Positions 1 to 64,000 of a stretch of 64,000 nt of DNA are shown piece by piece. The position numbers and the translations under genes are program-made. The stretch's first letter is position 1. Each line of letters opens with the position of its first letter. Below the pieces are notes generated by a model, which saw nothing but the letters and a program-made list of their open reading frames with translations, did not search any database and was not told the origin of the DNA. This stretch comes from Pelagophyceae sp. CCMP2097 (Eukaryota; Sar; Pelagophyceae), in NCBI GenBank assembly GCA_026770575.1, contig MU657174.1, positions 55,245 through 119,244 on the forward strand, read 5' to 3'.

Positions 1-1161
1 CTTCAGGACCAATGCGCTGCCGGAGAAGCCGTAGTAGGCGCCGCCGCCGCCGGCGGCGTGCGAATCTGATAACACGCTCCCGCTCGACAGCGTCGCCACG
101 GCGCCGCGCCCGGCGAACAAAGCGCCGCCGTGGTTCGTCACGGAACACCTCTCGATAATCGAATCCCCGGAGACTTCCAGCGTCGCCGCCGTCATTACCG
201 CGATGCCGCCGCCGACGAGCGCGCTCGAGCGGCCGACGGCCGTCGCGGCCAGAACGACAGTCGAGCGGGTGTGGCCGTACAAAGCGCCGCCCAGGATACC
301 CGCGATGCCGCCGTCAAACGACGACCGCGAAACGCCGAGCGACGCCGCGGTCCACGCGGCGACGCCGCCGCCAAAGGCGCCGGCGGCGCAGTTCTCGAGC
401 GCGACGCGGTCCAGCGTTAGCGCCGAACCCCCCCCAACGAAGATGCACCCGCCGGCAAAGGCGTCGAAGCCGTCGCGCAGGACGACAGACGTCAGCGAGA
501 CGGACGCTTGATCCACAACCGCGACGAGGCGGTGCGGGCCGAGCGCCGGCGACAGCACGGGCCGCGCCGGGCCGCCCGCGCCGACGAGGCGCACCGATTT
601 TGAAAAATAAGCGGCCGCGCCCAGGGGCAAGTCGCCTCCCAGCGAGACCGCCGTGCACGGCGCGCCCGCGTCCAGCGCCGCGGTCAGCTCTGCTTCGGTG
701 CTGATTTCCGAAACCGCGCCGCCGTCGCCGCCGTCGCAGGCGTCGACCGCCGGCGCGAACGCGTCCGTCTCGTCGCACAACGAGCACCCGGTGCAGTCGC
801 ACGTCGACCTTGCGAGCAGAAAGTACAGGTTCGTCTCGAGGTCGACGCACGTCGCGCCGAGCGGGACGAACGCGTCGCAGCCGCGCGCGTCACCGAAGCA
901 CGGCTGCGCGCAGCCGGCCGCCGTCGAGGCCTTGAGGAACCTGGCCGCCGTCGAGGCCTCGAGGAGCCCGCGGCCCGCCGTATAGGCCTCGAGGAGCGCG
1001 CCCGCCGGCCGGCAGGCGCAGCCGTAGAGCAGGGCGGCTTTGACGCATTCGGAACTGTCTTCTTCGCACTGCAGGCCTCGGCACACGGCTTCGCACGTGT
1101 CGTCGGGAAAGGGCTCGGCGCAGCACGACAGCAGGATGAGGAGCGCGACGATGGACCGCAT
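1..1161 (-). CDS. Secreted beta-helix (polymorphic-outer-membrane-protein-like) protein, 3' end outside window
   Basis: One uninterrupted reading frame runs from an ATG at 1161 to the left edge of the window, at least 387 residues, with no stop. It opens with a hydrophobic signal peptide (MRSIVALLILLSCC), then a Cys-rich stretch of about 130 residues with many spaced cysteines (CEAVCRGLQC, CDCTGCSLCDE). After that comes a Gly/Ala-rich repetitive region with short hydrophobic strands and GG turns (GGCIFVGGGSALTL, GGGIAVMTAATLEV, GGALFAG), typical of right-handed parallel beta-helix / POMP repeats. Such proteins are secreted or on the cell surface. A role in adhesion or polysaccharide binding is only a guess. 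The family call rests on repeat style, not on a catalytic motif. Confidence 0.6.
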   Translation of the reverse strand, partial: MRSIVALLILLSCCAEPFPDDTCEAVCRGLQCEEDSSECVKAALLYGCACRPAGALLEAYTAGRGLLEASTAARFLKASTAAGCAQPCFGDARGCDAFVPLGATCVDLETNLYFLLARSTCDCTGCSLCDETDAFAPAVDACDGGDGGAVSEISTEAELTAALDAGAPCTAVSLGGDLPLGAAAYFSKSVRLVGAGGPARPVLSPALGPHRLVAVVDQASVSLTSVVLRDGFDAFAGGCIFVGGGSALTLDRVALENCAAGAFGGGVAAWTAASLGVSRSSFDGGIAGILGGALYGHTRSTVVLAATAVGRSSALVGGGIAVMTAATLEVSGDSIIERCSVTNHGGALFAGRGAVATLSSGSVLSDSHAAGGGGAYYGFSGSALVLK

Positions 1162-1743
1162 GCCCCCCGCCACAGGGCGCGAGATTTCCGACGTTATCCG
1201 TACAAAAAAAAAGAGTAGTAATATAATACTGTACCTTATTGCGTGCAAATTGTGTCCACACGTGTGACTGGGATTTTCCTGACATCAAACGGCGGTTGGC
1301 CGATATTTAGAGTCAAAATTGATTAAATAAAGCGAATTGCTTGGTTTCAGCTTGATCACATGACAACTAAGACTCAGAAGAAAAATACAAAAGATGAAAT
1401 GGGTGGGGTTGAAATTATCATTTGATTGAAGTACAATTAAAGAGAAATTTCGAACCTTTTCGTAATGTGAGATTCATCAAATTAGGAATCCTATTCCTTA
1501 AAAAGGAACGGCAAGTTTCCCCGAAACTGAGACGCAACGTCGCTTCGTCTACGCGACGCCTGTCCGCCACCGACGCCGGCGCCGGCCCCGGAGCCGGAGA
1601 AGGGGCCGGTCCCGCTTGTGAGGCACGGACGGCGACGACACGAGGGCACGTAAAATTTAACGACACTGCCCGGTGACCGCCGACGACGAGACCGACGCCC
1701 GCTTGAGACCCGACCGCGCTAGGCCGCGCGCCTGGAGGAGCGC
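1162..1743. other. Intergenic, AT-rich in part
   Basis: No convincing gene. Positions 1200-1500 are clearly more AT-rich than the surroundings and contain poly-A/T runs, suiting the promoter of the leftward beta-helix gene that starts at 1161. Short open frames exist on both strands at 1418-1676 but have no recognisable domain and no ATG in good context. Confidence 0.4.
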
Positions 1744-2397
1744 CTAGAGGTCCTTGGCCGCCGCCGACCGCACGCCGCGCCCTGTGCGCGCAGCCGCCGC
1801 CGCCGCCGCTACCGCGCCGCCGCCGTCCGACGACTGCGCCTCAGGACCGCCCGCCCCGGCGATGCCGTCGCGCAGGTACGCCTCGCGGTCGGCGCTCGAC
1901 GTTGCCGCCAGCCGCTGAACGAGCTCCATCTTGAGGCCTGACTATGTGAGGCCGCGCTCTTTCAAGAGCGCCTTGAGAGCCTTGACCGTCATCTACGAGA
2001 ACGCCTCGCTGGAAACTCGGCCCGCAGCCTCGTCCACGTCCGCCGGCGCGCCCTCCACGTCCACCGACTCCGGCCCTAAACTCGGACCGAGCGCGTCCTG
2101 GATTCCGCGGCGCAAGTACCCTTCGCGGTCGGCGCTCGACAGCAGTGTCATCCGTTCGTAGTACGGCACGCGGACCAGCTTCCAGTCCAGCCTGCGGAGC
2201 AGCCGCTCCTTGGACTTGGACTTGCCGTCAAGCACGCGCCGACTACCATCCGAGGCGCCTGCGAGATAATGCGTCGGGCCGTCGAACTCGACGGCGACCT
2301 TTAAAGTCGGCTGCGCCATGTCGAGGCTGATGCCCTCGGCGGTGACGTGCTCGAGCTCGTGCGCCCATCCGATGCGGGCGAGCGCTACATAAACGTA
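1744..2397 (-). pseudogene. Decayed RAP-SAP domain gene, 5' truncated
   Basis: Reading leftward, one frame carries the end of a RAP domain (ALARIGWAHELEH, then VAVEFDGPTHYL, then KERLLRRLDWKLVRVPYYE at about 2390-2150), a linker, and a SAP motif (MTVKALKALLKERGLT ... SGLKMELVQRL at 1990-1900). RAP domains occur in organellar RNA-binding proteins; SAP motifs bind DNA or RNA. In-frame TAG codons sit at 1993-1995 and inside the SAP motif between GLT and SGLK; a third TAG ends the frame at 1744. Other genes here end naturally in TAG, so stop reassignment is unlikely. The block after the RAP domain (SSADREGYLRRGI) recurs as SSADREAYLRDGI downstream. The reading frame is cut at 2397/2398 by the inverted-repeat element. 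A splice acceptor at the first TAG is a weaker alternative to nonsense mutation. Confidence 0.6.
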
Positions 2398-2473
2398 CAG
2401 GGGCCCCCGTAGGGGGTACGTTCTCTGAAGGGCGCCTACTCAAGGGCACCTACTTAATATCGCGCGCCTATTA
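2398..2473 (+). repeat. Left terminal inverted repeat
   Basis: Pairs with 3045-3120 in reverse complement. The shared text includes GGGGCCCCCGTAGGGGGTAC, then CTGAAGGGCGCCTACTCAAG, and it ends near CGCGCGCCTATTA. Differences cluster at TTCTC versus TTTC and in the inner 20 bases. Confidence 0.8.
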
Positions 2474-3044
2474 CTATCTACATTGTAAGGTTCTCCGAAG
2501 CACGGGCACCCGGGTCTCCGGGCCTGGAAGCCCACCTTTGACTCGGGTTTGGCGGTCATCCCCGCCTGGGACAGCCCCACCCAGGGTGGATATTAAGCAA
2601 GCAAGGTTGTTCAGCGGCCGCCGGCCGCTGCGTTTTTACCAGTCCCATCGTCTGAAAATCATTGCAATTTTATTGAAAGTCACCGCATTTTTCGAAAATC
2701 TTCAAAATTAAATTTTGGATATTTTAGACGCCACTTAGCGCATTCGACGCGCGCTGACGCGGCGAGTCCGAATCCGCTACTTTAAGTGTGATTCGCGATA
2801 GTCGACAGTTGACTGGTAGCACAACGGCTTTTCCAGTACTATTGTGCCCCAGGTCCGCCGAGGCTCGGGGTGAAAAAAGCACGCCAGACGCGTTTAAATA
2901 GGACCCCGACGCGTGAAGACGGTCCCAATGCCAAAATCGGCCTTTAAAAAAGAAACTGTAAAGAACGTTCTTCGGATCGTTCTTTGGGAGGGTAAAAGTG
3001 GAAAAAATCCTTAGATAGATCTAGGAATTCCTAGTAGGAATTCA

Positions 3045-3120
3045 TAATAGGCGCGCGCCCTTGAGTAGGTGCCCTTGAGTAGGCGCCCTTCAGAAAGCGT
3101 ACCCCCTACGGGGGCCCCTG
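3045..3120 (-). repeat. Right terminal inverted repeat
   Basis: Reverse complement of 2398-2473. Its outer part also encodes the last few residues and the TAG stop of the leftward RRM open frame. Confidence 0.8.
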
Positions 3121-3501
3121 CAGCTGCTTGTTGAGCGCGATCGCCGCTCCTCTGCCGCCGGAACGTCGCGGCTGGTTCGTGGAAGTCGTGGGAGCGGGCA
3201 CCTCGTTGGAAGTAGATGCGAGTTGCACTGCGATCTTGCGGCCGCCCATCGTCGCGCCGTCCATCGCGCGGCGCGCGGCGTCGCAGTCCGTCGCCGCGAG
3301 CGTCACGAACGCGAAGCCTCGCGGCCGGCCCGTCGCGCCGTCCACGGGGACGCGGACGGCCCGCACGTTGCAGACGACCGCGAACGCGCGGCGCACGTCG
3401 TCCGGCGTGGCGCCGCTCGGCAGGTTGCGCACGAAGAGCTCCGCTGCGGCGGCGTCGCGCGCCGGCGCGAGGCGCGGCGCGCGGCGCAGGAACGGGAGCA
3501 T
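3106..3501 (-). CDS. RRM-domain RNA-binding protein, 3' end inside the inverted-repeat element
   Basis: A 131-residue frame from ATG at 3501. It holds one RNA recognition motif: RNP2-like LFVRNLP near residue 22, RNP1-like RGFAFVTL near residue 63, and the closing strand GGRKIAVQLA near residue 88. The C-terminal tail is Thr/Pro/Arg-rich. The last codons (CAG GGG CCC CCG TAG) lie in the right inverted repeat of the element, so the true C-terminus has been replaced, or a longer gene has been interrupted. The codon grid of this frame is the same as that of the RAP-SAP remnant on the far side of the element. The start could also be an upstream exon. Confidence 0.6.
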   Translation of the reverse strand: MLPFLRRAPRLAPARDAAAAELFVRNLPSGATPDDVRRAFAVVCNVRAVRVPVDGATGRPRGFAFVTLAATDCDAARRAMDGATMGGRKIAVQLASTSNEVPAPTTSTNQPRRSGGRGAAIALNKQLQGPP

Positions 3502-3900
3502 CACCGTGATCGTATTATTCGAATAAGAAGCCCTGCTGCCCCCTAGGCGAACCCTGCACGCGAGCCCTACTGGCCCCTATGCAACGCTACTACACGAGCC
3601 CGCTGGCCGAGCGCGGCGCGGCTGGAGGGCGAATCTCAAAAAGTCAATACAATGTTGTATATAGGGTTTAAATCAGTCCCTTTTCATCGGCCGATTGCCG
3701 AGGTCCCTTCTTTTGAAGGTTTTGGGCTCCGCGAGTCTCGGCCCCGAGCGCCTTCTTCTTGCTTGCCGGGGGCGCATCCAGGAGCCCCGCGATTGCCCCG
3801 GCAGGAGCTGCTCGATTTTGAGTGCATGTTCACAAAAAAGGGACGAGACAGCAAAAGAGCCCAGGTCCCGGGTCCGAGTCCTTCCGGCCGGGGGCCTTGG
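3502..3900. other. Intergenic between leftward RRM gene and rightward OmpA-domain gene
   Basis: Divergent spacer. It contains a TATA-like stretch (GTATATAGGGTTTAAA near 3657-3672), about 230 bp upstream of the proposed rightward start at 3901. No gene recognised. Confidence 0.35.
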
Positions 3901-4715
3901 ATGCTGCGGCGCGCGTCCAAGGCGCTCGGCTCCGCGCCGCGGCGGCCATCTGCGGCGCGGCAAGCGGAGCAGGAATGGGATCAAAACCACGCAGACTCTG
4001 AAATCACGTGGGTCGAGGCCCCGAGGCCCCGGGGCCTTTCCGACGACGCGGTGCGTCCAGACGCGGGCCCGGGCCGCCAAACGCAGCGGGCAGGCCGCGA
4101 GAAGGACCGCCGCGAAACGCGGCGCCCTAGGCGGCCGGGCCGCGGCCGCGCGAAGACGACTCGCCCGGCCGCCGCGGCGCCACCGCCGCGGACCCGTCGC
4201 GCTACGGCGTGCGCTTCGAGGGCCGGCCGGATCTCGACGGCCCACCCGGCAAAAACGGCGCGGACGACGACGACGGTGACGACTGCATCGAATGGGCCCC
4301 CGTGCGTGCCTTGCGCGCGCAGGCGGTGCGCGCCGCCGCGCGCGGCCCGGCCCGTGGGCGCTCGAGGCTCTTCCGGAATTTTAGGCGATTGACTCCTCGA
4401 GGCGCGCGTCCATCGTCGAGGGCCTCGCGCGCGCCGGCGGCGGCGACGGCGACGCGGCGGCGGCGACAGCCGCGAGCTCGCCAAACTCGGCGCTGCGGCT
4501 GGCCTTTACGCCGGCGCTGGCGGACGAGGGGCTGATGCGGCTCGAGAGTCCGTCGAGGGCGTCGGCGCGCTCGGCGGCCGCCGCGGCGCCGGCGCTGCCG
4601 CCGGTCAAGAAGCCGCCGCCCAGGGCGGCGCCCACCGCGGACAGCGACATGGAGGCGCGGTTGCGAGCCATGGCCGTGGGCAGGCCGCTCCCCGGCGACA
4701 CGCCGCGCGAGGCCA

Positions 4716-4748
<33 letters not shown>

Positions 4749-6334
4749 CGGCGGCGGGGCCCGAGGACGACGCGGGCGCGCCCGCGGCGTCGCGGCGCCG
4801 GCGCGTGGCCGGCGAGCGCGTGGCGGCGCTCGTCGAGGGTTTCGAGTCGCTGGCGGCGGCGGCTGAGGCGGAGGCGCAGCGCCAGGCGGCGCTGATGTTT
4901 GAGCGCGATCCCGCCAAGGCCCGCCGAGGCCTCCTTGCGCTGCGCCGCCGCGCCGCGGCGGCGGCGTCCGAGGCGGCGCGCGCGGGCGCCGGCGCGCAGC
5001 CGAGGTGCGCGGCGCCAAAGTTCGCAAACGTCGCGGGGGCCCAGGGCCGCATCGTCGTCCAGCTCACTTGCGCGACGCCGGCCTCTGGCGTGACCATCTC
5101 CTACTGCGTCGTAGAGTCCGATGGCGCAGAGGGCGCGCGGCCCGGGTCGTGGAAATCCGCCGCCGTCGCGCGCCGGCGCGCGCAGGAGCATCACTGGGAG
5201 GCCGTGGCCAGCGGCGGCGCCGTGACGCTCGCCGAGCCGGGCCGCTACGTGGTCCTCGCGCGCGCCACCGCCGCGGGCCTCGCCGACTCGGTGCTGGCTT
5301 CGAGCGTCTGGTGGCTGGCGCCCGCCGAGGTGCTGCAGCACGAGTCGCACGCGCACGCGCTGCAGTGGACGGCGCCGGCGCCGGCGCACGGCCGCTGCGC
5401 CGTCTGCGCGGACCGCCTCACCGATAGATCCTGCTACACGTGCTCCGAGCACTGCGCCTGCTTCGTGCTCTGTCAGGCGTGCGCCTTTGACCACGGCACC
5501 CGCGCCGCGCCGCCGGCGTCGCCCGCAGGCGGACCAGACTCGCCCAACTGGCGCGGCGCGGTCGACGTGCCCGACTCGCCAAACTTTGGCCGCGGCACGT
5601 TCGACGAATCGCCTGCCGTCGCGCCGCCGCCGGCCGCGGGCGCGGCGCCATTCCGCAGGCCGCCGCCGCCGCCCCCGGCGCGTGGCGCGCGGCCGCCCCT
5701 TTCTGTCGCGCTCGACGCGGGCGCCCAGCCGCGTCATTGTCGTGTCAACCCGGCTTCGTCGCAGGGGTGACCGAGTCCTGAGCGGGGGGGGCGTCTCGAC
5801 TGCGTCAGTGCTCGCTCCACGACCGCCGCGGCTGTGGACGCGCGGCCGTAGGCGCGAAGCGCATCTGGTTGAGCGAGCCCATCGAGTTCGAAGGCAACCG
5901 CGCGGCCATCAAGCTGCGGTCGTTCCCGATGCTGTCGCTCCTCGCGGGCACGCTGCGGCGCAACGCCGGGTTGTGCGTGCGCCTGGAAGGGCACACCAAC
6001 TCGAAATGCGGCGCCGAGTGCGACGGCTCATCCGACTGCCCAAACGCCACGTGCCGCAACGAGTTTGGCTTCGGCCGCGGCGGCGCCATGGGCTTTTCCC
6101 TCGCGCGCGCCGAGTCCGTGCGCGACTGGCTGATCTCGCCGGCCGGAGGCAACCTGGGTTCGGACGCGCGCGACCGTGTCACCGCCGTCGGCCACGGCGG
6201 CTCGCGGAGGTGCGCCCCACGCTGTGCGACGCGCGGCCGCGCGGCTTCAAACGCGTTTCAGGCTCGCCGACGACACGCAGGGCCCCGAGAACCACCTCAA
6301 TCGGCGCGTGGAGACGCACATCGTCGAGTTTTAG
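3901..6334 (+). CDS. Chitobiase-C-like / C1-like zinc / OmpA-domain fusion protein
   Basis: Proposed exons 3901-4050, 4131-4301, 4385 to about 5741, 5852-6209 and 6262-6334, giving about 702 residues. Introns 1, 2 and 4 have clean donors (GTGCGT, GTGCGT, GTGCGC), TAG or CAG acceptors, and matching phase. The donor of intron 3 is uncertain (near 5732 or 5742). N-terminal part: acidic and basic low complexity, then Ala-rich probable coiled coil. Middle: a domain like the chitobiase/hexosaminidase C-terminal fold (APKFANVAG ... ATPASGVTISYCV ... GRYVVLARATAAGLADS). Next: a Cys/His cluster (HESHAHALQW ... CAVCADRLTDRSCYTC ... CQACAFDH) like DC1/C1 zinc domains. C-terminus: an OmpA/MotB-type domain (IEFEG ... 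LCVRLEGHTNSKC ... ARAESVRDWLIS ... VTAVGHGG ... NHLNRRVETHIVEF). In bacteria OmpA domains bind peptidoglycan; the role in this alga is unknown. Confidence 0.65.
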
Positions 6335-6390
6335 CGCGGCGCATCATCCGGGCCTCCCCGGATGTTTTTAATGGACCGCTGCCTTTTGCG

Positions 6391-7074
6391 TCACACGGTC
6401 GGGTAGTAGCCGTCGTTTCCCTCGAGCAGCGTGGATTGAGGGACGACGATGTTGTAATACTCGGCGTCGTCGTTTAGCCCGGCGTCGGCGTCGAATCTAG
6501 AAGCGCCGTCGTTGATGCCGCCGCTGAGGAAGATTCCGATGTACGCGACGAACGAGAGCGCCACGAAACCTCCGACAACGGAAAAGGACCGCGGGTCCGT
6601 CGCGGCCGCGAGGAACCAGGGCGGCCGGTCGACGTCGCGTATGTACGGCGAGTCCGGGACGTCCTTGCCGTTTTTGATCTCGCGCCGCCGGAAGCCCGAC
6701 GAACCGGGCGGCCGCCAACGCTGCGCCCCGGCGTTTTCGATGCGCGCCGCGCGCACCAACTTGGCCTTTTGCAGCGCCGAACGGAACGAGGCGTCGACGC
6801 CGTCGTCGTCGGCGTCGATGCCGGGACCGTCGCCACCGGGACCGCCGTCGTTCGGCGTCGGCGACGACCGCAGCGCGAGCGGCCGCCGCCGGGTCGTGTC
6901 GAGCGGCCGTCGGCGGGCGGCGGCGCCAAAGCCGGCGACAGCGCCGTGCCGGGCGGCGCCGTGCCGGGTGGCGCCATGGCGGGCGGCGCCGTGCGCGGCG
7001 CTGCGGCTTGGCGCGGGCGTAAAGGCGCCGCTCCGCCGCGCGAGGAGTGACGCGACGGCGACGAGCAGCCGCAT
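6391..7074 (-). CDS. Plastid-targeted membrane protein of unknown function
   Basis: Intronless frame of 227 residues from ATG at 7074. The N-terminus MRLLVAVASLLARRSGAFTPAPSRS looks like a stramenopile bipartite plastid presequence: signal peptide, Phe immediately after the probable cleavage site, then Ser/Arg-rich transit part. A short degenerate HGAARHGATRHGA repeat follows. The mature part is polar (acidic, DDDGVDASFRSALQKAK) and then has one transmembrane segment near residues 165-188 (VGGFVALSFVAYIGIFLSGG). The tail is short, ending LLEGNDGYYPTV. I do not recognise the family; a thylakoid or plastid-envelope location is inferred from the presequence and the single helix. Confidence 0.65.
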   Translation of the reverse strand: MRLLVAVASLLARRSGAFTPAPSRSAAHGAARHGATRHGAARHGAVAGFGAAARRRPLDTTRRRPLALRSSPTPNDGGPGGDGPGIDADDDGVDASFRSALQKAKLVRAARIENAGAQRWRPPGSSGFRRREIKNGKDVPDSPYIRDVDRPPWFLAAATDPRSFSVVGGFVALSFVAYIGIFLSGGINDGASRFDADAGLNDDAEYYNIVVPQSTLLEGNDGYYPTV

Positions 7075-7210
7075 GGCGCGGCCGGGCGGCGCGACGAGGG
7101 GAGCGCGTGCGCCTGCGGGTGTGCGCGGTCTGCGGTGTGTGTGCGAGCTGCGCGAGCTGCGTCGAGTCGGACAAAACCTTCCGAGAACTTGAATAGGGAT
7201 CCCTAATGGA

Positions 7211-7230
7211 GTCCGAGTCACGACTCGGAC
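7211..7230. repeat. 20-bp hairpin palindrome
   Basis: GTCCGAGTC and GACTCGGAC are perfect 9-bp inverted arms around a 2-base spacer, about 25 bp upstream of the WD40 gene start, in the spacer shared with the leftward plastid protein gene. It could be a regulatory site. A related palindrome lies at 47493-47510. Confidence 0.45.
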
Positions 7231-7255
7231 CAAAGCCCCGGGCCCGGAAGTCCGG

Positions 7256-8361
7256 ATGCCCGTCGCCACTGGGGGCTCGCGGCGCGCCCGGTGGCGCGCC
7301 GGCGGTGCCGCGCTCGCACTGCGCGTGTTTGAGCAGCGCGACCTGCTCGCGCCCATCCTGCGCCTGGTGGCCTCGCCCAGCGGCCTCCTCGTCACGAAGC
7401 ACGTCGCCCGCGACGCGCGCGCCGTGGTGCTGGCCCTGCGGAGGCTCGTCTGGCAGGACCGCATCTTCAAGCGCCGAGCCGTCCTCGAGGGGCACACCGG
7501 CGTCGTCTTCTGCTGCGCGTTCTCGCCCGACGGCACGCGCGTCGCGACGGCGAGCGCCGACGGGACGGCGCGGCTCTGGGACGCCGAGACGGGTGCTTTN
7601 NNNNNNNNNNNNNNNNNNNNNNNNNNNNNNNNNNNNNNNNNNNNNNNNNNNNNNNNNNNNNNNNNNNNNNNNNNNNNNNNNNNNGACGGCGAGCGCCGAC
7701 GGGACGGCGCGGCTCTGGGACGCCAAGACGGGCGCGCTGCTGGCGACGCTCGAGGGGCACACCGGTGCCGTCAGGAGCTGCACGTTCTCGCCCGACGGCA
7801 AGCGCATCGCGACGGCGAGCCACGACAAGATGGCGCGGCTCTGGGACGCCGAGACGGGCGCGCTGTTGGCGACGCTCGAAGGGCACACATTGTTCGTCTT
7901 CAGCTGCGCGTTCTCGCCCGATGCCGAGCGCGTCGCGACGGCGAGCGCGGACGGGACAGCGCGCCTCTGGGACGCCAAGACGGGCGCGCTGCTGGCGACG
8001 CTCGAGGGGCACACCGGCGGCGTCAAGAGCTACGCGTTCTCGCCCGACGACAACCGCATCGTGACGGCGAGCGACGATGAGACGGCGCGGCTCTGGGACG
8101 CCGCGACGGGCACGCTGCAGACGGTGCTCGAGGGACACACCAACGGTCTACAGCTGCGCGTTCTCGCCCGATAACAAGGGCATCGTGACGACGAGCAGCG
8201 ACATGACGGCGCGGCTCTTGGACGCCGCGACGGGCGCGCTGCAGGCGACGCTCGAGGGGCACGCCAACGGCGTCACGAGCTGCGCGTTCTCGCCCGACGG
8301 CGCGCGCGTCCTGACGGCGAGCGACGACACGACGGCGCGGCTCTGGAATGTTGTAACTTAA
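7256..8361 (+). CDS. WD40-repeat protein, interrupted by assembly gap and a frameshift
   Basis: From ATG at 7256 a short helical N-terminus (FEQRDLLAPILRLV ... ALRRLVWQDRIF) leads into WD40 repeats of nearly identical sequence (LEGHT..V..CAFSPDG.R..TAS.D.TARLWDA.TGALLAT). One repeat precedes the run of Ns; five or more follow it. The frame after the Ns differs from the frame before, so the gap size is nominal. A second break lies near 8147: the text reads ACCAACGGTCTACAGC where the neighbouring repeats predict two more bases (GGCGTC), which shifts the frame. The last two repeats continue in the new frame and end ARLWNVVT. This is either a pseudogene or an assembly error in a repeat array. WD40 propellers are protein-binding scaffolds; the specific role is unknown. 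Confidence 0.7.
7600..7684. other. Assembly gap (85 Ns)
   Basis: A run of N inside the WD40 array. The reading frame does not carry across it, so the true missing length is probably not 85 and may contain further WD40 repeats. Confidence 0.95.
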
Positions 8362-8557
8362 TGGCGTGGGCTCTGGACTCGGGCGACCGACCGACGACGA
8401 GCCTCGCTGCTTCACGGGGCCCGTGTTTCCTTTTGCGCGGGGAGAACTCGAAACTGCGGGGGCCCTCAGTGTGATAAGCCCTGAAGGGCCCGATTGGGAC
8501 TGGCCTCGCGCGCGGGGATTCAGAGACCTTATCCTTCGAGGTGTCGGGGCCGCGTGT

Positions 8558-9376
8558 TCAGCCGTGGGCCTCGGGCGGCCGTTTCCTACAGATGTAAACG
8601 TACGTGTGGTCGCCTTCTTCGACGCCTCGGAGCGCCTCGGGCCAATCGTCGTTGCCGGAGACCAAAACTTCCTCGGACACGTGAACTTCCGCCGCATCGG
8701 CGCGGTCTGCGGCGGCGTTGCCATCGGTGTCTGCTCGGCTGCGGACGGACATGAAACTTATAGAAACGTCCCAATCCAAACCTTCCTCGTCTTCGAGCCA
8801 GGGCAGCCGGGTAGACGGGTCGCCGCAGCTGACGAGGAGGTAAATGCCGCCCCTGCGGAGGACTCGAAAGGCGTGTTGGAGCATGACCTCCAAGTCGTCA
8901 GAGTAGTCGGCGCCGTTGCAGGCGATACAGTCAAAGGTCGACTTGTCAAAGACGCAGTCAAACGAATCCGTCGGGAACACTGACTCGGAAAGTCGGCGTA
9001 CGTCGGCGACCTCGTACGACACGTTAGCCAAAGGCGGCCGCCTCGACGCGTCGGCTTTAAGCTGGGCCACGAGCCGGGGGGCGTAGTCGACGTTGCGGAT
9101 TTCGCCGGTATGCCCGGCGTTTGCCCACTCTTCTGCGAGGCGCGAGTTGCCACAGCCTAGCTGGAGCACGGTCGCGCTTTGGGGCACGTGCCGTTTGAGC
9201 AGGCCGCGGAGTTGCGTGTATTCGAAGAGCCAGTCGAAATCCACACCGTCAAAAGCGTCCGCCGCGTGCCGCGCCTCCCAGTAACGCACGCCCGCGCCGT
9301 AGGCCGACTCGCCGTCGCAGTCGAAGACGCCCGCGCCGTCGCCGGCGGCCTCGTGATTAGTGGCCGCGCCGTGCAT
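8558..9376 (-). CDS. EEF1AKMT4/METTL13-type SAM-dependent methyltransferase
   Basis: Intronless frame of 272 residues from ATG at 9376. It shows the family-typical lead-in (YWEARH ... FDWLFEYTQLRGLLKRHV), motif I VLQLGCGNSRLAEEW near residue 85, the acidic loop IRNVDYAPRLVAQL, motif with YEVADVRRL, and the characteristic DSFDCVFDKSTFDCIACN followed by LRRGGIYLLVSCGDP. These fit the class I seven-beta-strand methyltransferases that modify lysines of translation elongation factor 1A. Human members of this type (EEF1AKMT4, METTL13) have the same LGCGNS and VxDKxTxD patterns. The exact substrate lysine cannot be told from sequence. The C-terminus is a short polar tail ending in CRKRPPEAHG. Confidence 0.82.
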   Translation of the reverse strand: MHGAATNHEAAGDGAGVFDCDGESAYGAGVRYWEARHAADAFDGVDFDWLFEYTQLRGLLKRHVPQSATVLQLGCGNSRLAEEWANAGHTGEIRNVDYAPRLVAQLKADASRRPPLANVSYEVADVRRLSESVFPTDSFDCVFDKSTFDCIACNGADYSDDLEVMLQHAFRVLRRGGIYLLVSCGDPSTRLPWLEDEEGLDWDVSISFMSVRSRADTDGNAAADRADAAEVHVSEEVLVSGNDDWPEALRGVEEGDHTYVYICRKRPPEAHG

Positions 9377-9608
9377 GCTGGCCTCGCGCGCGGGCGTCGG
9401 TCGTGCGCGCGGGGCCTCGCGCAAAGGCCGGTCCAGTCCACCTCGCGCACTCGGCCTGCCCGCCACGCGCCCAGACAAGCCCCTCCGATTCAGACTCGGA
9501 CGTCACTGAAATCTCGGCGATCTCCGGACCTTGCGCAATTGCGCTTGCGGGCCGCTTGCCCATGGAGGGGCGACAACATGATTATGACAACAGCACAGGG
9601 GGCAAGGG

Positions 9609-10822
9609 CTAGTCGCCTTCGAGTGTGGGCAGGGCGTCTCCCCTTTTCCGTTTGCTGCCGAACTTTGGTGCGGTAGTGGGATCAAAAGGCTCGTCGTAGA
9701 CGTACGTAATCGGCAGGACGTCGTCGGCTTTGCGCTTCCAGCAGAAGAAGCAGGCGGAGAGGACGGTGCAGACCTCGAGGACGAGGGAACCGAGGAAGAT
9801 GACGCCGTGCATATAAATCTTCGCGGCCATAAAATCTTCAAACCCCGCCGCACACCCGACCGTGTCGTCCCTAACCTCGCGGTCGATGCACGACCCGACG
9901 CCAAAGTCGTATCTGCACCCTAGAGGGTTCTCTTGCCCGACGTCGGCGGGCGCGTAGTGCTCGCACGTCCCCGGCTCCGCGGGGTACCAGCAGTGCTGGC
10001 CGTTCGAGGGGCAGTCGTAGAGGTCCGAGCAGGTGAACCTCTGCTTCAGCATGTCCCGGCCGAGGTCGACGGCCTGGTTCAAATTGTCGGGGAACTTTTC
10101 GCTGTTCTGGACGCGATCGCACGCAATCGGCGGTCCGAACCCGCAGCAGACGTAGTCGTCCTGCTGCGACCCGAGCTCCTTTGAAGTTTTCGTGTGGCCC
10201 TGGCGCTCGCCGATGTAGAACATGCTTTCCCAGGCCAGACGCATGCCGGCGGTTCGGTCGGAACGCCAGTACGTGGAGCAGTCGCTGGAATACCCCGACG
10301 GCACTTCTCGCGCGCCGCAGGCCTCGCGCACGGAGAGGCCGACTTCCGGCGTCCCGCGCACTAAAAGCGTCAGGCCGATGCCGAACTGTACCAGGCCCAG
10401 CGCCGTGTCAAACACCATGATGCAGAGTAACGCAAACTTGTTGTGCTTGATGCTGCCGTAATGTCCCACGGCGACGTTGCACGGCTTGACTAGCGCCATG
10501 AGCAAGATGACGACGCCGATGAGTATCATGTCCGTTCCGAAGGCTTGCGGAATCGTCGTGTCGCTCCTACGAAACAAAACGTCGCCAGCTACGCAATAAA
10601 ACGTCGCCGGCCGGGGCCACGACCGCGGCGAAGCACGCACAGGAGCTGTATCGCCGGGATGAGCATGTACACCGCGATCCTACGAGGGTGCGCTCACGGC
10701 CGGAGCCGGGGAGGTCTCTGCGGGATGGTGCAACGAGGCTGGAAACGTGACGCGGGTCGGTGCAGAATCTTGAAGAGGTGCAGCCCACGCAGGTAGAGCC
10801 GCAGCGAGTGGTCCAGGCACAT
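9609..10822 (-). CDS. Tetraspanin
   Basis: Proposed exons 10822-10752, 10679-10624 and 10588-9609 on the minus strand, 368 residues, all in phase; introns are 72 and 35 nt. The start is MCLDHSLRLYLRGLH. There are four transmembrane helices: AIAVYMLIPAIQLLCVL, MILIGVVILLMALV, FALLCIMVFDTALGLVQFGI and IYMHGVIFLGSLVLEVCTVL. A large loop between helices 3 and 4 holds the tetraspanin CCG motif (YVCCGFGPP) and many further cysteines (CSDLYDC, CWYPAEPGTCEHY, CRYDFGVGSC) that would make disulfides. Tetraspanins organise membrane microdomains. The ligand is unknown. The 35-nt intron is at the short end for this genome, and an alternative donor four bases away gives 31 nt. Confidence 0.78.
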
Positions 10823-11191
10823 GGCCGCCGCCGCCGCGGGGCCGGGGGGCGTCCCAAGGAAGCTTAAGGAAGCCTGATCAGCTTGAGCGCCCAACTCCGT
10901 CGTTGAAATTGCGCTCGTTTTTTTATAGCGACTGTTGGGGGGCGGCGGGCATGAAGGGAAGCGTTCGGTGTACAAGAAAGTCGTCGGAACAGCTTTGCGC
11001 CCTGGCTCTGGGCCTGCCTCGACTCGGAACTCCAGGACGCGCTATTCGACGATATATCTTCCTCTCAGACGGAAACGACGCCGAGAGCTTCGGCGGCCTC
11101 CTGCTCGACCGCGCAGAGCGCCCGCAGCAAACGAGGTCCAGACGTCGGCCGCCGATTCGGACGAGTTCACAGCAAGATTGCACGAATTGAG
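10823..11191. other. Intergenic upstream of tetraspanin gene
   Basis: Spacer of about 370 bp between two leftward genes, presumably holding the tetraspanin promoter and the 3' end of the hydrolase transcript. Short open frames exist but show no domain. Confidence 0.35.
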
Positions 11192-12120
11192 TCACGCGTC
11201 GCTTGCCGCGCTCGCTCGCGCGCCCGCGCCGGGCTTGGAATGCGAGAGCAGCCAGGCGTAGAGCGCCGGCGTCGAAAAGGCTGGTTCCGTGCTCGCGTGG
11301 CCGATGGACTCAGGCCAGCCGCGCGGCGTCGGCGCGTCGGCGTAGAGCGTGAGCCGCGCGTCGTCGTCCGCCGCGCCGGCCGCGCGCAGCCCGGCGACGA
11401 GCCTGGTCAGCCTCGATGCTGCGGGGTTTTACGCAGCTGTACGCACCGCTCCGAGTAGCTCGAGGGCACGACGACGTCGTTCGTGCCGTGGAAGGCCCAG
11501 ACTGGTACTCCGCGGAGCGCCGCGGGGCGCGCGCTGCCCGCTGGCGCGACGGCGACGCACGCCGCGAAGCGCCCGCCGGCCGCCGCGCGCAAGGCGCCTA
11601 GCGCGGTGCGTGCTCCAGTGTGTGCCTCTCCTGCACGACTACTCGTCTGTTGACGTCTCCCACGACTCTACTGGAGCCTCTGTCCATCGTTGCCGTATCG
11701 AGACTCGCGCGGGCCCGCGCCGGCGCCGCCCATGGAGTGGCCGGCGATGTAGAGTTTGGATTCGTCGAGCTGCGGCAGTTGCTCGAGGAGAAAGTCGAGG
11801 AAGCGATCGACTGTCTCCGCCTGCCAGCCGTTGTGCGTCTGCGGGGCCACGGTGACAAAGTCCTCGGACAGCGTCTTCAGCGCCGTCCCGTCGTGGATTG
11901 CCACGATGGGCGTCCCCGTCGCGCCCGACGCGAGGAGGCCTGCGAGGTCGCGGCCCGACTCGCCGGCGCCGTGGAGGAAAAGGAGCAGCGGCGCCGAGCC
12001 GCGCGCGTGCTTCAGTTGTTTTGGCAAATGGACAAAGGCCGCAAACGATTGTGGGTCCTCCAGTTTGTCCAGCTTGGAAGCCATGATTAGCGGGGCCGAG
12101 AGGAGCAGTTCCAAACGCAT
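11192..12120 (-). CDS. Alpha/beta hydrolase (esterase / dienelactone-hydrolase-like)
   Basis: Proposed exons 12120-11721, 11597-11447 and 11411-11192, 256 residues in phase. The oxyanion region LLLFLHGAGESGRDL and the nucleophile elbow YIAGHSMGGAGA (Ser in G-H-S-M-G) are clear. The Asp acid lies in VWAFHGTNDVVVPSSYSE and the His in GWPESIGHASTEPAF, so a complete Ser-Asp-His triad is readable. The family resembles the small esterases/PHB-depolymerase-like hydrolases. The first intron appears to use a GC donor (GCGCGG) with a TAG acceptor; the second is 35 nt (GTGCGT...CGAG). Start may be 12120 or the second Met at 12084. The substrate is unknown. Confidence 0.75.
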
Positions 12121-12573
12121 CGACCTCACTGGCAGGTGATCTCAAACGCAAGGTCGTTTTTTTCGAATTTTGGCAAAACGCAAACCAAATTTCCGCGCAC
12201 GGCGAGACGCGCGCCGCGGGGCCGGCAAGTGGTGGGTAGGCTTACGCCACGAGAGGCGTGGCGAGTGGCGGGGTCAAGAACGCGGAGATGAAACGATTGG
12301 GTCCCAAGCTAGACAGGGCGACGCTGAAGACGTCCCCTTGACACCGCCGGGCCGCTCCCGCGCTCGAGTGGCGGCAGGCCTCGGTCGGGGTTTTCCTCGT
12401 CGTACGATTGAGGCATCTTCCGCATCGCCTTGGCGCGGCGAGCTTGCGTCACGAGCTGTGGACCCCCTTCCAGGGCGACGCCGGCGAAGGACGAGCCGGT
12501 TAAAAGTGGTATGCACGCGCGAGTCAGAGTCTGCAAAGTCGCGAGGAGGAAGAAAAGTGCCTTCTTGCGGCGG
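12121..12573. other. Intergenic, no gene seen
   Basis: Spacer between two leftward genes. Open frames on both strands are basic, compositionally random and lack domains. Confidence 0.35.
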
Positions 12574-13656
12574 TCAGGCGACGCAGATTTTCCAGACGGT
12601 TGGCGTGGGGTCGCAGTCCTGCGCGAGCATGTCCTGCGCAAAGATCTCATCGAGCCGGCCCTGCAGGCGGTCGCAGAGCGCGCGCGCGGCGTGCAGCTCC
12701 GCGCGCACCGCGTCCAGCTCGCCCTAGCACGCCGTCGTTTTAGTCGGAATGCGCTCGCGGCGCTCGCACCTTGGCCGCGGGGAAGCCACACAGGAACGCA
12801 GGGAGGATGGGCATCGCGTCGACTTTGTCGCAGCCCTCGACGCTGCGCGAGTAGCGGCGTCGCATCACGCTCGACGGGCCGCTGGCGCGGCGGCCCGCCG
12901 GCGGGCCTAGTGCGCGAAACTTTGGCCGCCGACGGCTCTGAACGAGCGGGCCGGGCTTACCCTTTGGGGCCTTTGCTATGCCGGCGTCCGTGGCGCCGCA
13001 TTTAGCGCGCGCCTCCCAGGCGAGCTCCTCGATGGTGCGGAACTCGTCCGACTCGCAAACGAGCTCAAGTTCGACGAGGTCGATGACGCAGTCCCACGAC
13101 TCGGACCACGAAACGTCGTCAAGAGGCACCGGCGTCGCCGCCGCGTCCGGCGCAAGCGGCTCCTCCAGCGACAGGCCCGGCGACGGGGAAAGCGCCTCGA
13201 GCGCCTCCTCGAGCGACGGATCCGACGGATCTAACTCGGAGAAGCTGCCGGCCCCTCTCGGCGTCGCCACCTCGGCCAACTCGGCGTCGAGCGAGGCCCG
13301 ATGGCGCCTAGTGGCGACGGCGCTCCAAAGGCCGAGCGCCTGTCCGTCAAAGGCCAATACGAGCGTCGCCTCCCCGGCGCGAGCCTCTGATGCCGCACAC
13401 GGCTCCGTGCCGCTGTCGTTCAGTATACCTTCCTTCCCGACGAGCATCCCGACGCGGGAATATGCGGCGGCGTCGCATCCATCTGGAGGGCCACGATTCG
13501 TTCCGATGCACGGAAGTCGCCAAGGGAGCTGTGTGGACTGTGGTTTCCGCCCCAAACGTCACCCCCTGGGCTGTCGGACCAAATGTCGCCCGCGGGGCTC
13601 CGGTCGCCGGCCCAGAGATCGTCGACGGGGCTGAGGTCGCCGGCGGCCCAAAACAT
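12574..13656 (-). CDS. Unknown acidic protein with C-terminal coiled coil
   Basis: Proposed exons 13656-13454, 13412-12770 and 12723-12574, 331 residues in phase, introns 41 and 46 nt. The N-terminus has a short repeated pattern built on Asp-x-Trp (VDDLWAGD, GDIWSDS, GDVWGGN). The middle is rich in Ser, Glu, Leu and Asp (SDPSLEEALEALSPSPGLSLEE) and contains DDVSWSESWDCVIDLVELEL. A basic stretch follows (RRRPKFRALGPPAGRRAS). The last exon is a likely coiled coil (GELDAVRAELHAARALCDRLQGRLDE, with Leu heptads) ending TPTVWKICVA. I do not recognise the protein. The first intron boundary is the weakest part; the last is supported by an AAG-GTGCGA donor and a TAG acceptor. Confidence 0.5.
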
Positions 13657-14346
13657 GACCGCGGCGCCGCGGATGGCCAACCGACCCGTGACGGCGCGAC
13701 TTGTTCTGGAACCATCTCACTCAGATATTTCCGAGGACTCGGAATTCCTAGATCCAGGGGCCAACTGAATGTCCAGACCTTGAAAGTCCCCAGTGCTTCA
13801 ACGAGCCTTCGCAGAGTGCAACTCGGGCCGAGGGCCAGGCCTCTAGGCCTCGACCCCGTCGGTTTGAGCGGACTCGCAGCTGCCGTGAGGCGAGGCGCAC
13901 ATTCACCGGACTCATAATTTCCGATTCTTGATCCGCGTCTCGCTTCAACTGTCGGCAATACGATTTGGGACGCTTACGACTGCTCGTCGGCGGCGGCCGG
14001 GGCCGGAGGTTTGGGCGGAGCGTCGGTGGCCGTCTCTTCCTCGGGAAGTTGCGCCGCGGCCGCCGCCGTCGTCGAGAAGGGTCTTCGGGGCGAAGGGATC
14101 GCCCCGGCCGCTGGGGGCCGCGCCGCCGACCGCTGCTGATCCTGTTTCGATGCGGTGACTCGTCGCGGCGACTTGAGGCATCGAGGAGAAGAAGCAAGTA
14201 CCTCTTCGCGCCATCGCTCGAGCGCGGAAAGAGGGACCTGCGCATCGCCAAAGTCGCGCGCGCAAAGCGGACGCAAAGCGGGCGTGCGGCGTCCGCAGCC
14301 AGGCTCCTCACGACACCGATTTGAGCGTCCCACGCGCCTACGTTGA
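13657..14346. other. Intergenic, unassigned open frames
   Basis: About 690 bp between two leftward genes. A minus-strand frame at 13974-14300 reads plausibly (FGDAQVPLSALERWREEVLA, then Pro/Ala-rich) but has no start, no domain and no clear splice link, so I leave it unassigned. Confidence 0.3.
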
Positions 14347-15126
14347 TCATCGTCCTTGCTTGGAAAGCCAGGCTTCGAGTTCTTCCGCCGGCGGCTCACG
14401 CTGGGCGTCGAGCGGCGTGTAGTGCGCGCAAATGTCGAGGTCGTGGCGGCACCACACGAAGGCCGCGTCTTGGGCGCGCTTGCTGCGGGAAGGCCAACAT
14501 TGACGCGGACGTCGCCCTCCCAGCCGCCCCCCCCGGCCGCCGGACGATGGCGGTCCGTGCGTTGCGTGGCACGGGCAGAGGCTCACCGTGCGAAGCGCGG
14601 GTCCGCGTCGTCTTGCCACACGGCGGTCATGGCGGTCTTCGACGTTTCGTCCGCCGCGCCCTTTTGCGTCCGCGCGCCCGCCGTGCGCGTTTCGCTCGTG
14701 GCCCCATTCGTGCACTGCGGGTGCAGCTCGACGAGCGCGGGCATGCATTCGGCGCCACCGTCGGCGCCCGATTCGTCCTAGCGCAGCGCCGCCGTCCGAC
14801 AATCGCCGGGCAAAAGACGCGTCGGATCCAGAGCCTCACATCGTCGCCGAACCATACGTTGGAGATCCAGGACCGCCTACGCGCCGCCGCGTGCGTCTCG
14901 CGCGGGCGAGGGCCTCTCTGCATGGGCACATGGCAGGGTTCACGCACAGCGCGTCGGGGGCTGCGATGAGGGCTCGACGTATGCGCGGGGTCGCCACCGC
15001 GACGACGAATGCCGCCGCCGTGGCCACAGGCAGCGACCGGGCGTCGCCGTCGCGCGTCAGCCGCGCGGCGAGGAGGGCAAGTGGCACGGACAGGCCCAGC
15101 GAGGCGCGACCCAGGAGCAACGCCAT
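14347..15126 (-). CDS. Small protein with N-terminal membrane segments, unknown function
   Basis: Proposed exons 15126-14930, 14876-14840, 14777-14587 and 14482-14347, 186 residues, every junction in phase (introns 53, 62 and 104 nt; donors GTGCCC, GTGAGG, GTGAGC). The N-terminus has two hydrophobic segments (MALLLGRASLGLSVPLALLA and SLPVATAAAFVVAVATP). The rest is soluble: SWISNVWFGDD, GAECMPALVELHPQC, TAMTAVWQDDADPRFA and AFVWCRHDLDICAHYTPLD, ending LEAWLSKQGR. It contains several Cys/His pairs but no recognised domain. It is divergent from the DUF2358-like gene over only 167 bp. No function is proposed. Confidence 0.5.
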
Positions 15127-15293
15127 CGGAAAACGCCCGGACACGCGAGGGACTCTTCGGATGCCGATGCCACTGCGGGCCGCCCGGGTTGCCGCGGGGA
15201 CCGCGCTTGCCGCGTCGACGCTCCTCGCGCCTCTTCTAGAATTCTGGGGGCGGCGGCGCTCCTCTGAACGCACGTTTTTTTCGGCGAAAAGGA

Positions 15294-16118
15294 ATGACGC
15301 GCCTGCCAGTGGCTCTTTGCGCGGCGTCAGCGTGGTGCGCCGCGGGCTTTGCGCCGGCGGCGCCCCGGCGGAGCGCCGCGATCCGCGCCAACGGCAACGC
15401 CAACGACGAAACGTACGCCAATCCTCTAACAGAGCTCCTCGGCCGCGTGCTCCCGTCTGCAAAGGCCGGCGACGCCGACGACGCCAAGTGGATCGTGCCG
15501 AAGAGGCCCGCGCGGTCGTTGGACGCCATGGTCAATACGCTCCGGAAGGAGTTGTGAGTCGTTTCTCCTTGAGCCGCGTCGCCTCTGGCCGCGCGTGGAC
15601 TCTGGCCGCGCGTGGACTCTGGCCGCGTGTGGACGGCGCTTCCCAGGTCGGCGCGCGAGTGGTTTGTGACGGGTGACGTTTTGCCGGAGCTCTTCGCCGA
15701 CGACTTTTACTTTGAGGACCCGGACGTCAAGCTCTCGGGTATACGCAATTACGCAGAGGGCGTGGCACGCCTCTTCGACGCCGACTCTTGCAGGGTGGAA
15801 ATCATCACCTGCACCGCGGACCGCGACTTCGGTACCGTAGACGTCGCGTGGCGCCTCTCTGGCCGCGTCAAGGTCGGGTTTGGTCTGAATCTTAAGCCGT
15901 ACGTCGTCGCCACGGAGTTGCGGGTGAAAGACGGCCTCGTCACTTTCCAGAGAGACCGCTTCGCAAACCCGAGCTCCGACATCCTCCTCTCCGCTTTAGC
16001 GCCCTGGCTGCCCTTCCTCGCGCCGCCCGCGCCCCCGCTCGGCGACGCCGCGCTGGAAGCGCAGGCCGCAAAGCTCGTCGCCGAAGTCCGCGCAGACCGA
16101 CGAAAGGCCCCGCCTTGA
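15294..16118 (+). CDS. Plastid-targeted DUF2358 / SnoaL-like protein
   Basis: Exons 15294-15553 and 15647-16118, 243 residues in phase, with a strong donor (GTGAGT) and CAG acceptor. The N-terminus MTRLPVALCAASAWCAAGFAPAAPRR is a bipartite plastid presequence with the AxxFAP-type motif at the cleavage site. The mature domain begins near LSAREWFVTGDVLPELFADDFYFEDP. It continues with the alternating strand pattern of the NTF2/SnoaL-fold DUF2358 family (GIRNYAEGVARLFDA ... VEIITCTADRDFGTVDVAWRLSGRV ... VATELRVKDGLVTFQRDRF). DUF2358 proteins are common in plastids of plants and algae and their biochemical role is not established. The intron carries a 17-bp unit three times directly before its acceptor. 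Confidence 0.75.
15584..15634 (+). repeat. 17-bp tandem repeat x3 in intron
   Basis: TCTGGCCGCGCGTGGAC occurs three times back to back (15584-15600, 15601-15617, 15618-15634); the last copy has one change (GTGTGG). It lies wholly inside the intron of the DUF2358-like gene, 12 bp before the acceptor AG. Confidence 0.9.
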
Positions 16119-16318
16119 ACGACGTCCGCGGACAGGGACCGCGCCTCGTAAGGGACGCATCTCAGACGATGCAATGATCCGGCGTCGTCGGGGCGGAGGC
16201 GCCTCATTGGACATGCGGACCTTCTCAATGAGGGCGAGGCCGCGGAGACCCGGGCGAGTGGACGGCGCGTCCAACGCATGCTCAGCCCACGTTGGAAAGC
16301 GTCGATATTTGCGTTGGG

Positions 16319-17866
16319 TTAGTCCATCTGGTCGTACGTCTTTTCCGTTTTTTTCGGGACGAGCTGCGCGGCCATGATGACCAACTCGGCGTCGGCCACC
16401 GTGATCTCAAAAGGCAGGTCCTCCGTCGGGAAACCCATCTTCGCCGCGGCACCAAAGCCGCGCTTCGACAGCCTGCGAGACACAATTCCGAATCGAGGTC
16501 ACTATGAATTATCCGAATCGAGGTCACTATGAATTATAGGAGGATTTGCGCAAGACGCACCATGCTTTGACCGACGTCCTGGGCGACGGGACGCACGCGA
16601 GGAGCTGCATCGCGCCTAGCGCGGGCCGCGTTCTTCGGCCGTCGAGTCCCAAGGAACGGCGTACCTGCTTCCGCTGCGAGTTGCTTCATCTTCTGCAAGA
16701 GTCGGTCCCCGACGCAGAGGCCTCTATATTTGTGGCGCACGGCCAGGAACCGCAGCGTCGCGTTGCAGCCTTCGACCGTGCCGCGCTTCTTCTGCCGGAA
16801 CGACTCCTTGCTCGAGAGCGAGAAGCAGGCCACGCCGAGGATCTACATTTCGACTTGGAGAGGGGCAGCTCTCGACACTACGCGGGACGCACGGCGCCGT
16901 TGGTTTCCACGCCGCGCCCGTTGGCGGCCTCGACGGTGACCCAGCGGAAAGTTTCGTTTCTGAGCATGTCTTGGACGACGTCGCCGACGAGCATTTCTCC
17001 CCGTCGGAAGCCCTCTGGCCGGCCCTCCTCCTCGTCGGCATACGCTTGGCGCAGGATGAACTCAATCTCCTTCGACGTGGCCGCGTCGGCGTCGCAGCCC
17101 AGCGGCATGGCCGCCTTGCTTCCGGCGCCGACGCCAACAAAGGCCAGCGACTGCGCGATAACCTTGATCTCGTCCTCGCGCGCATGCCGCGCGTCCGACG
17201 CTTCCGGCACGCCCGCGACGGCGCCGGGCCGCGAGTCGACGGCGGAGACCTCGTCCTGCTCCACCTCGGGGCCGTAGCCGTCGGCGTGCGCGTCCGCACG
17301 CTCCTGCTTCGCCTGCAGCGCCCAGACACGCCTGCAAAGCCGAAACGTCACGCGAGTAACGACGGCAGCAAAGTTCACCGCTCGACGGTCCCGCTTCGGT
17401 CCGATGCGACCCTCGACGATCTTTCGACGGGCCCCCGACGGGCCCTCGACGGACGCTGCGACGGGCTCGGCGAACTCTGGGTCCTTGACCTGCGAAGCAC
17501 GATGATGAAAATCAGGCGTGTGATGCCACGCGAGCGGAGGCACGTAGACAACGCACCATTCGGTGGACGAACATGTTTTTTTCCCTTGTCTCGTTCGTTG
17601 TCCCGTCCAAGTCTTCGCCGAAAACGTCTTTCACTGTGAACCGACGGGGTGGCTTCTTCGTCCCCTTCGACGCGGGGCGGGCCTCTCTGCTGGCGTCGTC
17701 TCTCGAGGGGCCACGAGTCGGTGAGGACTCTCGGGCTACAGTGCGAGTCTGAAAGTCCAATCTACACTGCCGCGAGACGTGAATCCAAGCTGCACAAGGC
17801 CGCACGGTGCATCGCAGCCTCGACCCACTCCGTCGTCCACTTGAGGGCGCCGTCGTCCGGCTGCAT
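16319..17866 (-). CDS. GNAT-family N-acetyltransferase
   Basis: Proposed exons 17866-17779, 17735-17557, 17489-16893, 16842-16665, 16615-16561 and 16472-16319, 416 residues in phase. The last four junctions have GTGCGT or GTACGC donors and TAG/CAG acceptors. The first intron could instead be a 19-nt version ending in TTTCAG, which I consider less likely. N-terminal half: low-complexity basic and acidic linker (PPRRFTVKDVFGEDLDG, KQERADAHADGYG). C-terminal half: GNAT fold with EIEFILRQAYADEEEG, VTVEAANG, the acetyl-CoA motif A region TLRFLAVRHKYRGLCVGDRL (G-x-x-V-G type loop), then LACVPSPRTSVKAWLSKRGF and the C-terminal strand FEITVADAELVIMAAQLV. The acceptor substrate is unknown. Confidence 0.72.
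16488..16537 (+). repeat. 25-bp tandem duplication in intron
   Basis: Two exact copies of a 25-bp unit beginning CCGAATCGAGGTCACTATGA (16488-16512 and 16513-16537) lie in the last intron of the GNAT gene, about 15 bp from its acceptor. Confidence 0.95.
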
Positions 17867-18196
17867 CCAACTCACGAGGCTCGCGGTCGCCCTTGCGCCG
17901 CGGGCGGCGCGCGGTGCCACGTTTCCCGGTCTCCGCGCGCGAGGGCGCCGTCCCACGCGGCGCTGCCCGCCGCCGCCGGACGCGCGCCGCCTAGGCGCAG
18001 TATGCGCGCGCCGCGCGCCGTCGGTCGTCGTCACCGCGCCGCGCTTCTTCGATCTCAACTGTGGCTTATCTTAGGATGAATTCAAGAGGCAAATGATGGA
18101 AAAATGGCGCGTGGTTCAGGTTTCGTCCGGGCAGCGATGGGCGCGCGGACGTGATGCAGCTGGCTTCTTCTTCGATGTTGATGTTGGTGGTGTCAG
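17867..18196. other. Intergenic upstream of GNAT gene
   Basis: About 330 bp between two leftward genes. The GNAT frame continues open upstream of 17866 to about 18058 without an ATG, so an earlier exon of that gene is possible. Otherwise nothing seen. Confidence 0.3.
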
Positions 18197-21100
18197 CTAC
18201 GCGTTTGCGTGGCTGCCTCGGACTCGTACGAGTGCCCGGACGCCGCGCTGGAGCGACTGCAGCTCCCGAACGACTTCCACCTGCGTCCACCAGTGCAGCC
18301 AGGCGCGCAGCAGGACGCGGTGCTGGACCTTTTTCCAGAGCCGCGTCTCGACCTGCCTTGACCTGCGGACGGCGGAGGCCCAATGGTCGAACGCCACCGC
18401 GCGCAGCGCGTCGCGCGCCGCCCCGAGGACGAGGTGCAGCAGCTTGGCGCCGCGGCGGTGCCGCGTGTCGGCGCGCCACTTGCGGAACGCGGCGGTGGCC
18501 TTTGCCCGCGGCGACGCGTCGATGGCGTGGAGCCCCGGGCCGACGGCGAACGCCACCGCGATAGCGCCGCAGATCGCCGCGTAGCGCATGTCGTCCTGCC
18601 GCGCGTCGACCAGCGCCGCCGCCGCGTACAACTCGCACCGCGCGTCGGCCGCCGAGTTTGCGCGCCACTTTGCAAAAGCGACTCGAGACGGCTCCGTCAC
18701 CTCGAACGACAGCTGCGCCTCGGCGGCGCGCCGGGAAGAGAGCTCGTTGCAGGCCACGTCGATGGCGAAGCGCTCCCACTTTGAAAACGCGCGCCGGAGC
18801 ACGCAGCCCATGGCCGTGCGCCACAGCTTTGGGGCCGCCACGTCGAAGAGTCGCCGAAGCCGGACCGCCTGCGCCTGCCACCGGCGCCAGGCGCGCGAAA
18901 GGCAGCGCAGCTTGTGGCTCGCAGCGGCGTGGTCGCAGCCCGCCGCGAGGCGCCGCAAAGATGCCGACACGCGACCGTGGCGCTCCAAAGCGGCGTTTTT
19001 GAGCCTCCCAAACGCGGACCGCCGCGTCGAGACCGCCTCGCGGTCGACGAGGCGCTGCATGATTCGGCGCGCGGTCGTGGCGCCGCGCAGGCGCCGTTCG
19101 GAAGAGGCGTGCACAATAAGCGTGTTGTGCAGGAAAGTCGCGAAAGCCTTTGCCGCGCGGCGGTGGGCCATCCTCCGCACCGTCACCGACGCGACTAAAG
19201 CGCCGCGCCCAAAGAGCGCAAAACGCCGCTTCGCGTCGGCCGAAAACGCGCGCCACTTGTTCAGGGCGCGGTGCGCGTCGCCGAGGCGGAGGCGTCTGCA
19301 AATGCGGCCCGCCGAACGCGCCGCTTGCCCGCGCCGCGCCTCGCAGCGCCGCAGAAACCGCGCACCGTCGCGCCACTTCAAAAACGCCTGCGACTGCGCG
19401 GCGCGCGCGCGGTTGCCGCAGCGCGCGGCGAGGACGCCGACGAGGCTGACCCTTCTCGCGGCGGCGCGCGCGGCCGTCGCGTCCAGAGTACGGCCCTGGT
19501 GGATGCACGTCTCGTACCAGGCGCGCCAGGCGCGCGCGAGGCCGGCCTTGGTGATGCGCAGCGAGAGGTTGCACACGGCTTTGGCCGCGCGCTTTGCGAT
19601 CTGGAGCGACGAGACGCTGCGCCGCCACTGCCTCAAAGCTTTGGCCAGTTCGCGCATCGACAGCCGCAAAGCGACCTTGCGCATGGCCTTGTGCGCATTC
19701 AAAGCCCGCTTCGCAAAGCGGTCCTGGGCGCGCCAGTGTGCCCAGGGCGACCATAGCGCCATCTTGCAGGCGCGCTTCAGCACGCGGACCATGCGCGCGT
19801 CGTCGTCCAATGCCTGTGCCACGCCCAGCCGCCACTGCGCCCACCCTGCGCCGAGCTTGGCATGTAGTAAACGCGCCGTCGCCTGCCGCAGCAGCCGCGC
19901 CCGAGCCGAAAAGGCGCGGACCTGGGACTTCCACTTTGCCACCGCGCTGTACAGCCGCCCGCGGCACATCCGAGCCAGGACCTTTGTCATCTTCCCACGC
20001 TTCTTCAGCAGCGAGGCGTGCGCGCTCAGCCACTGCCGCCAGCCGTCGCTCAGCTCCTTTTTGAGCAATCGGAGCAAAATTCGCTGAACGCGGCTCTTGG
20101 CAATCGTCCGTAAAGCGGCCGCGCGGCAATTTCCGACCCAGGACCGCCACGCCGTGGCGACGCGGTGCTTGACTAGGTGCGCCGCGCAGCGCCTCAAAGT
20201 CGTCTGCGTCGCCGCCTTTGAGCGCCACGCGTGCAGAGCCGCGGAGAGCTTACAGTGGAGCATCCTCGCCGCGGCGCGGCGCATCACCACCTTGCCCGCG
20301 TCGCGCGAGATGCAGCCCGCGACGAGCTGCCGCCAGCCAGAGGCGAGTTCCATCTTGGCCATTTTGACAAAGACGCGTTTGACAGTCTTGCGCCGCGCGT
20401 CCAACAACTTGTCAAATGCGTTTACGGCGCGCCAGCGGCGGAAGGGCAGGTACAGCTGCACGCGGAGCATGCGCCTTGAGACCTTGGCGAGCAGCTCCCG
20501 CTGCGCCCCGGCGCCGTCTGCCGAGACGCGCCACTGGCGCCACGCCGTGAAAAGTCTCTTGGACAACACGCGTCCAACGACGCGCCGCAAGAGCTGCGCC
20601 TGCTTACGCTTCGCTTTCACGTTCAAGCGCCACGCCGCCCACGCCGCGGAAAGAAACGCGTGGTACATGCGCACCGCGGCCTTTTTCGCGACGGCGATTT
20701 GGTGCACCAAGACGGCGTCGGCTCTGCGCCACGCGGCCCACCCTCGCGCGAGGTTCAACTTCTTCATGCGCCCGACGCAGCGCAGCACGACGGCGCGCTT
20801 CGACGCCATTTGTGCATGCGCGTTGCGCCACTGCCGCAGCGCGGCCGCGAGCTGCTTGGACCGCATACGGCCCAAGACGCGCCGCGTGCACAAGAGTCGC
20901 TTTTGCAGCGCCGCGTGCGCCTTGGAAGACGCCTTCCACGTCCGCAGTGCCGCCGAAAGCTTCGCGTGGCGCACGACGCGCAAGCACTTGAGTGCGACGA
21001 ATTGCTGCGAGGCACAGAGCTTCCACTTGTTCCACGCGTCGGAAACCTTTGCGTTTGCGAAGCGCAAAATCGTGCGCGTCATGACCGCGACGGTGACGTC

Positions 21101-24100
21101 GCGGTCGAGGCCGTTGTGCAGCAGCACCGAAAACGCGGCCGCGAGCTGGGCGCGCAGCATGCGTTTGACTGTCCGCACCATCACCTGCCGCCGGTGCAGG
21201 ACCGCCGCGTCGCCTAAGCGCCAACAGCGCCACGCGGCAAAGAGCGCGCGGTACAATACGCGCCGCAAGACGCGCGTGACGCGTCTTTTAACCTTCCGCT
21301 GCTTTGAGTCCACGGCCTTCCAGCGGCGCCAGGCCGCCGCCAGCTCGGCCTTTTGCATGCCCAAAACCGTCCGCTTCATCGCTTTGCGCTGCCCCAAAAC
21401 CAAAGTGCACCGCTTCACATCGGCGCGCCAGGCGACCCAGCCGGCGGAAAGGTGCCGCTTCAGCATGCGCAAAATTGAGCCCCGGAGCTTGGCCTTGGTC
21501 AATTCGCGCCCCTGAAGAACCTTGGTCCACTGGACCCACGCCTGCAGCAGTCTCGCGGCGGCGTTGCCGCCGCACCGGCGCGCGAACATGCCCAGCAGGC
21601 CGAGCTTCGCCGCTGCGTTTTGAGCAGCCTCGTAGGAAACCAATCGCCGTTCGGCGTGGCGCTTCGACCACTGCCGCCACGCGCTCGAGAGCTGCTGGCG
21701 GAGCATGCGCAGCACGGTGCGCTTCACCTCGCCCCGCGCCGCCTCGACCCTCGCCGTAAAAGCCTGCTGCGCCTTCCAGCAGGCCCAGGCAGAAGATAGT
21801 TTGACCTTGACCATTTTGAGCACCGCTTTGCGCTTGACGCCGTCTAACGCTTTTGCCGCCTCGCAGACTTCGAGCCAGCGCACCCATGCGCCGCAGAGCG
21901 CGACGCTGTGCATGCGCAAAGCGCAGCGCCGCAGCAGGTCCACAGAGTCGCTGCGTCGAGCGTCGTGGAAACGCCAGCGCCGCCACGCCGCCGAGAGTTG
22001 CTTGGACAGCATAACCGTCACCGCGCGCTTCATCGCCCGCCGCCGCAGCGCCTCTGCGGCATCGCCGCGTCGCCACTGCCGCCAGCAGCCCAGCAGCTCT
22101 GCCTTGATCATCCGCGCCAAAACGCGCCTCGTCGTGAGTTGGCGCGACTCCAATTTGACGTCCGCGAGGTCCGCGGAGCGCCACTTTTGCCAGCCGGAAA
22201 TGAGCTGGGCGTGCTGGAGGCGCAGCGCGACGCGGCGTATCTTCGCCACCGCGGCGTCCGCGCCGGCGAGCTCGCGCGTCGTCATGCGCCACAGGAAAAA
22301 GACCTTTGCGACGCTTCCGTGCACGAGTAAAAGCCCGACGCGCCGCATTTGCTTCTTCGCCGCGTCCGAGCGCCCAATCTCCCGGACGCGCGCGCGCCAG
22401 GCGGCCCACGCGGCGTGGACGCCGCGGTGCAGCATGCGCAGCGCGACGCGCTTGCAGAGGGCGCGGCCGTCGTACAAGACGCGGCCGCGCGCGTTCCACA
22501 GATGAAAAGCCGCTCCGACGACTCTTGCGCGGTTCGCCGTCGCGGCGCCCATGGCGCCGAGGAGCACGAGGATGCCCTTGGCCTTGGCTTTTTGTTTCAG
22601 GTCCTTTGCGGCCGTCTGCCATCGCCGGAAGAGGCGTCCGACGTGGAACGCGTCCGAATCCTTCGAAGCGCGCAAAAGGTCCCGGAGCTTGCGGAAGACG
22701 CGCTGCGTCACGGCCGACGCCTTGAGGGCGTCGCGCCACGTCTTCAAAGCTAAACGCAGAGGGGACTTGCGCTTGGCGTCGGAAGCGCCGAGCCTGTGCA
22801 GCACGGCGCACGCATTACTGTGCCCAACGCAAAACGACCGCCACGTCGACAGCGCCGCGTGCTGCTGCGACCGCGCGAGGCGCCGCACAACGCGGAATAG
22901 CTTGTGCCGCATTTGCTTCTTTGCCACCGCGGCGAGCGTTTTATGACGCCACCCCGCCATGACGCGCGACTTGGCCACCGATTCGCGCCTCGCAGACGCA
23001 AAGACGCCGCGCTCCAGCGCGAGGCGATTCAGCGCGCGCGCGGCCGTCGTGGTAGCCTTCCACTTGGTATAAGCGCCTTGCACCGAAGAGTGGGCCTTGC
23101 ATCGTAGAGTGCGTTGGAGCCACTGCGCGGCGCCGCGGCGGCACTTTTGCGTCGCCATCAAAGCGCCCTGCTGCTGGATGCTCGCGCGCCAGCGCGCAAA
23201 CGCGAGGCGCTCGGCACCGCCGCGCGACCGGCGCAGCAGCCGCTCCGCGCCGCGCCGGCGGTTGTTGTCGCGGTCGCGCTTCCGTTCGTCCTCGCGCCGC
23301 GTAGAGTCGCGCCACGCCGCGAACCCCGTCTGCATGCGGCCGCGCGCCGCCTTCCGAAAGCGGCTCGCCGCGACGGCGTGCGCGTGCGCCGCGCGTTTGG
23401 CTCTTTCGACGGAGTCGCGCCACACGCGCATGGCACCCCTTTGCGCGGCGCGCCTCCGCCTTCGTAAAGCGGCGAGGAGCAAAGCGGCGCCGGCGGCTCT
23501 TCGCGCGGCGCGGTGCGCGACGAGGCACGTGGACCGGAGGCGGTGGAGCCTCGCGGCGAGCTTGCGGAGCTCGTGCCTCTTGCACATGGCTGAAAGTTTC
23601 GCCGCCGCGCTGCGCTTCGCCGTCAGGACGGCGCCCCAGGCCTGCCAGCAGCCGGCCCACTTGCGCCAGGCGCGCGTCGTCCGCCGCTCGTCGCGCTCGA
23701 TGACGAGGGCCGCGGCGTGCTGCGCGCCCCGGAGCTTGTCCACGTCGCGCCGCGCCGCGCGCAGCGCGGCCACGTAGGCGCCCTTGGTCGCGTCGGCCGC
23801 GTGCGCAGGTTCCTCGTCGCCGTAGTGCGACCATTTCTTCGCAGCTCTTTGGAGCACGGTGGCGCGGTCGCGCGGCTGGCCGTTCGTCGCCAAACTGACG
23901 TTGGCCGTGCTCAACCGCGAGATCTGCGAGCGGTTCGTCTCGCGCGACGGCGACCGCTCCAGGCGCGACCGCGAGACGGACACCGGCGAAGCTGTGGCGT
24001 CGTGTAAACGCGGAGGCCTTCGCCCCTTTCTTCCCAAGTCGGCACGCACCCTGCTGCGACGACCTCCGTTGCTGGGCGGCCATCTGGCGGCGCGCCTCGT

Positions 24101-24802
24101 AGGACTCGCCCTGGGACTCGTTGTCCGAGGGTGGGGTGTCGGAGCGCGCGTCGCGCCTGCGCGGCGGCGTAGAGGCCACGGACCTCCCGCCGCCATGCTC
24201 GGCGAGCCATGCGCTGTCCTCTGGCATTAGAGCGACGACGAAGCGCGGCGACGACGCCGACGTGGTGCGGACGAGGGAGAGTACATCGTCAGAGTCCACC
24301 ACCTCCGACAGAAAACGCTCGCAGAGCCGCCGCCACGTCATGTTCCCGTTGCCCACCTCGGCCACGCCCTTGGCCCAAAGAGGCTTCTCCAGCAAAGGCC
24401 GGAACAGCCGCACCTACGCGGATTCGCCAGTATAGAGCCCGACCGGACGCCAAAAACGACGCCCCGAAAAGGCAACGGACCTCGCTGCGGTGGCCGCGGC
24501 CGCTCACGCCGAGCGCGTCGCAGATGGCGCATTGCAGCGAGTCGAGCGTGAGGCGCTGCCTGCTCCTAACACCGTCCAGATCAGACCGAGGCGCGCGGGC
24601 GACGGCGGGATCGCCTCTCAGCGCGCCACGGATCGTGATTTACGCAGTGCACCCCCGGCGCCGGCATTCCGCGGCTCGCGCCGCGGGTCGCGCATTGCCG
24701 TCGTTTGGATCGTCGATTCGCGGGCGCGGGGAGGGACTCGAGTTCGAGGTTGCATCGTCGCACTGCGGCCTCGGACCCCTCCGAGTAGAGCACGACCTCC
24801 AT
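18197..24802 (-). CDS. Giant Sfi1-like (centrin-binding repeat) protein
   Basis: The last exon, 23991-18197, is a single open frame of about 1,930 codons. Upstream exons 24413-24050 and 24565-24508 join in phase; a first exon from ATG at 24802 (MEVVLYSEGSEAAV) fits phase but its donor (near 24777) is uncertain. The total is about 2,080 residues. The N-terminal segment (LDSLQCAICDALGVRLFRPLLEKPLW ... MTWRRLCERFLSEVVDSDD) precedes a Ser/Arg-rich linker. The rest is roughly 45-50 helical repeats spaced about 32-35 residues apart, with the Trp pattern of Sfi1 repeats (LSAAWRRWR, LISGWQKWR, LCGAWVRWL, LRQWRNA). Sfi1 repeats each bind one centrin at spindle poles and basal bodies. The product is therefore inferred to be a long, filament-forming centrosomal or basal-body scaffold. 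Composition is extremely Ala/Arg/Trp-rich. Confidence 0.8.
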
Positions 24803-25468
24803 GCTGCCGCGGAAACGCGGAGATGAAGCGCAGGCCGGCGCGTTGATGCGCCGATGCCGCAACTACGGCGGGCGCACAGCGAGAGGCTCTGCGGCTGCGC
24901 CCGCGGTGCCACGAGCCGCGCGGACCGTCCAAGGTCCGGCCTTTGCGCCGCGGGCCGCGAAGGCTGTCCGGCGGCCTCGCCGCGCGCAAAAATCAGCCGC
25001 GCAGCAGCACGGCGGGAGAGCGCGCGGAGCGTCGCCTCAAATCCGGCGGGCCACTTTTTTGAATTTCCAAGGCCCTGAAGTCCGTTCCGCCGTCTTGTTA
25101 ATTTTGGGTGGCGGGCAGAGGAGGGGAGCCGGAGGCCGCCTCTCACTCGGGGGAAATTGCCGGAGGAATCCCCATGCCATTCGTTGATGCCTCGCTGTTG
25201 GCCACTCGATTCCAAATGTCCGCTCGACGCAAGCCGAATTAGAAAACCGAATCACGGGGGCTGCTGCGCGATATGCTGATACCTCGAGGTGGCTCCTACG
25301 ACTCCTCTTTAGAGACCCCGTCGAGGGCTTCCCATTCCTTTAAAGGTATTTTACCTACTTTGAGTAGGTTGAGGGTAAAATAGAGGTAAAAAGATAAAGT
25401 GCAAACTCAAAAAACAAACCGAGCTCGAGACGAGCTTGGTCCGCGACGCGAGCGCGCTTTCAGTGCGA
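24803..25468. promoter_or_regulatory. Divergent promoter region, Sfi1-like / ubiquitin-like genes
   Basis: About 670 bp between start codons facing away from each other. An AT-rich patch at 25320-25410 contains an imperfect repeat (TTACCTACTTTGAGTAGGTT, then GGTAAAATAGAGGTAAAAAG) that stands out from the GC-rich background and is the best core-promoter candidate for the rightward gene. No TATA box in consensus form. Confidence 0.35.
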
Positions 25469-26159
25469 ATGGCCGAGGTGGGCGGCGAGACCGGGGACGA
25501 GATGGTGACCATCCGCGCTCGGCACAAGAAGGTGCGGGCGATTGCGGCGGGGCCCCAACCTTGATGCGTCTGCAGACCTGTGCCGCCGCGCTCACCCGGC
25601 CCGCGCCCCGTAGACGGGCGAGGTGACGATCATGCGGGTGAAGAAGGGCACGCCGATGGGCGAGGTGCGCCGGCGCCCGCCGCAAACGCCGCGGCAGAAG
25701 CGGCGCCGGCCTTTTTTACAGCGGCGGCATCAGGTTTTCAAACAATACGCCGAAAAGAAGGGCCTCGAGGAGAGGTCACTCAGCTTCGTGCGTCTATGCG
25801 CCCCCTCCCGCGCGCGAATAGCCGCGGGGCCGGGGGGAATTTCCGCAGTCTCGAAAAGGGCGGCGCGGCGCCGTGAGGGCGCGCGACGACTCGCGGCACA
25901 CTCCCAGGTCGCGGGCGGCAAGTCCATCCCCACCAACGCCAAGCCCATGGACCTGAAGCGGGCGCAGACGGAAAGCCGAGTTAGCGACGCGGTGCGTCGG
26001 CGGCCGCCCCCCAAAGGAGGCGCGCTCGGCCCAAAGGAGGCGCCGCCGGCTTCGCGCGGCGCGGACCCAAACCCGCAGGCGCCGCCGACCGCCGGCACAA
26101 CAGCAGACAACCAGACGGGCCTCAACGAGGAGGACCTCGGCTGCAGCTGCTTTGGCTGA
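25469..26159 (+). CDS. Small ubiquitin-like (SUMO-type) domain protein with Cys-rich tail
   Basis: Exons 25469-25531, 25614-25664, 25722-25787 and 25908-26159, 143 residues, all introns phase 0 with GTGCGB donors. The first ~65 residues read as a beta-grasp of the SUMO/Rad60-SLD kind: EMVTIRARHKKTGEVTIMRVKKGTPM (two strands), RRHQVFKQYAEKKGLEERSLSF (helix with the VFxxYAEKxGL pattern of SUMO) and VAGGKSIPTNAKPMDLK. Unlike SUMO there is no C-terminal Gly-Gly processing site. Instead a Pro/Ala-rich 60-residue tail ends NEEDLGCSCFG, which could be a lipid-modified or metal-binding terminus. It is probably not a conjugated modifier but a protein with a fixed ubiquitin-like domain. Function unknown. 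Confidence 0.65.
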
Positions 26160-26402
26160 CGCGATGGCCGCCGCGAGCGACCCTCTTCCAAGCAGCCCCG
26201 CCAGCTCGGGACGCGGCCGTCGCAACGAACGGGCGTGGCCCGAGTTCCGAACTTTTGTCCGGGCGAACTTTTGTCCGTGCGCGCGCGAGTAAATTACTGT
26301 AATATCCCTCTTTTCGACTCGGACTGTGAAGCGCGGCTTTTCGACCGTGCAGCGCAACTTGGCGGCGGCGCGCGGAAAATGGTGTCAAAAATGGCCGACC
26401 AG

Positions 26403-26732
26403 TCAGAGGAGCTGCTGACGCTCGAGGGCCGGGCTTTGTTTTGGCGCCGAATCGTGCGTCGGCGCCGCGCATCGGCCGTCGGGCGTATCGCGCGGCTTGA
26501 ATAGGCGGAGGCCGCGGTAGGCGTGGACTGCAATCGAGGCGGCGGACCAGGCGATGAGGTCGAGCGACACGGCGCGCGTCGAGGCGTAAAACGCCATGAG
26601 CATAACGAAGGCCGCGCAGAGGAGGAGCCTTACGCGCAACTGGTCCTCGACCAGCGCCGCGGCCAGAAAGAGGACGTTTGCGCACTGCAGCGTCCACGCC
26701 GCCGCCGGCGCGATGGAGTACTCCCCGGCCAT
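26403..26732 (-). CDS. Small multi-span membrane protein (Popeye-like N-terminal pattern?)
   Basis: A frame of 109 residues from ATG at 26732; the frame stays open upstream to about 26806, so an earlier exon is likely. There are three closely spaced hydrophobic helices: APAAAWTLQCANVLFLAAAL, VRLLLCAAFVMLMAFYAS and LDLIAWSAASIAVHAYRGLRL, then a short polar tail. The pattern of helix, short RVR loop, helix, then a helix with W and an AYRGL end is reminiscent of the membrane part of Popeye-domain proteins, but no cyclic-nucleotide fold follows. Treat as an unknown membrane protein. Confidence 0.4.
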   Translation of the reverse strand: MAGEYSIAPAAAWTLQCANVLFLAAALVEDQLRVRLLLCAAFVMLMAFYASTRAVSLDLIAWSAASIAVHAYRGLRLFKPRDTPDGRCAAPTHDSAPKQSPALERQQLL

Positions 26733-27400
26733 GCGGACGCGCAAACCGCAAAGCGCGGCCGCCCCGAGCCCGCGCGTGAGCCGCGATAGGGACGACTCGT
26801 CGGCTGCCAGTCAAGCTCGCCCAAGCTGCAAAGGAGGCTGCCACCGCGACCCCCGACGAGGGCGTGTCGCTGCGCGCGAGCTCCGGCTCTCGATGCGCGC
26901 CTGGCGCGGACCGTTCCGGACCACAGAATCTCGGAGACGTATTTCAGCGATTTTTACTTTAATCAATCAAACAGTCGGCGCGGAGGGCGGAGCGCGGGTG
27001 AAGGTGCGGATGAGAGAGTCGAAATCACGAGGAAGAACGGCGATCATCTAACCATTCCAGCTGAACTAGAACACCGCGCTGTCGTCGAACGCGAAGTGGT
27101 CCGCCGTGATCGGTCGCCGCACTCGCCTTCCCGGAGCGCGCGCGAGTCGTCGCACAGCTGGAGCCTGGTGTCCCGAAGGATGGTTTTTGAAGTGGCTACA
27201 CTGCTGAGCGACGCGCACGTGAGCGGGTCGTTGAGATACTGGTTGGGGTCGAGGCGGTCCTCGTCGAACGAGAGGCGGCTCCCGCGAGCCGGCTGCGGCG
27301 CCGTATATATTTTCAGCGATTGATCGGGATTAGTGTTGATCCGCAAGGGCCAGAAGGTTCTCCGCACGCCCGGCCCCTGGCGACGCCGGCGCCCCGCAGC
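26733..27400. other. Spacer with possible minus-strand exon and TATA-like element
   Basis: About 670 bp between divergent genes. A TATA-like run (GTATATATTTT, 27303-27313) lies 90 bp before the M28 peptidase start. On the minus strand, 27060-27345 reads like coding sequence (INTNPDQSLKIYTAPQPARG, LSFDEDRLDPNQYLNDPLTC, and in another frame TADHFAFDDSAVF ending at TAG near 27065), but no ATG or clear splice pair was found. Confidence 0.35.
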
Positions 27401-30181
27401 ATGGCGCGGCTCGTCTTGTTCGCGCTGGTCGCCTTTGTGCACGGCGAGCTTTCAGCGCGCGAGGCGGTGCTTCTGGCCAGCCCCGACGCATTGAGATTAA
27501 GGTCGCACCTCTACAACATTACGCGCTTCGACCACCTCATGGGCTCGCCCGGCGACTGGCGGAACGCCGAGTACGTCCGCGCGGAGTTGGAGCGTTGTGG
27601 GTTCGACGCGTGGATCGAGAAGGTGCCCGTCATGCTCACGTTCCCAGACGCCCCTCCGACGCTGACCGCCGTCGACGACGCCGGGACGTTGCTCTTTTCC
27701 GCAAAGCTCGCCGAAGACGTCCTCCCGCAGGACGAGACGTCGGACAATCAGTGGCGAAACGTGACTTTTAACGCTTACTCGCCGTCAGTCCCTTTTTCGA
27801 CTCGCCGCCAGTCCCTTTTGCCAGTCGCCGTCAGTTCGGACCCGTTTGCCGTCGGTCCCTGCTGGACCCCTCGCCGGCCCCCAACGGCCCCGCAGGTCCG
27901 GCAGCGTCTCCGCGCGGCTCGTGTACGCGAATTATGGTATGCCCTCGGATTTCGACGCACTCCAAGAGGCGGGCGTCGACGTCCGCGGCGCCGTCGTCCT
28001 GACGCGCTACGGCGGCTGCTTCAGAGGCCTCAAGGTGGGTCCTGAAAGGAGCCGTGGGAGGCAGCAGAGTGGCCGTCTTGCACGAAAGGCGCGCGCCGTG
28101 CCTTTGGACCTCTAGGTTGCCGCTAGGCGATGAACGCCGAGGCGCGCGGCGCGGCGGCGACTCTGATCTACTCGGACCCGGCGGAAGACGGCTTCGCCCT
28201 CGGGCCGACGTTCCCGGAAGGACCGTGGCGGCCGCCGCAAGGCGTCCAACGCGGCTCCGCGCAGTCGCGCGCCGCGCCCTTTTCGGCAAAACCGGCGGGA
28301 GCGGCATCACAGAGGCGGGATGAGCAATGAACGCTGGAGGAGCGCCCCAGGGTGCTCCCACGGAGTGCCTTTCGACTGAAGTCGTGGCGGAGTGCATGGC
28401 CTTAGCAGGTTTCTGAGTTTGTACTTGGGGAGATAAGAGTTTGTAGACCAGTGGGCCTTTGCAGGTTTCTGAGTTTGTACTTGGGGAGATAAGAGTTTGT
28501 AGACCAGTGGGCCTTTGCAGGTTTCTGAGTTTGTGTGCCGGCGACCCTTTCCGGCTCTACCTCGACGGCGCCGAGGACCCGTGCGGCGTCGAATTCATCC
28601 CCAAAAAGCCCGTGCTGCCTCTAAGCTACGCCGACGCGGCGCCGCTGCTCGCGCGCCTCGGCGGGCCGGACGCGCCGCCGGCCTTCCGCGGCGCCTTGAA
28701 CCTTACGTACACGCTCGGGCCGTCGGTCGGATGGCGAGTGGAGATGACGACGTCGAACGCGTTCGAGCCCGGGGCCATCCCAAACGTCATCGCCGTCCTC
28801 AACGGCACGGACGGCGGCTACGGTGCGTTTGACCGACGAGGCGGCGGCTTCTTCTTCTGTGATGCACTCCACTCCCGGAAGTGTGGTCGACGCGCGCCTC
28901 CGAAACAGGTGCCGACACCGCGCGCCCCGTCCTCGCGGGCAACCACCGCGACGCCTGGGTCCTCGGCGCCGTGGACCCGCACAGCGGCACGGTGGCGCTG
29001 CTCGAGACGGCACGGGCGTTGTTTCAGCTCAAGGTAGACGACCCGAGCTGGCGACCAAGGAGGACGATCGTCCTCTGCTCCTGGTACAGTGCCGCGTCGG
29101 GGATTGTGCGACGGATAGATGAGACGGAGTCGAGAGCGAAAGTCGGGGATTGTGCGACGGATGGATCGCAGAGCCGAGAGCGACGGATGCATCGAACGAC
29201 GCTGCCACGGCGGCAGTCGCACGCGAGACACGGATCCCAGACTCCCGTCGTCGCAGGACCGGCGAGGAGTACGGCCTGATTGGGAGCACGGCGTTTACGG
29301 AGCTCCACGCCGATTTGCTTCGAAATGCTGTGGCCTACGTCAACGTGGACGTCGCCGTCTCCGGGTCGCATCACCTTACCGCCGCGGGCACGCAGACTCT
29401 CGACGCGCTGTTCGCCCACGCCGCGCGCGACGTCACGCACGCCGTCGGAGGCGCGCTTGGCGAAGTCTCGCTCGAGTCGCTCTGGGCGGCCGCGGACGAC
29501 GACGAGGATGCCAAGGCGGCGATGGCCGACGTTTCCAAGCTCGGCACGCTCGGCTCCGGTTCCGACTACACGGCTTTCATAGACGCGCTCGGCATCGCAT
29601 CCATCGACTTTAGCTTTGTCGGGCCGGAGGGCGGAGCGTACGGGACTTACCATTCAGTGTATGATAGCTTCACGTACGTCGAGACCGTCGTCGACCCAGA
29701 CTTTAAAACGCACGTTTCCGCGGCCAAATTGTTTGCTTTGCTCGTCTACCGCCTCGCCGACGAAGCCGTCCTCGACTTTAAACTCTCGACTCAGGCAAGA
29801 GCGGTAGACGCGTACGTCGCAGAGCTGCGGGCAGGCGCGGCCCTCAACTTTGCGCCCCTCGAGGCGGCCGCGATACGCTTTGCAATCGGAGCGGCGTGCG
29901 CCGACGCCGCGGCGTTGAACGCCACCGCCGAGACGGCTCCGAAAATCAACGACCACCTCGCCTTCACGGAAAGGCGCTTCCTCGCAGACGGCCTGCCGCA
30001 GCGGCCCTGGTACAAGCACGTGCTCCAGGCGCCCGGGTTTTACCTTGGCTACGGGTCGACTGCGTTCCCGGGCGTCGCCCACGCCTTTGAGGACGGCGAT
30101 TTTGAAAGTGCTCAGACGCAAATCGGAATCGCCGCCGGTCGAATCGCCGCCGCCGCCGATTTCCTCGCAGAGCTGTGTTGA
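27401..30181 (+). CDS. M28B glutamate carboxypeptidase II-like (NAALADase) metallopeptidase
   Basis: Exons 27401-27783, 27896-28034, 28127-28263, 28521-28822, 28909-29083 and 29257-30181; 686 residues, every junction in phase. The N-terminal signal peptide is MARLVLFALVAFVHGELSA. The PA domain has YANYGMPSDF, VVLTRYGGCFRGLK and LIYSDPAEDGF. The peptidase domain carries the zinc-binding set: NHRDAWVLGAVDPHSGTVALLE (His and bridging Asp), WTGEEYGLIGS (catalytic Glu and Zn Glu), AYVNVDVAVSG (Asp) and YGTYHSVYDSF (His), with GSGSDYTAF as in GCPII. A TFR-type dimerisation domain follows (29750-30180). The enzyme should be secreted or in the endomembrane lumen and cleave C-terminal acidic residues from peptides. 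Two of its introns contain internal tandem duplications. The length is close to the usual 700-750 aa. Confidence 0.9.
28409..28534 (+). repeat. 56-bp tandem duplication copying a 3' splice site
   Basis: A 56-bp unit beginning GTTTCTGAGTTTGTACTTGG and ending GGGCCTTTGCAG is present twice (28409-28464, 28465-28520). Its first 14 bases occur a third time at the start of exon 4 of the M28 gene (28521-28534). Each copy begins right after a YAG, so the intron offers three near-identical acceptors. Only the last keeps the reading frame without in-frame interruption by the repeated text. Confidence 0.9.
29096..29187 (+). repeat. 46-bp diverged tandem duplication in intron
   Basis: GTCGGGGATTGTGCGACGGA occurs at 29096 and again 46 bp later at 29142, followed by related text (GAGTCGAGAGCGA / GAGCCGAGAGCGA). 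It lies inside the fifth intron of the M28 peptidase gene. Confidence 0.85.
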
Positions 30182-30592
30182 GCCTCTTTCTGTATCCTCT
30201 TTCTGTATCCTCTTTCTGTATCTAAATTCTGACCCTTTGGCTTGGGCTCTGCGGCGGGGCGGCGCGTCTACAAGGAGCTGGCTGGGCGCGACAAATGTCT
30301 CCTCGACGGTGCACGATTCTACCGTGATCATCGGAAGTGCCGCCTCGCAAGGACGCACGCCGCGGCTGCCAGAGGCTTGCCCCTCGAAAAAGCGCGCTTC
30401 GGATCCGCTGCACGAGTCAGAAAAACACAGAGAAGCCACCTCGAAGAACACATCGTCGAAAAGCTTTCGGAAACGAGGCACAGACCCGTCGAGAGGCAGC
30501 CTCGGCGCGTCCGCCCCAGTGCGACAACCGTTCGACCGGGTGCCAAGCCTTGTGTTGTTGGGTGCCTTAGCAAGGTGCCTTAGACGGTGCGT
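30182..30592. other. Convergent 3' spacer with 13-bp triplication
   Basis: Space between the stop codons of the M28 peptidase (+) and the P5C reductase (-). Two bases after the peptidase stop, CCTCTTTCTGTAT is repeated three times exactly (30183-30221). The rest is featureless. Confidence 0.6.
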
Positions 30593-31655
30593 TCATTTCT
30601 TGTTGGCAGTGGACATTTCCTTGGAGCGCGCGTTGGCGGCGGAGACGGCGGCCATCGTCGCGGCGCGGAAGCCGTTCTGCTCCAGCGCCTCGACGCCGGC
30701 GATGGTCGTGCCGCCGGGCGAGCAGACCTGGGGCCGGGGTGTCAGGGGGCCCTGAGAGACGTCATTCAAGTCACTACGGAAGCAAGTGGACAGACCTGGT
30801 CCTTGAGGACGGCGGGGTGCGTCCCCGTGGCGATTTGCATCGCGGCGGCGCCCTTGACGGTCTGGGCCGCGAGCTGCATGGCGACTGCGCGCGTCAGCCC
30901 AGCGCGGACTCCAGCATCGGCAAGCGCCTCGATGAAAAGAAACACATAAGCCGGCCCCGACCCGGACAGAGCCGTGACGGCGTCCAAGTCCTTCTCCGCG
31001 ACTTCGACGGTGACGCCCGTGAAGAGCCCCTTTGCGACGCCCACGTCTTCCGCGGTCGCCGCGGCGCCGGGTGCGACGCCGACGGCGGCCTCGCCGACGA
31101 GGCAGGGCGTGTTGGGCATGGTGCGCACGACGCGCGCGCCGGCGCCGAGCGCGGCCTCCATCGTGGTCAGAGGGACGCCGGCGGCGATGCTCACGACGAG
31201 CTTGGACTTTGCGTCGACGCACGCCGCAATCGACTCCAGCGCGGCCACGACGACGTTGGGCTTCGTCGCGATGACGATGACGTCGGCGAACTTTGCCACG
31301 GCAGCGTTGTCCGACGTCGCCTAGACGGACGCAGCGGTGCGCCGCAGCCTTGGCCGGGGAAAGCGCGCGCCGCGGCGTTCCGCCCGAGAGGGCCGCGGCG
31401 GTGATACCCCGCCGCGGCAGCGGTCCCCCGGCGCACCGTGATGCCGAGGGCTGCCACGTTTGCGCGGCAGCCCTCGTAGGGGTCCGACGCGATCATCGTC
31501 AAAGGGGATTTGCCCTGCTTCAGGAGGCCCTGCATCATCGCCGAGGCCATGGCGCCGGACCCGATGAACCCAACGTTGAGGCTCAAGACGTCCGACATGG
31601 TGCACGACGACGAGGTCAAACGGGCGAGGAGGACGAGGACGAGGCGCGCGAGCAT
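30593..31655 (-). CDS. proC: Pyrroline-5-carboxylate reductase
   Basis: Exons 31655 (or 31598)-31437, 31320-30796 and 30727-30593, in phase; introns 116 and 68 nt. The product catalyses the last step of proline synthesis, reducing pyrroline-5-carboxylate with NAD(P)H. Seen: Rossmann start [70 protein letters not shown], and the family signature [26 protein letters not shown], then [24 protein letters not shown]. Starting at the second Met (31598, MSDVLSLN) gives 273 residues, the usual bacterial/eukaryotic length. Starting at 31655 adds a hydrophobic 19-residue N-terminus that could be a targeting signal. A TATA-like GATATATAC lies at 31686-31694, about 32 bp before the upstream ATG. Confidence 0.92.
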
Positions 31656-32011
31656 GCACTTCGCCGAAATTTGGCGACCCGGGTCCGATATATACAGGTC
31701 CGAGTCATCGATCGGCCTGTATACAAATGTGTATACACCGCTTTCAATCGCGACTCGCGGGGCGTCAGGCACGCCAGGCACGCCTCTGGCAACAAGAGGT
31801 CATTACGGTCGTCGCCGTGGTCGAGCCGTCCAGCGCGTCGACATCTTCTATCTCGACGGACCGAGCAGACGCTGGTCGCAGAGCAGTAAACGAGGTATTA
31901 TTAGAAGTGCAGGGGCGGCGGCTCGCGGATGCGGCGGCGCGTGCGGCCCGTCACGCGGTGCGGCTTGGAGCCATTGACGCGATGCGGGGGCGCTTTCACG
32001 CGGAGGCCCTC
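31656..32011. promoter_or_regulatory. Promoter region of P5C reductase gene
   Basis: On the strand of the gene the TATA-like text reads GTATATATC (31686-31694); a second patch, GTATACAAATGTGTATACA (31720-31738), is a near palindrome. The rest of the spacer runs to the 3' end of the chalcone-isomerase-like gene and includes a direct repeat of the type CACGCGGTGCGGnnnGGAGCC near 31945-32040. Confidence 0.4.
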
Positions 32012-32743
32012 TCACGCGGTGCGGAGGCCCTTGATAATGTCGGCCCTCGCCGACGGGGAAACCGACTCCGGGCCGAGGTACATGTCCAGAAACGCGTCGC
32101 AGACTTGCGGCGCCAGCACGCCGGGCTTGCTGGACGGATCGGCCTCGTTGACGAGGGTGATGGTGCCGTCTGCGTCGAGGCGGATCGTCGAGCGGAAGCC
32201 CTCGCGCATCTTCAGAGGCAGCCGCGCCTCGCACATGGCCACAAACGCAGTCGTCTGCGCCTTGTCCACCACGCGAGAAACCAGCTGCTCCTCCAAAGCC
32301 TAGAGCAGACGTTTCGCCAGCGCGCGGCCGCGAGCGCCCGAAGACGCGACGCACTTTCACAAACGCCGCCATGTCCAAGTCGCGCACGAGCGTCATCTTC
32401 AGCTCCCGCGCGCCTAAGCGCACGCGTCGCGGCGGCGCGAGGCCGGAAGCGATGGCGCACCTCGGCCGCTGAGCTCGCGGACGACGTCGTCACCTTTGAG
32501 CACAAAGTCGGAGGGCGTGTACAGCGCCACGGCGTAGACCTTCGCAAAGCCGTACTTGTAGCGGCAGCCGGCACCGCGGAGCCGCAGGCCGCTCGGCGAC
32601 TTTTCATCGAACTCCACGCCAGTGGCGCGCTCGACGCGCGTCCCCGGGGCGCCGTCGCAAAACGCCGCGCCGCCGAGCGCCGCGCCGCCCGCCGCCAGCA
32701 GCGGGCCCGGGCGCCGCGCGAGCGACGCGGCGAGGCGGAACAT
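32012..32743 (-). CDS. Chalcone-isomerase-fold protein (CHI-like / fatty-acid-binding type)
   Basis: Exons 32743-32461, 32413-32355 and 32299-32012, 209 residues in phase; introns 47 and 55 nt, donors GTGCGC and GTGCGT. The family pattern is clear: ATGVEFDEKSPSGLRLRGAGCRYKYGFAKVYAVALYTPSDF at the start of the fold, ELKMTLVRDLDMAAFVKAL, then MREGFRSTIRLDADGTITL and DAFLDMYLGPESVSPSARADI at the end. The N-terminus (MFRLAASLARRPGPLLAAGG) is Arg/Ala-rich and looks like a mitochondrial or plastid transit peptide. Algal members are usually non-catalytic CHI-like or fatty-acid-binding proteins rather than true flavonoid enzymes. That is family knowledge; the catalytic residues were not checked here. 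Confidence 0.75.
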
Positions 32744-33133
32744 GGGCGAGAGGCGCGAGACCGCGGGCCAGATCCGAGATTGTTCTCAGTTCTCTCGAGC
32801 CCGGTTCTGCCGGCGCAAAATTCCGAAGGTTCCGGGCGAGAATAGCGCTAAAAGAGCCAGAGGTTTCGCGCCCGTCTCGCGCGGGAGCGTCCGCGCCGTC
32901 CGCGAGGCGAGGCGGCAGCGCGACCAATCGTCCGTGCGGCTCCCTCTCTCAGAAATCGTCTCCGACGATAATGTCGTAAAAGAGTGCCCCACTCCGAGCA
33001 CCCCCCGCGGCCTCTTTGCCGGGACCTCTCCCGAGCGGCGACGCTCCGTCACGGGAATGTTCTTCGGGGCCGTTGGCGAAGCCGAAAAAGTGGAAAATCG
33101 CCGAAATCATCGCCGAACAGTTCGGCAGTGACC
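32744..33133. promoter_or_regulatory. Divergent promoter region, CHI-like / pyruvate kinase
   Basis: 390 bp between head-to-head start codons. No TATA box or clear motif; moderately lower GC near 32940-33100. Confidence 0.3.
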
Positions 33134-34931
33134 ATGCTTCGTTCCTTGGTGACGAAGCGTTGCTTCTCGGCCATCGGCGCGACGCGCGCCGTGCCGCTGA
33201 CGAAGCTCGTCGCCACGATTGGCCCGGCCTCAGAGGAGCTCGCTCCGTTGACGAAATGCGTCCACCGCCGCGTCGAAGCTGCTCGCTTCCGAAACCGCTT
33301 TACGACCAAACGCAGGTCGACGCGGGCATGAACATCATGCGCCTCAACTTCTCCCACGCGACGCCGGAAGAGTTCTTCCTGCGCACGGGCAACCTCCAGC
33401 AGATTGAGGGTGAGCGACTCCCGCCGCGAGTCTTGGAAAGCGCATCTTCGAAAGCACAGCGGCGGCCCTGCGCGCGGCCCCGGGACGGTCTTGGACGGCA
33501 CGGACCGCGCACGGGCCAGCTGCGTGCAAGGTTTGGTCCCGTAAAGGCCGTCCGCAGGCGGCGAGCACGTGGGCATCATGCTCGACACGCGCGGCCCCGA
33601 GATCCGCACGGGCGGCCTCAAGGTCTGCAAGGAGACGGCGAACCGCAAGGCCAAGGTCCTGCTCGCAAAGGGCGCAAAGGTGCGGTCCTGACGGCGTTTC
33701 GGCCGTTTCGGAGCCGTCGCTTCAGGTGACGCTGACGACGGACTCTGCGTTCGACGGCGCGGGCGACGGCTCGAAGATGTACGTCAACTTTATGGCTCTT
33801 TCGGCCAAGGTGGTGCCAGGCACGCAGGTGCTCATCGACGACGGCCTGGTGACGCTCACGGTCGAGTCCGTCAACGGCGCGGACGTTTCGTGCGTCGTGG
33901 AGAACTCCAACGAGATTGGGGAGCGCAAGGGCGTGAACATCCCCGGCGTCGCGCTGGGCCTGCCCGCCATGTCGGAAAAGGACAAGCTGGATATCAAGTT
34001 TGGCCTGGAGAATGGTATCGACTTCGTCGCCGCTTCCTTCGTCAACACGGCCTCCGGCGTCGAGGAGATCCGCACTTACATCGCCGAGTGCTGCGCGGCG
34101 CTGCCGATTGCGTTCCCCAACGGCGAGGTCGCGCTGATCATCTCCAAGATCGAGTCGCAGCAAGCCCTCGACAACTTGGACGAGATCATCGCCGCGTCGG
34201 ACGGTGAGTTTTGCGGCGCCAGTGGCGCAAAACGCCGTCGCTCGCCTACCTTTGGGGCGTTGACAAGCGGCTTAGGCATCATGGTGGCGCGCGGCGACCT
34301 TGGTGTCGAGGTGCCTTTGATCTCGGTCTCGACTTGGCAAAAGACGATCGTGGAGAAGTGCATCCACGCCGGCAAGCCCGTCGTCATCGCGACGCAGATG
34401 TTGGAGTCGATGCAGAAGAACCCGCGCCCGACGCGCGCGGAAGTGGCTGACGTGACCAACGCCGTGTTAGAGTCGTGCGACGCCGTCATGCTCTCGGGCG
34501 AGTCGGCCAACGGCGACTACCCCGACGCGTCCATCCTGACACAGGCGCAAATCTGCTACAACGCAGAGGTCTGGCAAAAGGACCAGGCGTTTGAGGACAG
34601 GGAGATGCTTTCGGACTACGAGGCTCTGGGCGCGGCAGCCGTGGCCGCCCAGGAGTCTATCCAAGCGGCGGCCATCCTCGTCGTGGACCACTCGCCGTAC
34701 GGCGAGCAGACCAAGGCCCTGAGCCGCTGCCGGCCGGACGTGGCCGTCCACGCCATGGTGCTCTCGCCGCGCGTCGCCCGCCAGCTCGCCCTCTACCGCG
34801 GCGTCATCGCCACCGTCGTGGACAAGCTCCCGACGAGCGTGGACGCGCACACGCTCTTGGTCATGAGCGGCCTCGCGGAAAAGGGCGACAAGATCGTCGT
34901 CGTCAACAACAACTCCGTCTCCATCCTCTAA
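33134..34931 (+). CDS. Pyruvate kinase
   Basis: Exons 33134-33259, 33316-33409, 33558-33679, 33726-34203 and 34276-34931; 491 residues in phase. The enzyme makes pyruvate and ATP from phosphoenolpyruvate and ADP. Seen in order: TKLVATIGPAS, AGMNIMRLNFSHAT, VGIMLDTRGPEIRTG, the mobile B domain (TQVLIDDGLVTLTVE ... GERKGVNIPGVALGLPAMSEKDKLDI), DFVAASFVNTASGVEEIR, the active-site signature ALIISKIESQQALDNLDEII with its catalytic Lys, IMVARGDLGVEVPL, KPVVIATQMLESM, PTRAEVADVTNAVLESCDAVMLSGESANGDYP, and the C-terminal regulatory domain. The N-terminus MLRSLVTKRCFSAIGATRAV resembles a mitochondrial presequence, so an organellar isoform is possible. Intron 4 is in frame without it being obvious and carries GTGAGT...CTTAG. 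Confidence 0.93.
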
Positions 34932-35446
34932 GGCGGAAACGGGCCTGGGACGCCGAGGGTCGCACGCAAAGGAAGCGATGCCTCGAGGAAATGACTTTCC
35001 GAGTCATCGAGTAAATGAATGAATGCATCCCAAAACGGTCCGCCGCGGGCCAAAGTGGAGAGTGTCCCCGACCGAAGGCGTCGGGTCCGAACCCCGGGTT
35101 GGACACCGATGTCGAGATACGGTGCGCACGGGCCCGTCGCCGTCCAGGGCGCAGGGCACTCGCCTGCGAGTCCCTGTATGGTCAATAACTTAAGATTAGT
35201 CACTGCCTGAGGCTCGCGAGTTTTGCGCAGTCGACGCGCATCGTCATCAAGGGCCTCACTTTCAAGGACTCGCCCTTCTGGACCTTGCACCCCGTCGATC
35301 GTCGCACGTCAGTACCTGGCGACGTGACGAATCTTCCCCCAATGATGATGATTTCTAAATTTCTAAAACATCCCGATCGTTACGTCTTTTGGCGATCTCG
35401 CATTACTGAGGTTCGTGGAGCCGGCGTTGGCGTCTTGGCGGCGGCC
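34932..35446. other. Spacer holding a pectinase-like exon remnant
   Basis: About 515 bp between two rightward genes. Most shows nothing. The exception is a short stretch resembling one exon of a GH28 enzyme (separate entry). A second in-frame Met at 35346 could extend the next gene upstream. Confidence 0.4.
35229..35298 (+). pseudogene. Isolated polygalacturonase (GH28)-like exon fragment
   Basis: Immediately after an acceptor-like TTTTGCGCAG, the text translates as STRIVIKGLTFKDSPFWTLH PV. This closely fits the conserved GH28 segment in which a beta-helix turn reads GVTxxNSPxWTxHP. No neighbouring exons of a GH28 gene are visible on either side, so this is best read as a remnant. It is short, and chance resemblance is possible. 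Confidence 0.35.
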
Positions 35447-38400
35447 ATGGCGTCCAGTAGCAGGCTGCTGCCGGAGAACGACGACTCTGCGTTCGTCGCC
35501 GAGATCATGATGAGCCTGGACACAGAGAAGGTGGGCTTTGCCGCCTCCCCGAGATCCCCGTTAAATTCCCAAGCGTAGGTCCGGCTGCTGCGCAAGGAGT
35601 TCGGGCGGCGGAACAACGGCCTCACCGTGGCGCAGTTCTGCCACGTCATGAAGTCTTGCCTCCTCGGCGGCGACGGCGCCGCGCCATCCTCGATGCGCGC
35701 CGGCGACGGGGACGGCGAGCCACCGAGTAACACCAAGCTGCAGGAGATGGGCGATTCGCGCCTCGTCGCGCAGTTGTGCGAGTTGTTCGCGCAAGTAGAC
35801 GTGAACGCAAACGGCACGCTGGAGTGGGACGAGTTCACGCAGGGGGCGGCGTACGATTTCGGCAAACGAAAAGGGCCTCGAGCAAGGTATTGAGAACGGG
35901 TTTTGAGAAAGTACCTCGAGAACGGGCCTAACTAGGTCTCACATAGTTGACATGGTCATGGCGACGCACGACCACAAGCCCGACACCATCCAAAACTACA
36001 CGCCCGGCGCCGTCAAGGAAGTCGGGAAGAGGCGGACTTCTTATGTCAAGGAGCTCTACTACTTTGAAGCGAATGATAGTGTGGTGACGTGCGACGTCGA
36101 CTCGCCCGACTTTCGAGTCTTCGACGCTGCTCTGGAACTCCGAATGACGGTCACCCGAGACGAGGGCCAGGTCACGTGCGTCAATTACTTGCCCGAGCAG
36201 TCGCAGTACGTCGTCTCGACGTCGGACTCGATGCTGTCGTTTATCGACGAGGCCAGCGGCGTGCTCTGCAAGTCGTTTAGGACGCAGTTCAATCAACAGT
36301 GCATCGAGTGGGTCGGGTCGCTGCAAATGCTCTACACCGCCGAAGCCACGGGGACGATCCGGGCGTGGAACGTCGAGGACATGGAAGAAAAGTTTAGCAT
36401 GCTCGCGCCCGCGCTGCCGCCCGCGGCCGACTCGGGGCGGCCCACGTCGGGCGGCAAGCGCGGCGAGGAGGCGCCGGCGGCGGACTTTGCGCATTCCAGG
36501 ATCGTGCTGAAAATGCTGCACTTGAGCGGTTTGGACATGCTGGCCACCGCTTCCATGGACTGCCTCATCTCGCTCTGGGACCTGCAGACGGGCAAGCACA
36601 AGCGAAGTTTAGAAGGCCACTCCAAGGGCGTCTGCTGCCTCTCCTACTCGCCAGAGTACCGCTTTTTGGCTTCGGGGGGCTTTGACTTTGACGTGATTGT
36701 CTGGAACCCGTACGTCGAGCACTTGATCCTACGACTACCGGGCCACAACAACTCTATCTGCGGGGTGCAGATCATCGCCAACTCGCCGCAGTTGGTGACG
36801 GCGGACAAGGACGGCGTCTTCCGCGTCTGGGACGTGCGGAACTTCGCCTGCGTCCAGACTTTCACGTGCGAGGAGCGGTGGAAGACGGGCATCTCGAGAT
36901 TCGTCTCGCTCCCGCGCCACAAAAAGTTGATGGCCGTGGGCCGGGCCGTCCACACGTTTGAGTACCAGCACTTGGACAATCCGGATCTGACGGACGACAC
37001 GCCCTGCTTTGCGGCTTTGTACAACGCGACGACGGCCACGTTCGTCACCGTCTCAGCCAAGGACGTCCGCATCTGGGACGCGCGGTCCGGCGCCCTGTCC
37101 CGAGTCTACTCCAACGTCAGCAAGGGCGGCGCCGAGCTCACGGCCGTCTGTCTCGATTCTTTACAGAGGAAGCTTTTAGTCGGGGACCACGTCGGGGCGG
37201 CGCGGGCGATCAATTATCTCAACGGGCAAGAGCTGACGTCTTTTTTGCGCGACGAGGGCGACGAGGAAGGCCTGGAGCCCGAGACTTTTCACGAAACTGC
37301 CGAGTCGTTGCCGGACGAGGAAGAGGACGGCTTCACGGATACGTTGCAAATCGTGCAGCAAAACACGTGTTCGGCCCCGGCCGCGCCGCAGCGTAGTTTA
37401 TTGAAGAGGCCCAAGCGCAGACGCTTCGTCGACGACGACGACGCGACTGCAAGGCGGAAAGCGCACGACTCTGAAGTTTCAAGGATGGTCTATTGCCATG
37501 AACATTGCATCGTGATCATGGCCTCTTGGGACCGAAGTATCTCAGTCTTCGACGACACGGACGAGGGCGGCTCCGTTCTGCTTCGGAGAATGACGGGCGG
37601 GCACGCGGCGGATATTTGCGCTTTGGCGTATTCGAAGAATCTCGAGTTGATTGCGAGCGGGTCGACGGACGGCGGCATCGTCGTCTGGTCGTTTGAGTAC
37701 GGCCGCCTCGAGGGCAGGTGCGACACCGCCGCCGCCGCCGTCGGGGCGCTGGCGTTCGTGGAACCCTACAACGTTTTACTGTCGGCGGATACCGCGGGGA
37801 CGTTTCAACTTTGGGCCATGCCTCCGATTCGTGGGTCGGGAAACCCGTTCAAATGCGTGGCCGCCTGGATGAACTCGGACAAGGGCGACGGCGTCCAAGG
37901 CTTCGGCGCCGCGATCCTCTGCGTCGTCCTGCACACGCACCTCTTGCAGGGCGAGATTTCGCGTTGTTTAGTCGTGGCGGGATGCGACCAGGGAACTCTT
38001 TCCGTCTGGGAGATTGCGACGTTAATGGCCGAGCTCGCCGACGGGCCCGCGGGCGTGCAGAAAATCGACGGCGTCGAGTGCGCCAACACGCGGCGCAATT
38101 TACGGTACGACGCCGTCGCCGGGCCCGGCCTCGGCGTCCATGGCCTCGGAGACGCTTCCGAGAAACCCGCGGCAAAGACGCGCCTCCCGGGCATCCACGC
38201 GGCCGCCGTCTTCGAGGACGGCCTCGTCACGGCCTCGCTCCGCCTGGTGCAGTCGTTTCGTTTGCACTCGAAAGCCAAGCGCTTACGGCGCATCGCCGGC
38301 GCGCATTCCGAAGCCGTCATCTCAGTGCAGTACATCCCAGAGTCCGACGCCATCGTCTCCTCGGGCCTCGACCGGCTCGTCCACCTCTGGCACGCGCGGT

Positions 38401-38990
38401 CCGGCGAAGCCTTGGGCACGCTGAGGCAGGGCGTGAAGACGGGCTTCGGCTGGCTCTTCGGAATAAACGAAACGCCCCAGCACCGCGCCCAGGCGGCGCA
38501 CACGCACGACGTCCTCGAGGAGATGCACGCCCTGGAGGCCGCCGCCGACGCCGCCGACAGAGCGGCAAGAGCGGCCATGCCCAGCACCGACGTACGTCGG
38601 CCACTTTTGCGAGACGCGCCTCTTGCCACCGGTGATTGCCATGTTACGCTCTCCTAGGCCGACGCGAATGCGCAACTGCGCAAGGACGGCGACGGCGAGC
38701 TGCACTTTGTCCTGAACCCGGACCAGTACGACCTCTTGTTCGAGGACGAGGAAGACGGCCCGATGGGGCGCAGCCCGCTCAAGGGCCTTCGGCGATCTTC
38801 AGCGGCGGGCGACGGGCGGAGCACCGCCTCGCTGCGCGACGACTCGCGCCTCGACGCCTTGGCAGACTTCTCAAGCTCGGACCTCCACCGCCACCCGGCG
38901 CCGCCCACCGTACCCCGCAGCCGCCGAGCGCCCATCGGGCCCGCGCACGCCGGCCGAGTCTTCAAGACGAAAGCGCCGCCGCGACGATGA
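35447..38990 (+). CDS. EF-hand plus WD40-repeat protein (WDR49/WDY-like)
   Basis: Exons 35447-35530, 35579-35850, 35936-38591 and 38658-38990; 1,114 residues in phase. N-terminal helical region with an EF-hand: LFAQVDVNANGTLEWDEFTQ gives a full Ca2+-loop pattern (D-x-N-x-N-G-T-L-E-W-D-E). The long third exon holds at least ten WD-type repeats (CVNYLPEQSQYVVSTSDSMLSFID, MLATASMDCLISLWDLQTG, FLASGGFDFDVIVWNP, LVTADKDGVFRVWDVRN, LIASGSTDGGIVVWSFE, IVSSGLDRLVHLWHARSGE), enough for two propellers. The C-terminal exon is polar with SPLKGLRRSSAA and a basic end. EF-hand followed by WD40 in this order is the layout of WDR49 and WD-repeat-on-Y proteins, which are associated with cilia and sperm. A flagellar role is inferred and fits the nearby Sfi1-like gene only loosely. 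Confidence 0.8.
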
Positions 38991-39054
38991 CGTGTAATCG
39001 CATTGCTTTGATCGCGTCTGGAAAATGGCGCGGGCCGTCGGAAGAGCGGCGCGG

Positions 39055-42000
39055 TCAGGAGATTTTTGGGTTTGGGATCTGCGCGGCAAGTTTCGCCTCC
39101 TCGGCGTCGGCAAAGGCGGCCCAGCCGAGGTCGCGGAAGAGGCTTGCGCGCAGATTGCGCGCGGCGGTGACGTCGTCGTCGTGCGCGGTTTTTCCCTTTT
39201 TCGAGTCGAGCCTGCAGCGAGTGGATGGTAATGTGTTAGGAGAGAGAGAGAGTGCGGAGACGTGCGCCTCCAGAGTCCGTCCTGCTCAAAGGGTCAAAGG
39301 AGACGCACCACGTGGCGAGCGTCTTGAGCGCGCGGCCCGGGCGGCCTTGCATAGCGTCGAGCTGCGCGCGGAGGCGCGCGTCGCCGAAGCCGCCCGCCTT
39401 GGCGAGGTCGACCCAAGCCTCCAATTCGACGACGGAATCGGCAAAGGCGGGGAGGACGGAAACGTCGCCCGCAGGCGCAAAAGCCTTGGCCAGCTTCGCC
39501 TCGGCCGCCCAGCGCATGGCCTAAACCGCGATTGAAAGGAGCATCCTTACGGTGGCCTCTTCTCGAGCGCCGAGCACGCTTCCGAATCGCAAAGCGTACC
39601 TCGAGTAAAGCGGCCTTGTCGCCCTCGTGCGTATTCGCCTCGTCCGTTTTCGTCGCCTAGCGATATGAGGAGTCATCTGAAAACCGTCCGGGTCTGCAAG
39701 AGGGCTCACGTTGGGGTCGAAGAGGAGGTCGTCGTCTTGCACGCGCTTGGCGCAGTGCAGCGCGATCTTATTCTCGTCGAGCGCTGAGCGCAGCTTGCCC
39801 GCGGCGGCGAGGACGTCGTCGGCGAGCGCCGCGCCGTCCAACGCGCACGACGTTTCGTTCTTGCTGCGCTTCTTGAACGCCGCCGAGGCCTTTCCAGCGA
39901 CGAAGGAGAGCGCCGCGCGCCGCACAGCGACCTCCTTGTCCGGCCGCTGTTCCGAGAGGTGGTCCGCCAGCGCCGAATGCGCGGGGACGTCGACGTCCAA
40001 AGTCTTCAAGATCTCGAGCTGTTTGTCGAACGTCGCATCGGCCAGAGTCTGAAGCGCCTTTTGCCGGCTCGCCTGCAGCAACCCAACAGCCGTCGAATTG
40101 GAAGCGTCCGCCATAAAAGCGTCAAGGACGGCGGAACCAAAGGCCGTCGGCAGCGATTTGAGAGCGGCGGCGGTGTCGGACGGCGCCGCGTCCTTGTCCT
40201 TGTCCGAATCATCTTCAGTCTTCTTCTTCGGTTTGTCCTTCTCCGCCGTCTTTTGGGACCGCGGCGGCACAAAGTACATCAGCGCCTCGCTCGCGCGCCG
40301 GGCGGAACCCTCGGAGAGCGAAGGCGACCGCGCGTATGAGACGGTGCCCAGCAAAACGTCGCCCGCGGCAGCGTCCTTGGGCAGGTCGCTTTCCGCCGGC
40401 GGCGCCAGAAACGCGCACCGGTCCTGCTCGCCGGGCTTGAGGCGCGCATCGCGCGCCTTGAGCCGCTTGTCGCCTACAACATGGTTTACAACGTTTTAGA
40501 ATCATTCCCCTCCCTGCCTTTATACGCGCGTCAGTCGGCGCTCACCGGCGTAGGCGGCCTGCCTCGTCGCGTAGGCGGGGACGCAGACGTCCTTTGCCAG
40601 CGGCATTTCGATCCAGCACTCGGCGTCCCGCAACTGCTCCAACAGCGCGGAATCGTCGTGGCGTACGGTGAGCGTCGCAGTGTACTTGCGGCCGGCGTCG
40701 AAGCCCTTTGCCTCTCCAAAGACGCGAGAGTCGCGCCAGGCCAAGACCTTTCCTCGGTCGTCTGTGATTTTCGCGTGTTGGCCGTCGAACGGAGCGTCGT
40801 AGATCAACTCGTCTCCCGCAAAGCGCAGCGTCACCCCGTCGCTCGCGCCGGCCGGGTGCGTCCACGAGTACTCCAGATTCAAGTCGTAGTACCGCTTCGA
40901 CTGCGTCCACTCGTCTCTGGAAGAATCGGAGAGAGCGACGATGGAAGACTTGATCGGCCTCAACGGCCGGCGCCACTTGCGCAGCTTGGCAAGGGGCGCC
41001 GCCACGGTGGAACCCGCCGACGCCCATCCCGGCGAACCGAGTTCGACCTTTGCCACGGACCGCGTGCCCCGCAAGACGACGCCGCCTGTCACGGGCGAAC
41101 CGCCGGCTTTAAAATTCACATCGCATGTCATTTCGCAATCCTCCAACGAGTTCCAGTCCTGCGAGATGCAGACCTCCAGCGTCCTTTCCGGGGCGAGGTC
41201 GGCGAGGTCGACTACGACGGAATCGCCGTCGTTGACCCAGACGCGTTTGTGCGTGTAACCTTGAGAATTGTAAGCTTCCTGTGGCGAAAGCTGAATCGTC
41301 GAAATGTGCACCATGCGCTTGCCCGAGCCGCCGGCCCCGGAGCAGGATAGCTTCAAAGTCGCGGACGTGGCGCCGCGCGGCGGCGCCACGAACCGCCGCT
41401 CGATGTGACCGGCGGAGAAAGGCAACTTTGCAAACGCCCCGAAAGACTCCTTCGAGGCCACGGGCTTGACCAACGTGATGGGGATTCGGAATAAGGCGTG
41501 GCCGAAGTCGGCGTCGTAGCCCACGACTTGTGCGCACAAAGGGCCTTGGCCGACTCCCAACGGCGCTTTGGACGGGTCGACGAGCACGTTGACAGCTTTC
41601 CCGCCGTAGGCCAGGACCATCCTTTCGCCGCACTGGACCCAGTCCGGCGCGGAAGAGACGAGCTTGACGGCGCGCTGGAACTCTGCTTTATCGCTCGAAG
41701 GCCGCTGGCCGTCGTTGTGGAACTTTGGCATCACGGACACCGAAATCTCAGACGCCGTCGCCGTCTCAAAGGGCTCGCGCAGATAAATGCCGCGCGCGTG
41801 AGGCGCGCCCGTGGCGCCGACGGCGCGCTCCGGGACGCGGACCTCGTAGCGCACGTCTCGGTCTCGGCAAGGGGCCGCCGCCAACAGTTCAAAAGCCAAG
41901 TCCACGGCCAAGACGCCGGCGCCCTGGTCCGTCTCGGGGACGCCCGAAAGCTTGCGCGCCGACGACTCGATGGCGCGCCGCACCGAAGCCGCGGAATACC

Positions 42001-43981
42001 TACGGGCGGCGAGATCTTCTGAGAACTCGCTCAGTCGGTCCGGGTTCCCATCTCTTCAAAGCGACGCACGGCACCGCTTCGGCTTGGAGCGCCGAGAGGA
42101 GGCACGCGACGGAGCCGGCGGCGTTTGGGGAGGACATGGACGTGCCGTGCATCAATCTTTGCGGCTGCAAAGTATAAGCGGGCACGCTTGCCACCGCGCC
42201 GCCTGGCGCACAAACTGAAACGCCCCAGTCGCCGTCGGGCGCCGGTCCCCGCGAGGAGAAGGAGTACATGACGCCGCCGTGCAGCGAATCGCCTTGGCCG
42301 CCGCCGTTGATTGCGGGTTTCCGCATGGCGTAGAGATCCGCGCACATGTTCGGGTTTACATACGCCCCGACGCCGATAATCCCCGAAGTCGTGCCGCCCG
42401 GCGCGCCGACCGTCGACAGCGCTGGGCCGTTGTTCCCTGCCGAGGCCAAAAATATGGCGCCCGAGTCGTGCACGAGCTCGTTTGCGCGCGTGGCGAACCG
42501 GCCCGCGTCGCATAAAGTCGCCGCTTCCCCGTACGAGAGGTTGATCACGTCGCAGCCGTGCCTCTTCGCCGCGATCAGAGCGCGCGCCAGGCCGGCGCCC
42601 GTCTCCATCGTACCGAGGCGCGAGTCGCCGATTTTGATGGAGACAATCTGCGCCGCCGGCGCGACCCCAGTCTTCTCCGCGTCGCCCTCCACAAAGGCGG
42701 CCACGATGGCGGCGACGTGCGTGCCGTGGTCGCCCGCGGGTGTGACGATGGTGGCGACGTTGCCGCCGTCGTAAAACGACAGGGAATACCTGCATATTGG
42801 TTGAAAGGACCGGTTGAAAGACCCCACCGGGACGCAGGGACGCACGTCAGGAGGTCTGCGGCGCCGAACGTGGCCCATCTCGCCGTTTCTGGCTCGCCGA
42901 GAAGATATGACTCATGGAAGTCAGCCAACGCCTTGACACCCGAAGCGGCGCCCGAGGTGAGGTCCGCTTCCACAGCGCCGTCGAAGACCACCGCGCGGAG
43001 CGTCCCGGCGCAACCCTCGTCCAACGAAGGCTCGAGCCAGACGAGGACGTCCAAGAGTGGCGCCGAGCTCTCTCGCGTCGGCGCCAGCGACTTGGCCGCG
43101 CGCTCAATTTCGTCGACTCGAGCCTGCATCTCCGCGTAGTCCTTCGTCTTGTCGTCCTTTGCGGCATCGCGGTCCGCGCGCGCCCGCGCGCGCCAGCCGC
43201 GCTGCAACGCGTCTAACGACTTCTTCGCCTCGTGCGCGCGGCGGTCCAGGACGGGCTTGGGCCAGAGGGCGGCGGCGGCCTTGGCCCCGACGCGCCACTC
43301 CCCATCCGCCGGGTTGCGCCCGGGCCGGCCGTTGACCGTCCACTTGGAAGCGTCGACTCGAACTTTCCGGCCCGTAGCCTCGTTCAAGATCCAGCCGTCG
43401 GCGTCGGCCTTGACCTTTTTCGAGACGTCGACGTCGCCGGCGCCCGTGGCGTCGATGACGTCTACCATCTTGGCACGACCCTGCGGCGTCGTGCGAAGGC
43501 CCTGCGCAGCGGGGTCGACGCCCGTGTCCATTACACACACGACCACACCGCGGCCGTCGGCCACGCGCTGGCCGCCGTGGCGAGACGAAAGCGACGAAGA
43601 CAGCGTAGACACGCCCGTCGTCACCGTGTCGAGCACGCCTGCCGCAGAAAGCGTTCGAGGTGTCGCAGCCTCTCTCGAGGCAGTCCGTCTCGAGGGCACG
43701 AGGGAGTCTCTCGAGATGGCACGCAGGGGTTACTGACCCGGCCAGGGCTCGCGCATCTCCGGCGCGGATAGCGGCGCATCCGGGGCCGACTCTTCTTCGC
43801 TGTGCGACGCAAGCGCCGTAGTAAACGCCGCGGCGGCGGCCGAGGCGGGCCCCCAGGCGTGCGGCGCTGTGTTTCGCCACGCGGCACCGCCGCGGCGCAG
43901 CGCCGTCGTCGAGAAGCCGCGCGGCCCTTTGGCGGCAGAAGCCCACCGGCCCACATTGTGGACAAACGCGCGTGCCACCAT
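39055..43981 (-). CDS. TPP2: Tripeptidyl peptidase II
   Basis: Eight exons: 43981-43738, 43638-42846, 42789-42070, 41999-40546, 40473-39710, 39656-39600, 39520-39309 and 39211-39055; 1,466 residues, all junctions in phase. A giant subtilisin-type serine peptidase that removes tripeptides downstream of the proteasome. Catalytic set: Asp in VVVCVMDTGVDP, His in AGDHGTHVAAIVA, oxyanion Asn in LASAGNNGPA, Ser in HGTSMSSPNAAG. Between Asp and His lies the long TPPII-specific insert. After the catalytic domain comes PYSAASVRRAIE, then TPHARG-like HARGIYLREP, HIERRFVAPPRGATSATL and the large beta-rich and helical C-terminal regions with KAALLEAMRWAAEAKLAKAF. The first exon (MVARAFVHNVGRWASAAKG PRGFSTTALRRGG) looks like a mitochondrial presequence, unusual for this cytosolic enzyme; the first junction is the least certain. 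Confidence 0.92.
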
Positions 43982-44351
43982 TCTGTCGCAAAAGCACGCC
44001 GCAAACGCAAAGGCAAGCGATGCCCGCAGCGGTGAAGGGCGCGCCGTGGTGCGCAGAGGGGACGGCCGACGGGCGGGCTCGCAAAACACGTCCGGCTGTG
44101 CGGCTCGGAGAAGACTCGGCGCCGCACGAGCTTGACCGTTGCCCCCCTCTTTAAAAACACACCCCGCAAGCCGAAACCAACCGTGGCCTGCCGGCGCCGC
44201 GTCGCGTCGACGGGCTCGAGCAGCCGGTCGAATCTCGCTTCGGGACCCCGGCTCCCCGCCTCGACCGTCACCCGCTCCAGCGGCGTAGGGGGCAGAGCGG
44301 TCGGCGATCTCGAGGCAGGGCCGCGGAGGGAGGGGATCGGTGGCCTGATCG
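43982..44351. promoter_or_regulatory. Divergent promoter region, TPP2 / deaminase-like gene
   Basis: 370 bp between head-to-head starts. The TPP2 frame remains open upstream of its ATG for about 100 bases. No TATA-like element recognised. Confidence 0.3.
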
Positions 44352-46849
44352 ATGGACAGTCGAATCATGGCGCAGCGCCATCTGGAAGTCTGCGCCTCTG
44401 CGCTCTGCGTCGCGTCCATCCTGCTCCCGCGGCGCGCCAAGCTCGCCGCCGCCGTCTGCGCGGGGGCGGCGCTGGCGCTGGCCCTAGTAAACTGCCTCGG
44501 CCTGGCCGCAGACGCGGGCAAGACCGGCGACGCGCCGAACAAGGCCGGAAACGCGCCGGTCGACGCGGACGAGGCGGCACGGCTCGCGGCCGGCGAGGCC
44601 GACAAGGCCGACAAGGCCGCTGCGGCAAAGGACCGAGGCGGCGTCGCGGGCTTCCCCGAGCTGCCGAAATGCCGGGCCGCCGACGCGCCCGCCTCGGAGA
44701 GGGCCCCAGAGGCGAAGATGACGTGGCGGCGGCGTCTCTCCTCATCGAGTTTTCCGTGGACTTTGGCCTCATTTCTCTTTGCGTAGGTGGCTCCTCGTGC
44801 ACAACGTTTCGCACTCGGACCTGGTGGTCTCGTTCGGCGCCGCGGCAGAGGTCGCCGGCGCCGACGACTTTGACGACGAGGCCGTTCTGCTCGCCCGCCC
44901 AAAGTTTTCCAGCTTCTTGGCCGTCACGCGCGATTTGTTGGACCACGTCGAGCGCGGTCCCGGTGCGCGCGTGGCCTACGCGCGCAAGCGCAGAAGAGAC
45001 GTCTCGAGGCCAAAGTACGCCCTGAGTGCGGACTCGCCTCTGCCTCGCGCGGCCGCGCAAACGCGCGCGCCGCCGCCGCCGCAGCGGCATCTGGCGGCGG
45101 TTCCGGAGCGCGGTCCACCAAAGACGCCGGACCGCGCTCTCGCGGCGGGCCTGCGCCTCGACGGTTCCGCGGCGCCGTGGTCCGCGGAGCGCATCCACGA
45201 CGAGCTCAAAGTGAAGCAAAACTACTTTCGCAACACCGGGGCGGCCGCGGCGCCGCCTGCCCCCGAGAGCCCGCTGTGGCCGCGGCGCGTCTACTTCCCG
45301 CTCCTTGCCGTGATCCTGCGCGCGTGGCTGGCCTCGATCGCGGACGACGGCGGCGACGCGGATTCGCCGGGCGCTTCAGAGGAGCGCGTGCTGCTCTTGG
45401 TGACCGGCGTGGGCACGCCGCGCGACGAGGCCTCTGGCGCGGGCGACAACTCTACGGAATTAGCGGCGGAGCTCATCGAGCTCTTTGTCCGCCGGGTCTT
45501 CATCGCCTCTGGCAAGATCACGCGCGTGGTCCGGTTGCACTCCGAAGCAAACGTTTTCCGCTACGACGAAAATATATCCTTCGTCCGGCACGAGCTCGAC
45601 CCGGCCATTGCGGCGCTGCGGCGCGAAGCCGTCGACGCCGCCGCCGAGGACTGGGCGTCGCACTTCCGCGTGGCCGTGTCGTTTGCAGACGGCGCGCCCG
45701 CGCGAGTCTCCACCATCCACCGCGCTCTGCGTCGGTGCGTTAATCATCCGCCGTCGCGAAGACTGACCTGCGCCTCTGCTTAGGTACCGGCCGACTTGTT
45801 TGTACGCGTGGCAGCTCAAGACGTTTTGGGAGAGCCGCGTCTTGAGCGAGGACGACGTCGAAGCTTTGAGCTTCGAGGCGACGGACACCGTCCCCGCCAC
45901 GCCATCCGCTCTCGCCACCGGCGACGCCAAGCTCGTTGTCGACGAGATGCGCGTCCTGCGAGACAAGTGGCTCCGCGCGGCGCGGGACCCACGCGGGCAC
46001 GACATGGCGAGTTTCTGGCACCGAAAGTCCCTTAAAGTCGTCCTCGCCGTCCTGCTCGTCCGAGTGCCCGGCGAGGAACCGAAGCTCTACCACGGCACGA
46101 ACATGGAGGTATCCATGCCCACGGGCTCGCTCTGCGCGGAGAGGAACGTCATCGGGTCTGCGTTGGCGGACAACCTCGGCCTCAAAAGAGCCCACCTCTG
46201 CTCCATCGCCGTCCTCGGCCTGCAAAACGCCGCGCCCCTTCCCTATACGGGATGCGCCCTTGCAACAGCCTCGGGGAGCCCTCTGAACAGCACGAGGGGA
46301 CGCCCGATCGCCGCCACTTCACGCGCGCCAAAAAACAGGGCGCTCTCAAAGCCCGATTTGCCGCCATCGACGCCGGCCACGACGCCGCCGACGACGCCGA
46401 GCCGGCGACAGCGGACGCTCTCCGAGTCGGACATTGCGGCGCTCAAACTTCACTCGTGCGCTCAAACTTCACTCGTCCAAAGCGGCGCTTTTCCCCCGGG
46501 GCCCGTCGCCTCTTGCGTCTCGGCCTCTCAAGGCCACGTCCCTCGCAGGCCGCCCGGATCGCCGACGCTCTTTGGCGTAACGGACGTCTCTTCGCCCAAG
46601 TCGCGGAGCCAGGTCGTGCGGAGCTACCCGCGGATCATGTCCCGCCTCGAGCTCGGCCGTTCGCCGGCGGTGATGACGCCGGCGACGCGCGTGCACGTCG
46701 AGTGCGAGGACATCAACCCCTTGCGGCCCTGCGGGGCGTGCGCGGAATGGCTGAAGAAGATTGCGCGCGTCAACCCGGACTTGACAGTCGTCACCTTCAC
46801 GGACCAAGACTGCCACGGACACTTCGTCGAGCCGGCCATGCTCTGCTAG
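44352..46849 (+). CDS. Cytidine-deaminase-like protein with long N-terminal extension
   Basis: Exons 44352-44722, 44787-45734 and 45784-46849; 794 residues in phase (introns 64 and 49 nt). N-terminus: two hydrophobic stretches (LEVCASALCVASILL and LAAAVCAGAALALALVNCLG), then a charged linker. A large domain of about 300 residues follows (WLLVHNVSHSDLVVSFGAAA, FSSFLAVTRDLLDHVERG, PRRVYFPLLAVILRAWLASI, ERVLLLVTGVGTPRD, AELIELFVRRVFIASGKITRVVRLHSEANVFRYDENISFV), which I do not recognise. The C-terminal domain is a zinc deaminase: KVVLAVLLVRVPGEEPKLYHGTNMEVS, Zn/proton-shuttle motif LCAERNVIGSALAD (C-A-E) and LRPCGACAEWLKKIA (P-C-x-x-C). A disordered insert of about 120 residues separates the two zinc motifs. 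A nucleoside or base deamination role is inferred; membrane anchoring is possible. Confidence 0.75.
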
Positions 46850-47739
46850 CGTGCTAAATTGCGAGCCTCATGGGTGGTGGACAATGATAGACGAGGCACC
46901 GATGTGCCGCTGCCTGGGCTCCGACCGGGCGCGCCCCACCAAGACCGCGGGCCGCTCACCTGGGCCCCCGAGGCAGCCCCGACGCGCGCCTCGATGGTCC
47001 CTGTGTCGCGGGCGCGGGCGTCCCACCTCCGGCTCGAGACGGCCTCGACGGTGCTGCGGGCCATCGGCAAGCGCGCCGTGTGGGCCGCGGCGCGCGCCGT
47101 GGCGGTGGCGCGCGAGTACGTCGGCGGCGGGGGTTCTGTACTTTTGAGCGCGCGGTGCCACAGCGTCCACCTCGCCAACCGCCCACAGAGCAGCACCGCC
47201 GTCGAGCTAAACGTCTTCGCACTCCCGGAACCGCATTGCTCAATGCCGGAACGACGCCAGCGGAGGACGCGGCGGCAAGCCGCTGAAAGCCCTGGAGGCC
47301 CGCGACCCGACGCACTTGTGAATCAGACCCCCGAGCACGCCTTCGTCCTATAGGGTCTCAGCGACTCGCGAGTAGGCTGGTCCCATAGGCCCCATGGGCC
47401 CCTGGGGTCTCGGCGCTCTCAGCGCTGCAGCGGACCTGAAGGTCAGAGCTGACAGAATGTTCCGATCGCTAAGTTCAAGATTCGAGTTCTAGACTCGGAT
47501 CTCCGAGTCACTTGAATCTCGGCCCGCGCGGCCGCCGCGCCCCTTCGCCGCGCCCCCGCGGCGCCCGCGGACCTCTGCGGCTCTCCCGCGGATCTCTGCG
47601 GCTCTCCCGCGGCTCTCTGCGGCTCTCCCGCGGACCTCTGCGGCTCTCTCGCGGACTCTGCGGCTCACCCGTTGGCGCGCCACCACCAGACCCCCTATAC
47701 CATTCCTCCATTCACGGCCGCGGCGTTGCGCCACCCGGC
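46850..47739. other. Spacer with unassigned open frames and minisatellite
   Basis: About 890 bp between rightward genes. A plus-strand frame from ATG at 46994 to 47353 (MVPVSRARASHLRLETASTV) reads plausibly but has no domain and I do not call it. 47493-47510 is a perfect palindrome (GACTCGGA TC TCCGAGTC). 47571-47668 is a tandem repeat listed separately. Confidence 0.35.
47571..47668 (+). repeat. 21-bp minisatellite, about 5 copies
   Basis: A unit of about 21 bp of the form CTGCGGCTCTCCCGCGGATC is repeated about five times with small differences (CCGCGGACCT, CCGCGGATCT, CCGCGGCTCT, a shorter last copy). It lies 70-170 bp upstream of the YrhK-like gene start and could be part of its promoter or 5' UTR. 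Confidence 0.85.
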
Positions 47740-48107
47740 ATGACTGTGCTGACAGCGATCGCCGCGGTGCTCTTTGTGATAGGCTGCTTTGCGTTTACCG
47801 CCGACGCCGCCACGTATGCCGCCGAGGAACTCTCGGTCCACGCCGCTTTGTACGCTCGAGAGCGGTTTGAAATCCTTCTATACCGTAGGCCCGCGTCCTC
47901 GTCGGACGCGTCCCATCCGCCAGGTACCTCACCGGGAGCCTCCTCTTCCTCATCGGCAGCACGCTCTGGACCGCCGACGAGCTCCGCGCAAACGACGCCG
48001 CACACGGCAAAGGCATCCCCACCGACGGCAAGGTCGCCGACGTCGAGGCGCCCCCGCGCCCCCGAAACGAGGCGAATCCAAATTCGAGTAACAACACAGT
48101 GCCGTGA
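47740..48107 (+). CDS. YrhK-like two-helix membrane protein
   Basis: Exons 47740-47864 and 47924-48107 give 102 residues in phase; the intron is 59 nt (GTTTGA...CCAG). There are two membrane helices: MTVLTAIAAVLFVIGCFAFTA and, after a short helix (AEELSVHAALYARE), RYLTGSLLFLIGSTLWTADEL. The pattern of a paired helix with GSLLFLIGS fits the YrhK domain family, small membrane proteins of unknown function found in bacteria and algae. The C-terminus is polar (NEANPNSSNNTVP). The intron boundary was chosen because it joins YARER to YLTGSLLF in phase with a length typical here. Confidence 0.6.
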
Positions 48108-48184
48108 ATCACGCTGGCGCACCGCGCGAGTGGCGGCGGTGCGGAGCGCGGGCGCATCGCCGGGCGCGGCGATGCGCGGCGGCG

Positions 48185-48754
48185 TCATTGCGCGCAGAGC
48201 TCGGCGAATGAGCCGTGGAGCGACGCTCCTGGCCTTCCCCGGCAGAGCGCGTAAAACGGCAGCGGCCCGGCGGAGCCGTGCGCGGCGTCGGCCTGGTCGA
48301 GGGTGGGGGGCGGCCCGTCGACTGAGAAGCCCGGGCTGCACTGGGGCGGCGAGAGGTTGATGAGGCCGTGGCTGCGGAGCCGGGCCTGGTCGTCGGCGGC
48401 GTCGAGCTCGTCGCCGCCCGCGTCTTCCGGGAGCTTGCCGTCGGAACGAGAACGGCGCAGGCGCGCCTTGAGGTTCTTCGAAGACGCGTGCCGAGACACC
48501 GCCGCGTCGTCGTCGATGATGCCTGCGATTGAGTGCGTTTGCGACGCGGCCGCGCGGCCGTCCCCGGCGGCGTCCCGTCCCCGGCGGCGTTTTGGCGTCC
48601 CGGCGCCGGACGCACGCGTGCGGTTCTCGGTGATCCACGACGCCGTGTCGTAGCCCGGCGGCGTCGTGGCGCCGTCCCTTGGGGGCTTTGGCGCGAGCAC
48701 AAAGGACGAAAGGAAGGAGAGGAGGCCTCCCCCGAAGAGGACAATGTCGAGCAT
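48185..48754 (-). CDS. Single-span membrane protein, unknown function
   Basis: Intronless frame of 189 residues from ATG at 48754; the frame is open further upstream without another ATG. The N-terminal hydrophobic segment MLDIVLFGGGLLSFLSSFVLA is followed by a polar Ser/Asp/Arg-rich chain (DTASWITENRTRASG, AVSRHASSKNLKARLRRSRSDG, ARLRSHGLINLSPPQCSPGF) and ends CRGRPGASLHGSFAELCAQ. The serine-arginine patches (RRSRSD) look like kinase sites. Convergent with the YrhK-like gene, 77 bp between stop codons. No domain recognised. Confidence 0.5.
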   Translation of the reverse strand: MLDIVLFGGGLLSFLSSFVLAPKPPRDGATTPPGYDTASWITENRTRASGAGTPKRRRGRDAAGDGRAAASQTHSIAGIIDDDAAVSRHASSKNLKARLRRSRSDGKLPEDAGGDELDAADDQARLRSHGLINLSPPQCSPGFSVDGPPPTLDQADAAHGSAGPLPFYALCRGRPGASLHGSFAELCAQ

Positions 48755-49269
48755 GGGCGCGCGGGGCACGCCGCGCGCGCGAGGGCGGGCGACGGACGGC
48801 GCGGTCGGCGCCGCGGGCCGCGGGCACAGGGACCGTTGAGGCCCACAACGAGCGCGAGGCTCGAGGCGCACGAGGCGGCGCGGGCTGCAACGGAGTGCGC
48901 GCCTCGAGCGTGCGTCGAGCTCGGCGCGCGTTGCGGAAGCTGCTTTCCGAGCCAGCGCCGCGAGCGAGTCGCTTTCCGATTCTGCCGTTTCAGTTCAGAC
49001 TCCGCAGTTCAGACTGGCGGCGCGTGTGTCAACGGTGTTCCGAGGATTCGGGAATTGTTTGGCACTTCCCGAGGGCCGTTGGGCCCTATTCATAAACTTA
49101 CGGTGACTTTTTCGACCGCGCCCGACGCCCGTGCTGACCGGGCCGCGTGTCGGAGCCCCCGGCTCTGCTCGTGCCTCCGCCGCGCTCTTGGAATCGGGGT
49201 CGTTTGGATTTTGTGGCCCCAAAAGTCGCAGGTTCAACCCTCGCCGAATCGCTTTGGGACCTTTCCACG
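48755..49269. promoter_or_regulatory. Divergent promoter region, membrane protein / GSA aminotransferase
   Basis: About 515 bp between head-to-head starts. Contains a direct duplication (CAGTTCAGACTCCG CAGTTCAGACTGGCG near 48989-49018). No TATA-like box. Confidence 0.3.
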
Positions 49270-50996
49270 ATGTTGGTCGCCTCACTCCTCCTCCTGTCGC
49301 CGGCGGCGCTGGCGCTGTCGCGCGCCAATGTGCGCATGTCGGCGACGGCGACCAAGGTGCACGTTACGACGAAATCCGCGGCCATCATGCGCGCAGCGGC
49401 GTCTATAGCTGATGCCAGGCGCCACGGAATCTAGCGCGGGGCCGGGCCGCGGGCCTCCGCGCGGACGCGGAAACTCCCCGGGTGCCCCCGAGCGAAATCT
49501 CGCGCGAGCGGCCTGCGACACCAGCCTCGCGGAACACGCCTCGAAACAGGAAGGAAGCCAAGGAGATCATGCCCGGCGGCGTGTCGTCCCCGGTACGCGC
49601 CTTCAAGTCCGTGGGCGGCGACCCCATCGTCTTCGACCGCGTCAAGGGCGCCTACTGCTTCGACGTCGACGGCAACAAGTGAGCCGCCGCCGTCGTCTCT
49701 GCCCGCGCGGCGCGGAGCCAACGGCGCGACTAGGTACGTCGACTACGTCGGCACCTGGGGCCCGGCCATCTGCGGCCACGCCAACGATGAGGTGCCTACA
49801 CCGGCGTCTCTTGTAAAGGCTGTTCGGATCTGCCTCTGAATGCGGCCGCCGCACGCCCTTTTTATGTAGGTGAACGAGGCCCTGCGCGCGGCGCTGGAGA
49901 AGGGCACGTCGTTCGGCGCGCCGTCTTTGAACGAGAACATTTTGGCGAAGATGGTCATCGCGGCGGTGCCGTCGGTGGAGATGGTGCGGTTCACGAACTC
50001 TGGCACGGAAGCGTGCATGGGCATGCTCCGCCTCGTGCGTGCGTACACGAAACGCGACAAGATCATCAAGTTCGAGGGCTGCTACCACGGCCACGCCGAT
50101 GGCTTCCTCGTCCAGGTGCGTCCTGTGTCACTGCCGTCGGCCCGATCCGAGGCCGGTGCGACGACGCCGCGTCGAATTAGGCGGGCTCTGGCGTGGCGAC
50201 GCTGGGCCTCCCCGACTCGCCGGGCGTGCCGGCGGGCGCGACGGCGGGCACGTTGGTGGCCGAGTACAACAACCTCGCCTCTGTGCGCGCCATCCTGGCG
50301 GAGCACGAGGTGGCTGCGATTGTTCTGGAGCCCGTCGTGGGCAATTCGGGTTTCATCGCGCCGACGCAGGAGTTCCTCGAGGGCCTGCGCGCCCTGACGA
50401 CGGAGCACGGCGCCCTGCTGGTCTTCGACGAGGTGATGACGGGCTTCCGCATCGCCTACGGCGGCGCGCAGCAGCACTTTGGCGTCACCCCGGACGTGAC
50501 TACCATGGGCAAGGTCATCGGCGGCGGCCTCCCCGTGGGCGCCTACGGCGGCCGCAAGGACATCATGGAGCTCGTGGCGCCGGCGGGGCCCATGTACCAG
50601 GCGGGCACTTTGAGCGGCAACCCGCTGGCCATGACCGCGGGCATCAAGACTTTGGAGATTTTGAGCCGACCGGGGTCGTACGAGCTCCTCACCAAGCACA
50701 CGGAGAAGCTTGTCGCGGGCATCCTCGCCGCGGGCAAGGCGGCGGGCCACGACATGTGCGGCGGGTCGATTTCGGGCATGTTTGGGTTCTTCTTTTGCGC
50801 GGGCCCTGTGAACAACTTCCAGGACGCGACCAAGTCGGACACGGACAAGTTCGCAAAGTGGCACCGCGGCATGCTCGAGCGCGGCGTCTACCTGGCCCCG
50901 TCGCAGTACGAGGCCGGGTTCATGTCGCTCTCGCACACGGACGCCGACATCGACGCCACCATCGCCGCCGCGACGGAAGTCCTCAACTCCATCTGA
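49270..50996 (+). CDS. hemL: Glutamate-1-semialdehyde 2,1-aminomutase (plastid)
   Basis: Exons 49270-49400, 49550-49678, 49734-49791, 49870-50115 and 50181-50996; 459 residues in phase. The PLP enzyme converts glutamate-1-semialdehyde to 5-aminolevulinate, the entry to chlorophyll and heme. Seen: presequence [24 protein letters not shown] (signal plus transit type), [102 protein letters not shown], and the PLP-lysine stretch [18 protein letters not shown]. Then [17 protein letters not shown] and the C-terminal domain ending [14 protein letters not shown]. Consistent with a plastid-bearing organism. All four introns are 55-149 nt. Confidence 0.95.
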
Positions 50997-51119
50997 TCAC
51001 ACGAGAAGCCACCGTAATAGTATCAATCTTTCTTTGAAGCACCCAAAGCTCGTGGGCGCGAACCAAAAGTCGTGCCGCCATCGTGCAAACACCCGGCCTT
51101 CTTATGAATTCCCCGCACG

Positions 51120-52904
51120 CTATCGTGGCAAGCTCCCGTCCTTGCGCATGTTGTCGAGGAGCTCCAGGTGCTTGCCCAGCGGCGCGATGGAGTTTGCGAC
51201 TGCGATGCCGCTGCCGGCGACGGCGGGCACGCCGATGCCCGGGAACGTCGAGTCTCCCACGCACCACAGACCTTCCACGGGCGACTTGTGGCCCGGGAAC
51301 GCCGCCTCGCCGGCGCGCCAGGCCGGGCCGAAGGTGCCCTCGTGGCGCCGCAGGTAGCGCGCGTGGGTGAGCGGCGACCCGACTTGCGAAAACACGGCCC
51401 TTTCCCGGACGTTCGGGATGAAGCGCTCCAGCGCGCGCCAGAGCGGCTCGGCGCGCTCCGCCTTCATCTCCGCGTAGGCCTCGGACTTTGGGTCGAGGTC
51501 CTTCCATAAAGACCAGGGCTCGGTGGCGGGCAAATAGGCGTGCAGCACGTGGTAGCCCTCTGGCGCGGCTGCTTTGTCCAAGACGGAGGACACAGAGACG
51601 AAGACGCAGTTGTCTGAGGCGTCGATGGGCTGGTCCCAGTCGTTGACCACAATGTGGTGCATGCCCAGGTCGGCGTCGAGCGCGGCGTCGGCCTTGAAGG
51701 CAACGTGCAGGTGAACAAAGCTCCGCGTCGCCGGCGTTGTCGAACTGTCCAGGTTCGAACCTGTATTCCGACGCTCGGGGCGGCTTTCAAGATCCAAAAG
51801 CGTACCTTGGAGCTTTGGAGATTTCTTGGCCTGCTGGGGGAGGCTCTTCTCCACCAGCCTGCTCGTGGCCCAGGCGTCGGCGTTGGAGATGACTGCGACG
51901 GCGGCGGTGCGCTGCGTGCCGTCCTGGAGCTCGACGCCGACGCACCGCGCTCGGTCGTCGAAAACGAGGCCTTGGACTTTTTTTTTCAGCTCTACCGTCC
52001 CGCCGCGCTTCTCAATCGCGCGCACCAACGCGTCTGCAATAGCCTGCGACCCGCCGATTGGGTAGTCGAGCACGGCTCCCGGGGCGAAGAATTCCTTCAT
52101 CATAAACGAACAAGCGGCCGCGCTCGTGGCCTTCACGGGTAAACCCGAGAGGGCAAACGCTAAAAAGTCGAACCAGCGGTAGACCAGCGACCCCCGGCCC
52201 ACCTTTGCCGCGTCCAAGACGGCGGAGAACGGGCCCGACGGGCTGATCTTCTTGGTCACGGTCTCGATTCCAAACTTGAGCATCGTCGAAGGGTCGAGGC
52301 CGCCGAGGTACGGCCGCGCAGTGACGACGGCGCCGGCGTCGGCGCGCAAAGCGATGGGCGGCACGCCGGCGACGACCTCGCCGAGAGCGAAGTTGGCCGA
52401 AACGAGGTTCTTCCAGTCGCTTTCCGCACTCGGGCCGTCCAAGCGGCCGAGTTCGTCGGAAAACGCTTTGGAGTTTCCCGACTTGACCTTCATCGTCTGG
52501 CCCTGCGGCAGCGACATGGTCCACTCGCTGTACGTCGCCCACGTGGGGGCCTCGCCGACGGCGTCCAAAACTTGCCGCAGCGGGTTGTTCGACGGAGACG
52601 AGCAGCCGGAGAAGAGCGAGGGCCCAGAGTCGAAGTGAAAGTCGCCCTCAATGCCCTTGACGCGCCGCGTAAAGCCGTGCGCGCACCCGCCCGCGCGGTC
52701 GTGCGCCTCGACGACTCGGACCTTGTAGCCGTACGTCGCGAGCAGCGCCCCGGCGCACAAACCGCCCACGCCGGCGCCGATGACCACCACGTCGTCTTGA
52801 GCCGCCGCGGACCGAGATGTTCGAGGCGCACGCCTCGAGCCCCGCCGCGGCGTATTCGTCCATGCCTCGGCGCCCAGCAGCAGCAGCAGCGCGCAGGACC
52901 GCAT
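51120..52904 (-). CDS. CrtISO/phytoene-desaturase-like FAD oxidoreductase (plastid)
   Basis: From ATG at 52904; one 45-nt in-frame, stop-free intron is proposed at 51805-51761 (GTACGC...TACAG), leaving 579 residues. The N-terminus (MRSCALLLLLGAEAWTNTPRRG) looks like a secretory/plastid presequence. FAD-binding start: DVVVIGAGVGGLCAGALLATYGYKVRVVEAHDRAGG. Next come substrate-domain features of the carotenoid isomerase branch (FHFDSGPSLFSG, GLPVKATSAAACSFM, FAPGAVLDYPIGGSQAIADAL, RSFVHLHVAF, MHHIVVNDWDQPIDASDN, YHVLHAYLPATEPW) and the C-terminal FAD motif LWCVGDSTFPGIGVPAVAGSGIAVAN. This fits prolycopene isomerase-like proteins; several paralogues with other substrates exist in algae, so the exact reaction is open. 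Confidence 0.85.
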   Translation of the reverse strand: MRSCALLLLLGAEAWTNTPRRGSRRAPRTSRSAAAQDDVVVIGAGVGGLCAGALLATYGYKVRVVEAHDRAGGCAHGFTRRVKGIEGDFHFDSGPSLFSGCSSPSNNPLRQVLDAVGEAPTWATYSEWTMSLPQGQTMKVKSGNSKAFSDELGRLDGPSAESDWKNLVSANFALGEVVAGVPPIALRADAGAVVTARPYLGGLDPSTMLKFGIETVTKKISPSGPFSAVLDAAKVGRGSLVYRWFDFLAFALSGLPVKATSAAACSFMMKEFFAPGAVLDYPIGGSQAIADALVRAIEKRGGTVELKKKVQGLVFDDRARCVGVELQDGTQRTAAVAVISNADAWATSRLVEKSLPQQAKKSPKLQGTLLDLESRPERRNTGSNLDSSTTPATRSFVHLHVAFKADAALDADLGMHHIVVNDWDQPIDASDNCVFVSVSSVLDKAAAPEGYHVLHAYLPATEPWSLWKDLDPKSEAYAEMKAERAEPLWRALERFIPNVRERAVFSQVGSPLTHARYLRRHEGTFGPAWRAGEAAFPGHKSPVEGLWCVGDSTFPGIGVPAVAGSGIAVANSIAPLGKHLELLDNMRKDGSLPR

Positions 52905-53260
52905 CTTCCGGCGTCTAAGAAGGGTGCTACGGCGGAAGACGCACCCTATACGCCTCCTAAAGTCCCAGCGGCGCGTCTACACCGACGTTCACGCGGAGAC
53001 TCGTCGGACGTCTCGTCGACCTCGAAGAAGGGTTCTTTCGCTGAGTCACGCGAGGTCATTTGTCTCTTTTCTCTCGACCGTCGTTTCCCCATCGCGAGGG
53101 TTGCGGCGACGCGACGCACCCCCGTCGGACCCTGGCGGCGCTTGAGTGGCGCTCTTATTGGGTTATGGGCTCCATCTTTAGAACTTTCCCGGTTATGGGC
53201 CAACCTCTCGGTTCCTTTCGATCGCTGTCGATTGTGACTCGTTTGAAAGCCGGCGCCGCC
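52905..53260. promoter_or_regulatory. Divergent promoter region, CrtISO-like / DEAD-box helicase
   Basis: 356 bp between head-to-head starts. GGTTATGGGC occurs twice (53160 and 53191). No other motif. Confidence 0.3.
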
Positions 53261-56014
53261 ATGTCGTGGGGTGGGCTGCCGCCGAACTGGGCCGCGACGA
53301 AGGACCCGTCGTCGGGCAAGGAGTACTACTACAACACGGTGACCCAAGCCGTGTCATGGGAAAAGCCCGTGGCGGCGCCGGCCCAGCCCATGGCGTAATC
53401 ACAACCACCCGCGCGGCGTCCCGCGATTTTGACACGGAGCCGGGGCGCGGCCGCCGGGGCGGGCCCGCGCGGCAAAAACAGCCGGGCGCCTCGCGGACGT
53501 CTCGGGGAACGAGCCTTAGCGTTTCCGACGCGCCCCCACATGCTTCGCGACAGGCCTAGCCCGTACGCGCAGCCGGCGCAGTCGTACGGCCAGCAGCCGG
53601 CCTACGGCCAGCAGCCGGCCTACGGCCAGCAGTCGTACGGCGGCGGGCAGTCATATGGACAGCAGTGAGCACGCCTTGCCTTGAAACCCGCCGGGGACGG
53701 CCTCCGACGGCCCACATGCGATGGACGCGTCCACGGACGCGCGACCTTTGCGCGGATCTCGACCGCGCGCTTTCTGCACGGAAGTGCTCGAAGCCGCAGT
53801 TCGGCATTCAAGCTCTGGCACGCCATCGGGGCCTCACGGCGGCCGCCCTCGGCTCCGAGCCCCTCGAGCCCTAAATCTTCGCCCCGCGGCGCCGCTCCGC
53901 AAAAGCGCGAAGCCGCGCCCCGGCGGCGACGGCGGCCCGCCCCGATTCGCCGCGCTTTATCGCGCCCAAAAAGGTCTGCCGCGCCGTCCTACAGCGGAGG
54001 CGGCGGCGGCTACGGCGGAGGCGGCGGCTTCGGCGGAGGCGGAGGCGGGCAGTACGGCGGCGGCGGCGGCGGGCAGTACGGCGGCGGCGGCGGCGGCGGC
54101 AGCATGCCCCGGGGGAAGAAGGCCGCGCTCCGCGGCCAGGACCTTTCCTCCCTCCCGAAGGACGTCAACGCCGCGCCGGCCGTCCTCGCCTGGCGCGAGA
54201 AGCACGAGATCACCGTCGCCGGTGAGCAGCTCTTTCTGTTTGGGTCCCTAGAAATTCATCGATGACGAGAAAGTCTGACCCTCGACGGCTCATCGGCCCA
54301 CCATGGGAGGTCAAATATCAAATAAACTGCTGAGATGAATCTTGGGGCCGATTCGAATGCCTGCGACAAATGCCTCTGCCCACTCTTGAATTTAGGCGGC
54401 TGCTCGGTGTGCTACGAGGGGTTTGACGACGCGCCGCTGCCGCAGCGGCTGCTGCAGGCTTTGAAGGGCGCGGGCTTCCCGGCGCCGTCTGCCATCCAGG
54501 GCCAGGCGTGGCCGCCGGCGCTGGAGCAGCGCGACGTGATCGGCGTCGCGAAGACTGGTTCTGGCAAGACGCTGGGCTTCCTCGTGCCCGCGTTCAAGCT
54601 GCTCTGCGGCGACGGTTCGTCGCCCAAGATGGCCGTGCCGAATTCGCCCTTCGTCCTCGTCCTGGCGCCGACGCGCGAGCTGGCGACGCAGATTGCCGAC
54701 GAGGCGGTGAAGTTTGGACGACAGCTGGGCGTGTCCTGCGTCTGCTGCTACGGCGGCGCGCCAAAGGGCCCGCAGCTCGGGTCGCTCAGGCGCGGGTCGC
54801 ACATCGTCATCGCGACGCCGGGCCGCTTGAACGACTTCCTCGAGGGGCAGCAGGTCTCGATGGCGCACGTGGAATACTTGGTCTTCGACGAGGCGGACCG
54901 CATGCTCGACATGGGCTTCGAGCCCCAAATCCGCAAGGTCGTGGCCAAGTGCCCCGACGACCGCCAGACGCTGTTCTTCACCGCGACGTGGCCGCGCGAG
55001 GTGCGCAAGCTGGCGTCGGAGTTTCTGGCCAACCCCGTCGTGATTTACGTCGGCGACACTTCGGGCGCTTTAAAAGTCAACAAGGACGTGACGCAAAACG
55101 TGTACGTCACGGACGGCCGCGGCACGTCCATGAAGGACCGCCTCTTAGCGGACGTGGTCCGCCGCGAGACGCAGGACAACGCCGCGACGTACGGCGGCCC
55201 GTGCCGCATCATCATCTTCTGCAACGCCAAGCGCCAGTGCGACACGCTGGAGCGGCAGCTGCCGCAGCAGGTCGGCATGCGCTGCGCGGCCATGCACGGC
55301 GACAAGGACCAGATGCAGCGGACTCAGACGATTAACATGTTCAAAGCGGGCCAGTGCCCCGTGCTCATCGCCACCGACGTGGCCGCGCGGGGCTTGGACA
55401 TCAAGGAGGTGCGCGCGGTGATCAACTACGATTTCCCCAACTCGGTCGAGGACTACGTCCACCGCGTGGGCCGCACGGGCCGCGCGGGGGCCAAGGGCAA
55501 CGCGCACACTTTTTTCACGCCTAAGGACGACCGCAAGGCCTCGGCGCTCATCAAGCTCCTCCAGGAGGCCGGCGCCGCCGTGCCCGACGAGCTCGCCGCC
55601 ATGGCCTCGGGCGCCTCGCAGTTCAACGGCTCGTCGATGAAGTTCGGCGGCGGCGGCGGCGGCTACGGCGGCGGCGGCGGCGGCGGCAGGAGCGGCGGCG
55701 GCGGGGGCAGCTACGGCGGCGGCGGCGGCGGCGGCAGCTACGGTGGCGGCGGCGGCAGCTACGGTGGCGGCGGCGGCAGCTTTGGCGGCGGCGGCATGGG
55801 CGGCGGCATGGGCGGCGGCCTGTCCGCGGCGCCGCCCGGGTCGTTTCCCGCGCCGTCGGCGTCGGGCGGCGGCGACGCGCCCGAGCGGAGTCGGCGCCGC
55901 GACGAAGACGAAGACCGCTCGCGGCGCCGCCGCGACGACGACGACGACAAGTCGCGCGACCGCTCCCGCCGCGACCGCTCGCGCTCGCGCGACCGCTCGC
56001 GCCGCGACCGCTAA
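53261..56014 (+). CDS. WW-domain DEAD-box RNA helicase (DDX5/DBP2-type)
   Basis: Exons 53261-53394, 53560-53664, 53974-54221 and 54396-56014; 701 residues in phase. The introns (165, 309 and 174 nt) are the longest set in the window. N-terminus: WW domain LPPNWAATKDPSSGKEYYYNTVTQAVSWEKP. Then QQPAYGQQ repeats and a Gly/Tyr-rich stretch. Helicase core: Q motif GFPAPSAIQGQAWP, motif I AKTGSGKT, Ia PTRELATQI, Ib TPGRL, II DEAD, III TAT in FFTATWPREVRKLA, V TDVAARGLDIK, VI HRVGRTGRAG. C-terminus: long GGGGYGGGG tracts then an RS/RD tail. The WW plus DEAD plus RGG/RS plan matches the plant RH14/RH46 group of the p68 family, which act in nuclear RNA processing and decay. Motif III reads TAT instead of the usual SAT. 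Confidence 0.92.
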
Positions 56015-56422
56015 GCGCGGCGCGCGCCACCGAGCGGGCCGCCCCGGGGCCGCCCGTGCACGTGGACCCTCGTAGAGCTCCGCCTTGGGCGCATCTCATC
56101 GAGCGGGCTCCCATCCCGAGCGCTTGGGGACACACCCGAGCTGCTGCACGCGGACCCCCGTTGAGCCCAATTCATAGAGCTCCGCCGCTTGGTAAGTCTT
56201 CCGGCCAGGACCACCCAACCTCTGGGGGAGCCGAGCAATGACATGTGCGACATTCAATAATTCATGCCAGTGCATATAGAGTAGATCTTCGGCGATACTC
56301 TCTGGCCCTCAGGCTCTTGGCATTTCCGAGGACGTGAAGACCTTTTGTGTCGGAGGGGAGCGGCCATCGGGGTCCGGGCTCTCGGCGGGGCGGCATTTTT
56401 TCCTTGGTCGCGGACCCCTGAA
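56015..56422. other. Intergenic, DEAD-box gene to AP2 gene
   Basis: Same-strand spacer of about 410 bp. The AP2 frame is open upstream of its ATG to about 56345 without another ATG. A stretch near 56250-56290 is AT-richer than its flanks. Confidence 0.3.
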
Positions 56423-59400
56423 ATGGAGGCCTTCGAGACGCGGCTGGTGGTCCACGGGGCCTCGGCGGCGTTGCGCAGCTCGCATCGCAGCTCGACGCGC
56501 TCCTCGACGAGCTCGTCGCGGGCCTTGCCCCAGGCCTTTTCCATGATCCGCTACGGGCGGCTCTGGCGCAAGCTCCAGGCACAGGGCTGGGAGCTCCGGT
56601 CCGGGTCGGGCCTCTCGAATTTCACCTGGGTCGCGGCGACGCACACGCGGCTGCCGGCAAAGGAGGTCTACAAGCGCGGTCTGGAGGGCCGGGACGTCTT
56701 CTACTCGCAGCGCGCCGTCTTCGACTTTGCCATCGACCAGGGCTGGGTCACGGACGAAGACGACGAGTCCGACGTTTCGGCCGACGAAATGCGCCCGCCG
56801 CCGCGACTCACCGCCGGCGCGCCAAACGCAAAGCCGCCGCCGCGCGCCCGAGGCCCGCCGGCTGGCGCAGCGCCGCAAGCCAGAGGCGGCCCGCCGGCCG
56901 GCGCGCTGGACACCAAGCCGCCGCCGCGCGCTCGAGGCCCGCCGGCCGGCGCGGCGCCCGACGCCCGAGGCGGCCCGCCGGCCGGCGCGGCGCCACACGG
57001 TTCCGCGGCCGCCGGCGCCCCGCCCCGCGCGCGCGGCCGCCGGCGCCCCGCCCCGATCCGCGTCGCCCCGGCCGCCGCGGTGCATGCCAATCTTCCGGTC
57101 GTCCCCGCGGCAATGTCGGCCTCCGAGGCCGCGGCGCCCCTGCAGCCGCTGCCCAGGGCGTGTAAGAGCCTCGCGCCCAAGGCGCCCGCCGACGAGGGCG
57201 TCTCGCGCGAGCGGCCGCCGCGGCTCAACCTCGCTGCCGACGGCTGGAGCGACCGAGGGGCGGCGTCGACGACGACGCTGGCTCTGGCGCGCCCGGCGTG
57301 GATGTCGGCAGTGCGGCGTCGCGGCGAAGGCGCACTGGCGCAGCTCGCGGAAGAGGACGAACGCCTCGCGCGGCTCGTCGACCTGGGCCGCGCGATGCGC
57401 GTGCAGAAGTTGCACTGGGGGCTGGGGAGGCTCCCGAGCGCCGACGCAAAGGTCCGCGTGCTCGCACAGCGCCTCCGCGACGCCGGCGCGACGTTCCAAG
57501 GCGACGTGCCGTCGCAGCGCGACGTCGACGACGCCGAGGCGCGGTCGCAGAGCGCGGGGGCGACGCCCATCGTGCCGCTGCAGCAGCTCTCGCTCGTCGA
57601 CGCCGCTGTGAAAAAGTCGCGCTACCGCGGCGTCAGCTGGAACCGGCAAAGGAAAAAGTGGTGGGCAACGATTTACGTCAAGGGCAAGACTTACCATCTC
57701 GGCACGTTCGACGACGAGGTCGCGACCGCGCAGGCGTACGACGTGGCCGCCGCGCGGCACGGCAAGGAGCTCAATTTTCCCGACGGCGCCTCGGCCAACG
57801 CCTCCGCCGCCGCCAACGCCGCCGCCGCCGCCGCCGCCGCGTCGTCGCGGAGCACGCCGCCTCCGCCGCCCACGTCGCTCGACCCCGTCTCTGCAAGGTC
57901 GGTCTACCGCGGCCTCGGCTGGCACCGCAAAAGGAAGATGTGGCAGGCGAGGATCATGGTCAATCGCACGCTCGTATACATCGGCTCGTACGCCAGCGAG
58001 GTCGATGCCGCGCGGGCGTACGACGCTGTTGCCGCGCGGCACGGCCAGGTGCTCAACTTTCCCGCCGACGCCGAGGCGCAGCCCGCCAAGCGGCGACGCG
58101 TGGTCAAGGCCGAGAAGGCCGCGCGGTCGGATGCCGCGCGGTCGCCGCCGCCGCCGCGGCCGGACGCCGCCCTGCGGTCGGAGGCGCCGTGGGGCCTCGG
58201 CGCGCTGGCGAACGCGCTCGCGAAACTCGGCGGGAAGAACACCATCGACCTCCTCTTCGGCTGGCGCGCCGGCAGGGGTAGGTCGGGCGAGGCGTTCCGG
58301 TCGCCGTGCGGCAGGTCCTTTGCGAGCGTCGATGCTGTTGCGGCGTTCCTGGACCTGGACGCGGGCGGCGCCGACGGCAGCGTCTGGGAGCGGTGCTACG
58401 CCGGCGGTTGCGTCGTGCGCACGGAGACAACGCAGCGGACGACGCTGGCGCGCCTCGCCGTCGGCGGCGCGCTGCTGCCGCAGTTCTTCGACACCGTCGA
58501 GACCGCCGCCGACGCGCTGCGCCTCTGCGCGGCGCGGCAGGTCTGCGTCTGCGGCCGCCGCGACGACGGCCGGGACTACGTCGCCTGCGCCGCCGGCGCA
58601 GAGGGGCGCTGCCGCGGCCGCGTCCACCGCCGCTGCGTCGGACTCGCCGACTGCGAGGCCGTGCCCGCGGGCTACCGCTGCCCGCTCGACGCGCCCGGCG
58701 CCGGCAGCGCGGTGTCGGCTTTCGCCGACGAGGGCCCGCTCGTCGCCGGCGCCGCGGCGGCAGGCCCGAGGCGGCAGACGTCTTCGCACGCGAACAAGTG
58801 CGCCGCCGTCGCCGCCATGCTCGCGCCGGGCGCGGGCGCCGACGCGTCGCGCCTCGGCTGCCTCGTCTTCAACCGCTCGCTGCTCTGGGTCGGCTGCGTC
58901 ATCGACGCGCGCGCGCCGTGCGCCGCGAGCGAGGCGCTCGCGACGGAGATGCTGGTGCAGGACGACGACGGCGAGGCGCCGCCGGAGCTGGTCCGCCTCC
59001 TCGGCGAGGAGAAAGCCTGCGGCTACAGCGTCGCGCCGCGCGGCGCCACCGAGCCGTGGGCGCTCGCGGCGTGGGCGGAGAGCAACGACGAGCGCCTCGC
59101 TCGGAAGCGCTGGGGCGCCTCGAAGTACGCGCGCGCCTGGAACCTCTCTTTGCAAATCGCCGCCGACCTGGAGAAGCTGCCGTCCAACAAACAACGCCTC
59201 GCCAAGGTCGCGGCCCTCGACGCCGACGAAGATCTCCACGCCGACGCCGACGCCGACGTCGACGGCGACGTCGAAGGCGCGGCCGAGGTCTGGCCCGCCG
59301 CAGCGCCGCCCGGGCGGACGACGCGGTCGAGCACCGTCGTCGACTCGGACGGCGACTCGGCGTCGGAGTCGGACGCCGACGCGCCAGACGCGCACGCCGG

Positions 59401-60784
59401 GGCGCGCGCCAAGGTCCAGCGCCTCTACGGGGGCCTGTCTCCGGCAGCGCGCGAGGCGTTTGGGTCTTTGGTCTTCGACACGAAGCAAAGCTGGGTCGGC
59501 TGCGTCGTCGACGCGGGTCTTGTGTGCTCGAAGAAGCGCAACGGCGCGCTCGCATCCGAGGTGATGCGCAAGGTGCGCGGCGCCGAGGCGCCGCACCTCG
59601 TGCGCTTGCTGAGCTGCGACCTCGCCGAGGGCTTCGAGGTCGTCCGGCGGTGCGACACCGTCGCCTTTGACGCCGCGGCCTTTGCCGCCGGCGAAGAGGC
59701 CAAGTGCTCGGCGCACTGGGCGAAGAATCCAAAGTACGCGAACAAGTGGCTGAAAGCGCTCGAGGCTGCGCGCCGCCTCGAACGCCTCGAGTCCAACTCC
59801 GCGCGGCTGGCCGACGTCGACGCGGGCGACGCCACCGCGCAGGTGCGCCGCTCCGTGGCCTTCCGCGAGCCGCTCCGCGAGCCGGTGGAGCGGCCGCCGG
59901 CGGAGCCGTACGCGCCGCGCCGCGGCGTCGCTGCGTGCCCCCTCGTCGGCCGCGTACTCCTCCGGACACCGTGCGAGGACGAGGACGAAGACGATATGCC
60001 GCTGCTCCTGCGGTGCGTCGGCGTCGTCGCGCGGCACCCGCCGTGCGAATTCGACGACGACGAAGAAGACATTGACGTCGTCTGCGTCGGGCTCGTCGGC
60101 GCCGGCGCGGGCGACGCGAATTACGTGCTGCCGCTGTATGCGGCGCGCGAGGCGGTGCGGAACCGCGAGTCCGCCGAGGCGGCGGCGCTGCAGCGGCGGC
60201 AGCGCTCGGGCGTGCGCTTCCGCTACCGTCCGTCGGGTCCCGAAAGTGACTGCGGCGCCTGCCGCTTCTGCCGCGACCGGCCGAGCCGCGGCGGCGCGGG
60301 CACGCTGCGGCGGGCCTGCGAGCTGCAGCAAAGGCAGCGCCTCGCAACGCTCATCGACGACATCTTCCCAGAGGCGCACACCGGCCAAGGCGCGCGGCCG
60401 CGCAAGCGAGAGGCGCCCGGCATAAACGCGCGGCCGCGGAAGCGGCGCAAGAGAACCGTCGGCGGCGACGTCGAAGACGTCGCGCCCGTCGGCGACGTCG
60501 ACGCGCCCGTCGGCGGCGCCGTCGACGGCGTTTCCGACGGCGGCGGCGCGGCGGCGGCCGCCGGCGAGAGCGCGACTTGCGCCATCTGCCAAGACGACCT
60601 CGACGGCGGCGCGGCCGCGCTGTCGTGCGGGCACTCGTTCCACGGAGAGTGCCTCGACGCCCTGGTCCGGTGCAACAAGCTCGCGGCCCAGACGAGGAGG
60701 TCCGCCTACGCGCGCTGCCCGCTCTGCCGCAAATCGTCGCGCCACCGCGGCGCCGCATTCGCGCACGCCGCCCTCGAGGCGTGA
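56423..60784 (+). CDS. AP2x2-PHD-CXXC-RING multidomain nuclear protein
   Basis: Single exon, 1,453 residues from ATG at 56423. In order: residues about 40-115, a stramenopile-type domain (RYGRLWRKLQAQGWELRSG ... YKRGLEGRDVFYSQRAVFDF); 130-220, Pro/Ala/Gly/Arg repeats; about 397-451, AP2/ERF domain 1 (SRYRGVSWNRQRKKWWATIY ... YHLGTFDDEVATAQAYDVAA); about 493-547, AP2 domain 2 (YRGLGWHRKRKMWQARIM ... ARAYDAVAARHG); about 706-760, a PHD-like Cys/His cluster (CVCGRRDDGRDYVAC ... HRRCVGLADC). Then an unknown module in two copies, about 812-925 and 1011-1130 (GCLVFNRSLLWVGCVIDA / GSLVFDTKQSWVGCVVDA). About 1275-1305 is a zf-CXXC (DCGACRFCRDRPSRGGAG TLRRAC), expected to bind unmethylated CpG. About 1385-1440 is a RING finger (CAICQDDL ... 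CGHSFHGECLDAL ... CPLCRKS). Inferred role: DNA-binding chromatin regulator with E3 ligase activity. Confidence 0.85.
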   Translation: MEAFETRLVVHGASAALRSSHRSSTRSSTSSSRALPQAFSMIRYGRLWRKLQAQGWELRSGSGLSNFTWVAATHTRLPAKEVYKRGLEGRDVFYSQRAVFDFAIDQGWVTDEDDESDVSADEMRPPPRLTAGAPNAKPPPRARGPPAGAAPQARGGPPAGALDTKPPPRARGPPAGAAPDARGGPPAGAAPHGSAAAGAPPRARGRRRPAPIRVAPAAAVHANLPVVPAAMSASEAAAPLQPLPRACKSLAPKAPADEGVSRERPPRLNLAADGWSDRGAASTTTLALARPAWMSAVRRRGEGALAQLAEEDERLARLVDLGRAMRVQKLHWGLGRLPSADAKVRVLAQRLRDAGATFQGDVPSQRDVDDAEARSQSAGATPIVPLQQLSLVDAAVKKSRYRGVSWNRQRKKWWATIYVKGKTYHLGTFDDEVATAQAYDVAAARHGKELNFPDGASANASAAANAAAAAAAASSRSTPPPPPTSLDPVSARSVYRGLGWHRKRKMWQARIMVNRTLVYIGSYASEVDAARAYDAVAARHGQVLNFPADAEAQPAKRRRVVKAEKAARSDAARSPPPPRPDAALRSEAPWGLGALANALAKLGGKNTIDLLFGWRAGRGRSGEAFRSPCGRSFASVDAVAAFLDLDAGGADGSVWERCYAGGCVVRTETTQRTTLARLAVGGALLPQFFDTVETAADALRLCAARQVCVCGRRDDGRDYVACAAGAEGRCRGRVHRRCVGLADCEAVPAGYRCPLDAPGAGSAVSAFADEGPLVAGAAAAGPRRQTSSHANKCAAVAAMLAPGAGADASRLGCLVFNRSLLWVGCVIDARAPCAASEALATEMLVQDDDGEAPPELVRLLGEEKACGYSVAPRGATEPWALAAWAESNDERLARKRWGASKYARAWNLSLQIAADLEKLPSNKQRLAKVAALDADEDLHADADADVDGDVEGAAEVWPAAAPPGRTTRSSTVVDSDGDSASESDADAPDAHAGARAKVQRLYGGLSPAAREAFGSLVFDTKQSWVGCVVDAGLVCSKKRNGALASEVMRKVRGAEAPHLVRLLSCDLAEGFEVVRRCDTVAFDAAAFAAGEEAKCSAHWAKNPKYANKWLKALEAARRLERLESNSARLADVDAGDATAQVRRSVAFREPLREPVERPPAEPYAPRRGVAACPLVGRVLLRTPCEDEDEDDMPLLLRCVGVVARHPPCEFDDDEEDIDVVCVGLVGAGAGDANYVLPLYAAREAVRNRESAEAAALQRRQRSGVRFRYRPSGPESDCGACRFCRDRPSRGGAGTLRRACELQQRQRLATLIDDIFPEAHTGQGARPRKREAPGINARPRKRRKRTVGGDVEDVAPVGDVDAPVGGAVDGVSDGGGAAAAAGESATCAICQDDLDGGAAALSCGHSFHGECLDALVRCNKLAAQTRRSAYARCPLCRKSSRHRGAAFAHAALEA

Positions 60785-61721
60785 ACCCGAAAAAGCACGA
60801 CTCCAACCCCAAAGAAGGCACCCTGTCGCAGAAGCAGCCTCCAACCCCACTTTTTGCCACTGCACATACAAACATTGTACGACAATTCATCGCATCCAAA
60901 AGGCCGAGCCCTATACACCGAGTCAGACCGGACCCGGAGTGAGATAATCACTTGATCCAAGAGGCAGCCGAGACTGCAATCAAGGAGCGGCTGATGACAT
61001 TCCTCGGGACTGGACATCCTGTGATTTTTATTACATTACATTAGGAATTCCTAGAGGGTTTTACGGCCTCTAAGCACCTCAACTGGGCTGCTCGATGCTT
61101 AGGGGGCAGGCCAAACGCGCCCGTCAGGGCCACAGCGCCCTCCGACCGCGTCGCAAGACCCGTTTTTTAACACGATGAAACGGCGGAATTGGCCTGCCCC
61201 CTAAGGGTCGTATGGCCTCTCCACACATAAACAAGGCACCTCGATGCTTAGGGGGCAGGCCAAACGCGCCCGTCTGGGCCACAGCCCCCCGACGCCGCCG
61301 TGTTTGGCGATCAGAGTGAGGAGGCCGAGTTATTTGTTGAATTTGTATTTTTGACTTTTCAACGGATAGAACCTATCTAACTGGTAGAAATCAGTCGCGC
61401 GTGAGCACCGGGATCGTCCCCTGGGCGGCATCGACTTCCTTGCGAATTGCGACAAACAAGGGCGTTTGTGTCCCCAGCATTTTTCAAATTTCCCAGACGA
61501 GTGGTTTCGTCTTCGCAAGAAACCTCGAATATTCTAGGAATTCCTACCGTTTCTTGCATTGTATAATCGCGACAAGAGCGAGATGTCGTGGCTCGCGACA
61601 GCGCCGTCGACGACGAGCGCCACGTCTAAATCTCGAAGGAAAGGCGCACACCAAGGCCGGAGATCTATAGTTTTGGCGATCATCTATTTAGCGCGTTGTT
61701 GGCCGCAGTGGGGTCGTGGGC
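60785..61721. other. Repeat-bearing spacer, AT-richer
   Basis: About 940 bp without a convincing gene. It contains the direct/inverted repeat set at 61091-61285 and two copies of the palindrome TAGGAATTCCTA (61043-61054 and 61535-61546). On the minus strand 61399-61490 there is a short coding-like stretch (TQTPLFVAIRKEVDAAQG ending TRD then TGA), possibly a gene remnant. Confidence 0.45.
61091..61285 (+). repeat. 46-bp direct repeat pair with inverted copy of its core
   Basis: CTCGATGCTTAGGGGGCAGG and the following 26 bases occur at 61091-61136 and again at 61240-61285 with a single difference (GTCAGGGCC versus GTCTGGGCC). The core, inverted (GCCTGCCCCCTAAG), lies between them at 61192-61205. 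The spacing between copies is 149 bp. No open frame spans it. Confidence 0.9.
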
Positions 61722-63717
61722 ATGACCGTCGTGGCGGAGCCCTCGGAATCGCGGCGCATCTCTTCGTCGGCGAGGGCGCTCGCGAAGCGGCTGCAGCGCG
61801 GACCGGCGCCTTTGGACCGGTGCTGGCAATGCCGGGTCGAGTGCTTGCTCGGCGTGGCGCGTCGGATGGCATCGCTCCGCTCCTCGCGACGCGGCGTTCG
61901 TAGGCTGCCCGCGGACGCCGGCGAGCCCATCGAGCTCTGCGTAGTTCGCGACGGGGCCTGGGAGGTGCTCTTCTGCGGCCCGTGCGGCCGCCTCGACTTG
62001 GAATGGGTCGCCTCGCTGGCCACGGACAAGCCGCTGACGCTGTTCAATTACCGCGTGGCAAATCTGCCGGCGGCCGGCGCCGCGGCCGACTCGGTTGCGG
62101 CGCGGCCGCGCGAGGTCAATTGGCTCAGCGACCCAGACCCGCCGGCGCTCCACGCAGCGGGGCTGCACGACATCGTCGTCGGCTGGCCGCGCGTCGACGG
62201 CGACGGCGGCGCCGACCTGCCCGTTTCGTCGCCGGCCGCGTCTCCCGAGCGGCAAACGCGGACCGCCGCAGCCAAGACGACCGCAGAGCCTCGATGCACG
62301 CCGGAGCGCGCGCCTTTCGACCTACGCCTTTGGTAGGTTCCAGGCCGAGGTGGCCGAGGGCCCGAGCTGGACGCCCGCGCGCGTGCAGCTGCAGCGCCTC
62401 CGCGACTCTGCCGACGAGGCGCAGCTAAGGAAAGCCGAGGCGCGCGGCAGCGGCGCGTCGCCGCTGCGCTTCGTCGCGCTGCCGCCGGTGGGCGACGCGC
62501 GCGGCGCTAAAATCGTCGACCTCCGTCCCGCGACGTGGTACCACGTCCGCCTCCGCGCCACGTACGGCGGCGGCGCGACGTGCGTCGGCCGGCCCGTCAC
62601 CGTCGCGACCAAGTGCGGCCCACCGGACACGCCGCTGCCGCGGCCGCGCGTTTCCGAGGAGGACGCCGCCGCGCCGGTGCGCGCGCGGCGGGCCGGGCCC
62701 GACTCGCCGCAGTCGGTGGCGCTGCTCACGCTCGGTGCCGCCGTCCGCGAGCACCGCGGCGGCGACGGCGCGCCGCGCGCATGGCGCTTGCGCGTCTCGT
62801 GGGCGCGGCCGCGGTGCAACGGTTACCCGATCACGCACTACGTGCTGCAGCAGCGCGAGCACGTCCTTCCCGCGTTTATCGCGCCGCCATCTCAGGGCCT
62901 CTTCGCCCCGGGAGAAGCGCCGCAATGCGCCGCCTGGACGCCCTGGCGCACCGTGCACTCGCACCCGCTGCCCGAGTGCCTCGCGCGCGCGCCCGCCGAC
63001 GACGCCACCGCAATCGCCGCAGCCAAGAAAGCGCTCGGCCTCGGCGCACCGGCGAACAACACCTCCATGGTCGCGCGCCGCGCCGAGGCAAACTCGAGAC
63101 GGCCGCGGCGAGGGAGACGGGGAGGCTCGAGACGGCGACGCGGACGCTGGAGCGGTTCCCTCGAGTCGCCACGCTAGGCGGCGCTGCAGGCGCGGGTGAC
63201 GGGCCAGCCCTCGGAGTCTGCGCCGACGATTTTCGAGGTCGAGTTCCGCGTCGCGGCGGTCAATTCGCTCGGCGCTTCCGACTTCTCAAAGGCGACGCGC
63301 GCCACGGCGCGCGAGTGCCCGCACGCTTTGTGCGGCACCTGCGACGCCGGCGACGGCACAACGGCGCCGACGCTCGAGGCGGCGCCGCGCGCGTCCGTGC
63401 TCGAGGCCGAGCTCGACGACCTCGCGGCCGCGCTCGACTTCCCCGTGAGCCTCGACGTCGTGCACGGCGCTCTGCTGGCGACACGCGCCGCCACCGCATC
63501 GTCGCCGACGGCGCGGCCCGACCGCCGAGCCGACGCCAAGCCGGGCCGCGTCGACGTCAAGCCGGGCCGACGAAAAAAGGCTCGGCCGCCGGTGACGGCG
63601 GCCGACCTCGCCGAGGCGACACCGGCGCAGCGCGCCCTCGCATCGTCGATGTGCAAGGCGCAGCGCGCCCCGGACTTGGCCGACCACGGCATGAGCCTCC
63701 TCGGACCCCTCCGCTGA
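61722..63717 (+). CDS. Fibronectin type III-like protein with N-terminal Cys cluster
   Basis: Proposed exons 61722-62227, 62337-63069 and 63178-63717 give 592 residues in phase; the introns (109 and 108 nt) have weak GTCGCC/GTCGCG donors, so boundaries are tentative. N-terminal 130 residues: paired cysteines (CWQC near residue 36 and FCGPCGRLDLEWV near 86) suggesting a zinc-binding fold. Then two or three FN3-type beta sandwiches: LHDIVVGWPRVDGDG with FQAEVAEG; IVDLRPATWYHVRLRATYGGG; AWRLRVSWARPRCNGYPITHYVLQQRE; and FEVEFRVAAVNSLGASDFSKAT, each showing the W/Y/L positions of FN3. The C-terminus is basic (KPGRRKKARPPV), then helical. FN3 domains mediate protein binding; no catalytic domain is present. 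Confidence 0.6.
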
Positions 63718-64000
63718 GGACTCCACCTCGAGCCCGCAGCCAGTGCGGTAACCTGGTCGACTCGCGGCGCAACCCGCCAGTGCCGAGAGCTTACATTCCA
63801 GTTCTTTCAATTGTCGCGGCGCCCGCCCCCCACCCGCTGCGTCGAGATGGTCCTCTGTCCCGCCTACATTACACACTGCCGTAACACAGCTCATCAGGCT
63901 GTTTTACCCCCAATAGTCCAATAGTATTTCTTATTTAAGCGAAAACCTCGCTTTCGGACTCCAACCGGGTGCTCGGGTGATCCATGCCGTCACGGCTCTG

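Follow-up and report, generated by a model that had tools for sequence, protein, structure and literature searches.

The window analyzed here, a 64,000-nucleotide stretch of contig MU657174.1 from Pelagophyceae sp. CCMP2097, carries on its plus strand a long open frame that had been described from the letters alone as a single-exon AP2-AP2-PHD-CXXC-RING protein, and both the frame and its coordinates were borne out. The features that we assign to the frame are as follows.

56423..60784, plus strand: single open frame, 1,453 amino acids, ATG to TGA
56543, plus strand: alternative start (Met41) within this frame
56543..56752, plus strand: N-terminal segment, residues 41 to 110; looks globular on inspection, with no accepted Pfam family
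56753..57112, plus strand: linker, residues 111 to 230, mostly Pro/Ala/Gly/Arg, with an 84-base tandem repeat of 2.1 copies
57611..57781, plus strand: AP2 domain 1, residues 397 to 453; Pfam and structure match
57893..58063, plus strand: AP2 domain 2, residues 491 to 547; Pfam and structure match; shares 28 of 55 residues with domain 1
58544..58690, plus strand: PHD-like finger (C708, C710, C722, C730, H735, C738, C753), with Asp756 at the eighth ligand position
58784..59209, plus strand: tandem domain copy 1, residues 788 to 929; no known family
59390..59818, plus strand: tandem domain copy 2, residues 990 to 1132; no known family
60215..60334, plus strand: degenerate CXXC finger, residues 1265 to 1304; C1277, C1280, C1283, and C1299 (zinc 2) kept
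60575..60736, plus strand: RING-H2 finger, residues 1385 to 1438; PF13639, all eight ligands

The adjacent upstream gene, a DEAD-box helicase at 54335-56014 (DEAD positions 2 to 166 of 167; Helicase_C positions 17 to 110 of 110), is likewise one open frame, so that the lack of introns, which the preliminary description had singled out, is not distinctive. Directly downstream of the AP2-RING frame, at 61055-61289, a stretch of 86 bases is directly repeated with 84% identity and has inverted arms of 29 bases, possibly a small mobile element.

Because an antisense frame of 1,525 codons overlaps 56423-60784, open length alone is weak evidence for coding. The chance of 1,453 stop-free codons, 5e-10 from base composition alone, comes from an estimate that the antisense frame shows to be too simple. 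The GC content of third codon positions is 0.85 to 0.97 in each of fourteen 300-base blocks from 56585, and in every 300-base block from 57185 to the stop it reaches at least 0.88 and exceeds that of the other two positions. Together with the fact that a single frame holds all four kinds of segment (AP2, PHD-like, CXXC-like, RING), this excess supports the plus-strand frame as coding. Eight 150-base windows were flagged for lacking the excess, all inside 56753-57112, a region that may simply be a linker or could hide an intron. An artefact of the gene model, in which very GC-rich DNA lets two or more neighboring genes or an unspliced intron pass for one frame, is highly improbable in our judgment. 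It would fit the antisense frame, which shows that long frames arise easily in this DNA, as well as the codon signature missing from residues 111 to 230 and the two candidate donors found in the frame, one GTRCGT (60013) and one GTRAG (57162). However, the third donor form scanned, GTRAGT, is absent from the frame, and the uniformly high third-position GC from 57185 onward, the common frame of the AP2, PHD, CXXC, and RING segments, and, with the reservation just given, the small chance of so long a stop-free run all speak against it.

Toward the N terminus, residues 41 to 110 gave a sole Pfam match, RsmI_C (11.8 bits; cut-off 27), and reached 1.3 bits against an HMM of the genome's own MBD matches, a score that 4 of 100 shuffles equalled and that we did not count as a match. 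NCBIfam yielded only three matches, of 8 to 10 bits against cut-offs of 999 to 2500, in an Asp/Ser-rich linker.

The AP2 pair, the RING finger, and the layout among relatives

Two AP2 domains and a C-terminal RING, as first described, are well founded. Taken together, the AP2 pair passes PF00847 with 35.2 bits over two stretches (cut-off 33.3), while in the six-frame genome search copy 1 alone stays below that cut-off (30.7 bits) and copy 2 is absent among the matches listed. Residues 403 to 540, which span both copies, match the WRI1 structure 7wq5 (named ethylene-responsive factor) at an E value of 1.1e-7. The RING passes PF13639 with 31.9 bits (cut-off 27.3; positions 2 to 44 of 44) and matches the RING-H2 ligand pattern at 8 of 8 positions. 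DNA binding by the AP2 pair and ubiquitin ligation by the RING-H2 finger, the latter predicted from its eight ligands, are reasonable expectations. Elsewhere in the genome, one contig (G000:C33) holds four single-AP2 frames (L003, L005, L006, and L007) with flanks that look similar by eye; AP2 frames may have expanded locally there.

To our reading, the layout as a whole is unusual. When the whole protein and a C-terminal part were each searched against 5.8 billion proteins, the only match among the 7,983 and 7,992 candidates scored, respectively, was the protein itself; as the candidates were those proteins that share most words with the query, relatives that are distant or crowded out by composition could have escaped. 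The corresponding search with the AP2 part (7,985 candidates scored) found nine other proteins of similar length, three from named green algae, one from a liverwort, and five for which no species is named; the algal and liverwort groups are those that we take the species names to indicate. Their BLASTP matches below an E value of 0.001 lie in or beside the AP2 domains, apart from two P0003 matches that start further upstream (residues 293 and 334), and P0007 and P0010 gave no match below this value. The motif CxxCxxC occurs in none of the nine. Pfam searches of five of them found AP2, with a chromodomain and weaker matches in addition in P0003, and neither RING nor CXXC figures among the domains precomputed for the remaining four. 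What the nine have in common with the window protein is AP2 alone.

Among viral contigs, 88 pattern matches included none that encodes a relative. The genome itself (66.2 Mb in 638 contigs, searched at E values up to 0.001 for AP2 and up to 1 for CXXC) holds at least 8 AP2 and at least 10 CXXC matches, and among the matches listed the window gene is the only place common to both. No paper among the literature matches listed describes an AP2-CXXC-RING protein. The earlier statement that no described family has this combination therefore held within the candidates scored, the viral contigs, and the AP2 relatives, and the AP2-AP2/PHD-like/CXXC-like/RING layout, as read from sequence, appears real and unusual within the searches made, a claim that applies to one genome. 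Since no orthologue was seen, there is no conservation to show selection on the degenerate parts.

The PHD-like finger and a tandem domain

The PHD-like finger bears a weak likeness to its family. With ligands assigned by eye on alignments, it has seven of the eight C4HC3 ligands, and it scores below the PF00628 cut-off of 24 bits both within the whole protein (12.5 bits) and as a 77-residue segment (19.9 bits). In methyl-lysine-reading PHD fingers, a tryptophan precedes the histidine; here, the corresponding position is Arg733. Among solved structures, 1wee, labelled "PHD finger family protein" (E = 0.0052), and BPTF (E = 0.04) match weakly. Ahead of both ranks 7ona (E = 6.8e-7), a designed repeat protein, but we set this match aside as chance, as it is made up of six matches of 3.9 to 5.0 bits each. 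Of the PHD-like finger originally proposed, the resemblance thus stands, whereas the eighth ligand is lost and the family cut-off is not reached, and the best reading is that the finger is degenerate or remodelled.

Between the PHD-like and CXXC-like segments lies a feature absent from the preliminary description, a tandem duplication of about 140 residues. Its copies, residues 788 to 929 and 990 to 1132, are 37% identical, with a local alignment score of 180 against a maximum of 69 in 2,000 shuffles. Neither copy matches any Pfam family at E values up to 10, and a two-sequence profile matched no solved structure at E values up to 10. A likeness to PWWP (PF00855) noticed by eye was rejected: none of the four PWWP matches in the genome is at the window gene, and an HMM of the genome's own PWWP domains scored the copies at -2.3 and -2.4 bits, with 68 and 89 of 100 shuffles as good. 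The same fate met MBD (PF01429), whose second half residues 613 to 644 or so resemble by eye: none of its three genome matches lies here, and an HMM built from these three gave residues 591 to 660 a score of -0.4 bits (15 of 100 shuffles as good). The only solved structures to match residues 590 to 659 were those of peptide amidases (E = 0.65 and 1.5). Structure predictions were poor both for residues 694 to 1453 with single-sequence AlphaFold (mean pLDDT, 40.9) and for tandem copy 1 with a two-sequence alignment (mean pLDDT, 40.2).

A degenerate CXXC finger and its relatives in the genome

The segment that had been called a CXXC finger is, by its sequence, a true relative of the genome's own CXXC fingers. 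An HMM of four complete fingers from this genome, namely, three tandem fingers and L013, scored 38.2 bits for the segment and 34.1 bits for the whole protein, against a best of 13.8 bits among the 999 reported of 1,000 shuffles; L012 and L014, in which the finger is cut short, and the weak matches L016 to L018 were left out of this HMM. Its match to PF02008, confined to positions 18 to 45 of 48, exceeds the cut-off of 26.5 for a 53-residue segment (28.4 bits) and in the six-frame search of the genome (27 bits; seventh of the 10 matches listed) but stays below it in the whole protein (20.9 bits).

What falls away is the finger with eight cysteines and two zinc ions, since only C4 to C7 are present. 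In an alignment with KDM2A that is ungapped from C1 to C7, the first three cysteines are replaced by F1266, R1269, and G1272, and counting from C7 places R1304 at C8; a MAFFT alignment with the genome's own fingers puts a gap before C3 instead and still has no cysteine at C1 to C3 or C8. Excerpts of PMC4642587 describe the CXXC1 finger of MBD1 as having C1, C2, C3, and C8 for the ligands of zinc 1 and C4 to C7 for those of zinc 2. All ligands of zinc 1 are therefore gone, and exactly one zinc site has been lost completely while the other has been kept completely. The idea that the missing first half lies behind an intron was rejected, as no other CxxCxxC occurs in any forward frame of 58401-60300.

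The retained half is closest to the tandem fingers of the same genome. Over 26 residues around C4 to C7, it shares 16 identities with each of these three, compared with 13 for CFP1 and 11 for KDM2A; of the five CXXC fingers in this comparison, the tandem ones are the most similar. Two motifs that matter for CpG binding according to excerpts of PMC3685328 and PMC3032784, KFGG and KQ/RQ, read SRGG and RR here, with the GG and the basic loop kept. Given that the tandem fingers also read xRGG and RR, these replacements need not be decay; however, RR is not universal in this genome, since RK stands in L013, where RGG is missing as well, and RQ in the weak match L018.

The three complete tandem fingers lie in one 594-codon frame (L009; L030:3695-5476, on G000:C3 at about 254194-255975) that scores 101.9 bits, has CXXC as its only Pfam match at E values up to 0.01, and, in contrast to the window protein, carries all eight cysteines in each of its three copies. 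L013 (G000:C3:1233504-1233635, minus strand) is a further complete finger that follows, in the same frame, a segment that by eye resembles a JmjC-type demethylase. The matches L012 and L014 (G000:C71 and C65) stop inside the finger at a similar point after RGG, and the weak matches L016 and L018 (G000:C21; E = 0.24 and 0.72) also end within the finger, in both cases in an intron-like manner; an intron place common to CXXC fingers could date the fingers. The genome also encodes a cytosine DNA methylase with SNF2 in a single open frame of 2,324 codons (L029:2339-9310, on G000:C13), which is a DNMT5-type layout. In three algae, among them the pelagophyte Aureococcus, DNMT5 is reported to go together with heavy methylation of linker DNA (excerpts of PMC9998398). 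Two very similar DNA-methylase-like frames (L020 and L021, on G000:C485 and C192; 24.2 and 23 bits) look by eye like parts of mobile elements.

In the MLL, DNMT1, CGBP/CFP1, or MBD1 fingers covered by excerpts of PMC4642587 and PMC3032784, changes of zinc ligands destabilize the fold or abolish DNA binding and KFGG changes reduce DNA binding; mutating one zinc-binding cysteine already destabilizes CXXC fingers (PMC4642587). With four such cysteines lost, the sensing of CpG methylation that had been suggested for this finger is not supported in that form and, because of these published mutants, is possible but unlikely. It is conceivable that zinc site 2 and the loop, supported by neighboring parts, read unmethylated CpG and steer a ligase to unmethylated AP2 sites. 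The retention of C4 to C7, the GG motif, and the basic loop, the same substitutions (xRGG for KFGG, RR for KQ/RQ) in the complete tandem fingers, and the DNMT5-type frame would be consistent with such a finger, while the effects of zinc-ligand and KFGG changes just cited and the RK and RQ of the other fingers count against it, and we hold it to be quite unlikely. Very unlikely, in our estimate, is also the more specific proposal that a one-zinc CXXC reads unmethylated CpG as part of an AP2 ubiquitin ligase in a lineage with a DNMT5-type methyltransferase; if this were true, one protein would test both DNA sequence and methylation state before ubiquitinating chromatin.

Alternatively, the protein may be an ordinary AP2-AP2 transcription factor that gained a RING, e.g., for its own turnover, with the PHD and CXXC segments as nonfunctional relics of domain shuffling. 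The subthreshold PHD with its incomplete ligands, the absence of zinc site 1, and frames elsewhere in the genome that by eye appear to have two AP2 domains (L001 and L004) are all in line with this. However, free decay would be expected to erode a CXXC segment whose cysteine spacing and loop are unchanged and whose identity to the tandem fingers is that high, and the two copies of the tandem domain have likewise kept their resemblance. We regard this alternative as unlikely, if worth keeping in view.

A putative AP2-targeted ubiquitin ligase

The reading that we favor, while considering it an even call, is that of a nuclear, AP2-targeted RING ubiquitin ligase whose CXXC and PHD fingers are degenerate or remodelled. 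The AP2 pair would bring the protein to particular DNA sites; there the RING would recruit an E2 and ubiquitinate transcription factors or chromatin proteins in the vicinity. In the middle of the protein, the PHD-like finger, the two tandem copies, and what is left of the CXXC finger, with its one zinc site, might offer surfaces for protein or DNA contacts of a non-textbook kind, with the CXXC, kin to complete fingers elsewhere in the genome, presumably having lost its first zinc site later. In favor of this reading, the AP2 pair and the RING pass their Pfam cut-offs, all domains share one frame and one codon-composition signature, the CXXC segment is kin to the genome's own fingers and lacks exactly one zinc site, no other place is on both the AP2 and the CXXC list, and complete CXXC fingers as well as a DNMT5-type frame are present in the genome. 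Against it stand the lack of an orthologue in the searches, scores at or below the cut-offs for AP2 copy 1, CXXC, and PHD, the poor structure predictions, and the intron that the linker at 56753-57112 could conceal.

Chromatin- or DNA-reading modules are joined to a RING E3 in UHRF1 and the plant VIM/ORTHRUS proteins, which combine PHD, SRA, and RING, and the window protein resembles them in uniting such modules with a RING in one polypeptide. UHRF1 itself carries SRA and RING according to literature excerpts, whereas the window protein has an AP2 pair and a CXXC remnant in place of the methyl-DNA reader. Neither SRA nor Tudor is among the 14 Pfam families listed for it at E values up to 10, a search in which the HMMER filters drop most very weak matches, and the pairing of SRA with RING that marks the UHRF1 family was not found in the window protein. 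FBXL19 and KDM2A/KDM2B combine CXXC and PHD fingers with an F-box and LRR and have ubiquitin-ligase function. The likeness to these lies in CXXC and PHD occurring with a ligase function, which in the window protein is a prediction; the differences are a RING instead of F-box and LRR, the additional AP2 domains, a CXXC without zinc site 1, and a PHD located far before the CXXC. AINTEGUMENTA represents the plant AP2 subfamily with two AP2 domains, and the tandem AP2 pair is shared with this subfamily (WRI1, AINTEGUMENTA), while in comparison with the nine AP2 relatives, RING and CXXC are found on the window protein only.

UHRF1 and FBXL19 use general marks. A ubiquitin ligase aimed by AP2 domains, if true, would bring ubiquitin to chromatin by another route than these, and such a DNA-targeted ligase may be confined to one lineage. 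The loss of exactly one of the two zinc sites, in turn, would offer a natural test of whether half a CXXC finger folds and binds.
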